Part shown: positions 1 through 40,402 of the stretch, one piece after another | How the letters are laid out: each line of letters opens with the position of its first letter | How positions within the stretch are numbered: the stretch's first letter is position 1 | Made by a program: the position numbers and the translations under genes | The notes under the pieces: generated by a model | Told to the model about the DNA's origin: nothing | The model's input: only the letters and a program-made list of their open reading frames with translations | Database searches by the model: none | IMG/VR virus record: IMGVR_UViG_3300006919_000132 | Location: 1-40,402 of that record | DNA length: 40,402 nt | Origin: a virus | Direction: 5' to 3' (one strand)

Positions 1-948
1 AACGACAAAGACTGGGGAACTAATCCTTGTTGTGAGATAGCACTAAGGCCGTTTCAGTTTTGTAACCTTTGTGAAGTTAATGTATCTGATATTGAAGATC
101 AAGAAGATTTTAATAACAGAGTTAAAGCTGCAGCGTTTATTGGAACGTTACAAGCAGCGTATACCGACTTCCACTATCTTAGAGAAATATGGAAAGAAAC
201 AACAGAGAAAGACGCTCTTATAGGTGTGTCAATGACAGGAATAGGGAGTGCCGCTGTGCTCCAAATGGATATGAAGGAAGCTGCAAATATCGTGACAAAA
301 GAAAACGCGCGAGTAGCGAAGATCTTAGGGATTAAGTCTTCAGCCAGATGCACAACCGTAAAACCTGCAGGGACGACATCTCTGGTCCTCGGAACGTCTT
401 CGGGTATTCATGCATGGCATAATGATTATTATGTCCGTAGGATGCGCGTAGGAAAGAACGAGGCTATATATACATATTTGTCTAACCAACATCCTGAGCT
501 TATTGAAGATGAATACTTCAGGCCACACGATACAGCGGTGATATCTGTACCGCAAAAAGCTCCGGCTAAATCAATACTTAGAACTGAATCACCGTTTGAT
601 ACTCTTGAAAGAGTTAAGCGTGTGTCACAAGAGTGGATTAAGCCTGGTCATAGACGTGGTAGCAATACACATAATGTATCAGCTACAATATCTTTGAAAA
701 AAGATGAGTGGGAAAAAGCAGGTGAGTGGATGTGGAGTAATAGAGATTATTACAATGGGTTGTCAGTGTTACCATACGATGGTGGTACTTACACACAAGC
801 TCCGTTTGAAGATATTACGGAGGATAAATATAACGAAATGTCTAAAGTATTATCTGACGTCGATTTAACGAAAGTAACAGAGACAGATGATAACACAGAT
901 CTATCAGGCGAGCTTGCTTGTGCTGGTGGTAGCTGTGAAGTTGTTTAA
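1..948 (+). CDS. nrdJ: Adenosylcobalamin-dependent (class II) ribonucleotide reductase, 3' part
   Basis: The frame is open from base 1, so the gene starts upstream; 315 codons are visible. The product would reduce ribonucleotides to deoxyribonucleotides for phage DNA synthesis, in the cytoplasm. The first codons read NPCCEIALRPFQFCNL, which fits the NPCxE active site of monomeric class II enzymes: the asparagine, thiyl-radical cysteine (codon 10), glutamate (codon 12) and redox cysteine (codon 21) have the spacing of N406, C408, E410 and C419 in the Lactobacillus enzyme. A KPAGTTSLVLGTSSGIH stretch further on is typical of the reductase barrel. The C-terminus ends in CAGGSC, a CxxxxC pair like the swinging-arm cysteines that re-reduce the active site. 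An extra cysteine follows the thiyl cysteine. The histone-like gene starts 17 bases downstream. Family is clear; class II monomeric type is likely from the motif spacing. Confidence 0.9.
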   Translation, partial: NDKDWGTNPCCEIALRPFQFCNLCEVNVSDIEDQEDFNNRVKAAAFIGTLQAAYTDFHYLREIWKETTEKDALIGVSMTGIGSAAVLQMDMKEAANIVTKENARVAKILGIKSSARCTTVKPAGTTSLVLGTSSGIHAWHNDYYVRRMRVGKNEAIYTYLSNQHPELIEDEYFRPHDTAVISVPQKAPAKSILRTESPFDTLERVKRVSQEWIKPGHRRGSNTHNVSATISLKKDEWEKAGEWMWSNRDYYNGLSVLPYDGGTYTQAPFEDITEDKYNEMSKVLSDVDLTKVTETDDNTDLSGELACAGGSCEVV

Positions 949-965
949 TTTAATAAAATGTAAAT

Positions 966-1145
966 ATGAATTTAGAAGAATTATTAGACACTATGCAAGA
1001 TGAAATGCACAGTGCTCATGAGGAAATAGAAAAGTTTATGAAAGGAAATAAATCAGCAGGAACTAGAGCCAGAAAGAGTATGCAGACGATTAAAGAGGCT
1101 GCTCAAAATGTGAGAACAACAATTCAGACTATTAAAAATAGTTAA
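966..1145 (+). CDS. Histone H1-like (Hc1-type) DNA-binding mini-protein
   Basis: This short gene encodes 59 residues beginning MNLEELLDTMQDEMH. The middle reads FMKGNKSAGTRARKSMQTIK (residues 24-43), which matches the pattern FxKGNKxAGTRxRKxxQxIK of the small Hc1 family common in Bacteroidetes. Those proteins are helical, lysine/arginine-rich and thought to bind DNA non-specifically. It follows the reductase by 17 bases on the same strand and ends just before a strong hairpin terminator, so it is probably the last gene of that transcript. No Shine-Dalgarno sequence is visible; an ATG-TAA minimal pair sits just upstream at 958-963. It could compact phage DNA or alter the host nucleoid; which one cannot be told from sequence. 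Recognition rests on the motif alone. Confidence 0.8.
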   Translation: MNLEELLDTMQDEMHSAHEEIEKFMKGNKSAGTRARKSMQTIKEAAQNVRTTIQTIKNS

Positions 1146-1150
1146 ATAAT

Positions 1151-1175
1151 AAAGGGGCTTCGGCCCCTTTTTTTT
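1151..1175. terminator. UUCG-capped hairpin terminator between convergent transcripts
   Basis: An 8-bp perfect stem, AAAGGGGC and GCCCCTTT, closes a TTCG tetraloop (1151-1170) and is followed on the + strand by five further T, making a T run of eight. This is a classic intrinsic terminator for the reductase/histone transcript. In the opposite direction the stem is followed by a weaker ATTATTT tract, so it may also stop the long - strand transcript, whose last small frame ends at 1174. Confidence 0.92.
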
Positions 1176-1245
1176 ATTTCATTACTATTTTAAAAATTAC
1201 TAAACCAACTATTGCAGCGGTAGTACATATAGGGCAAGGGCACAT
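1174..1245 (-). CDS. Possible 23-residue CPCPIC membrane peptide
   Basis: A tiny frame encodes MCPCPICTTAAIVGLVIFKI followed by VMK. It has a CPCPIC cluster at residues 2-7, a short hydrophobic segment (about 9-20) and a basic end, like a very small membrane-anchored metal-binding peptide. It starts two bases after the stop of the upstream gene, in keeping with the tight packing of this operon, and its stop codon abuts the terminator hairpin. No Shine-Dalgarno sequence is seen. At this length chance is a real alternative; the support is packing, composition and a similar Cys cluster in the mini-protein at 8847-9026. Function unknown. Confidence 0.4.
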   Translation of the reverse strand: MCPCPICTTAAIVGLVIFKIVMK

Positions 1246-1247
1246 AA

Positions 1248-1523
1248 TTAACATCTCCATCTTCTTCTAGCTGCTTTACCTCTTTTACTTTTCCAACTTC
1301 GCGATCTAGCACAAAAAGATTTTCTACGTTTAGCAGCTTTACTACCCGGCTTAACCTTACCAGTAACTGGCGCTGATAAAGTGCTACCTGGGTTTTCTTT
1401 TTTATAAGCTCTTCTTCCAGCTTCAGTCATACCAGCGCCTTCGTCTGCATGTAAGAAGTGTCTACCTTTACCTCTAGTAGTTTTCCTTAATTTTAAAAAT
1501 GGATTATTGCCTTGTGTAAACAT
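1248..1523 (-). CDS. Small very basic protein, DUF6321-like
   Basis: 91 residues, rich in Lys and Arg. The middle runs GMTEAGRRAYKKENPGSTLSA (31-51, shown here with its first residue), followed by KAAKRRKSFCARSRSW (62-77), and the protein ends RRRWRC. From memory this resembles the DUF6321-type proteins of marine phages and some large DNA viruses, where 'ENPGS.L.APV' precedes 'RRxSFCAR'. No enzyme motif is visible. It is one of several consecutive basic proteins at the end of the late transcript and begins one base before the stop of its upstream neighbour. Its N-terminus shares an NPF triplet at residues 7-9 with that neighbour. DNA or RNA binding, perhaps in the virion, is a guess from charge. 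Confidence 0.75.
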   Translation of the reverse strand: MFTQGNNPFLKLRKTTRGKGRHFLHADEGAGMTEAGRRAYKKENPGSTLSAPVTGKVKPGSKAAKRRKSFCARSRSWKSKRGKAARRRWRC

Positions 1524-1802
1524 CTATTTTTCTCCGCATTTTTTAGAGGGATCATTAACTTGCCTCCAATCTTCTTTTCTAAACCAGTCTCTTAATGTAG
1601 CTCCTTTTTTACGAGCACCTTTAACATTTGTTTTAGAAGATCGTTTATACCTACCTGCTTTACCAGATTTTTTCTTAGCACGAACAAGTCTGTCTCGTTC
1701 AGACTTGCTCATACTACGTATCTTAGCAGCAGGCAAACAAGTTTTAGTTGTGCCTCCTCCTTTTTGTTTTTTAAAAGGATTACCCTCTTGATTAAAAGCC
1801 AT
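1524..1802 (-). CDS. Small very basic phage protein with WFRKEDW motif
   Basis: 92 residues. A GGGTTKTCLPAAKIRSMSKS stretch (15-34) is followed by a Lys/Arg-rich segment with SSKTNVKGARKKGATLRDWF (55-74) and a C-terminal RKEDWRQV...KKCGEK. These patterns recall small basic proteins of marine phages related to the DUF6321 group, recalled rather than searched. Two cysteines (22 and 89) lie near the two ends. The start overlaps the stop of the MKMKK-repeat gene by one base (TAATG arrangement), so translation is probably coupled. No catalytic motif is seen; a nucleic-acid-binding or virion role is inferred from charge and context. Confidence 0.75.
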   Translation of the reverse strand: MAFNQEGNPFKKQKGGGTTKTCLPAAKIRSMSKSERDRLVRAKKKSGKAGRYKRSSKTNVKGARKKGATLRDWFRKEDWRQVNDPSKKCGEK

Positions 1803-2002
1803 TACTTTTTCTTACCCATCATTTTCATGACAGTGTTCATTTGGCTTTTAGTTAGCTTCAACATTACTGAATCTTCTTTTTTCATCTTCATAGCTGCGCC
1901 TTTTTTCATTTTCATTGCAGCACCTTTTTTCATTTTCATGCCTGATTCTTTTTTCATTTTCATTGATGAAGCTTTCTTCATCTTCATTGGACCTTTTTTC
2001 AT
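1802..2002 (-). CDS. Met/Lys octad-repeat protein (MKMKKxxx)
   Basis: 66 residues, of which 23 are Lys and 16 are Met. Residues 6-45 are five consecutive octads of form MKMKKxxx with variable tails ASS, ESG, GAA, GAA and EDS; the remainder is LKLTKSQMNTVMKMMGKKK. The repeat suggests a positively charged helix or an extended nucleic-acid-binding tail. It is not a known enzyme. It lies inside the basic-protein cluster, with one-base spacing or overlap to both neighbours, which supports a real translated gene rather than low-complexity noise. Reading frame and start are fixed by the flanking genes. A role in DNA condensation is inference. Confidence 0.72.
   Translation of the reverse strand: MKKGPMKMKKASSMKMKKESGMKMKKGAAMKMKKGAAMKMKKEDSVMLKLTKSQMNTVMKMMGKKK
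1868..1987 (-). repeat. 24-bp coding tandem repeat
   Basis: Five imperfect 24-bp units encode the MKMKKxxx octads of the surrounding gene. The Met-Lys part is nearly constant while the last nine bases of each unit vary. In-frame units of exactly three-base multiples suggest growth by slippage or unequal recombination without frame loss, so copy number may vary between relatives. Confidence 0.85.
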
Positions 2003-2003
2003 T

Positions 2004-2546
2004 TTATATTTTGTTTTTAATATGGTTATACATTTCGTTACCTAGTTTAATGCCCATTTTACTGTCTGATATATAGTGGGCTTTTGCTATATTTCTACTA
2101 TCAGATATATTTTTACCTGCTTTTTTAAATTCATTAGCAGCAGAAGGATATTTGTCAGCTAAAACATTAGCAATTAAAATACCTTGAGTTGAGTGGCCAG
2201 AAGGATATGAAGGAGTTTTCATAGACTTCATCTCGTAGTCTTTCATTTTTATGTTTACTTTTGCAGCTATAACTTTAGGTCTTGGCCTTTTAAAATAGTT
2301 TTTTAACTTCATAATTATAGGAGCAGACTTATCTATTAAGTCTTTAACTAACGACTCATCATAATTAGTTACGTTATTCTTGTTAGCCACGTCTTTAAAA
2401 GTTTTTTCTATGTTATCAAACTTTTTAACTTTATTTATATTCATAGGAGTATTCTCTAACTGCTTAATCTCTTGCATTGTGGTAAAAGAACCATCAGCAG
2501 GAGGCTTCATACTTTTAAATTTATCTATGTTAAAGTTATCAAACAT
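2004..2546 (-). CDS. PAP2-family phosphatase (soluble acid-phosphatase type)
   Basis: 180 residues with all three PAP2 signature motifs: K80-x6-R87-P88, P115-S-G-H118, and S150-R151-x5-H157-x3-D161. The histidines at 118 and 157 would be the acid and the nucleophile. The family removes phosphate from lipids, nucleotides or other small phosphomonoesters. Unlike the membrane lipid phosphatases, no transmembrane segment or signal peptide is visible, so it is probably soluble, closer to class A acid phosphatases or haloperoxidases. Its start overlaps the stop of the upstream gene by 8 bases (ATGTTTGA). It sits within the basic-protein cluster near the end of the late transcript. The substrate cannot be told. 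Confidence 0.87.
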   Translation of the reverse strand: MFDNFNIDKFKSMKPPADGSFTTMQEIKQLENTPMNINKVKKFDNIEKTFKDVANKNNVTNYDESLVKDLIDKSAPIIMKLKNYFKRPRPKVIAAKVNIKMKDYEMKSMKTPSYPSGHSTQGILIANVLADKYPSAANEFKKAGKNISDSRNIAKAHYISDSKMGIKLGNEMYNHIKNKI

Positions 2547-2994
2547 TTTTTCTTTGTGCTTTTAATTTTTTCTTAGCAGCTTTAGCTAGCCTCGCTTGCT
2601 CCATTTTACCCATAACTCTAGCTCTCTGCTCTAGCACTGTTAGTATTTGTATTTTCCTAGCGTAAGGTTTATTTATTCTTATTACCTTGGCTATAGTTTT
2701 TCTAGCGTCAGCTACTGTAGCAAACTTAATACTAACAGTATCTTTAGGATTTTCATCTGTATATAATCTCCTACCACTACCTTTAGGCTTTTTACCCGTA
2801 CCTACTTTAGGATCTTTTTTAAGTGGAGATTTAGGTCTGTTTGTTTGCATATTAATAAACCAATTACATAATTGTTTGTCTCTTGGTGTAGCATCAGGTC
2901 TAGCTTTTAATTTTTTACACTTGTCAATTGTAACATCACCACCATAAATTTTATTTATTCTAGCCTTTAATACACCTCTATAAGCTTTAGCCAT
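2539..2994 (-). CDS. Basic protein with DUF5824-like domain
   Basis: 151 residues, Lys/Arg-rich. The second half contains NPKDTVSIKFATVADARKTI (about 83-102) followed by predicted helices with ARKIQILTVLEQRARVMGKM (111-130). From memory this resembles the DUF5824 domain found in marine phages and nucleocytoplasmic large DNA viruses; no search was done. The first half has CKKLKARPDATPRDKQLCNW with two cysteines and a proline-rich linker. It overlaps both neighbours by 8 bases (ATGNNTAA/ATGNNTGA type), consistent with translational coupling. No active-site motif is apparent. A virion or nucleic-acid role is only inferred from charge and neighbourhood. Confidence 0.72.
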   Translation of the reverse strand: MAKAYRGVLKARINKIYGGDVTIDKCKKLKARPDATPRDKQLCNWFINMQTNRPKSPLKKDPKVGTGKKPKGSGRRLYTDENPKDTVSIKFATVADARKTIAKVIRINKPYARKIQILTVLEQRARVMGKMEQARLAKAAKKKLKAQRKNV

Positions 2995-3271
2995 CTTTCT
3001 TTTTACCTAAACGTTTTCTAACTATGTTCATAACAGTTTTCATTTTACGAGCGTAGCTAGGATTTTTACCTCTATTAAAAACGTACTGTTGGTTTAAGCT
3101 ACTTATTATTCTAGACAAATTACCTCTTCTAGTTTTAATAAGCCATGATGCCAAAGCTGGTGGTGATAGTTCTTTAAACTTACCTTTAGCATCAGGCGCA
3201 TCTGAGTCGTTCCACGTGATAGACTTAGATGTTTTCTTTTTTTTATTAGGAGTAGCTCTATATAATGCCAT
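2987..3271 (-). CDS. Small basic protein of unknown function
   Basis: 94 residues. I do not recognise the family. The N-terminus has a KKKKTSK cluster, followed by an acidic patch (NDSDAPDAKGK), then a compact predicted helical part, ELSPPALASWLIKTRRGNLS (34-53), and a basic helical tail ending KRLGKKKDG. It overlaps the upstream gene by one base and the downstream gene by 8 bases, so it belongs to the same coupled string. High charge and small size match its neighbours, which suggests a common role, possibly DNA binding in the virion. Confidence 0.68.
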   Translation of the reverse strand: MALYRATPNKKKKTSKSITWNDSDAPDAKGKFKELSPPALASWLIKTRRGNLSRIISSLNQQYVFNRGKNPSYARKMKTVMNIVRKRLGKKKDG

Positions 3272-3591
3272 TACTTTCTTTTTAAATACTTACGAGGATT
3301 ACGAGTACATCTAACACCCCAGCCAGAAGCATAAGCACTTGGCCATACTTTAAACTTACGCTTAGCTGCTGCTTTACAAGGCCCACTAATTTTAGTTCTT
3401 TTTATTTTAGGTAATGCAGAGTTTATTTTTTTAGCTTGACCAGCGTGAGTATTGCTAGCTTTTTCTAGTTGCTTAGATACTTCTTTTAGTGCTTGTACAT
3501 TTACTTTTTTAAAACCTCTACCTATACCACCAGCTCTACGTCTACCACAAGCGGTTTTAGGTATACGATTATTTCTTTGTATATAAGCCAT
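3271..3591 (-). CDS. Basic protein with KVWPSAYASG motif (DUF5872-like)
   Basis: 106 residues. The C-terminal third holds KRKFKVWPSAYASGWGVRC (78-95, one residue longer at the start), a pattern I associate with DUF5872-type proteins of marine phages and giant viruses. Before it, VQALKEVSKQLEKASNTHAG (32-51) looks like a coiled helical segment. The N-terminus carries a short CGRRRAGG basic patch. Start overlaps the stop of the 55-residue gene by one base. Function is unknown. In giant viruses such proteins are often virion components, which would fit the late position here, but that is inference. Confidence 0.74.
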   Translation of the reverse strand: MAYIQRNNRIPKTACGRRRAGGIGRGFKKVNVQALKEVSKQLEKASNTHAGQAKKINSALPKIKRTKISGPCKAAAKRKFKVWPSAYASGWGVRCTRNPRKYLKRK

Positions 3592-3758
3592 TAATTTTCC
3601 ACGTTAAAAGTTTCACCATCTACTTTGAAAGTATCTCTACCTTCTTTTCTAGCCGTGGCTAACTCTCCAATAAATTTGTTAGATTTTATAGGTGATATAT
3701 CATTTGGAAAGTTTTTTCTCATTGGTCCTTCCTTACCTGCTTTCATTTTAAATGCCAT
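3591..3758 (-). CDS. 55-residue basic mini-protein
   Basis: A complete frame encodes 55 residues beginning MAFKMKAGKEGPMRKNFPND and ending with TFKVDGETFNVEN. It exactly fills the space between the thioredoxin-fold gene (ends 3761) and the next basic gene (overlap of one base, TAATG), so it is very probably real. The N-terminal half is basic, with a KMK motif reminiscent of the octad-repeat protein; the C-terminal half looks like a short beta hairpin. No known family is recognised. It is the first gene of the basic-protein string. Confidence 0.72.
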   Translation of the reverse strand: MAFKMKAGKEGPMRKNFPNDISPIKSNKFIGELATARKEGRDTFKVDGETFNVEN

Positions 3759-3760
3759 AG

Positions 3761-4150
3761 TTATTGAAATTTATTTAGTATTATAGTATCAATAGAAGTC
3801 TGTATAGTTTTTTTATCAGCTTCTAATTGAAACATAATATTAGCGTTAAACCTTTCTTTTTCTACACCGTTATCGAATACAACAACGGTTGGTACAGCTG
3901 ATATCTTATAGTCAGCTTGTAATTTAGCACAGTGCATTATATCAACTCTATATACGCTACTGTCTTTTAATTTATTTAGCTCTGTAAACTCATTAGCTTT
4001 ATTCCACTCTGCCCAAAATTCTACAACAACTATGTCTTTAGCTATTTTGTCTTTGAAGTTACTTTGATTAATAACTTCTTGAGCTGAACATGTACTTACG
4101 CAGAACACAAAGCACATCATTAAAACATATAGAGCGTTTGTTATATTCAT
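3761..4150 (-). CDS. Exported thioredoxin-fold protein lacking the CXXC active site
   Basis: 129 residues with an N-terminal signal peptide (hydrophobic 5-18, likely cleavage after CSA at 21-23). The rest follows a thioredoxin pattern: VVVEFWAEW at 41-49 and YKISAVPTVVVF at 81-92, including the expected cis-proline P87. The position of the redox pair is W49-N50-K51-A52-N53 instead of WCGPC, so both active cysteines are missing and disulfide chemistry is not expected. It probably works as a binding module in the periplasm. Its ATG overlaps the stop of the upstream gene (ATGA). It closes a run of envelope-directed genes. Fold assignment is fairly strong; role unknown. Confidence 0.8.
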   Translation of the reverse strand: MNITNALYVLMMCFVFCVSTCSAQEVINQSNFKDKIAKDIVVVEFWAEWNKANEFTELNKLKDSSVYRVDIMHCAKLQADYKISAVPTVVVFDNGVEKERFNANIMFQLEADKKTIQTSIDTIILNKFQ

Positions 4151-4491
4151 TTCCTTAATAATTTTATTTCTTCTTTTAATTCATCAAGGTCTTTTATTAG
4201 TTGGTCTATTTGGTTACGAGCCATTTGATCTTTCATATTAAACTCCATACGAGTTGGTGGCCATGTATTAGTAGCAGCTGGGTCACCCATATCTATAGTG
4301 TATGTACCAGTACCTGGTTTAGGTAACTCTAAAGCTTTTTCTACTTTACCTTCTAACTCTGCAAACTTAGAATTAATACTAGCCATTAAGCCAAAATAAG
4401 CAGATATAATTGCAGCAACAGCCACTACTATACTGATTAATGTTTTAATGCTTATTTGAAACTTGCTATCTTCTGATAGTTCTTTACTCAT
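4147..4491 (-). CDS. Single-TM coiled-coil membrane protein (lysis or envelope candidate)
   Basis: 114 residues. One strong transmembrane helix (about 16-39, IKTLISIVVAVAAIISAYFG) follows a short polar N-terminus. A short helix, a Pro/Gly-rich linker with TNTWPPTRMEF and a charged coiled coil (about 85-114, ending LKEEIKLLRK) follow. The architecture fits a signal-anchored protein with a periplasmic coiled coil, as in some inner-membrane spanins or pinholin-like proteins, but no defining motif proves this. It lies four genes after the lysin candidate and between two exported proteins. Start and stop overlap both neighbours (8 and 4 bases). Topology is inferred from hydropathy by eye. Confidence 0.68.
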   Translation of the reverse strand: MSKELSEDSKFQISIKTLISIVVAVAAIISAYFGLMASINSKFAELEGKVEKALELPKPGTGTYTIDMGDPAATNTWPPTRMEFNMKDQMARNQIDQLIKDLDELKEEIKLLRK

Positions 4492-5182
4492 TGTAATATA
4501 ATTTACCGTTTTCTATATATAAACCTTGTCTTTCTCTAATTGCTTGTCCATTAATATTATATATTACACTATTTCGCTTAGATTTATCTATAAGTTCTTC
4601 AATGCTAACATTACAAGGCAAGCCAGTATCACAGTCTATGTACTCAGTAATATATTCTATAAACTCTACATACTCTATTTGTACTATAGTATCGTAAACA
4701 AATACGTCAACATACTCAATAACGTCAACAAATAAAGTGTCTAAAATATCTTCATATACTGTTACTGTATCAGTGATATAAATATACTCAGGCACAAGTA
4801 CTTCTACTTCTACAGTGTCAATTATAATTTCGTATATGTATTCTGGTATAGTATCAAATATAGTCTCGTATTGTACAACATCTACATAAACTGTATCACA
4901 AGGTGGTGGTCCAATAGGCCCGCAATCTTCTATTAAAGTTGGCACAGCTTCAGCTTCATCAGAACCATCTACACAGTCTTCCCACCCGTCATTTAAATAA
5001 AATAAATCTGGGCCGTTAGGTACACAACCATTAGGAGAATACTGTGTCCAGTTTGCTGGATCATCACCACAATAAAAACCATTTTGCTCTGCGCATGCAA
5101 TGCATAATTCTTGAAAGTCTAGTTCTTGCGCGCTAGCAAACGAGCTAATAAACGCAAATAAAATTATAATGTATTTTTTCAT
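4484..5182 (-). CDS. Secreted repeat protein with LDLa-like loop and T9SS-like C-terminus
   Basis: 232 residues. A clear signal peptide (1-18, cleavage near ASA-QE) leads into a Cys-rich domain. Residues 64-76 (NDGWEDCVDGSDE) look like the calcium-binding loop of an LDL-receptor class A repeat, though the full six-cysteine pattern is not met. Residues about 95-184 are alternating hydrophobic/acidic beta-strand repeats with recurring DTV, EYIY and EYVDV units, flanked by cysteines. The end, VIYNINGQAIRERQGLYIEN (206-225), resembles the last strands of a type IX secretion (T9SS) type A sorting domain, but is short. This suggests display on the outer surface of a Bacteroidetes host cell. A virion-borne adhesin is the alternative. 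It lies directly after the outer-membrane barrel gene. Confidence 0.72.
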   Translation of the reverse strand: MKKYIIILFAFISSFASAQELDFQELCIACAEQNGFYCGDDPANWTQYSPNGCVPNGPDLFYLNDGWEDCVDGSDEAEAVPTLIEDCGPIGPPPCDTVYVDVVQYETIFDTIPEYIYEIIIDTVEVEVLVPEYIYITDTVTVYEDILDTLFVDVIEYVDVFVYDTIVQIEYVEFIEYITEYIDCDTGLPCNVSIEELIDKSKRNSVIYNINGQAIRERQGLYIENGKLYYNE

Positions 5183-5184
5183 AA

Positions 5185-6225
5185 TTAAAATATTAAATAG
5201 TTAAACCCGAATTTAATTTCAAATATTTCTTTGCCCCAGTATTTCATGTGTATACCTTCAACAAACAAACCTAGGTTTTTAGTAACCCTAGTGCCAAGCA
5301 CAACTCCAGCATCCCACTCAGCAGTGCTATCTTTATATTCGTACGAATAATCATCTAGCCCGTAATGATATGGCAAGAAATTATACCACGTATGCAGCCA
5401 AAATTTAGGCGTGTACTTATAATATGCTACACCTAGCACTGCACTTATTTCTTTTTGTAAACCTAACTTTTCTAGTTCACGCTCGTTATATCTAGCCACA
5501 GCGTCACCAAAGTAGTGGTTGAAGAACTCGTCATTAGAGGTAGCAACTAATACCGAGTCTTCACCACTAACGTCATACCAGTTTTGGTCTATGTAAAAAC
5601 CTTGAATCCAAGGCTGAGGCACATAACCAAAGTCTTCTGCTAAATCTTGGAATGTACTTTCACCTGGTACCCAAAAATCTTCTATAGGATTTATACCATA
5701 AGCCGGGTGTATTCTACCTACAACACCAACCGTAAAATCCCAATTACCTTTGTTGATTCTATATCTAATATCTGTAGATATGTATCTTAAATCTACCCGC
5801 TCGTTGTCTGTGTATTGAATTTTAGTAACGAACTTATTACCGAGATACCGTAACCAAAAATTTTGGTCATTAAACTTTTCACCGCGATTACGTACAAAAG
5901 AGTAATTAAACAAATACTCCCAACCGTTAGCGTTGCCAATAGTAACGTTGTCTGCAACAGCTCTTTCAGTACCATAATACCACGTCTTAACTTTATATTC
6001 ATAATCAAACCTTGCTATTTTTCGCAAGCCAATTGTTAAGTTGTAATCGTAAGGATTGACTTGCGTAATATCCTCATAACCTTTTGATACTGCTTTATAA
6101 TCTTCACCTTCAACAAACGACGTGTTCATAGACATCGATGTGTAGAAAGTCGAATACTTAAAGAAGTCTTTTATCTGAGCTGTACAAATAGTACTAATCA
6201 GAAATAATAATAATAGTTTTTTCAT
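5185..6225 (-). CDS. Predicted outer-membrane beta-barrel protein
   Basis: 346 residues with a signal peptide (MKKLLLLFLISTICTAQ). The mature part is rich in alternating aromatic/polar strands, such as WDFTVGVVGRIHP, KFWLHTWYNF and the final IFEIKFGFNYLIF, and ends in phenylalanine, the usual BAM recognition signal for barrels. Tyr, Trp and Phe are abundant, as in membrane-facing girdles. No catalytic motif is seen. A phage-encoded barrel made late in infection could block receptors against superinfection or help lysis; no sequence feature decides. It follows the lysin candidate by one base and precedes the T9SS-like protein by two. No family name is recognised. Confidence 0.75.
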   Translation of the reverse strand: MKKLLLLFLISTICTAQIKDFFKYSTFYTSMSMNTSFVEGEDYKAVSKGYEDITQVNPYDYNLTIGLRKIARFDYEYKVKTWYYGTERAVADNVTIGNANGWEYLFNYSFVRNRGEKFNDQNFWLRYLGNKFVTKIQYTDNERVDLRYISTDIRYRINKGNWDFTVGVVGRIHPAYGINPIEDFWVPGESTFQDLAEDFGYVPQPWIQGFYIDQNWYDVSGEDSVLVATSNDEFFNHYFGDAVARYNERELEKLGLQKEISAVLGVAYYKYTPKFWLHTWYNFLPYHYGLDDYSYEYKDSTAEWDAGVVLGTRVTKNLGLFVEGIHMKYWGKEIFEIKFGFNYLIF

Positions 6226-6226
6226 T

Positions 6227-6829
6227 TTATAAATCTTTGCTTTCTAATAATGTGTACGTGAAGCTATTACTCCACTTATCTCTTGCAACTCTACATATAT
6301 CCATAAACTCATGCCAATCATCATTAGCTGCTATTACTTGACAGCCAGCAGACCATTTATCTACTTGACTAGATTTTTTACCACCCCACTTAGTTGCTCT
6401 ATGTATATTAATGCCAAACAAACCTGTTTGAGTATTGTCATTACTTAAATCAAACTTATTATCTTTATTAGCATCGCGATAAACTGTAACTGGTCTACAC
6501 TGACCTAACGCTTCGTATCTACCTTGATGTAATCTAATTTTATGAGAGCCAGAGTACTGTCCTTCTTTTAAAACAGCAACACCTTCTACTCTCATTATAT
6601 TCTCTACCCAATATCTACCTGGATCTGTAGTACAATCGTAACAATAAAACTCCCATTGTCCATCACATTTAAATGATATGGTTATCTTATCATCAAACTT
6701 ATTTGTTACTTCCGTTCCTGTGTCAGAGTTTCTAACTCCTACTATATTAAGGTTATAGTCACCTTTTTCAAACCATTTATAGCCTTTTTGTTTTACGGCT
6801 TTTTCTATTATATCTTTTGTTAATTTCAT
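6227..6829 (-). CDS. L,D-transpeptidase-like (YkuD-type) cell-wall enzyme, endolysin candidate
   Basis: 200 residues, no signal peptide. The motif GINIHRATKWGG (139-150) followed by KWSAGCQVI (158-166) places a histidine (H143) and a cysteine (C163) 20 residues apart, like the H...[ST]xGC catalytic core of YkuD-type L,D-transpeptidases that act on peptidoglycan stem peptides. Just before it, D119-A-N-K-D-N-K-F-D127 fits an EF-hand-like calcium loop (DxNxDxxxD). The N-terminal part (1-115) is unrecognised and beta-rich. Position between the tail-fibre genes and the envelope cassette suits a lysis enzyme. Because it lacks a signal it would need a holin-like neighbour. Enzyme class is likely; biological role is inferred. 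Confidence 0.65.
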   Translation of the reverse strand: MKLTKDIIEKAVKQKGYKWFEKGDYNLNIVGVRNSDTGTEVTNKFDDKITISFKCDGQWEFYCYDCTTDPGRYWVENIMRVEGVAVLKEGQYSGSHKIRLHQGRYEALGQCRPVTVYRDANKDNKFDLSNDNTQTGLFGINIHRATKWGGKKSSQVDKWSAGCQVIAANDDWHEFMDICRVARDKWSNSFTYTLLESKDL

Positions 6830-7137
6830 TATTTAATTATTACTGTTATCTCTGCATCACTATTAGTAGCTATTTTTAAATCATATATTGTTGCGTCAAA
6901 ACTCAAATTATCATCTAAAACTAAAGTAACTCTTGGCGGTATAGTTGTTTCAACTATAACAAAATCACTACTACCATCTGTTATAAACAATTTAATAACA
7001 ACAGAATCTGAATCATCATGATTAGCTATATTTATTTTTCTAATTCTTCCGCTTCTAGTACCGTTCTTTGTTATAAGAGTTACAGGACTACCAGATCCAA
7101 TGCCACTAATTGCTGATATGTTTTTATACGTTGCCAT
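6829..7137 (-). CDS. Small beta-rich virion-associated protein candidate
   Basis: 102 residues with no Cys or Trp. The sequence alternates hydrophobic and polar residues (VTLITKNGTRSGRIRKINIA, SDSVVIKLFITDG, TIYDLKIATNSDAEITVIIK), which predicts a single beta-sandwich domain of the type seen in decoration or tail accessory proteins. I do not recognise a family. It shares its start base with the stop of the upstream gene (one-base overlap, TAATG), and its own stop overlaps the lysin start in the same way, so the three are probably co-translated. Confidence 0.62.
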   Translation of the reverse strand: MATYKNISAISGIGSGSPVTLITKNGTRSGRIRKINIANHDDSDSVVIKLFITDGSSDFVIVETTIPPRVTLVLDDNLSFDATIYDLKIATNSDAEITVIIK

Positions 7138-7574
7138 TATACTAATCTTAAATCTATACTTTTTGTTACTACTCCAGTTTTACCTCCAAAATCTTTAACA
7201 GCTGTTAATCTAATAGAATAAACACCTTTGTTTTCTATCATATCAGAAAAACTATATGTCGTGTTAGAGCCTAATGTTATTAAATCAGTATCACCAGCTA
7301 GAGCTGTAGTGCTAGTAGTTCCTAAGCCTGGAAATGTAGTTTTATTTTTATTAGTTTCAATTTCTGTTCTAAGATAATCTAACTCATCTTGCATTTGTTG
7401 TAGCTGATATATTAGAGGTGCTATTATTGGATCATCTAAATATTTTTGACAGCCTTCTGCTTTTTCTGCGGCCCAAGCGTTTGTAACATTTGTTAATTTT
7501 TTAGTGTCTATTTTATCTGCACCACTTCCTGTAGTTTCATAAAATTTTTCATATTTTTTACTTGTTAGTGCCAT
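7137..7574 (-). CDS. Tail-fibre-associated protein with central coiled coil
   Basis: 145 residues. After a polar N-terminus a helical segment (about 47-76, APLIYQLQQMQDELDYLRTE) predicts a coiled coil, followed by a Gly/Thr-rich linker (FPGLGTTSTTALAGDTD) and a beta-rich C-terminal domain (SIRLTAVKDFGGKTGVVTKS). This helix-linker-beta layout is common in trimeric fibre or spike subunits. It lies one base after the tail-fibre gene. No receptor-binding motif can be named, and no family is recognised. Confidence 0.62.
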   Translation of the reverse strand: MALTSKKYEKFYETTGSGADKIDTKKLTNVTNAWAAEKAEGCQKYLDDPIIAPLIYQLQQMQDELDYLRTEIETNKNKTTFPGLGTTSTTALAGDTDLITLGSNTTYSFSDMIENKGVYSIRLTAVKDFGGKTGVVTKSIDLRLV

Positions 7575-7575
7575 A

Positions 7576-8847
7576 TTATGATATATCTATTACGTGATAA
7601 GTTAAGTATATTGTTATTGAATTCATACTGTTGGAAGTTAGAGCTGAATCTACAGAAACTTCTACACCTTTGTTTACAAGATCTGTAAGATTTTGTGATA
7701 TTTCAATACCAGTTATTTCACCTAAAGAATAAACTATATCTGTTGTATTTCCAAACATAAACCTTCTCACATGGCATAATGATGTTTGTCCAAAAATGCC
7801 AGGCTCTTTACCTGCGTAGTGAAAATTTAAATCAGCTGCTGAATTATTTTGAGCTGAATTTCTGTCTACCATTAGTATTCCACTACCAGGAACTATAATA
7901 GTGTTAGCCCCTTGTGCAGGTATCAACTCTATTGGTATAGCATGTAGACTATTACAATTAGCTTGTGATAAAGTAACTTTAACTTGTTTAGAAATAAAAG
8001 AACCAGTAGATACAGTTTCATCTGAAACATCACTAGTTAAAGCTACAGTTCCATCAGCGTCAGGAAACAATATTGTTCTATTAGTAGAAGTAGTTGAAGA
8101 TTTAACTCTTGTAGTGTGACTATTGTCAATATCAGAAAAAATTAAATATTGATCGCCAAGCATTGCTGCTCCAGTAGTAGCACTTATCAAGCCAGCTACT
8201 GTAGCGCCACCAGTAATATCAACATCTCCATCACTATCTATTGTAAACTTAACAGCTGAAGTATTATATGAACTACCACTACTACCAGCAGTTGCACTCC
8301 AAAATCTAAGTGATCCACCAGCTCCAGTACCAGTTCCTCTACCAGCTATAAGTTCTAAATTACCACCAGCTTTATTAGTGCCAACACCACCACCAGCTTT
8401 TACACCTAATGGAGCTCCAGTGTGAGAGCCTACAGATAGATCTTGTTGTTCTATCAAGCCTCCAGCACCCGTGCCAAAAAGACCTACACTTTCAAATGTA
8501 ATTTGTCCATAAGGAGAAGTTAGTACATCCGGGTTGTATCCAAACGGTGCGTTTCCAGCTCCAATTTTAACATCACCAGTAGTATCGTTTACTCTTAAAA
8601 AAGTAGTAAATTGAAGTCCAGATTCCGCATTTAAACCTGTACCACCTGTTGATGTTACAACCAAATTGTCAGTGGCATTTGTTATACTTAGTTCACCAGC
8701 ATTAGTATCTGCTTTTACTATTTTATTGTTTGCATCTAAACCTAAGTTACCTCCACTGGCTATTGTGCCAGTAGAGATATCTTCTAAGTATACGTCATTA
8801 CGAAACCTAGCTATAAAGTCTTGTATAAACTGACCTATAAATTTCAT
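7576..8847 (-). CDS. Tail-fibre-like protein (receptor-binding candidate)
   Basis: 423 residues, Gly/Ser/Thr-rich. The N-terminus MKFIGQFIQDFIARFRNDVY may anchor the fibre. The middle (about 120-200) is Gly-rich with AGGNLELIAGRGTGTGAGGS, as in extended fibre shafts. Residues near 255-280 (NRTILFPDADGTVALTSDV) match a short repeat often seen in phage tail fibres and structural proteins ('TFPDADGTVAL'). The C-terminal ~130 residues have no glycine shaft and could be the receptor-binding head. It overlaps the 59-residue Cys-rich gene by one base and opens the tail-fibre/lysis block. No chaperone or endosialidase domain is visible. Confidence 0.78.
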   Translation of the reverse strand: MKFIGQFIQDFIARFRNDVYLEDISTGTIASGGNLGLDANNKIVKADTNAGELSITNATDNLVVTSTGGTGLNAESGLQFTTFLRVNDTTGDVKIGAGNAPFGYNPDVLTSPYGQITFESVGLFGTGAGGLIEQQDLSVGSHTGAPLGVKAGGGVGTNKAGGNLELIAGRGTGTGAGGSLRFWSATAGSSGSSYNTSAVKFTIDSDGDVDITGGATVAGLISATTGAAMLGDQYLIFSDIDNSHTTRVKSSTTSTNRTILFPDADGTVALTSDVSDETVSTGSFISKQVKVTLSQANCNSLHAIPIELIPAQGANTIIVPGSGILMVDRNSAQNNSAADLNFHYAGKEPGIFGQTSLCHVRRFMFGNTTDIVYSLGEITGIEISQNLTDLVNKGVEVSVDSALTSNSMNSITIYLTYHVIDIS

Positions 8848-9026
8848 TATATTTCAAAGCCAAAGTTTAAAATCATAAATCTAAACCTAGCACACTTGTT
8901 TTTATTATTACAAACTACGCAAGGGCAAAACATTAATTCAAATATTGTCCACGTGCCCAATCTAAGTGTTAATTCATATCTTTCTTTCTTATTACCTGCT
9001 TTCCAGGAATTAATCCAATTAATCAT
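8847..9026 (-). CDS. 59-residue Cys-rich mini-protein (CPCxxC)
   Basis: A complete frame encodes 59 residues beginning MINWINSWKAGNKKERYELT, with a cluster FCPCVVCNNKNKC (33-45) and an aromatic tail RFRFMILNFGFEI. Four cysteines at 34, 36, 39 and 45 could bind one zinc ion. The stop overlaps the tail-fibre start by one base (TAATG), as at other junctions in this operon. It is the first gene after a promoter-like element, so it may be the leader of the tail-fibre/lysis transcript. A similar Cys-Pro-Cys cluster occurs in the 23-residue frame at the operon's end. Function unknown. Confidence 0.7.
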   Translation of the reverse strand: MINWINSWKAGNKKERYELTLRLGTWTIFELMFCPCVVCNNKNKCARFRFMILNFGFEI

Positions 9027-9041
9027 AATTTACTTGTTTTT

Positions 9042-9064
9042 GTTATACTATAGTATTATTACAC
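9042..9064 (-). promoter_or_regulatory. Promoter-like element, copy 3 (before tail-fibre/lysis block)
   Basis: In the 49-base spacer after the 3364-residue gene, the - strand carries GTGTAATAATACTATAGT followed by ATAAC. It matches the element at 31688-31710 at 17 of 23 bases, with flanking A-rich sequence also similar. It includes a 12-bp perfect palindrome ATACTATAGTAT at 9045-9056. It lies 15 bases upstream of the ATG at 9026. A phage late promoter is the simplest reading; a regulator site is an alternative. Confidence 0.55.
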
Positions 9065-9075
9065 GTTTATTTATA

Positions 9076-12000
9076 TTATTGATTTCTATGGTGAAAACAT
9101 TTCCATCTTTTAACATCTGTAACAGCCGTTAAACCACACCTATTTCCTTGTGAATTTATACCGTGACATCTAACTTCTTTTTGCCCAGACTCTTTTTGCT
9201 TTTTATCTTTATTTATTTTTTTGTCTCTAGCTCTTTGTTTTTTAGCATCTTCTTTTGCTTGCTCAAGTTCTTCGTCTTTAATACCTAAACTCCATTTATC
9301 CCAACCAGCAACTAAAGCAGCTCGCTTCCAAGGTTCGTGACTACCTGTTATAGCTTCTTCTAAATTGTTAGCCTTGTTTAACAATCTTGCCGCCGGTATA
9401 TTAGTTAAAGCTTCAGTTAAACTAGCAGCCATAGCAAAATTAGGATTTTCTAATCTCCAACCTAATTGCTCTGGCACGCCTTTATTATAAGCATCAGAAT
9501 AATATGCTTGCATTATTTTTCTAACTTTACTACCAGCAGGTGGAGATAAGTTTACTACTGCCTGCATTATCTTTTCTGGTCTTTCTTTACCAAAGCCAGC
9601 ACTTTTTTGTTTCTGCCACTCTATAGCTGTATTTTTAAGAGTCGACGCTAAAGCTCCATGTATACCCATACCACGTAAAAAACTATCAAGAGCACTATTA
9701 AAAGCTCTACTTGCTTTGTCATCTATTAACTCTTCGTCGTCACTTCCAAATAATAAGAACGATAAACCGTTTTGTAGAGCTGCAAACACAACGTTCTGTA
9801 CAAACCCATAATATATTATTTTTGATATATTAGTTTTAGTATCGCCTCTACGATTAACTAAATCAGATAAAGCTTTCTTTGTTAGTCTACCATACTGCAT
9901 TGTTACGTTTTGAAACGCTAACACTAATCTACCTAATACACTAGCCTGCTGCATTGATATTAAATCTTCTCTTGAAGACTGCTGGGTTTCTTCTGCTATT
10001 TCTTGAAAGTCTAACATAGCTTTATTCTTAGCTTCAGTATCTGATAAACCTCTTTTTTTATACGTGTTTATTCTATTTCTTACAAAACTAGCGCCACCAA
10101 AAGCTATAGCAAAACTATCAGCTATTTGTGTAGGTTTAAAACCTAATTGTAACAAATAACTTATAACAGTCGTTGGCGAGTAACCGTTTTCTGCAAAGCT
10201 TTTTGCTAGCTCTGAAGCGTTCATATCCATTTGCAAACCAGCTCTTCGCTGTCTTAACATGTCAGAGTTAAATAGCATCGTAAAGTCTTTCCAAAACTGT
10301 GGTTGATTAGCAAATGCAGCTGAAGCTTTGAATATATTGTTGTCACTCCAGTTTACAAAGTTAATAGTAGAAAGTGTTTGTAGTATAGCTGATCTCATGT
10401 TAAAGAACATAATAGCACCAACAGAACCATTTATCCAATCATTAAAATCATTAACAACTCTATTGCTACCTTGCTTTCTATTACCACCATTTTCCATACG
10501 GTATAATATATCATCTAAAGCTTCTCTAAATCTAGTGCCGTATACAGCTTCTATTTTATTTAAGTTTTCCGGAGAAAATATTAAGTTTTTATTTTCTATC
10601 CAGTTTTCTAAAAACTCTTTTCTACCAACTTTATTAACGGTAGTTCTCAAGTCAGTACCAATAGAGCCTATAGACCAGTTTTCGGTTGGCTCTATGTAAC
10701 CTTCTGTTCTTTTTGTTATTTTAGATAAGCTGTCAGCAAAAGATTTTAAATCAGTATTATTATTAACGTTATCAATTAACATTTGCTTTTCAGAATTAGA
10801 TATACCAGGTATATCAAACCCAGCTTTGTCCCATAAATAAACTCTTACAGATGTGTCATTAGTGTATACAGAGTTAGGTATTTTTTTATTTAGCTTTAAT
10901 TTAGGAAATTGTTTTTTAAGATTTTTATAATCATTAACCATGTTCTGCTTATATGTATTCCAAGCCCTTATACCTTTAGCAAAAGGCCTTAACAAGTTGT
11001 CTTCAAAAAACTTCATGTCTTTATTACCTTGTTCGCCTCTACCCATAAAATAATATAATAAACCTTTAAAGTCTTCGGCTGATGGTGGTATGTATATTCT
11101 AAACCTACCTATACCCTTACCTCTTTTTTTAGCTTCTGCTTCAGAAAATATTTTAAAAGCGTCAACGCCTTTTTTACGTTCAATCATATTGTTAAGTTCT
11201 GAGCTAGCAGATCTACTAAATTTAGCCTTAGCTTGAACAACTTCAGATTTAATATCTAGTTGATCTAGTACTTTTCTAACAGCTTCAACGTTTTGAAAAG
11301 CGTCATCAACAAAATACATATCATTGTAACCCTCTGCGAACTTGCCTAACATCCACTCAGCTTTTGCTTCACCCGTACTGTTAGCTAAACCAGTTATATT
11401 TTCTATTGGTATATCTAAACCTTGTGATTTTAAAAATTGCTGTATAGCTAAAGCAGAAGCAGCAGGCCTAGCTGTTAATACAAACATGTTATCAGTTCCA
11501 AACTTTTCAGCTCTTTGTTTTGCTTTGTTAAGCAGTGGGCCAGGTGTTCCATCAACAACCTCGTTAAACTCAGAAAAGTCAAAGCTTCCACCTTGTTTTA
11601 ATATATCATCACCTTGACTGGCAAACTCTTCAGCATCTAGTCTAAGCTTTTCGTAACTAGAAACAAAGTCATCCATTTGCTGAACTATGTCAACAGGCAT
11701 AGGATCTTCTTGTTTTAAGTTATCAGTATTAACTTCCATAAACCTATCACCAAACATTTCTTTAAATGCAGGTTTATTATTTTGTACAGCCTCGTGATTA
11801 CGTTTTACTATAGTATCTAACAGTGAACGTTCTTGTCTAGCTCTATTACGTGCTAAGGCGACATCTAATGAGGTTTCTACAAAAACCATGCTAACATCAT
11901 ATCCTTTAGATTTAAACTCATCTACGAGCTTCTGCATTGATTTTACGCTACCACCAGTACCGTCAACAACAACTCCATTAGCGTTACCTTGATACTTCAT

Positions 12001-15000
12001 CATTTTGTTTCTAGCTATTTGTCTAGCTTGATGACCTAGCTTACCTAAAGTACTTCTTTGCTCTGGTGTTAGATCTCTCATGTCAGCTGGTAATCCCGAG
12101 TTTTTCTTTAGCCACTCTAATGATATATCTGAGTTTACTATTTTAAAACCCATGCCAGATAAACCTAACTTACTAACAACGTTACCTTTGCCGCTACCAG
12201 CACCGCCAGCTAAAAATATAACTTTACGATTTGGTTTTGGTAGTCCGTCCATATTGGGCAGTGTTGCTCTAACCCCTGACTTTGTTTTAGCTAATGTGTC
12301 ATCAAAATCAAATGTTGACATACCTCTTGTTTCTCCTGATCTACTAAACTTACCTGAGTTACTAAATGATTTTTGTATGTTTTGATTAACTTGTGTAGTA
12401 TAAGTAGGTTTAAATAGTTTAATAGAGCCACTAGCGTTAATGTTATATTTAACATCAAATGTTACTCCATCAAGATCTTCTAACGTAGAAGGGTCTATAC
12501 CTCCGTTGTTAGCTGCTACTAAATCATTAAAATATCTTTGCCAAAAATAACCATCAATTACGCTCCAGTCGTCTGGCATTACCTTCTGTAAGCTTTTCTT
12601 TGTTCTAAGTGTTTTAGCAGATGTAAGCTTATGGTCCATAGCTTTATCTAGTATTATTAACTTATAATTTTTTATTATACTATTATAAGCTTCATTAAAG
12701 TTTATATCAACACCCTCGCCTTCTTTTTTAGGTAAACCTAAAGCAGAGTGTAGCAAATATAAATAAGCTTGAGTAGCTGGCATAGCGTGTTCAAGTTCTA
12801 CTTTAGTTTCCATTTTACCTTTATGTAAAAATGGCTGCAGCTTTGTAGAATAACCTGCCACTTGCGCACCTAGTTTGTGCCAGTGGTTTCTATCATTTCC
12901 AACAAGAGATAAGTAAGTACCTATAGCTCTAGCATTAGACTTATTATCTTTTATCATTTCTGCAAATCTTTCCCACATTTGCCTGTGTATTTTACCAACT
13001 TGATCGTTAAACTTTAATACTTCTTTTTTATTTGCTCTAGCTTTTTTAAGATCAAAGTTTTCACCAGTAAAGAAAAGAGAGTTGTATTTGTTTCTAAGGG
13101 CATACATTTCTTTCATGTTAACGCCTTTAAAATCTTTACCCCAAAAGCTAGCATCATCTTTGTGCTCGTTGTAAAGTTCTTGCATTTGTATTTGTACCTC
13201 TGCCCAAGCTGGATCTTTACTAGTTTTAAATCCAAAAAGCTTGTGACCACCTGTAAATATAGAAGCATTAGTCTCAGCACCTTGACCAGTTTCTTTTAAG
13301 GTCTTTTTGTAGTATGCATGTCTAGAATTTTTTCCAGATTTTCTTTGAAAGAAAAAATCTAAAGGTAAAGATTTAAAAAATCCAGAAGCAATTAAATTAT
13401 CTATAAAGGGCTTTACATCTTCTTTAGTTTTTATTCTGTATATACCTCCTTTCACTTCTTTTCCATGCACATTTGTTAGAAGATAATCTATCTTGACTAA
13501 ACCTTGATCAAACTGATCTAGCACAGTTGCTACACCGTCGACCTGTTGTGTTGCTAGTGAATTTATTAAATCACCTTTTTTAAGATTACTATTAATTGCA
13601 GGTTGGCTAAACATAACGCTAGGCTTTGGATCACCTATAGACTGTAGCTCAGGATTAGTAACTCTTATTTCTTGATTAGCTCCTAATGCCGCCATGTTAG
13701 TAACAAACTCTCTTATAGCGCCATCATACTTTTCTTGTTTAATTTTTTTATCAAGTATATTTCCTTTTTCGTCAATACCAAAAAGCTCTAGCACTTGTTT
13801 GTTGGTTACATTTTCAGGTTTTATTTGCTCAGTTAAGCCTTGGGTACTACCAGTGGTCGCAGATTTAACACGAGCGCCTTCTTTATATAAACTACCAAGC
13901 TTAGTGTTAGCTATACCAGTCGCTTTACCAGAAGCGTCTGTACCGTCTGGTAAAAAAGTTTCCATTAAATTATTATTCTCAGCTAATTTAACTATTAAAT
14001 CTCTAGCCGCTTTTCTTTGTTTAGCATCTAAGTTTGAAGCTGTTGATATTTTTTTTGCAGGCACACCAAAAGCATCTGCAAATAATTTTAACACAGATTT
14101 AAGTGAGCCGGTTTTAACTTCTTGTTTTACTTGTTTATAGCTAGGTTTTTTTATTATTTTAGATAAATCAGATTTACTAACTATATCTTGTATGTTGTTT
14201 CTGTCTATGCCTAAAAAGTCTGCTACAAATAAACTACCAACTTTACTTATGTTAGTAGAGCTAGAAGTTGAAGTCACGTCGCTAAATGTGTCAAAGCCAT
14301 TTTCTCTCATTTCATCTAGTGAAACAGTGTTTCCAGCTTGTTTAGCAGCGGCTCTAACAACTTGACCTTTCTTTATTGGTAAGCCTAAAGGCATTTGAAC
14401 ATAAGCACCAAAAGCATCGTTTTTACTTGGATCCCATCTATTAGTTAACAACACTAGCTCAGCAAGCATTTCTTGTTGTACGTCTGCTAATGGTGGCGCA
14501 AGGAAGTTTGTATTAGCTAATTTATTTTTTATAAAATTATGAGCTTCTTTAGCATTTTTTAATGCAGCTTTATGATTGTAAACTACCAACTCTTGTTTTA
14601 ATCTTTGAGTTCTCCTATCATCTCTGTCTAACACCTCTTTCATAGTAATATTTTCTTTATTAGCTATGTCTTTTATCTTGTTATATATCTCAGCATTTTT
14701 TTGTACGATTTGTTCAGAAGTAACGTTAGGAAATACAGAAAATATTGGGTCATCTTCAGGCATAGAGAATTTAGCTCCTTTTTCTTTTTGCAAAACGCTA
14801 AGCAACAACTGTTTAAACTTATCTTGTTGTACAGCTTGTTTCATTTCAGAGCTTTCAGCTAGTTCTTTAACAGCACCACCTACTTTTATTTTCTTTTTAA
14901 AAGCTTCTTTAAATGATTTTGAAAAATCACCACGTTGTATTGTAGAGTTAAAGTCTTTTATAAAATTATAAACGTCTTGACCAGAGTTAAGTTCTATTTG

Positions 15001-18000
15001 AAGACCAAGGTTATGGCCTATGTTTCTAAATATAGCGCTTATACCAGCCATCATACCGTCATTGTAGTTCATACTACCCGTGGCTAAGCCATCTAAAAAC
15101 AAAGCCATACCTTCTTCGGTTTTAGTTTCTAAATCAGCGTTTAAATAATTATTTAGTCTTTTTCTGTACTCACCATCTCTAACCATCCTAGGGTCTATAC
15201 TTCTTAAATGAGCTTCAAACGCTGCACCTAAAGCTATTTTAAGCTCAGGGCTTTTGTTTAATGTTTCCTGTAAAAAGAAATGAAAAAACTCGTGTGACGC
15301 TACATTAGTTCCATTTGTCTCAACAGATAGTTGTTGATTAAAAACAATGAAACTAGGTTGTCCTTCTGGTAACATTTCGTTTGTTAAAAAATAACCATGC
15401 GCAGTTTTTGCTTCGTTTAAAAAGCTTTCTATGTTTATTTTCTTTTTAGTTTCTTTGTTTTCAAGTTCAGTTATTACCTTGCCAGTACTTATGTCTACTA
15501 TTTTTTTATCAGAGTTTCTTTTTAATCCTAACTTAGCTAAAACTTTAGCTTCTGCTTCTGCATTTGTTTTGCCTTCAACGACGTCAATTAAACCTTTTTC
15601 TTTTAGTTTTTGTTTTTCAATTATAGCTCTTACCTTTTTTACAGTTTGCTTATACTGTTCTGTGTTTTTTCTTTTTATTATAACATCTTTTACAGGTGCT
15701 ATAATTTCATTTTTTTCTTTTGTTAAATCACTTATTTCTTTTTGAGACTTAGAACTCTTAGGACCAAGCTTTAGCTGTGATATTCTTTCATTTATCTCAG
15801 ATAATCTAACAGATTTTTTAGGGTCTGTTTTATTTATTTCAGCTTGTATTTCTGTTTCGGTTGCTGTGTTATTAAGTTTTGTTTCAGGAGAGTTTGTTTT
15901 TACTTGGTCTGCAGATAATTTATTTTTTTCTAAATAACTCATAGCGTCATCAAGCGTAACATAGTCGTTGTATACTTTTATTTGTAAATCTTTATTTAGT
16001 TTACCATTTCTTTTGGCTTTTCTAAGCGCCGCCATAAACTCAGACTGACTGTCATACATAATACCGTCAACCTCTCTATACGCAGGCTTATAACCCATAG
16101 CTTTACCATAAGCTATACCGCCACCACCAAAAGAAGCAGATACTAAAGCTACTGTACTAGCAAGTTCTCGCATACCTCTCCAATCAAAACCTAAATCATT
16201 ACCAAATTCGTCGTATTTTCTTATACCTTCAAGAGCTTTGCCTCTACCATCAGCTAAATTAGACAATGGCATGTTAACTAATTCTTCAATAAATTCAGCG
16301 GTAAACCCATTATAACCAGCGTTTTTAGCTGACCAATTTAAAAAATCAGCAGGAGTAGCCATGCCATTTTTTCTCATAAACTGACCTATAGCTATTTTTT
16401 TCCAATTTTTAGATTCAGTAAAAGATTTTAACGGTGTCTTTTTTAAAACTTTCATACCGCCTTTAAAAACAGAAGGTATATAATAACCTATTCTTTCAGT
16501 AAAAGTTTCAGAAGCATTTTTTAAAAAACTTCTTTTTAATGCCTCGCCTCTACTGTAACCTTCTTTTAATTCAAGATCTTTACCTTTAGGTCCACTAGCA
16601 GTATGTATATCTATCTGCGCCATTTCGTCATCAGTAAAACTAAATGCCATCATATGCTCATCTGTCATCAAGTCCATTTGTGTAGCTGCTATACGAAAAG
16701 GGTTAGCAGCTGTTTGAGATGACACACCCATTAAACCCGCAATAAAATCTGTACCTAATTGTCTAACTTTATTTCCTTTTACAAACAACAACCTGCTACC
16801 ATCTTTAGAAACTCTAGCTTTACCAAGACTAGGAATTATTTTTTTAGTGTACTTGCTAGCTATAGCCATGTTTACGCCAGCTTTAGCTGTACTAAAAGCA
16901 GTTCTAAAAGCAGGACCAGTAGCAATAAACTCAGCTATAAAAGGTGCTGTTTCTCCAAGTCCTTTACCTATTCTATAACCATTAGATATTTGACTTTTAG
17001 CATGCTCTGAATTAGATTTAATTTCAGACATAGCTAGTAACAACTTATCTTCAGGAGTTAATTTATCATCTGGTTTATTAGCAGCATCTCTAACTCTTTT
17101 GTCATTTTTAAAATCTATAAGAGCTCCAACAAAAGGAAGTTTTTCTCTTTCAAACAGCTCACTAAAACCTAATAACAAACCGCTATTAAGTGGAGCGTCA
17201 CGCATACTTTCAGGATCGTCTAAAACTTTATCTGCCCAGTAATTTATTTGATCTAGCGTAGCTTCCACGTCTGCGTAATACCTTCTAGCTACTTCCTGAT
17301 CTATATCATTGCCTTTAAAACCATCTTCAATAACTTCTTTTTTAATTTCTTCTAGCTTAGGATTGTAAGAATTAATTTTATATTGTGGAACTCTGTAATA
17401 ACCTCCACTTTTATACTCTAATAAACCTTTTTTTATTTTATCTTCATAATCTAAAGCGTTGTACATTTCTGTAAACTGAGGTGTATCTTTAATAATAGAT
17501 ATATCACCTCTCATTTTATCTACTTCTTTTTTTAATAAACTAGCAAAATCTTTATTATAAAAATGACTTAAAATTCTTTCGCCATTTTCTTCTTTTTGTT
17601 GGTATTTTAATTTAGGATAAAAATAATTATAGTATTCTGTTATATAAGCCTGTCTATCTTCAACACTGTCTATAAGCTCTTGCTCTTCGTATATTTGTAA
17701 ATACTTTTTAAGAGTTTCATCTAGCATTTGTTTTTTATCTTCGTAGTGAACCTCATTATTTATTAAACCTTGTTGTAATAAATCTTCACTTATCTCTTCT
17801 AATGCACCTATATCCCACTTTTTATAAACATCAAAGTTACCATTCATAAAGTCTTTTAAATCTTTATCGTAACTCTGCTTATATTCATTACTATATTTCT
17901 CGTCTATAGCCTGTATTTCAGGTTGAAACTTAGAAACTATTTCATACCTTTTGTTATAAGCATCTAGCATTGGTTTAAATGCTTCTTCAGCTAGCAGATT

Positions 18001-19170
18001 AGCCTCTTTGTCTAAATCATCTTCTAGTTTTTTTAAAGCTTGCTGTTTTTCAGCGCTGCTCATATTTTTATATTCTTCTGTTTTAGAAAACTCGCTCCAC
18101 TTATTTCTATAATCATCAAATAACTTCTTGCCTTCACCATATAGAAAAAAGTTTTTTTGACCGCTTTCAACTTGTCTTAATATATCTTTAAGCTGAGGGT
18201 CTGATTTTATTCTTGCGTTTATTTCAGGATTATTTAACAGTTCTGTGTATTCGTTTTGAATTTTTGTTGTTAGCTCTTCAAGCTTAGTTTCTTGAGATTT
18301 TTTAAATATTGGTAAAGTTTTATTAAAGCTTGTTTCAAGTTGCTTGTAGTTGTAGTCAAGCTCATTAATAGTTTCAAATTCTGAAGGCTTTTCATCTTCG
18401 GTATAATAGCTAGCGGGTCTGTTTTTATTTTCATCAAACTTTCTATTAATTTGAGATGTTGTTAAACCTTTATATACATCACTAAAACCACTTTCTAAAA
18501 CATTTTTAGATTTATCTATTTGATCTTGTAAATTTTTTATTTCATTAAATCTTTCTTTAGTTGTAGGATCGGTATCGCTAACATTGAAAGTGTTTCCATT
18601 GCTATCAGTTCCATAATAAAAAGTTGAAACTGATGGTCGTAAGTTTTTGCCAATAGGCGGATTAACAACCGTGTATTTATTTATTTTATTTTTATCAAAA
18701 TTTTGTATAGCTTTGTTAGCTTCTTCTATACTAGAAAAAGTATTTTTATCATCAGAAAATATATCGTAATCTGTTTTGTTAGATTTTTTATACTTATTTA
18801 CAGTATTGTTATATTGTAAATCTTCTTCGTTATCTTTTTTTTGTTTAAGACCAAAATCAATGTTTACTCTATTATTAGTTGCAACAGATAGATTGTCAGT
18901 TCTAACAAATCTATCATCAAATTGTTTTTGATTTTTAAATTTTAATACATTGTTAAGAACTTCTGGACTCAATGTGAAGTCCAAAGAAATATCTTCCGAT
19001 GGTGATTCCGTATTTTGTTGATTGTTTCGGGGCTGACTCGCCCCTGTCGACTTTCCCAACTCATCGTCTTGTAATATTGGGTTTTTATCTTTAAAGTCTT
19101 CTAAGAATTGTTGTTCTTTTGATGGCCCCACTTCATATGGCTTGCCATCAACTAAATAAATTTTGTTCAT
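9076..19170 (-). CDS. 3364-residue polyvalent virion/ejection protein
   Basis: The largest gene here. Order: conserved-looking N-terminus (1-60) and long charged coiled-coil region (60-720); hydrophobic segments near 735-775 and 1000-1030; a zincin-like site H1293-E-F-F-H1297 with E1352/E1353 downstream; a WDPSKNDAFGAY patch near 1579 recalling sigma-70 region 2; a HAD phosphatase (D2288-F-D-D-T2292, T2566, K2603, D2622-D2623) split by a P-loop kinase with Walker A GGAGSGKG (2322-2329), zeta-toxin/polynucleotide-kinase-like; hydrophobic segments near 2930 and 3130; and a C-terminal Cys/His motif (C3335, C3345, C3358, H3361). KFSRS-like linkers at 1467, 2274 and 2650 mark module borders. Position after two smaller ejection-type genes suggests a T7 gp16-like role, injected with DNA, but no transglycosylase motif is seen. 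Multi-effector 'polyvalent protein' is the best label. Confidence 0.85.
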   Translation of the reverse strand: MNKIYLVDGKPYEVGPSKEQQFLEDFKDKNPILQDDELGKSTGASQPRNNQQNTESPSEDISLDFTLSPEVLNNVLKFKNQKQFDDRFVRTDNLSVATNNRVNIDFGLKQKKDNEEDLQYNNTVNKYKKSNKTDYDIFSDDKNTFSSIEEANKAIQNFDKNKINKYTVVNPPIGKNLRPSVSTFYYGTDSNGNTFNVSDTDPTTKERFNEIKNLQDQIDKSKNVLESGFSDVYKGLTTSQINRKFDENKNRPASYYTEDEKPSEFETINELDYNYKQLETSFNKTLPIFKKSQETKLEELTTKIQNEYTELLNNPEINARIKSDPQLKDILRQVESGQKNFFLYGEGKKLFDDYRNKWSEFSKTEEYKNMSSAEKQQALKKLEDDLDKEANLLAEEAFKPMLDAYNKRYEIVSKFQPEIQAIDEKYSNEYKQSYDKDLKDFMNGNFDVYKKWDIGALEEISEDLLQQGLINNEVHYEDKKQMLDETLKKYLQIYEEQELIDSVEDRQAYITEYYNYFYPKLKYQQKEENGERILSHFYNKDFASLLKKEVDKMRGDISIIKDTPQFTEMYNALDYEDKIKKGLLEYKSGGYYRVPQYKINSYNPKLEEIKKEVIEDGFKGNDIDQEVARRYYADVEATLDQINYWADKVLDDPESMRDAPLNSGLLLGFSELFEREKLPFVGALIDFKNDKRVRDAANKPDDKLTPEDKLLLAMSEIKSNSEHAKSQISNGYRIGKGLGETAPFIAEFIATGPAFRTAFSTAKAGVNMAIASKYTKKIIPSLGKARVSKDGSRLLFVKGNKVRQLGTDFIAGLMGVSSQTAANPFRIAATQMDLMTDEHMMAFSFTDDEMAQIDIHTASGPKGKDLELKEGYSRGEALKRSFLKNASETFTERIGYYIPSVFKGGMKVLKKTPLKSFTESKNWKKIAIGQFMRKNGMATPADFLNWSAKNAGYNGFTAEFIEELVNMPLSNLADGRGKALEGIRKYDEFGNDLGFDWRGMRELASTVALVSASFGGGGIAYGKAMGYKPAYREVDGIMYDSQSEFMAALRKAKRNGKLNKDLQIKVYNDYVTLDDAMSYLEKNKLSADQVKTNSPETKLNNTATETEIQAEINKTDPKKSVRLSEINERISQLKLGPKSSKSQKEISDLTKEKNEIIAPVKDVIIKRKNTEQYKQTVKKVRAIIEKQKLKEKGLIDVVEGKTNAEAEAKVLAKLGLKRNSDKKIVDISTGKVITELENKETKKKINIESFLNEAKTAHGYFLTNEMLPEGQPSFIVFNQQLSVETNGTNVASHEFFHFFLQETLNKSPELKIALGAAFEAHLRSIDPRMVRDGEYRKRLNNYLNADLETKTEEGMALFLDGLATGSMNYNDGMMAGISAIFRNIGHNLGLQIELNSGQDVYNFIKDFNSTIQRGDFSKSFKEAFKKKIKVGGAVKELAESSEMKQAVQQDKFKQLLLSVLQKEKGAKFSMPEDDPIFSVFPNVTSEQIVQKNAEIYNKIKDIANKENITMKEVLDRDDRRTQRLKQELVVYNHKAALKNAKEAHNFIKNKLANTNFLAPPLADVQQEMLAELVLLTNRWDPSKNDAFGAYVQMPLGLPIKKGQVVRAAAKQAGNTVSLDEMRENGFDTFSDVTSTSSSTNISKVGSLFVADFLGIDRNNIQDIVSKSDLSKIIKKPSYKQVKQEVKTGSLKSVLKLFADAFGVPAKKISTASNLDAKQRKAARDLIVKLAENNNLMETFLPDGTDASGKATGIANTKLGSLYKEGARVKSATTGSTQGLTEQIKPENVTNKQVLELFGIDEKGNILDKKIKQEKYDGAIREFVTNMAALGANQEIRVTNPELQSIGDPKPSVMFSQPAINSNLKKGDLINSLATQQVDGVATVLDQFDQGLVKIDYLLTNVHGKEVKGGIYRIKTKEDVKPFIDNLIASGFFKSLPLDFFFQRKSGKNSRHAYYKKTLKETGQGAETNASIFTGGHKLFGFKTSKDPAWAEVQIQMQELYNEHKDDASFWGKDFKGVNMKEMYALRNKYNSLFFTGENFDLKKARANKKEVLKFNDQVGKIHRQMWERFAEMIKDNKSNARAIGTYLSLVGNDRNHWHKLGAQVAGYSTKLQPFLHKGKMETKVELEHAMPATQAYLYLLHSALGLPKKEGEGVDINFNEAYNSIIKNYKLIILDKAMDHKLTSAKTLRTKKSLQKVMPDDWSVIDGYFWQRYFNDLVAANNGGIDPSTLEDLDGVTFDVKYNINASGSIKLFKPTYTTQVNQNIQKSFSNSGKFSRSGETRGMSTFDFDDTLAKTKSGVRATLPNMDGLPKPNRKVIFLAGGAGSGKGNVVSKLGLSGMGFKIVNSDISLEWLKKNSGLPADMRDLTPEQRSTLGKLGHQARQIARNKMMKYQGNANGVVVDGTGGSVKSMQKLVDEFKSKGYDVSMVFVETSLDVALARNRARQERSLLDTIVKRNHEAVQNNKPAFKEMFGDRFMEVNTDNLKQEDPMPVDIVQQMDDFVSSYEKLRLDAEEFASQGDDILKQGGSFDFSEFNEVVDGTPGPLLNKAKQRAEKFGTDNMFVLTARPAASALAIQQFLKSQGLDIPIENITGLANSTGEAKAEWMLGKFAEGYNDMYFVDDAFQNVEAVRKVLDQLDIKSEVVQAKAKFSRSASSELNNMIERKKGVDAFKIFSEAEAKKRGKGIGRFRIYIPPSAEDFKGLLYYFMGRGEQGNKDMKFFEDNLLRPFAKGIRAWNTYKQNMVNDYKNLKKQFPKLKLNKKIPNSVYTNDTSVRVYLWDKAGFDIPGISNSEKQMLIDNVNNNTDLKSFADSLSKITKRTEGYIEPTENWSIGSIGTDLRTTVNKVGRKEFLENWIENKNLIFSPENLNKIEAVYGTRFREALDDILYRMENGGNRKQGSNRVVNDFNDWINGSVGAIMFFNMRSAILQTLSTINFVNWSDNNIFKASAAFANQPQFWKDFTMLFNSDMLRQRRAGLQMDMNASELAKSFAENGYSPTTVISYLLQLGFKPTQIADSFAIAFGGASFVRNRINTYKKRGLSDTEAKNKAMLDFQEIAEETQQSSREDLISMQQASVLGRLVLAFQNVTMQYGRLTKKALSDLVNRRGDTKTNISKIIYYGFVQNVVFAALQNGLSFLLFGSDDEELIDDKASRAFNSALDSFLRGMGIHGALASTLKNTAIEWQKQKSAGFGKERPEKIMQAVVNLSPPAGSKVRKIMQAYYSDAYNKGVPEQLGWRLENPNFAMAASLTEALTNIPAARLLNKANNLEEAITGSHEPWKRAALVAGWDKWSLGIKDEELEQAKEDAKKQRARDKKINKDKKQKESGQKEVRCHGINSQGNRCGLTAVTDVKRWKCFHHRNQ
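9088..9168 (-). other. C-terminal zinc-finger-like motif of the 3364-residue protein
   Basis: The last 31 residues contain C3335-x9-C3345-x12-C3358-x2-H3361 in the context RCHGINSQGNRCGLT and KCFHH. This resembles small treble-clef motifs of the 'C.G.T..G.RC......C..H' type found at the ends of phage and mobile-element proteins. Four ligands suffice for one zinc ion. A basic linker of Lys/Arg precedes it, which suggests nucleic-acid contact. Confidence 0.6.
11221..12351 (-). other. HAD phosphatase with inserted P-loop kinase, between two KFSRS linkers
   Basis: Residues 2274-2650 of the 3364-residue protein. HAD motif I (FDFDDTL, D2288/D2290) is followed by a complete kinase-like domain: Walker A with K2328, VNSDIS, VVVDGTGG and an Arg-rich lid (ALARNRARQERS). 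HAD motifs II (FVLTARP, T2566), III (K2603) and IV (YFVDDAFQN, D2622/D2623) come after it. The combination recalls polynucleotide kinase-phosphatases, but here the kinase sits inside the HAD fold rather than beside it. Both boundaries carry the sequence KFSRS. Confidence 0.75.
15061..15408 (-). other. Zincin-like metalloprotease region of the 3364-residue protein
   Basis: Residues about 1255-1370. ASHEFFHFFLQETL provides HExxH (H1293, E1294, H1297), and KTEEGMALFLDG 55 residues later offers E1352 or E1353 as third zinc ligand, the gluzincin-type layout. The preceding strand (SFIVFNQQLSVETNG) fits the edge strand of such proteases. Substrates could be host proteins or the protein itself. Confidence 0.65.
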
Positions 19171-19202
19171 ACTGTTTCGTTAGTTACCCGTTAATAATAA
19201 TT

Positions 19203-20372
19203 TTATTCTGCGTAGTCAGTGTTTGTACTAATTTCTTTTAATGGAATTTGTTTGCCATCAGGACCTGCTTTAGTTACAGCTGAAGGGTCATTAGCTGGCA
19301 CTTCTCTACCCATTAAATCAAAGTATACAAAGCCGCCCCTATCTCTAAAATTTTGGTTTATATTTTCTCTTGGAAAAGAAGAGTTATATTGGTTTTCTAC
19401 ATAAGCTGTGTAGTAATTTGTTAAAGTTTTTCTAGCTAAACTTTTATCTGCCATTAAATTATTAAATATTATTTTAGCATCTTTTGGCGTTATCATGTCG
19501 TCACCTTTAGTAGGGTCCATTTTTTTTAAAACGTTACTAGGTATTCTACCAATACTAGTTGGGGTTTGCACGCCTAAATCGCTATAAGTTTTTCTACTTA
19601 AATAATTTATTAAATCATCTTTAAAAACATTAGTTCCTATTTCATGTGTAGCTAGTGAATGAATACTACCTCTATTTGTTAAGTTGCTTTTAACTAATTT
19701 ATAAGTAGTTTCAAAATCAAAAGGCTTGTATTGATTAAAGTCCATAAGTGCAACTCGATTACCCTCTTCTTTAGCTTTAGCAGCTAAACTTAATAATACA
19801 TCGCTAGACGTTTGATCAAAACTATATTGCTCTCTTATATTATCTAAATCATCTGCCGCATAAAATTCTCTACCAAAACCAGGTATATCTACAAAATAAC
19901 CTAATTTACCATTATGCATAACAGATTTTCCATTTTTTAACTGCTTACCTATAGCTCTAGCTTCTGGGCTAAAGCCCCAACCTTTTAAAAAGTCAGAGTC
20001 TTCTTTGGCTCCTTCAACTAAATCTTTTTTAGCGTCATCTAGTCTTGTAACTTGAGCATTGTACTGCTTCATTTCTCTCAACATCTCACCTCTTGTAATA
20101 TTATCTCCAAGAATAAATCTACTTCTTTGGCTCATTAACTCTTCATACTTAGCCTTATACTCTTGCTCATTTAAGCCTGGGTCTTTTTCTAACTCAAAGT
20201 TCATGTAATCTTCAAACTCACTAGATCTGCTTTCTACTTCGTCTACAGCAACATCCATAAACTTATCGCTAATCTTTGCTAAAGCTTTTGATCCAGCTAA
20301 ACCTAAGTCTTTTATACCACCACCTGCTGCAGTGTAAGCACCTTTAATTAAATTAACATCACTTTTTGCCAT
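19203..20372 (-). CDS. Internal virion/ejection protein candidate (389 residues)
   Basis: 389 residues, no recognised enzymatic motif. The first 45 residues (KGAYTAAGGGIKDLGLAGSK) look amphipathic; the next ~100 are charged and helical; the rest is mixed. It lies between the Ala/Gln-rich protein and the 3364-residue protein, 11 and 32 bases away. In T7-like podoviruses the gene order internal protein A (gp14), B (gp15), C (gp16) gives small, medium and very large ejected proteins; the size gradient and order here are the same. The analogy is positional, not from sequence similarity, so the name is an inference. Confidence 0.6.
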   Translation of the reverse strand: MAKSDVNLIKGAYTAAGGGIKDLGLAGSKALAKISDKFMDVAVDEVESRSSEFEDYMNFELEKDPGLNEQEYKAKYEELMSQRSRFILGDNITRGEMLREMKQYNAQVTRLDDAKKDLVEGAKEDSDFLKGWGFSPEARAIGKQLKNGKSVMHNGKLGYFVDIPGFGREFYAADDLDNIREQYSFDQTSSDVLLSLAAKAKEEGNRVALMDFNQYKPFDFETTYKLVKSNLTNRGSIHSLATHEIGTNVFKDDLINYLSRKTYSDLGVQTPTSIGRIPSNVLKKMDPTKGDDMITPKDAKIIFNNLMADKSLARKTLTNYYTAYVENQYNSSFPRENINQNFRDRGGFVYFDLMGREVPANDPSAVTKAGPDGKQIPLKEISTNTDYAE

Positions 20373-20383
20373 ATTATATTATT

Positions 20384-21052
20384 TTAATTTTGACCAGATT
20401 TTTGACCAGAATAAGCTATTCCTAAGTCTACTAAATTACCTACAGTTCCTGTTATTGCGTCAAATTTTTGTTGATCAGCCTGCTGAGCTTGCTGCATGTA
20501 AGCCGCAACTCTACTTTGTTCCATACCTAATAGCGTACCTTGTTTAGCCATTTCTTTATCTTGCTGTATTTGTACGCCTTTAGCTTCTAGCTCTTGATTT
20601 CTAGCAGCTTGTTGAGCAGCTAATCTTTGGTTCATAGCTTCTTGTTGGCCTATAGTAGCAGAAGCTCTTTGAGTAGCTATTTGACCTTGCTGCGCTAGTG
20701 TTTGAGCTAAAGCAGCTATACCACTACCACCAGCAGCCCCAGCTAAATTAGACATTATATTAGCTTGTTGTTGTTGATTTTGTTGCGCTTGAAATTGAGC
20801 TTGTTGTTGATTAACTGTTAAGTCTTCAAATTTGTTTTCTAGATTTTCAAATGGATTACTAGTGTCAAGATTAGCATATATATTTTCTAATCTTTTCATT
20901 CTTTCTCTAGCTTTTCTTTCTCGCCTTTCTGCCGCACGTTTTTGTTTACCAGCTGAAATAGCTCCAAAAACACCAGTAATTGCTGATACAGCAGCAGCGC
21001 CAGCTAATACTGCAGGAGCAAATTTATTTGGACTTTCTTTCTCGTTTCTCAT
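20384..21052 (-). CDS. Ala/Gln-rich ejection protein candidate (T7 gp14-like in position)
   Basis: 222 residues. A hydrophobic Ala/Gly-rich helix (12-34, APAVLAGAAAVSAITGVFGA) is followed by a strongly basic stretch (36-55, KQKRAAERRERKARERMKRL) and a long Gln/Ala-rich helical part with NQQQAQFQAQQNQQQQANI. Small, Ala/Gln-rich proteins with one membrane-active helix are typical of the first ejected protein of podoviruses, which seats in the outer membrane. It is the first gene downstream of a promoter-like element and begins the ejection block. No database match was made; the role is inferred from composition and order. Confidence 0.65.
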   Translation of the reverse strand: MRNEKESPNKFAPAVLAGAAAVSAITGVFGAISAGKQKRAAERRERKARERMKRLENIYANLDTSNPFENLENKFEDLTVNQQQAQFQAQQNQQQQANIMSNLAGAAGGSGIAALAQTLAQQGQIATQRASATIGQQEAMNQRLAAQQAARNQELEAKGVQIQQDKEMAKQGTLLGMEQSRVAAYMQQAQQADQQKFDAITGTVGNLVDLGIAYSGQKSGQN

Positions 21053-21059
21053 ATTCTTT

Positions 21060-21082
21060 ATTTTACTAATATATAGTTACAT
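21060..21082 (-). promoter_or_regulatory. Promoter-like element, copy 2 (before ejection block)
   Basis: On the - strand this reads ATGTAACTATATATTAGT then AAAAT. It matches the copy at 31688-31710 at 21 of 23 bases, while the surrounding spacer does not match, so it is a conserved signal. It lies only 7 bases upstream of the ATG at 21052. If the TATA-like centre is a -10 region, the transcript would have almost no leader. No hairpin precedes it. Confidence 0.65.
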
Positions 21083-21092
21083 TTTTTACTTA

Positions 21093-21500
21093 TTATTTAC
21101 TAGAAGGTACTATTTCACATGATAAAGCAAACATCTCTGCTTTTTCTGTAGAGTTATTTACCATTGTTGCTTCACTAAAATAACCAACTAAAGAAGACAG
21201 GTTTACAGTATTGTCTTTAGAAAATAATAAATAACTTCCTGCGGCGGGATTAATAAAATCGCTAGGAATATCGTTTATTATTACTGTGGTAGTAGTAACA
21301 GAGCCACTAGTACCTGTAGATATTCCACTTACTTTACCAATAGTTACTAAATTAGACTCAGTGTTTTGATCGCCACTACTACTTCCAAATATATTAAACC
21401 CACCAACGGTATTTAAACTATCAGCTGGAACATAATAAGCTGTATCACCAACCTGTAATGAAGGATAATCTTGTTTGTTTATATGAAAAGTTACTGCCAT
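21093..21500 (-). CDS. Small beta-rich virion protein
   Basis: 135 residues, rich in Thr, Ser, Val and Gly with alternating strands (VTIGKVSGISTGTSGSVTTT). The last part (AEMFALSCEIVPSSK) has the only cysteine. I do not recognise a family. Similar short beta proteins next to the tail stabilisation gene are common in marine phages and are usually virion components. It ends just before a promoter-like element, so it is the last gene of the transcription unit that starts near 31679, unless read-through occurs. The gene starts one base after the upstream stop. Confidence 0.62.
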   Translation of the reverse strand: MAVTFHINKQDYPSLQVGDTAYYVPADSLNTVGGFNIFGSSSGDQNTESNLVTIGKVSGISTGTSGSVTTTTVIINDIPSDFINPAAGSYLLFSKDNTVNLSSLVGYFSEATMVNNSTEKAEMFALSCEIVPSSK

Positions 21501-21501
21501 T

Positions 21502-22992
21502 TTACGATGCTGTTAATATATTATCTACGTCTAAATTCATTGTTACGTTAGCGTTTCCGTATTGTTTAACTATAGCTCTTGCTGTTATGGTAGCGGTTCT
21601 ATTGCTATTCGTAAGAGCAACAGCTATATCAAAAATTTCTATTTTAGTTCCTCCGTTATCACTTGCTACAGAGTTTGTCCAGTCAGAGTTTGATTGATTA
21701 GTGCTTGACCAAGTTGGAGTTTTTGTTATTGAAAATGTTTCACTACCAGGTATATCACAAACTATATTGATATCAAAAATATAAGGCTTTGTAACACCTA
21801 AAGATCTAGGGTCAGAGTTAGCTCTAAAAGTAAAGTTTTTTCTATCAACGTTTGTAACACTATAATTAGGACTACCGCTACCTTCTACCGCAACTATAGT
21901 TATAGTCGGATCTGCATATTGATTAATAGTATAAGTAGAAGCTACTCCTGTTTTTAGTGTAGTATCTGATAAAGGAAATATAGTTATAGTATATGTATCA
22001 GCGCCTGCGGGAAATTTTTGAAAAATAGTACATGAAGATAAGATTTTATTATCTACAGCATAAAGCTGTTTATTAAAAACGCTTAGTGTTGCAGAAAATG
22101 GATGTACTATTCTTTTATTAGCATACTTAGAAGTTAATACAGATACGTTGCTACTATTAGTTATTGCTACATTAAATTCTGCACCTACATTACCTATAAT
22201 TTTTATAGGTCTTAGTTCTCCATCTTTAGAAACAATTGAAGGACCAAAATCCACCTGCGTTATTTCTTTTTTAATTACTGGTGTAGACTTACCTTTATAG
22301 TATATGATTATGCTAGCTGAATTAGAATCTGGTATATTAACATTAGATTTTAAAAATAAATTATAAGTATAAGCAGTTGCTCTATTATTAGAATTTGTTA
22401 CACTAGCTTGTTTTATTATAATATCTTCATCACTAATGTTTACACATTTTATTCTAAGAGTTGATATAAAATGAAAACCAGTATTAGCATTTAAAGATAT
22501 AGTACCTATTTTTGTTAGTTGATTTATAGTTAAGTTACCAGATATTTTTGTTGTTGTAATACTACCACTAGCTGTTGGCGTATTTTTAGTAAAGCCAGAC
22601 TCTGCAGAAATAGATGAAGTAGCGTTTACATTTATTGATGAGTCTTCTATTATTCTTAAAAAAAAGCTTGAAGTGTCTAGAGTGGGATCGTATATTCTCG
22701 CATCGCCGTCTATATCTAATATTATATTCGTATTACCTGCTATAGCAAGAGAATTATCAAGATTAATAGTTACTGTTACTTTATTGCCTATTTTGCCGGC
22801 GGTAGTAGTATCTGAAAAAGATACAGATGAAACAAAGTTAGGTAAAGACGAGACAGAAAAATCAGAAGCAAACACAACATGGTTTGGTCTAGGTGTTATA
22901 GTCATAGTACCTGACGACACCATATTTCCAGCAAACACAGAGCTGCCAATTGTTTCTTTTGAAGTAAAATTTGTTATAGTATAATTAGGCAT
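21502..22992 (-). CDS. Beta-rich virion structural protein (496 residues)
   Basis: 496 residues, dominated by Ser, Thr, Asn, Val and Ile with many predicted beta strands and almost no helices, as in multi-domain Ig-like or adhesin-type virion proteins. Examples are VTVTINLDNSLAIAGNTNII and TATITARAIVKQYGNANVT. Its start overlaps the stop of the 2369-residue gene by 8 bases (ATGCCTAA), suggesting that the two are made together and form part of the same tail structure. No receptor-binding or enzymatic motif is visible, and I do not recognise the family. Confidence 0.65.
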   Translation of the reverse strand: MPNYTITNFTSKETIGSSVFAGNMVSSGTMTITPRPNHVVFASDFSVSSLPNFVSSVSFSDTTTAGKIGNKVTVTINLDNSLAIAGNTNIILDIDGDARIYDPTLDTSSFFLRIIEDSSINVNATSSISAESGFTKNTPTASGSITTTKISGNLTINQLTKIGTISLNANTGFHFISTLRIKCVNISDEDIIIKQASVTNSNNRATAYTYNLFLKSNVNIPDSNSASIIIYYKGKSTPVIKKEITQVDFGPSIVSKDGELRPIKIIGNVGAEFNVAITNSSNVSVLTSKYANKRIVHPFSATLSVFNKQLYAVDNKILSSCTIFQKFPAGADTYTITIFPLSDTTLKTGVASTYTINQYADPTITIVAVEGSGSPNYSVTNVDRKNFTFRANSDPRSLGVTKPYIFDINIVCDIPGSETFSITKTPTWSSTNQSNSDWTNSVASDNGGTKIEIFDIAVALTNSNRTATITARAIVKQYGNANVTMNLDVDNILTAS

Positions 22993-25900
22993 TTGTATAA
23001 TCTATATTAAAGTTACCATTTTGATCTGCTGTTATTTCGTTTTCTAACAATGTAAATTTAAATTGAGTTCCATCTAAAGCAACACCATTAGCATTACCCG
23101 TTTGAGGCGGTATTGAAAGCTCAAGAACATCAAATCCAAAGCTTAATGATTCTACTTCAATACCTACTCCAATATTTTGTATTTGAAAAAATAAAGGAAT
23201 TGTATTAACAATGGCTGTTGAGCTAGCGATATTAAATTGTCTATACGCTTTTGTAACACCGTCTGCATTTATTACTCGAGCTGTTAACTCTCCTGGTCCA
23301 AACGAAATAAACGCACCTTCTTGAAGTTGTTGGCTAAATGGATTTATCATAATTTTAGTATCGCTAGAAGGATACTGAGGATAAACAATACCATCAATAG
23401 TTATGTCTTGTGTTGTAAGTTCTATTTCTAGTTCAACTTGAGTAAGAATTCCTGGTGTAACTTGAAATGTATCAAAATCTAATCCGTTAGTTAACTGAAT
23501 CCTAGTAGCGAAAGACTGTTCTGCCTCTTGTAAGCTGCTTGACCCACCCCAAGCAGGAATATATCCAGTTTCAAAACTTTGACTTTGGCCAAGGTAAACA
23601 TCAAAAGTTATATTTAATTTATCTCCAGATGCAGCAGCTCCTTGATATACACCATTAACTCCATAAGAAACAAGATTATTTGGATGTAAATCAGAATTTG
23701 AATTTGCTGCGAGCTGAAAAAGATTACTACTACTACTTAATAGCTCAATAACACTACTGTTTAGACCACCCGGATCGCTTTCAGCGGTAGAAATTGTTAA
23801 CGTTCCTTGACTAGGCTCAACCCCACCATCTATTTGTAGTATTGTTCCTAAGCCTTGCACAGAAGCTTCAGAGGCGTCTAAGTTAGAAAGGTCATTAGCT
23901 GTAGGCAAGCCTCTTAAATTGTTAAACCACTTGTTTTCTTTTTCTACAAAGTCGTTCGCTAAACCTTCTTGTAAATCAGTTTTAAATTGATCTAAATACC
24001 AACCAAGTTTGTTTGTGTTTAAAACATTGTAATATTCACCGTCTGTAAACGCTGTTGCGCCCGCATCGCTTTCGCTAACAACATTGCCACTACTATCTAA
24101 GTAAACAGTATTAAATGGACTTACATTAGCTTGAGAACCTTCATAATTTATAGCGTTAAAAGATTTTATATCTCCTGGTCCATCATTAAACACAACTGAT
24201 ATTTCAGAGTTGTATTGTGTTCCATAAAAATTATTTCTTGACACGTCGTCAACATGGTGTTCGTAGGGCTTATCTTCAAACGCTGTAAAATATTTACCGC
24301 TAAAAGACTCACCGCAACTTGGTATAAACGACTTAAAGCTAACCCAACCTTTACCAGCTTCATTAAAAGAAACTGTTTCATCAACATCGTTCCATTGACT
24401 ACCTTTTTTAAGTGTTATATTGTACTCACCATTAACCGTATCGAAAGTACCTATTATACTATCGCATTTTTTTAACTCTTCTCTAAAATAGGTTTTCATA
24501 CCAACACTTGATATAGGTGTTAACCCATCTCTTGATAATCTCAATACTGCTCCTCTTTGTTTATCAGAAAAGTAAATTCTATATTGATCAGCAGCCATAG
24601 ACTCTGGGTTTTTAGATATACCATAATCACCAACAAAAGGCACAGCGGCTCCAAGAACTTTGTCTGTAGCAGTCAACTGTGGATTTCCATCTGCATTAAA
24701 TACAGCGTCTTTACCACTCGACATAACTCTAATTATTTTATCTTCAGATAATACAACAACATCTCCGTCTCTAGTTTTTAAAGCTTGTATAGAGCCGTAA
24801 TCAGGATTTATATTTTTAGTTATTTTTTCAGCCATGTTAAATTCGTTCAAGTTGTTAACGCTTGAATTAGAATTATACAAACCTGAATATATTAATCCAC
24901 TTTCTATATTTTCTTCACCATACTCTAAAAATGTTGAAGAAACTCTACAACCATTATCTATAGTAGGTGTATTAAAATCATCTCTTATTCTATCTGATTC
25001 TACACCATTACCAAATGAATAACAATTAAACCATGGTAACTGTACTGGAAATTTATAAACTTCTGTATCTATTTGGTATAAATTAGAATTTAATACAAAA
25101 GTAACTGTACCAGCGTCTCCACTTGTGGCTGGTTGACTTAATATTAAAATATAAACATCAAGTATTTGAAGACCATCTACATCTGTTACACCTAGCTGTG
25201 TTGGCGTTAGAATATTTACAACAAAAGTTCCAGGACTAAAATTATCTCCAATAACATTAGTGCCAACCCAAGGTATAGTATCAAAGCCTGTAGTAACCTC
25301 AAACTCTGTTATTGAAAAAGTTAATCTTGTTGGATCAGCTAAAGAAACAAAACCACCAGCAACTTCATATCTAGCTTGAGGAGAATATACACCATTAGAC
25401 TCTTGAATGTGATCTACTATTTTAGACTTTAAAATTAAACCACCGTAATGAGTAAATGATATTTCATCATCTATACCAAAATAATTATTGTTGTCAAAGT
25501 TTTGTATATTACCGCCAACATCTTGAAACTTTATTTCTATAATATCGTTATTATGTACCTCGCTAATAAAAGGCCCTAATCTAATAAAATCAATATTATT
25601 AGGAATAGGTGTAGTTAAAGTACCATCTATTAGTTTTCTATTTTTTACACTAGTTGTAGTTAATCTGGTTAAATCGCTATTAGCTCCAGTATAAAAATCT
25701 ATATTAGAAGAGTTTAATCTCATTGGTATAGCGCTACTAGCCTCGTAATATATTTCTATATCAGTGCTATCTTTAGGTTCAGTTTCCCAACAAGCTGATT
25801 GAGTTACTATATCTATTTCATTTATTTCAGCGCTAGTAAGCTCTTCTGTTAATATTTCTATTGTAAAACTACCTCTAGTGCCATCATCGTCAGCTAATCC

Positions 25901-28900
25901 CCAATGATTAACATTTGTTCTAGGATCAAAATCATTTAAGTCTAGTGCATTAATGTTTCCACCAGAAGTAGAAACACTTCCATCAGCATCTAGTCTAACA
26001 AATCTAGTTATAAAACTATGACGCAAAGCTAGTTCATCAGAAATATCTGAAGTGGTTGCATAGTTATAAGAGTTTATAGTAGCGTCACCAGTATATTCAT
26101 AACCAGTATCACTAATGTCTTGTATAATGTCAACTATTTTGTATTTTATATTACTACCTTTAAATCTAAAAGTAGTTCCAGTAGTCTGCATGTCTTGATA
26201 AAAATCTTGTTCTACACTACCAACTGAACCAAAGTTATTGTGTCTACCTATTGTAGAAAAAAGCATTTGTCCTATTTGGCCCTCAGGCGCGGCTCCTCGG
26301 CCAAAGCCAATTGGCTGGTAATTAGGACCAAAGCCGCCATTTTCAACACTTGCTACATAGCCGTAGAGCGCTCTAAGTAATGCGCCAGTATAAAGAGAAT
26401 AAGGCTCCATTTCAAAACTTGGATGAGGACCGTAAATACCTCTAAGTTCATCTTGAGTTGGAATTGATTGTCCTCCTGGCCAACCACTTATCCAACTTGG
26501 ATTTACAATAGGAGCTGGGAAATACCAAGAAATAATATCGCCCATGCTGAAATCAGGTAATATATCATATCTCTTTGTGTAATCGTTAATAGTGCTAGCA
26601 TCACCAACTCCAGTTGATGAGTAGGGATTAGCAGAAGGAAATCCATCTCTTATTAAAGTAAAACCATGATGAGCTGGAATATTATCTAAAAATATTCTAG
26701 TTTTTCTTTTTGTGTTACCAAGTCCAGCTTCTTCTCCCTGACTCCACCAGTTCTGCCAAAATATATACGTAGCATCACTATTACCAGGCCCAAAATTAGG
26801 AACTGGAATTGGTGAAGCTAAATCACTTTCATAGGTGTTTATCCAGCCTGGATTTATTAAGTTAAATTCACCTAGTGCAAACTCTTCTTCTTCTTTTTCT
26901 TCTAAGTAATTAAAATAATCACTAAAAAACTCCATAATTTGAGTAGTAGCAAGACCGCCTGCTGAAAAACCTCCTGAACTAAAACCATTTGTTAGTGGAT
27001 TTCCATCTGAACCGACATTTGTTGTTCCACTTATGCCATATAAGTCTTGTCCTGATCCAATAAAGCCACTTAGTGTAGCAGGATAATTAGCTGCGCCAGA
27101 ATATGTTGGTAAAGTTTCGTTCTGTAAATAAGCTATTTCTACTTCATAATTTACTTCGTAATTTATATTAGAAACTTCTGAAGTTACTCTTGTTCTTAAT
27201 GTGTTGTCTTTTTCTATTTTAACAAAAAACCTACCATCAAATTCAGCTCTATTTCTAACTTGCAAGTTTCTAAACTGCATAAAATATCTTATCTGATCAG
27301 GATCACCATCTACGTCTATATTAGATATTGTTATATCATCAGGATTTGGAAGTATAGTAGAAATCTTATCTAGCATGTTAACATCTGATTCTGTAAAAGG
27401 TTCACTAAGAACAAAACCACCGCCACCTGTGTAAGTACCTCCAGCGTCAGTAGGTGGAATTATAACTTTTGTAACTTCTTTAAAAGAGCTAGTTGCTTGG
27501 TGAACAGTGCCTCCAGCGTCAGTAAATCGACCTACTATTCTAACCTCAACTTGATCTGTAAAATCTTCTTTTTGCAAATTACCATCTTCTTCCCAATTGT
27601 TTGCATCTAATAAAACTTCAGTCTGCCCTACTATTTTTACTGGACTACTATTAGCAGGAGCATTACCATTTTGGTAAACATCATCCATGTTAAATTCAAT
27701 AAGGCCAAAGTTAGACTTAATTGTTTTTATATAATCTGGAGCATCATTTGATATAGCGATTATTTTATATCTAACATCCTCATCAACTGGGTTTTGGCTA
27801 CCATGTTCATTTTTTAGTATAAGATAAGTCTCTTCGTCAACTTTATTTCTATCAGCTGAAGGAAAAGAAAGCCAAACGCAATCATCTTTAGCATCATACC
27901 ATCTGTCCATTATTAAATTATAGTATTCGCTAGATGTTTCTTTGACGTAGTATTTAACGTAGTGCATCCATTCTGGAGGAGTTGCGGCTATATCTTCCCA
28001 AGTTTGTTGTAATAAAAATTTATTACTTTTGCTAGATAAGTTTTTTTCTAAAGTAACATCACCAGTTACAGATTCTCCTTCGTTGTTTTGAAAGCCATTA
28101 GCTATAACACTTGTTTCTCTACCGTACTTATCACCGAAAACTAAACCCCATTTATAATTTCTTAAAGATTTTACAGATTTTTTAGGAACAGGAAAACTAA
28201 CATTATTAGAAATAATAGTTTGCTTTAATCCTATTGGATCGGTTATATCATAGCCTTGTTTATAGTTCCCATATAAAATTCTACTACCTGTAATTTCTTG
28301 AGCAATAGCTGATTTAGGGACATTATCCCAAGTTCTAAGTATTTGATTAGACGGTAGCACTCTGTGTATTAGCTCTGAAGTTATTTTAACAGAGCCATTA
28401 TTATAGTTTTCAGAAAGATTAAAATCAAACCACTCTAAATCTACTTGCCTTGTTACAGTTTTTATTACGTATACATTAGCATCATCAGTTGTTTTCCATA
28501 GTATATCTACAGCTTTAACATCACTTGGTTTTAAGTTTGGACTAGTTGGGATAAAGCCAGTAACAATCAAGCTTCTTAAATTATTTACCATGCCTTTATT
28601 ATAACCTTTACTAGGATTATATAAAAAATCTCCTGGTAAAAAAGCTAGCTCAGACCATGGTGAAAAAGAAGAATATTCGTTATCTTCATATTTATATCTA
28701 TAAGCAACTCTACCAAACTTAGTTTCAAATATAGCTTTTCTTTGTTCTAAATTAACTTCCCAATTAGTAATACCAACGTTATTAACTAAATCTGGATCTA
28801 CTAAAATTAAATCAATTGTTATTTCACCTGAAGATAAATCATCTGTAGATATAACTTTAGCTCTTATTACTAAAGGATTTAAATCAGAGTTTGTACTAGT

Positions 28901-30094
28901 AAAAATTAATATATCGTTAATTAATATATCGGCCTCCGCTGGAACATCAGTTATTACAAAGTTGTCTCCGTTCTGTGGCAAAACAGCCCCTTCAGGAAAA
29001 AAATCAAAACTAATATTAAACTCAATTAAACCCTCTCTATCAGTATCTCTCATATACAGTATTGGAGCTGATTTAGGTGCCTTTTTAATTACAGTTATGT
29101 TTTCTTTAAGAACATCGTCTGTCGCGACAGTATCTATTTCACTGACATTAACAAACTCCGCGGCATCATCATTAATTTGCGGGTTTTTTACAAAAAGCTT
29201 AGTATGTGTATCAAAGAAACTTGTTAGAGTATTTTCTTTAGTACCTAATCTAGATCTTTCTATGTTTATTCTTTTAGGCTCAGTAGCACCATCTGTATAA
29301 AATAATAAATCACCTATAACATTAGCACCAGTAATTATCTTATTATACGGTAACTGCAATACTCTTTCTTGAGATATAAAACTAATAGCAACTGTACCAC
29401 TTAAAGGATTTTGTTGATTAGTTCTTAATACTATTTGTGGCGCTTCACTTGTGTCTATAGAAACTATTTCACATCCGATATCTGTTTGGTCTGTATCGTT
29501 AAAAATTAAATGTTCACCACTTGAATTTACAGCGTAGACACGCATGCCAACTCTGATATGATCACTATTAAAAGTTTGAGTATTTGCAGTAAGTGATATA
29601 GTGTTATAGTTTGTGGTAGTAAAATCACCTGCAAAAAAATCTGTTAAACCCCCTGTAACAGCTATTTTATCTACAAAAATAGGTGTGCAAGAACCATCTG
29701 ACTTTACCTCTAATATAGAATCAGTCCAGTGAGTTAACGGTTTTTCTTCTTCCGCTGGATCTAAAGGTGGTTTACCTTTAACATTGTGAACTAAAGGTGC
29801 TGCTAAAAAGAAAAAAGATCTATCATTTTTTTCATCACTAACGCTACCTACTATTTTAGATCCACCAGCATCTTGGAAAGGATCTTTAGTAATATTTATT
29901 TTATTTAAACCAGTTACCTCTGAATTACCTTTTATATTTTGTACAGCACCAGCGTCACCCACGCTATCACCATCACCATCAGTAGTTCTAATTTGTATGT
30001 TTAAAGCTTTTCTATATTCGCCGTTAGGAACAAGTCTTTCATCAAGATCTTTGTTCATTTTACCGGCAGTAAAAGTTCTTTTAATTTCCGGCAT
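22985..30094 (-). CDS. 2369-residue tail stabilisation / structural protein
   Basis: The N-terminus, MPEIKRTFTAGKMNKDLDER, continuing into LVPNGEYRKALNIQI, is a pattern I associate with large tail proteins of marine and crAss-like podoviruses, described as stabilisation proteins analogous in role to P22 gp10. Near residue 265 the LLFYTDGATEPKRINIER motif supports this. The rest is mostly beta-rich, with Gly-rich loops (GGTYTGGGGFVLSEP) around 880 and a C-terminal beta domain of about 350 residues. No enzymatic motif was found. It starts two bases after the stop of the 294-residue connector candidate. Length far exceeds P22 gp10 (about 470 residues), so added fibre-like domains are likely. Family assignment is from recalled motifs only. 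Confidence 0.7.
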   Translation of the reverse strand: MPEIKRTFTAGKMNKDLDERLVPNGEYRKALNIQIRTTDGDGDSVGDAGAVQNIKGNSEVTGLNKINITKDPFQDAGGSKIVGSVSDEKNDRSFFFLAAPLVHNVKGKPPLDPAEEEKPLTHWTDSILEVKSDGSCTPIFVDKIAVTGGLTDFFAGDFTTTNYNTISLTANTQTFNSDHIRVGMRVYAVNSSGEHLIFNDTDQTDIGCEIVSIDTSEAPQIVLRTNQQNPLSGTVAISFISQERVLQLPYNKIITGANVIGDLLFYTDGATEPKRINIERSRLGTKENTLTSFFDTHTKLFVKNPQINDDAAEFVNVSEIDTVATDDVLKENITVIKKAPKSAPILYMRDTDREGLIEFNISFDFFPEGAVLPQNGDNFVITDVPAEADILINDILIFTSTNSDLNPLVIRAKVISTDDLSSGEITIDLILVDPDLVNNVGITNWEVNLEQRKAIFETKFGRVAYRYKYEDNEYSSFSPWSELAFLPGDFLYNPSKGYNKGMVNNLRSLIVTGFIPTSPNLKPSDVKAVDILWKTTDDANVYVIKTVTRQVDLEWFDFNLSENYNNGSVKITSELIHRVLPSNQILRTWDNVPKSAIAQEITGSRILYGNYKQGYDITDPIGLKQTIISNNVSFPVPKKSVKSLRNYKWGLVFGDKYGRETSVIANGFQNNEGESVTGDVTLEKNLSSKSNKFLLQQTWEDIAATPPEWMHYVKYYVKETSSEYYNLIMDRWYDAKDDCVWLSFPSADRNKVDEETYLILKNEHGSQNPVDEDVRYKIIAISNDAPDYIKTIKSNFGLIEFNMDDVYQNGNAPANSSPVKIVGQTEVLLDANNWEEDGNLQKEDFTDQVEVRIVGRFTDAGGTVHQATSSFKEVTKVIIPPTDAGGTYTGGGGFVLSEPFTESDVNMLDKISTILPNPDDITISNIDVDGDPDQIRYFMQFRNLQVRNRAEFDGRFFVKIEKDNTLRTRVTSEVSNINYEVNYEVEIAYLQNETLPTYSGAANYPATLSGFIGSGQDLYGISGTTNVGSDGNPLTNGFSSGGFSAGGLATTQIMEFFSDYFNYLEEKEEEEFALGEFNLINPGWINTYESDLASPIPVPNFGPGNSDATYIFWQNWWSQGEEAGLGNTKRKTRIFLDNIPAHHGFTLIRDGFPSANPYSSTGVGDASTINDYTKRYDILPDFSMGDIISWYFPAPIVNPSWISGWPGGQSIPTQDELRGIYGPHPSFEMEPYSLYTGALLRALYGYVASVENGGFGPNYQPIGFGRGAAPEGQIGQMLFSTIGRHNNFGSVGSVEQDFYQDMQTTGTTFRFKGSNIKYKIVDIIQDISDTGYEYTGDATINSYNYATTSDISDELALRHSFITRFVRLDADGSVSTSGGNINALDLNDFDPRTNVNHWGLADDDGTRGSFTIEILTEELTSAEINEIDIVTQSACWETEPKDSTDIEIYYEASSAIPMRLNSSNIDFYTGANSDLTRLTTTSVKNRKLIDGTLTTPIPNNIDFIRLGPFISEVHNNDIIEIKFQDVGGNIQNFDNNNYFGIDDEISFTHYGGLILKSKIVDHIQESNGVYSPQARYEVAGGFVSLADPTRLTFSITEFEVTTGFDTIPWVGTNVIGDNFSPGTFVVNILTPTQLGVTDVDGLQILDVYILILSQPATSGDAGTVTFVLNSNLYQIDTEVYKFPVQLPWFNCYSFGNGVESDRIRDDFNTPTIDNGCRVSSTFLEYGEENIESGLIYSGLYNSNSSVNNLNEFNMAEKITKNINPDYGSIQALKTRDGDVVVLSEDKIIRVMSSGKDAVFNADGNPQLTATDKVLGAAVPFVGDYGISKNPESMAADQYRIYFSDKQRGAVLRLSRDGLTPISSVGMKTYFREELKKCDSIIGTFDTVNGEYNITLKKGSQWNDVDETVSFNEAGKGWVSFKSFIPSCGESFSGKYFTAFEDKPYEHHVDDVSRNNFYGTQYNSEISVVFNDGPGDIKSFNAINYEGSQANVSPFNTVYLDSSGNVVSESDAGATAFTDGEYYNVLNTNKLGWYLDQFKTDLQEGLANDFVEKENKWFNNLRGLPTANDLSNLDASEASVQGLGTILQIDGGVEPSQGTLTISTAESDPGGLNSSVIELLSSSSNLFQLAANSNSDLHPNNLVSYGVNGVYQGAAASGDKLNITFDVYLGQSQSFETGYIPAWGGSSSLQEAEQSFATRIQLTNGLDFDTFQVTPGILTQVELEIELTTQDITIDGIVYPQYPSSDTKIMINPFSQQLQEGAFISFGPGELTARVINADGVTKAYRQFNIASSTAIVNTIPLFFQIQNIGVGIEVESLSFGFDVLELSIPPQTGNANGVALDGTQFKFTLLENEITADQNGNFNIDYTNA

Positions 30095-30096
30095 AA

Positions 30097-30981
30097 CTAT
30101 TTAATTTGTTTACCCATGCCTTTAAGTACTTGAGTAAATTCTTCTATTTTAATATTTGACAATCTTATTTTTGCTTTTCTAGTTTCAGCAAATCTTTCTT
30201 TTTTAAATCTTTGTATTATAAACGGTGGTATGTTAGATCTTGTAGATAATACTCCATAAGCTATATGTTTATAGCAGGCTTCTTCACAAAACTTATGCAC
30301 AACCATTTCAGAGTCTGTGCCTAAACCATCGCTAACATAATGAAGTGTTACTGTCTTGCCCGCTAAATCAGAATTAAATTTTATTAAACCTCTTAATTGA
30401 TCAATAAAAAAAGTACCGTTTATTTGAGCGAACTGTGGTTCTAAACCATATCTTCTTCCTTCTGTGCTTATCTCAACATCAGTAGTATAGTTTATATCGT
30501 ATAATTGTAAATCAGCTGGAGTTTGATTAGTAAAGTTTTCAGATGTATTACTAGGTGTTTGTTCTGTTAAGTTATCACCTGTAAACTGATATACGCCATC
30601 TGCGTTTTGAGTTATAGCAAATGGGTCAGAAGTTTTTCTAGCTGGATATATAACTCTTTCTAAGCCATCATCACCAACTCTGCAAACCTTTATATAATTA
30701 ACATAGTCTTGAGGCAGTATCATAGACAACGTGTTTGGTACTTCTATTTCTTGAGATTTAAAAGATCTTAATACGTCGTATGATAATTCTTGTATCGCAC
30801 GCATAGCATGAAACTGAACATCAGTTCTACTAACTTTAGATATTATTTTATTTTCACCAACATAAGCAAACATAAAAGCGTTTATTATATTTTCTAAAGT
30901 AGTAAACTGATAATTACCATAATTAGCAGAGTTACTTGAATCGTAATATTGGTTTTGTGTTGTTCCGTCTAATAATCCCAT
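30097..30981 (-). CDS. Head-tail connector / tail tubular protein candidate
   Basis: 294 residues. The first part is helical with VSRTDVQFHAMRAIQELSYD and SFKSQEIEVPNTLSMILPQD, a pattern common to the tail-tube or ring proteins that bind below the portal. The middle is beta-rich (FAQINGTFFIDQLRGLIKFN), and the C-terminal helix region ends KIEEFTQVLKGMGKQIK. Order after the capsid and before the large stabilisation gene corresponds to gp4-type connector genes in P22-like viruses. It begins two bases after its upstream neighbour. Assigned by order and pattern; no homology search was made. Confidence 0.6.
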   Translation of the reverse strand: MGLLDGTTQNQYYDSSNSANYGNYQFTTLENIINAFMFAYVGENKIISKVSRTDVQFHAMRAIQELSYDVLRSFKSQEIEVPNTLSMILPQDYVNYIKVCRVGDDGLERVIYPARKTSDPFAITQNADGVYQFTGDNLTEQTPSNTSENFTNQTPADLQLYDINYTTDVEISTEGRRYGLEPQFAQINGTFFIDQLRGLIKFNSDLAGKTVTLHYVSDGLGTDSEMVVHKFCEEACYKHIAYGVLSTRSNIPPFIIQRFKKERFAETRKAKIRLSNIKIEEFTQVLKGMGKQIK

Positions 30982-30983
30982 AA

Positions 30984-31679
30984 TTAACTATTTTGTTGTT
31001 GCTTTGTTAATTGAGTATCGGCTGTAGCAGCTTGATAAACATCAGGTTGTTTTATTATTACTCCAGCTAACATTAATATTCTTGAAACTAAATTCTCTTC
31101 TTCACTTGCATGTAGCTCAAAGTTTTGTGCATCGCTTGCTCCAGAGTTATATAAAGCTTTACCATTAACTACAACGTATGTCCAATTAGGCGCTACAGGT
31201 CTTTTATAATAACTAACTTCAAAAGTGGTTGATTCTGTAGGAGCTGGATGTATAGTAACAACACCGCTGTCTTCTCTTACGAACGTAGATCTAGTAATTG
31301 TAGCTTTTGTTAAAGGATTATTTTCAGTGTATGATATTTCACTTTTGTTTAATTGAGTTACTTTGTTTCCACCTCTAGTAATACCTATTATTTTAAAAGT
31401 ATTTGCTGGCAAATTAAGTGAAGCTGTAGACGTCGTAGCATCTTCATCAACATGGAAAGGGTGTAATTTTTCTTCAGTCATTTCTACTTCATCAGCGTAA
31501 GAAGCTTGACTATTGGGTTTTCTTTGAGCCATTTTAATTGTATGAAAATAATTATTATATATTTCCATCTGTGCTTTATCTGCTAATAAATTAAACTCCT
31601 GAGGCGTTATATAGCCTCTCTGTTCTTTATTAGCTATAGCTAAAACCTTTTGATATACTCTGTTTATTTCTACTGCCAT
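30984..31679 (-). CDS. Connector/ring protein candidate with KEQRGYITPQEFN motif
   Basis: 231 residues. The N-terminus MAVEINRVYQKVLAIANKEQ is followed by RGYITPQEFNLLADKAQMEI, which recalls a structural protein common in Bacteroidetes and crAss-like podoviruses. A beta-rich core with VVTIHPAPTESTTFEVSYYK follows, and a polar tail ends TKQQQNS. It is the first gene after the promoter-like element at 31688-31710 and is packed with the connector candidate (two bases apart), so both likely form rings below the portal. The start is fixed by the element lying 8 bases upstream. The name is inferred. Confidence 0.62.
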   Translation of the reverse strand: MAVEINRVYQKVLAIANKEQRGYITPQEFNLLADKAQMEIYNNYFHTIKMAQRKPNSQASYADEVEMTEEKLHPFHVDEDATTSTASLNLPANTFKIIGITRGGNKVTQLNKSEISYTENNPLTKATITRSTFVREDSGVVTIHPAPTESTTFEVSYYKRPVAPNWTYVVVNGKALYNSGASDAQNFELHASEEENLVSRILMLAGVIIKQPDVYQAATADTQLTKQQQNS

Positions 31680-31687
31680 TTGTTTCT

Positions 31688-31710
31688 ATTTTACTATAAT
31701 ATAGTTACAT
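31688..31710 (-). promoter_or_regulatory. Promoter-like element, copy 1 (before connector/tail block)
   Basis: On the - strand this reads ATGTAACTATATTATAGT then AAAAT, 8 bases upstream of the ATG at 31679 and downstream of a terminator hairpin (31741-31764). Terminator followed by the element and then a new gene block is the layout expected of a promoter. Near-identical copies occur at 21060-21082 and, more diverged, at 9042-9064. It lacks the TTTG/TAnnTTTG pattern of the main Bacteroidetes sigma factor, so a phage-specific polymerase or factor may read it. Confidence 0.68.
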
Positions 31711-31731
31711 AATAAAGTGAAAGGTTAGCCC

Positions 31732-31764
31732 TAAATAAAAATAGCCACCCGTTAAGGTGGCTAT
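31732..31764 (-). terminator. Intrinsic terminator after the 283-residue gene
   Basis: A perfect 9-bp stem (ATAGCCACC / GGTGGCTAT, 31741-31749 and 31756-31764) with a six-base loop is followed on the - strand by TTTTATTTA. It lies 20 bases past the stop of the 283-residue gene and just ahead of the promoter-like element, so it separates two transcription units. Confidence 0.88.
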
Positions 31765-31784
31765 AGTTTTGTAGTTTGAACTTA

Positions 31785-32636
31785 CTAGTTTATTCTTTTT
31801 TCTATATTAGAATAAATTTCCATACCTTCATCAGTTTTAAACCAATGAGCTAAAGCTGTATATGGATGTTCATCAAAAGGAACTGTCATTATTTTTCTAT
31901 TAGTTGACGTCCACATAAAGTGTCGCTGATCATCTGATAGTTTAATAATATTTTCTTCAACAGCTTTAATACCAAAGTTTCTAAGCTGAACATTATCATC
32001 GCTAGCTAGTTCTAAAAATAAAACTGGATTTTTTCTAGCAAACAATAATAAGTCTCTTCTTAATTCTTTAGAACTTAATTGATTTACTTTTGATCCAACC
32101 TCAACTCTCATAATAGCTTCTATCATATCAATATCCATTTGCCTAGCCATTAGTATTGCATCAGCTTCCATTTCAAGTCTATCTATATCATCTTCAGCTA
32201 TAGCTACAGGTTTAAACTCGTAGAACAAAACGTTTGCTTGTGGGTGATATAATGATAAAAACTTTTGTAAAGTAGTTTGCTCTTTAGGTACAAACAAACT
32301 ACCGCTTCTAAAAATAATATGCTCAAGTCTTTGCTGTCCTACCATTTCATCAACAAAAACTGTTTTTTGATTTTGACAATATTTTATTTCTCTTTCATAA
32401 CCCTTTTCTGCGTCAAACCAAAATAAATTAGAAGCTCTAATAGAGTATGATAAAGGTTTTTTATTTCCTTTTAAATAGTAAATTCTATCTTTTATTTCCC
32501 AAGTATTTTTTGGTTTAGCTTTTATTTTAGGAGCTTCAACCTTTGGTTGTTCTTTTACAACCGGCTGTTCTTTAACAGCTATTGTTTCTTCAACTATAGG
32601 TTCTTCAACCTTAGTTGTTTCTTTTTTCTTTGCCAT
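31785..32636 (-). CDS. Conserved-type phage protein of unknown function (283 residues)
   Basis: 283 residues. The first 45 form a Lys/Glu/Pro-rich, probably disordered tail (VEEPIVEETIAVKEQPVVKE). The rest is compact: WEIKDRIYYLKGNKKPLSYS (46-65), HIIFRSGSLFVPKEQTTLQK, a helical middle, and LLLFARKNPVLFLELASDDN with VQLRNFGIKAVEENIIKLSD following. I recall proteins with these segments from marine phages, generally next to capsid genes, but no function is established to my knowledge. It sits between two terminators, which isolates it as a one-gene unit, although no promoter is obvious in the 67-base spacer upstream. A head-related or regulatory role is possible. Confidence 0.65.
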   Translation of the reverse strand: MAKKKETTKVEEPIVEETIAVKEQPVVKEQPKVEAPKIKAKPKNTWEIKDRIYYLKGNKKPLSYSIRASNLFWFDAEKGYEREIKYCQNQKTVFVDEMVGQQRLEHIIFRSGSLFVPKEQTTLQKFLSLYHPQANVLFYEFKPVAIAEDDIDRLEMEADAILMARQMDIDMIEAIMRVEVGSKVNQLSSKELRRDLLLFARKNPVLFLELASDDNVQLRNFGIKAVEENIIKLSDDQRHFMWTSTNRKIMTVPFDEHPYTALAHWFKTDEGMEIYSNIEKRIN

Positions 32637-32656
32637 AATATAATATAATAAAAATT

Positions 32657-32691
32657 AAAAAAATATAAGGGCGATACTAGACCGCCCTTAT
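32657..32691 (-). terminator. Intrinsic terminator after the major capsid gene
   Basis: A perfect 9-bp stem (ATAAGGGCG / CGCCCTTAT, 32665-32673 and 32683-32691) with a nine-base loop is followed on the - strand by A then seven T and a further AATTTT tract. It lies 12 bases after the capsid stop codon. Such a site may stabilise capsid mRNA and reduce expression of the genes beyond. Confidence 0.9.
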
Positions 32692-32703
32692 AAATAAATA
32701 GTC

Positions 32704-34212
32704 TTACTTCATCAACATAAAGTTGTTTGCACCTTGAGTGATTAAACATCTTTCAGTTAAGAAGTGTAACTGCATTGCATCTAAAGCAGCTGTAGCAGCT
32801 CCAACAGAACCAGTAACCCAAGTTTTCATTCTTCGGTCATCAGTTGAAGAAGCTCTATATCTAACGTGTAAGAACGGTCGCTTTAGGTTTTTACCTAATT
32901 GCTGATCGTATACAGTAGATGTACCAGCTGGAATCATAACTCCTCTAATTGCATTAGCAGTATTAGCATCATTAATACTTCCTCTTGTAGCTTTATCATT
33001 TAAGTATCTAAAATCAGACTTGTAGAAGTCGTAAGAACCTCTTCTAAATCCTGAGAAACCTAAATTTAATGCCATGTCTTCGTCGTTGTCAAACACTCCA
33101 TAAGAAGTACCTCCAGCTCCATAAGAGTTCATTGAAGCAAGCATATCGTCCATAGCTAAACTAGTAGCTCTGTTAACAAACATCATGTATTCTTCAATAG
33201 CACCTTGCTTGTCAAACTCAGCTAGTATAGCATCGAACTCAGCTAAATCAGTAGCAGCATTAACGCCGGTTACGCCAGTAGTAATGTTACCTCTTTTTTC
33301 AATAGCTGCAAATAAACCTTCTGTACCAGTGGTAGCAACAGCTGTGTTAGCTCCAGTTAATCCTAGAGCATTATCAACAAAGTCAGTTCCTGGAACACCA
33401 AGCTCTGATTCTAGCATTGCCATTTCAACATAATCGTTAAATCTAGCTCTAGTATCAGCTTCAGCTTTTAAGTACCAAAGATATCCACCTTGTCCTGATT
33501 CAGAAGTTACTTCGATCCAACCAATTCTTGAAGCGTCTGATCCAGATACTTCGTAGTAATCTTTCATAATAATTGGTTTATTAGTAAAAGATTTAAATTG
33601 TGGTTCGTTAGCACCTCTACTTGTTGCAGTACCAGCAACGCCATAAGCTTTACCTTTTGCAAACTCAGAACCATAAACTAGTACAGTTATAGATTTATTA
33701 GTAGAAGTATCAGCAAAACCTATATCACCTAACGTAGCTTGTGATCCATAAGGAGCAACAGATATTGTGTGAGTACTAACATCATAAACTAGCGCCTTAC
33801 AAACTCCTTCAGAACTAGAAATAATAACAGTGTCATTTTCTCTAATACCGTGAGTAGTTAAACCGCCGGTAACATCCTCAGCTTCATCTATATCAGCTTG
33901 AATTTTTATAGTACCAGCACTTTGAGTACCACCTGTAGCGTTTACTAAAACACCTTTGTAAGATAAATGTAACCTACCTTGCTCTGACCAAATAACTTGA
34001 TCTGCAGTCATAGGCTCTTCTGCGCCGACTTGAGATAAGAAACCTGATATAGTTCTCGGTCCGAAAACTTCAGCTTCTTGCTCCATTAAGTCTGGCACGT
34101 ATTGTTGACCCCAACCATCCGTAGATGAAAGGTCTAAGTAATTAGTTTCTAACGTTTGCTTCTTTGGAGCAGGCACGCTATTTAACCCATTACCTGGATT
34201 TGAAATTGCCAT
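32704..34212 (-). CDS. Major capsid protein
   Basis: 502 residues. Position after terminase, portal and scaffold-like genes, strong terminator directly behind it, and composition (Ala/Gly/Thr-rich, few Cys) all point to the major capsid protein, expected to have the HK97 fold. Segments QVIWSEQGRLHLSYKG (near 73-88), ITVLVYGSEFAKGKAYGVAG and IIMKDYYEVSGSDASRIGWI resemble capsid proteins of marine and crAss-like podoviruses as I recall them. A beta-rich stretch around 90-200 may be an inserted surface domain. No N-terminal delta domain is obvious, consistent with a separate scaffold protein. The start follows the scaffold stop by 18 bases. Confidence 0.82.
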   Translation of the reverse strand: MAISNPGNGLNSVPAPKKQTLETNYLDLSSTDGWGQQYVPDLMEQEAEVFGPRTISGFLSQVGAEEPMTADQVIWSEQGRLHLSYKGVLVNATGGTQSAGTIKIQADIDEAEDVTGGLTTHGIRENDTVIISSSEGVCKALVYDVSTHTISVAPYGSQATLGDIGFADTSTNKSITVLVYGSEFAKGKAYGVAGTATSRGANEPQFKSFTNKPIIMKDYYEVSGSDASRIGWIEVTSESGQGGYLWYLKAEADTRARFNDYVEMAMLESELGVPGTDFVDNALGLTGANTAVATTGTEGLFAAIEKRGNITTGVTGVNAATDLAEFDAILAEFDKQGAIEEYMMFVNRATSLAMDDMLASMNSYGAGGTSYGVFDNDEDMALNLGFSGFRRGSYDFYKSDFRYLNDKATRGSINDANTANAIRGVMIPAGTSTVYDQQLGKNLKRPFLHVRYRASSTDDRRMKTWVTGSVGAATAALDAMQLHFLTERCLITQGANNFMLMK

Positions 34213-34230
34213 AATTATAAATTTTTAAAG

Positions 34231-35424
34231 TTAATTTTTCTTTCTAATTTTAAAAGATCTATTTCTAATATCAGAAGAAGAATCACCTATAACCTTATAC
34301 TTAACGCCCCCAACGTTAACTTCGCCGTGTGTTTTTCTAGGTTCTAAGTTTATATTTTTATCTTTAGCAACTCTATCTTTTATAGCATCAGCTTTACCTT
34401 GCTCATAAAAATGTTTAGCAATAGTATCAGCATTCATAGCTGTAAATAAAGATTTATGATAACCCGCAGTGTCTTCAATAGTTTTATTATCTTCGCCTAC
34501 AAACTTGTTGACGAAATTATTAAGATCGCTTTGTGTTGTTTTAACCTTATCAACATCTTTAACGTTAAACCTATATTTCTTATCTCCAACATTATATTCA
34601 AAACCTTTGAACTGGTCGTTAAAAAGATTATTAGTTTTATTTAAAAATGTTCTTTTATTTGCTTCAGATACCTTCTTTTGATTCTCTTGATCTTTGTTGT
34701 ATCTATTAAAAAAATCTATAGCTTTCTGCTGCTCACTAGTGAGTTTGCTTCCAGCTTTAATTTCTTCATAGTATTTAGACTTTTGCCCGTCTAAGTAGGC
34801 TCTAGCCTCGGCAACTTGCTCTTTGAGGGCTATTTCTTTTTTACGCTTAGTTCTTTCGTCATCTAATTCTTCATCAATACCAAACATATCTTCCATTAAA
34901 AAACTTCGCTCTTCGTTATTTAAATGAGATTTAGTAGATTTATAATACTCGTTTAATACATCAGTATCATCTAACTTAGATATATCTCTATTTAAATTAA
35001 CATAGTCTTGTATGTCACCACCTGTTTCGTCCATAAAATCTACAAGCTTCTGTATGTTTTCTGGTAGTGGTTTGCCTGTTTGTTCAGCTTCTTCAACAGC
35101 TTCTTCTACAGCTTCTTCTACTTCTTCAACTGTTTTATTTTCAATAACTTCTTCAACAACTTCCTCTATAGTAGGTTGCTCTTCATTAGTTTCTGTTGTT
35201 TTAGCCTTAACATCTTCTTGTGGCGTTTCAGCTTTTTCAGTTTTCTCATCTTGAGTAGGTGGTTTATCTAAGTCTATTTTAGTAACGCTAGGATCTTCAT
35301 AGCTATCAAACTTAGATATAAATTTACCATCTTCATCTCTTGGTTGAGTTGTTTTTTCATTTACAACCTCTTCAATAGGTTGCTCAGTTGTTTCTTCAAC
35401 AACTTCTTTATTTTCTTCTGCCAT
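34231..35424 (-). CDS. Acidic scaffolding-like protein
   Basis: 397 residues. The N-terminal ~125 residues are extremely acidic and repetitive (VVEEVIENKTVEEVEEAVEE, then AVEEAEQ), predicted disordered or helical. The middle is charged and helical (QKAIDFFNRYNKDQENQKKV), and the C-terminal part is basic, ending DIRNRSFKIRKKN. An acidic helical protein with a basic C-terminus directly before the capsid gene is the usual signature of a scaffolding protein, whose basic tail binds the capsid inner surface. No protease motif is visible, so it is not obviously a fused protease-scaffold. Assignment rests on position and charge distribution. Confidence 0.74.
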   Translation of the reverse strand: MAEENKEVVEETTEQPIEEVVNEKTTQPRDEDGKFISKFDSYEDPSVTKIDLDKPPTQDEKTEKAETPQEDVKAKTTETNEEQPTIEEVVEEVIENKTVEEVEEAVEEAVEEAEQTGKPLPENIQKLVDFMDETGGDIQDYVNLNRDISKLDDTDVLNEYYKSTKSHLNNEERSFLMEDMFGIDEELDDERTKRKKEIALKEQVAEARAYLDGQKSKYYEEIKAGSKLTSEQQKAIDFFNRYNKDQENQKKVSEANKRTFLNKTNNLFNDQFKGFEYNVGDKKYRFNVKDVDKVKTTQSDLNNFVNKFVGEDNKTIEDTAGYHKSLFTAMNADTIAKHFYEQGKADAIKDRVAKDKNINLEPRKTHGEVNVGGVKYKVIGDSSSDIRNRSFKIRKKN

Positions 35425-35450
35425 AATAAAATTTTATAAAATATTAAATA

Positions 35451-37853
35451 TTAAGAGTCGAACCTATCTAAGTCCACTCCTCCTGTAAGTATATCATTAC
35501 CTGATGATTCAAATTTATTAAACGAGTCACCCTGTTTTCTTTGCTGTATCATTTCTTTTTGATGCATAGCCTGCTGATCTACCCTTTTATCTTTTCTATC
35601 TTCTCTTTCAGTTTCACTTTGTTTTCTAGTTTGTAACTCTAACTCTTTCATTTTAGAATTTAAATCAAACTCAAACTGCATCAAATCTTTTTTAGCACTA
35701 ACTTCATTTTGTAAAAACTGAGACTGAAGCTGACTCTTTGTTTGCTCTAGTTGTATTTCACTTTGAGACTTTGCTTGCATTTTTTGCAACTCCATTTCAG
35801 CAGCCACTTGTTGCGACTGTTGATTAGCTTGAGCTTGAGCCTGTATGTTTTGTTGTTGTATTGCTTGGTCTCTTTCTATTTTCTTTTTTCTTTTAACTTT
35901 AAGTAATTGATTTGCTAGCTTAATATTTCTAACCTCTCTTAAGTCTATAGCATCATCAATATCTAAGGTTTTTTGTTGCAATGCCATTTGTATATTATTT
36001 TCTAATATAGCTTTTTCTTCTTCATCTGGCAATAGTTCTATAAATATACCAAAGTCGTGAAGGTATAATTCTTTTAATTCTTCTAGCGTAGCAACATTAT
36101 GTGCACCAATAGAATTTATAAAAGCATGTTTTGTTGGAGAGTACTCAACTATATCAGCTATTCGCAAAGATAAACACTCAGCAGCTTCAGCAGTTAAAAA
36201 CAACATTGATTGTAGTATGTGTCTTGTTGCTGTGTTAGAGTTTGCTGCTGCTAATTTTTGCACACCAACTAAAGCGTTTTTATCTGGCAAACTACCGTCT
36301 CTAGCTTCATTTAAACCGGTTACGTCTCTAATCATTTGCATGTAGTAGTTGTAAGTAGTTATTAAACTTTGTATCTTACCACCATTAACATTATTATTTA
36401 TTTGTTGTATTGGCACTTTACCAGGATTCATATCACCGTCTTGAGTAAAGCTTCTACCTATGACACTACCAGTCTGGAAGAACATGTTTAAAGCTTCTTG
36501 CGGATTGTAGTTTGTTCCATTACCTAAATCTATTTCAGCCAAACCATCAGCATCTAAGTAAACACCGTCTGGTACCATACGCGCCATTACTTGCTGTAAC
36601 TTTAAGTGTGTTAGTTGTATCATATCAGCAAAGCTAGTTATTCTACCAACAATAGACTCTATCCTATCTTCATACATCCTTGGTGCTGTTATTTGATAAT
36701 TCATTTTAACGCTACCAAAATTAGAATCAGATCGCATCATATTAGGACACATTCTCCACTCTAATAATTTTTCACAACCTAAAACAAAAACACCTTCGTA
36801 TAAAGTTTCAATAACTCTTTCAAGCTTTCTATACTCACCATCCATACTAGCAGGCGGATTAAAGCCGTCGTCTTTTTCTATAACTTTTTCTCCACCAGCT
36901 GCAGTCGCTTTTAATTTATAAACATTATTCATATGTGTTTTAAAATTAAAATACAATACTTCTATTCTATTTCTATCGTTATCGTATTTTCTTGATGGAG
37001 TTTTGTAATGGTTGCCACCAGACTTGCTAACTATTTCTTCTATTTCAGATTCTGTTAATCCTGGAAATTGTTTTACAAGCTCATTAATTGGTATTTCTTT
37101 TACTTCACCAACATAATATATATCGTCAAAGTAAGGTGAGTCTGTATGTGAGTAAACTAAATCGGCTGGATCAACATATTTAATTCTAGCGCCATCACTA
37201 AAATCAAAAGTTGTTTTAGTAGCAGCTATACCTAAAACAGTTAAATCATATAAACATCTTCTTCTTACTAAATCATAATCACTAGCTTCCATCAAAGTGT
37301 TTATAGCTTGCTCTTCTGCTATCTCAACAGCTTGCTTGTAATTTAACTGCATGTGTAAAGCTAGTTCTTCTTCTGTGTCTGGTAAAGTTTCTGGATTATT
37401 TTCGTTTAACTCCATACCAAATAAATCTTTAGCGCTCTTATCAAACTCTCTAGCTCGCATATCTCGAAGCATAGATTCCATGTATTCAGTTCGTTTACTA
37501 ATACCAAACTCGTCTTGAGAAAAAGCACTTATTTCGTAATTTCTTTGAGCCATGCCATTTACCACTATATCAACAAACTTAGATATAACAGGTACTGGCT
37601 TCCAATCTAAATTTAAATAAGATAAATCACCGTTTATAGATAATTCGTTTTTGTACTTTTGTATCGGCTGTTCACCTCTAGCATATAATCTTAATCTATG
37701 AAAATTGTTTTTGCTATTATCATATTTAGATGTAGTACCTGAAAACCACTCGTGTTTTATAGCTTTTGCTATTTTTAAACCGTATTCTTCACTTAGCTTT
37801 TCCATATCGCTAACTGCTTGCGATGGAAAATATATAGAGTAATCTGATATCAT
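35451..37853 (-). CDS. Portal protein
   Basis: 800 residues, larger than most podovirus portals (about 500-725). The segment RLYARGEQPIQKYKNELSIN (54-73) followed by NLDWKPVPVISKFVDIVVNG is similar to portals of crAss-like and related Bacteroidetes phages as recalled. Further support is the LRMCPN/LEWRM region near 370 and GSLPDKNALVGVQKLAAANS around 520. The C-terminal ~160 residues are Gln-rich coiled coil (QQNIQAQAQANQQSQQVAAE), like the barrel of long podovirus portals. The start overlaps the terminase stop by four bases (ATGA). It would form the dodecameric DNA gate at one capsid vertex. High confidence from gene order and length; motif recall adds to it. Confidence 0.82.
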   Translation of the reverse strand: MISDYSIYFPSQAVSDMEKLSEEYGLKIAKAIKHEWFSGTTSKYDNSKNNFHRLRLYARGEQPIQKYKNELSINGDLSYLNLDWKPVPVISKFVDIVVNGMAQRNYEISAFSQDEFGISKRTEYMESMLRDMRAREFDKSAKDLFGMELNENNPETLPDTEEELALHMQLNYKQAVEIAEEQAINTLMEASDYDLVRRRCLYDLTVLGIAATKTTFDFSDGARIKYVDPADLVYSHTDSPYFDDIYYVGEVKEIPINELVKQFPGLTESEIEEIVSKSGGNHYKTPSRKYDNDRNRIEVLYFNFKTHMNNVYKLKATAAGGEKVIEKDDGFNPPASMDGEYRKLERVIETLYEGVFVLGCEKLLEWRMCPNMMRSDSNFGSVKMNYQITAPRMYEDRIESIVGRITSFADMIQLTHLKLQQVMARMVPDGVYLDADGLAEIDLGNGTNYNPQEALNMFFQTGSVIGRSFTQDGDMNPGKVPIQQINNNVNGGKIQSLITTYNYYMQMIRDVTGLNEARDGSLPDKNALVGVQKLAAANSNTATRHILQSMLFLTAEAAECLSLRIADIVEYSPTKHAFINSIGAHNVATLEELKELYLHDFGIFIELLPDEEEKAILENNIQMALQQKTLDIDDAIDLREVRNIKLANQLLKVKRKKKIERDQAIQQQNIQAQAQANQQSQQVAAEMELQKMQAKSQSEIQLEQTKSQLQSQFLQNEVSAKKDLMQFEFDLNSKMKELELQTRKQSETEREDRKDKRVDQQAMHQKEMIQQRKQGDSFNKFESSGNDILTGGVDLDRFDS

Positions 37854-40087
37854 ATTTTATTCTTAATTATCTTTGATGTAATTCCTTTATTATTAAATTT
37901 AGATATATTTAAATTTAACGGTTGTCTTTTTTGTTTTGGATTAGGTCGGTATAAATGTCTATTGCAAGCCATTATAGCTAAACCAGAACTTATTGAAGCA
38001 TCATGTTTTGTTCTTCTATTTATATCAAACTTAGACCAATCATTAAGTGTATTGTTAAAATACATAGTTCCATAAGTTCCGTCTTGTAATAAACCAACAT
38101 GATCGTTGATATACATTTCAATAGCAGCTGCATGAGCTTGTTTTATATCTTCACTTGAGTTTGGTATACCACCAACTTCTTTTTCAGACGTCGAAAGCTT
38201 GTTCCATATTTTATCTGGCCTGTTCATGCTAAAGCCTCTATAGCCTCTTCTTCGTAAATAGTATAATAATCGCGGCTTGTTATTTTCTGCAAGTATTGGC
38301 ATGCCGTAAAATACTAAAGACATTAAAACGTCTTCAAAAAATATTTCAGCTGTTTGTGGTCTAGCTATATATTCTAAAAAGAACGTATTAGCTGGAGCAT
38401 CTTCCATTGAAAACTTAGTTAAGCCGTGTAGAGCGCCTTTCGATCCTCTGTTATCTACAGTGCCAGATATATCATACGAGTCACAACCAAACGCGCCAAC
38501 GTGCTCGTTGCCAGGATATTTAACTCCATTTTTTATTATTACATTGTTTTGCAACTTAGCGTTAGGTACCCAGCTTATAGCGAACCTACCATTAGGATCT
38601 GGATTAAAAACAACTCTTGTATCTTTAACACCATTAACCCATTGAAAGTTACCTAGCGTTAATACTGAAGAGCTTCTATTACCTTCGTTGTAATCTATTT
38701 GCTCGTATATTTTTATAAGATTAAACAGACTATTTTTTGTTTCATCTCTAAATGCGTGCTCTTCAGTTCTTGGAAACTGTCTATAAAATTCGTTTAAAGC
38801 ATCTTGATCGTCTTTTAAACCTTCAGCCTCGTTTTGCCAATGATCTATTACGCCATAATCTATTTCTATTCCTTGTGGATCAAGTGCTGGTTCTTTAGGA
38901 GTATTGAAAACAGGCTGTCCGTATTCGTCAATGAATCCTTCGTAATTCCATTCCATAGGAATAAACAAAGAATATAATCCTGACTTAGTTTGTCCGTTTT
39001 TGTTTCGCTTGGTAACATCTGAGTCATTATATAAGTTTTTAAAGTTATCACCACCTTTTTCTAACGAATTACTAGTGCTACCCATCATACATTTACCAAC
39101 AACTCTACTACCTAAACGCAAGCAAGTTTTTGTAACTCTCCAGTTATTTTTTATATTATCAGGCCTTTCCCACTTACCACTCTCATCATGAACTAGTAAG
39201 TTTAACTTCTCACCATCATAACTATTATCACCTGTATTTTTCCAGTCAATAGTAGTGTCAAGCCCTTCAACATCATCCATTTCTTCACGCTCACGTATTT
39301 TTTTACGTGTAAACTTTTTAGCTGGCACTCTATATGCGAGTTCGGACTTTGGCCGGTCCATACCGTCCTGTATTGGCTTGAAGAAGAAAGGATAATTTAA
39401 ACTAATAGGTACTACTTTGTCTGTAAACATTTTTTTCGCATCAGCACCAGTCTTAGATAATATACCAAATCTACTATCACTAGCAAGCGTTGCTAAATTA
39501 ACAGTTTCAGCTGAACTCATAAATGAAAAACCTGATCGTCTGTTTTTTAAATAGCACATACCGTAGCATCTACTATCAGCTTTACAAGCTTCCCAAAATA
39601 TATAGAATAATCTATTTGCTTCTCTATAATCAGGTGCGCCTACATCTATTTTACTCCACTGTAAGTACATATAGTGCGTACCTGTTATATAAGTTGGTTT
39701 ACCATTATTCATAAACCAAAAACCTTCTTCTCTTCTTTTAAACTCTTCGTCTATATAACCGTAATGCTCTTCTTTAAAATCAAGAGGATAGTCTTGCCAG
39801 TCAAATACTGTTTTAATTTTTTTAAACTCAGGCTTTACTGGAAACTGTTTCCACTTTTGCTCTGATTTATTCTTACTGTAACTGTATATATTACTTGGTT
39901 GTTTGGGTAAAGCTATATGTAAGCCTTGTATTTCTATAACGTCACCAATCATACCGGTTTTAGATATAACAACCACATTGCTTTCTTTGTTATATCCATA
40001 CTCCCACTTCCTGCTCTTATTTAATCTTTTAATAGTATTTAACCTTATTGGTTCTACTATTTTATACAAGCTTTGTTCGTATTTCAT
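37850..40087 (-). CDS. Terminase large subunit
   Basis: 745 residues. The ATPase shows a Walker A-like K181-N-R-R-S-G-F-S188 (Arg/Lys-rich, as in many phage terminases rather than GKT) and a Walker B L-L-V-H-D301-E302. The nuclease region begins at GAFGCDSYDIS with D536 and D539 as probable metal ligands in the RNase H-like fold, and HDASISSGLAIMA near 710 fits its last motif. The protein would cut and pump genome concatemers into proheads through the portal encoded next. Its start overlaps the stop of the putative small subunit by four bases. The long N-terminal ~100 residues before the ATPase are unusual for small terminases but fit large marine and crAss-like versions. Confidence 0.88.
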   Translation of the reverse strand: MKYEQSLYKIVEPIRLNTIKRLNKSRKWEYGYNKESNVVVISKTGMIGDVIEIQGLHIALPKQPSNIYSYSKNKSEQKWKQFPVKPEFKKIKTVFDWQDYPLDFKEEHYGYIDEEFKRREEGFWFMNNGKPTYITGTHYMYLQWSKIDVGAPDYREANRLFYIFWEACKADSRCYGMCYLKNRRSGFSFMSSAETVNLATLASDSRFGILSKTGADAKKMFTDKVVPISLNYPFFFKPIQDGMDRPKSELAYRVPAKKFTRKKIREREEMDDVEGLDTTIDWKNTGDNSYDGEKLNLLVHDESGKWERPDNIKNNWRVTKTCLRLGSRVVGKCMMGSTSNSLEKGGDNFKNLYNDSDVTKRNKNGQTKSGLYSLFIPMEWNYEGFIDEYGQPVFNTPKEPALDPQGIEIDYGVIDHWQNEAEGLKDDQDALNEFYRQFPRTEEHAFRDETKNSLFNLIKIYEQIDYNEGNRSSSVLTLGNFQWVNGVKDTRVVFNPDPNGRFAISWVPNAKLQNNVIIKNGVKYPGNEHVGAFGCDSYDISGTVDNRGSKGALHGLTKFSMEDAPANTFFLEYIARPQTAEIFFEDVLMSLVFYGMPILAENNKPRLLYYLRRRGYRGFSMNRPDKIWNKLSTSEKEVGGIPNSSEDIKQAHAAAIEMYINDHVGLLQDGTYGTMYFNNTLNDWSKFDINRRTKHDASISSGLAIMACNRHLYRPNPKQKRQPLNLNISKFNNKGITSKIIKNKI

Positions 40088-40356
40088 TTTGACCTACCCT
40101 CTGCAAAACCTTTAAACGTAGTTTCTTTTTTTTCTTCAACTTTACCCTCAAGCATATTCTCTTCTTCGTTTATACGATTAAGTATTTCAAAAGCATCGAA
40201 TATAGCTAACTTTTTTGTAGCAGCTGCATTTTTTAATCTATCAGCTGATATATCATCATCACTATCAACTATAGGTTCTTTAGCAACTTTAATTAGTTCT
40301 TCAACTGCTTTTTGCCCAGCTTGGATTATATTCTTCTTCGTTTCCTTGATATTCAT
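40084..40356 (-). CDS. Terminase small subunit candidate
   Basis: 90 residues, helical and charged. IIQAGQKAVEELIKVAKEPI (10-29) is followed by SDDDISADRLKNAAATKKLA (32-51) and IFDAFEILNRINEEENMLEG. From memory this matches small proteins placed directly before large terminases in marine phages and annotated as small subunits, which bind DNA and start packaging. No classical helix-turn-helix is obvious at this length, so it may be a minimal type. Its stop (TGA) overlaps the large-subunit ATG. The spacer upstream (40357-40402) has a 12-bp palindrome AATAAATTTATT at 40367-40378 and no recognisable promoter. Confidence 0.65.
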   Translation of the reverse strand: MNIKETKKNIIQAGQKAVEELIKVAKEPIVDSDDDISADRLKNAAATKKLAIFDAFEILNRINEEENMLEGKVEEKKETTFKGFAEGRSK

Positions 40357-40402
40357 ATTTAATTGTAATAAATTTATTCATAACCCTATATAATCTTTCT
40401 CC

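Follow-up and report, generated by a model that had tools for sequence, protein, structure and literature searches.

T4 gp55 and SPO1 gp28 and gp33/34 are phage-encoded sigma factors for middle or late genes, and the late promoters of T4 consist of a -10-type box only, TATAAATA. The locus that we describe here probably resembles these systems, in that a phage protein of the sigma-70 family would re-aim the host RNA polymerase at middle and late units, through promoters that the host's own sigma factor leaves unused. It differs from the late promoters of T4, with their single -10-type box, in that the predicted promoters of this crAss-like clade have a -35 as well as a -10 element and the sigma factor has regions 2 and 4, and no sequence tie between it and the T4 or SPO1 phages was found. 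Among the Crassvirales themselves, the programme of phi14:2 and crAss001 runs through early, middle and late stages, with a virion polymerase for the early genes and the host RNA polymerase for the late ones, and these accounts mention no sigma factor (PMC10136315), whereas the clade studied here has both a sigma factor and matching putative promoters; a search of the open-licence literature turned up no publication about crAss-like phage sigma factors. The promoters of P23-45 are comparable as a conserved, AT-rich and phage-only motif that occurs only in phages with the matching factor, the proposed reader there being a phage polymerase (PMC10770324), while our candidate reader is a sigma factor.

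The window that we analysed is the whole of the 40,402-base virus record IMGVR_UViG_3300006919_000132, whose minus-strand genes match the crAss-like structural block, with the Crassvirales gene order (TerL, portal, major capsid, ring and muzzle proteins) kept. It is the same structural block as in phi14:2 and crAss001, and the window phage is a marine crAss-like phage. The original prediction, made from the letters alone, had pointed to three related promoter-like sites, and all three were relocated on the minus strand with the identities it gave: site A at 31688-31710 (ATGTAACTATATTATAGTAAAAT), site B at 21060-21082 (ATGTAACTATATATTAGTAAAAT) and site C at 9042-9064 (GTGTAATAATACTATAGTATAAC), with A and B agreeing at 21/23 bases, A and C at 17/23 and, in addition, B and C at 15/23. 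Likewise, the distances to the start codons, claimed to be 7-15 bases, measure 8, 7 and 15 for A, B and C (ATG at 31679, 21052 and 9026). Site A precedes a ring/connector protein gene (30984..31679, minus strand; phrog_14543, 2.5e-39), the first gene of its putative unit. Site B heads a 222-aa gene (20384..21052, minus strand) that has orthologues in most relatives and lies upstream of the gene for a 3364-aa giant protein; its product has a weak winged-helix match (HTH_39, below the cut-off), and the label of an ejection block is plausible for it. The tail-fibre label did not hold, since what site C precedes is a 59-aa ORF (8847..9026, minus strand; 49-81% identity to the relatives' copies) and no recognised tail-fibre gene.

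Besides B, nothing in the 40-kb window matches site A at more than 17/23, except for A's own reverse strand, which matches it at 18/23 because A is partly palindromic. The A/B identity lies modestly above all 60 Markov shuffles of the window spacers (best 23-mer: mean 17.2, maximum 20); the A/C identity taken alone has no significance against the same 60 shuffles, and the question was therefore settled by comparison with relatives. Directly upstream of A there is an intrinsic terminator (31741..31764, minus strand; a 10-pair stem and then TTTTATTT, z -3.4), which is conserved together with A in the relatives. A second intrinsic terminator (32664..32692, minus strand; z -4.1) lies between the major capsid gene and a 283-aa gene, and no promoter of the TGTAAYTATA class follows it. 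The RNA fold of site A itself is ordinary, an Rfam search gave no matches, and a scan with the E. coli sigma-70 consensus returned an uninformative 68 sites against 53 expected.

Some other features of the window deserve a mention in their own right. The spacer at 19171-19202 before the 3364-aa giant gene (9076-19170), which reads AACGGGTAACTAACGAAACAGT-ATG, contains decamers found in 11/11 clade genomes; it is not a TGTAAYTATA promoter, and is possibly a conserved leader or some other signal. The spacer at 35425-35450 before a 397-aa gene (TTAATATTTTATAAAATTTTATT-ATG) is self-complementary and kept in most clade genomes, and in the giant protein a Zeta-toxin/AAA kinase-like domain was found near residues 2314-2465.

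IMG/VR yielded 80 loci that encode a relative of the ring protein, and we examined 79 of these for TGTAAYTATA, with no more than one mismatch, in the 330 bases upstream. The element stands ahead of the orthologous ring gene, in the direction of transcription, in 57/79 loci, 49 of which have exactly TGTAACTATA, and it stays on the same strand and close to a start codon even in loci with a small gene inserted in front of the ring gene; none of the 79 ring loci has TAnnTTTG within 80 bases of the ring-gene start. Many relatives also have copies of their own in the B and C spacers, and the variant at site C recurs before the orthologue of the 59-aa ORF in five of them (G005, G006, G007, G010 and G011). 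We counted 24 copies of TGTAAYTATA lying in a spacer 8-70 nt before a gene on the same strand in 11 clade genomes (602 kb, 5% non-coding), while 200 permuted decamers give a mean of 0.17 and a maximum of 4, the highest being near-copies of TGTAAYTATA itself. Far from being scattered randomly in coding sequence, which had been named as grounds for abandoning the idea, the motif is concentrated before genes. A 24-base matrix built from the relatives scores A at 36.8 and B at 31.9, against a maximum of 13.9 in shuffled 40-kb sequence; the matrix was trained on orthologues of A and B, and the scores therefore speak for specificity of position, not for independence. In the remaining 22/79 ring loci, a more distant group, the element is absent and the loci inspected have a hairpin in the spacer. 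A G+C-rich hairpin just before the ring-gene ATG was seen in seven loci of this group (L053, L057, L061, L066, L074, L078 and L081). Taken as a whole, the element is conserved and is, in all likelihood, a start signal for late genes.

The original prediction had also suggested a phage-specific transcription apparatus, to be sought outside the window, and a good candidate for it is encoded in six large relatives (G001, G002, G003, G005, G008 and G009; TerL 75-90% identical), in the form of a ~251-aa sigma factor assigned by Sigma70_r2 and r4 (regions 2 and 4) and by phrog_351. Seven relatives were first examined and these six were positive; the remaining one, G006, is represented by a contig of 53 kb that ends at the first late gene and has no sigma gene, and the gene is also absent from the shorter clade fragments and from the window fragment. 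The window is a 40-kb fragment that lacks the early arm, and we therefore infer from its relatives that the window phage would itself carry a sigma gene. By sequence, the relatives' protein can be aligned to sigma-A chains, and its AlphaFold model (mean pLDDT 78) is matched by Foldseek to sigma-A/sigma-70 chains over ~240-300 columns with probability 1.00 and TM-scores of ~0.3, values so low that the fold match speaks for the domains as such and not for a single rigid shape of the whole protein. Its nearest phage matches, in a Microcystis phage and a cyanophage, are weak. The gene directly after that of the sigma factor carries a predicted promoter of the same kind, TGTAATTATA, at a level of at least 9/10 in 54/69 loci (shuffled controls, 3/69; random windows, 0/240), which is kept across sigma proteins that are ~54-100% identical. 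As an aside, one contig of 129,537 bases, IMGVR_UViG_3300047157_000162 (L161, L185), has two different copies of the sigma gene, and perhaps represents two joined genomes.

When the three classes of site (ring, B and post-sigma) are aligned without gaps on their TG, they reveal a common layout in otherwise unrelated surroundings: a TAA, then TGTAAYTATA 18 bases on, then ATA and usually a purine. The TAA is found at -18 to -16 from the TG in 49/49 ring loci with exact TGTAACTATA, at the -18 offset (inside GTAAAT) in the B class, and at -18 in 37/43 non-redundant post-sigma sites, where no other offset within 30 bases exceeds 9. Since conservation in the ring and B spacers extends more widely, the strongest class of the three is the post-sigma one. 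Placing the TG at -15/-14 puts the TAA at -33 to -31 and the conserved ATA immediately ahead of the start, and this geometry is that of a sigma-70-type promoter that has both a -35 box and an extended -10 element. In the window, the extended -10 element of site A (TGTAACTATA, 31700..31709, minus strand) lies before the ring-protein gene with a predicted +1 near 31694, and its -35 TAA (31725..31727, minus strand, in GCTAACC) begins 18 bases upstream of the T of the TG. At site B the same TGTAACTATA (21072..21081, minus strand) precedes the 222-aa gene, with a predicted +1 near 21066 and a TAA (21097..21099, minus strand, in GTAAAT) that overlaps the end of a 135-aa gene. Site C has a variant -10 element (TGTAATAATA, 9054..9063, minus strand) before the 59-aa ORF, with a predicted +1 near 9048. 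A -10 element before transcription units, on the coding strand, is present, and a -35 at a fixed distance is present in A, B and the post-sigma class; site C reads CAA, which is non-consensus, at the -35 position. The leaders predicted from this placement of the TG are ~15 (A), ~14 (B) and ~22 nt (C), within the ordinary range of flavobacteria, where the median leader is 24 (PMC9723704); to call the mRNAs of the window 'nearly leaderless' was therefore an overstatement, and the description is a better fit for some post-sigma sites and for an early class of the relatives that we come to below.

Among all window positions, a matrix trained only on the post-sigma sites of other contigs ranks B (16.0) first and C (8.0) second, with A under the listing threshold; the shuffled 40-kb maxima have a mean of 9.9 and reach 19.6, which makes the scores of B and C modest, and it is therefore their rank and position that carry the argument. 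The same matrix also picks out a putative promoter of the first late gene in the relatives, AGTAAAT...TGTRATTATC, and in MW202828, a complete crAss-like genome (TerL 63% identical), it gives no site associated with the start of a gene. In G001 this first late-arm site lies at ~6930-6997 of L084, with equivalents in G002-G007 and G011 that have TGTRATTATC and the TAA at -18; it sits ~55-70 bases upstream of the gene, and in several genomes the leader holds a small hairpin such as CGACAAGTAGTCG. A strict 16-base pattern run over the whole of 33 sigma-bearing contigs left many without a match and sometimes matched its reversed control, and since it was too blunt, the position-anchored comparison was used instead. 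The expectation that the motif would precede only late genes fits the window, where it heads late blocks; in the relatives the same class is also found at the head of those early/replication-arm genes that follow the sigma gene, and before the gene that opens the late arm, and it is therefore better described as middle plus late.

What happens in crAss-like phages that have no such sigma family? Six were available (MW202828, elemoF, phi19:3, phi38:1, Panino and Gundel_1), two of them with only sub-threshold region-4 matches, and all six lack the element at the ring gene and have TAnnTTTG 23-39 nt before the ring-gene start instead, in several cases (for example, MW202828 and elemoF) following a terminator. 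TAnnTTTG is the primary promoter of flavobacteria (PMC9723704), and its box here takes the same place, after the terminator and before the ring gene, as our element, from which it differs in sequence and in the spacing of its boxes. Before genes it occurs 16 times in MW202828 against 4.1 expected, and 0-3 times, at or below expectation, in the genomes of the window clade, where it is lacking in the early arm too; this Bacteroidota sigma-A -7 box was not found at the clade's sites, which supports the claim that the element departs from the host consensus. By comparison, in all six sigma carriers the element occurs after the sigma gene and at the ring site, the B site or both, and so element and sigma factor go together. 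Their co-occurrence, 6/6 against 0/6 and uncorrected for relatedness, may represent one evolutionary event. The position of the putative promoter is kept and its sequence differs between the branches, and it appears that the marine branch has a sigma factor of its own with matching promoters where its relatives keep a terminator and a host-type promoter.

The early arm of the relatives has a second promoter-like class, TTTACAAAnTAAATACGA-N10-11-GATAATA, with 7-23 matches per near-complete genome (counting some that fall in duplicated ends of contigs). Almost all of them are on the early strand, and the motif often stops 0-5 bases short of an ATG. Examples are found in G001 (L084; 2617, 3395, 5015 and 6380, minus strand), there are many copies in G009 (L118, L121), and the class, which differs from the host TAnnTTTG, is absent from the window and from MW202828. 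We can entertain, rather tentatively and with more doubt than conviction, the idea that the whole infection might run on promoters that the host normally leaves unused, with some unrecognised polymerase, injected or divergent, serving the early class and the phage sigma factor coming into play thereafter to turn the host polymerase to the middle and late genes. If true, this would be a two-step takeover, and we found none described for crAss-like phages.

Could the host be reading these sites by itself? The host RNA polymerase might do so with an alternative host sigma factor, or with a primary one whose consensus differs in this lineage, leaving the phage sigma factor to serve some other purpose. 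Our search for a host gave only two co-binned MAG contigs (Crocinitomicaceae and Maricaulis), and the lack of TAnnTTTG in the clade, which extends to its early arm, might point to an unusual host. We nonetheless regard this as unlikely, given that the same bipartite promoter stands directly after the sigma gene across such divergent sigma proteins and is missing at the ring gene of relatives without one; the early genes, moreover, have a different motif, and so the element is not simply a general host consensus. Still less likely, in our opinion, is a promoter for a phage RNA polymerase, be it T7-like or the crAss-type virion enzyme. The element does contain TATAG, and so do T7-type promoters. 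The virion polymerases of Crassvirales transcribe the early genes (PMC10136315), and the strongly conserved AT-rich motifs of P23-45 are proposed to be virion-polymerase promoters (PMC10770324). Against this, a separate -35 box at a fixed distance is a sigma-type feature, and late transcription in crAss-like phages is attributed to the host polymerase (PMC10136315). The DxDxD of the Crassvirales virion polymerase is absent from the 3364-aa protein and is not consistently placed in the homologous giants of the clade, and a 2369-aa muzzle protein has two DxDxD strings that are not conserved across its homologues. No T7-type polymerase was found either, whether by PF00940 in 7 genomes, a search whose positive control was equally silent, or among the matches listed (the best 25 Pfam/PHROGs families) for the non-late proteins of G001.

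The dyad in site A (ACTATAtTATAGT), seen also in the 18/23 self-match of its reverse strand, raises the thought that the element is not a promoter core and might instead serve some phage activator or repressor as a palindromic operator. This we dropped as scarcely credible: the dyad does not survive intact in site B and the post-sigma class lacks it, what is kept is a directional TGTAAYTATA with its upstream TAA, and the gene-linked matches run in the direction of transcription. Finally, there is chance acting on an AT-rich composition, for which one might cite the non-significance of A/C within the window and the fact that A/B tops the 60 shuffles by a single base; conservation at orthologous positions and the spacer enrichment of 24 against 0.17 make it, in our estimate, close to negligible.

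We therefore return to late promoters for a host RNA polymerase that carries a phage-encoded sigma-70-family factor, which we believe is very probably the correct explanation. The sites A, B and C would be the promoters of separate late transcription units, with a consensus of [CG]TAA[AC] at about -34 to -30, ~14 bases, TGTRAYTATA at -15 to -6, 2-3 bases, ATA and, as a rule, a purine near +1. Since the relatives encode the sigma factor in their early arm, it would switch transcription to the replication genes behind it and also to the late arm, namely the first late gene, the ring block, the block of the 222-aa gene and the block at site C. At the ring gene, the terminator at 31741-31764 would end the transcript of the head genes and promoter A would restart transcription for the ring/connector block, and with the terminator just upstream of it, A could set the level of this block alone; B and C would head the later blocks. 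Binding by the sigma factor, the start sites, the timing and the use of the host core polymerase are what we infer from these sequences.

The evidence supports a system that would work like a phage-encoded sigma-factor regulon, the sequence-level features of which are found here, and this would be new in crAss-like phages. The predicted regulon is open to direct test, and the sigma factor and its promoters are a candidate orthogonal pair for Bacteroidota genetics. For the crAss-like phages themselves, a marine branch that seems to have its own sigma factor and matching promoters, alongside relatives with host-type ones, would offer a natural case for comparison in studying how promoter networks are swapped.
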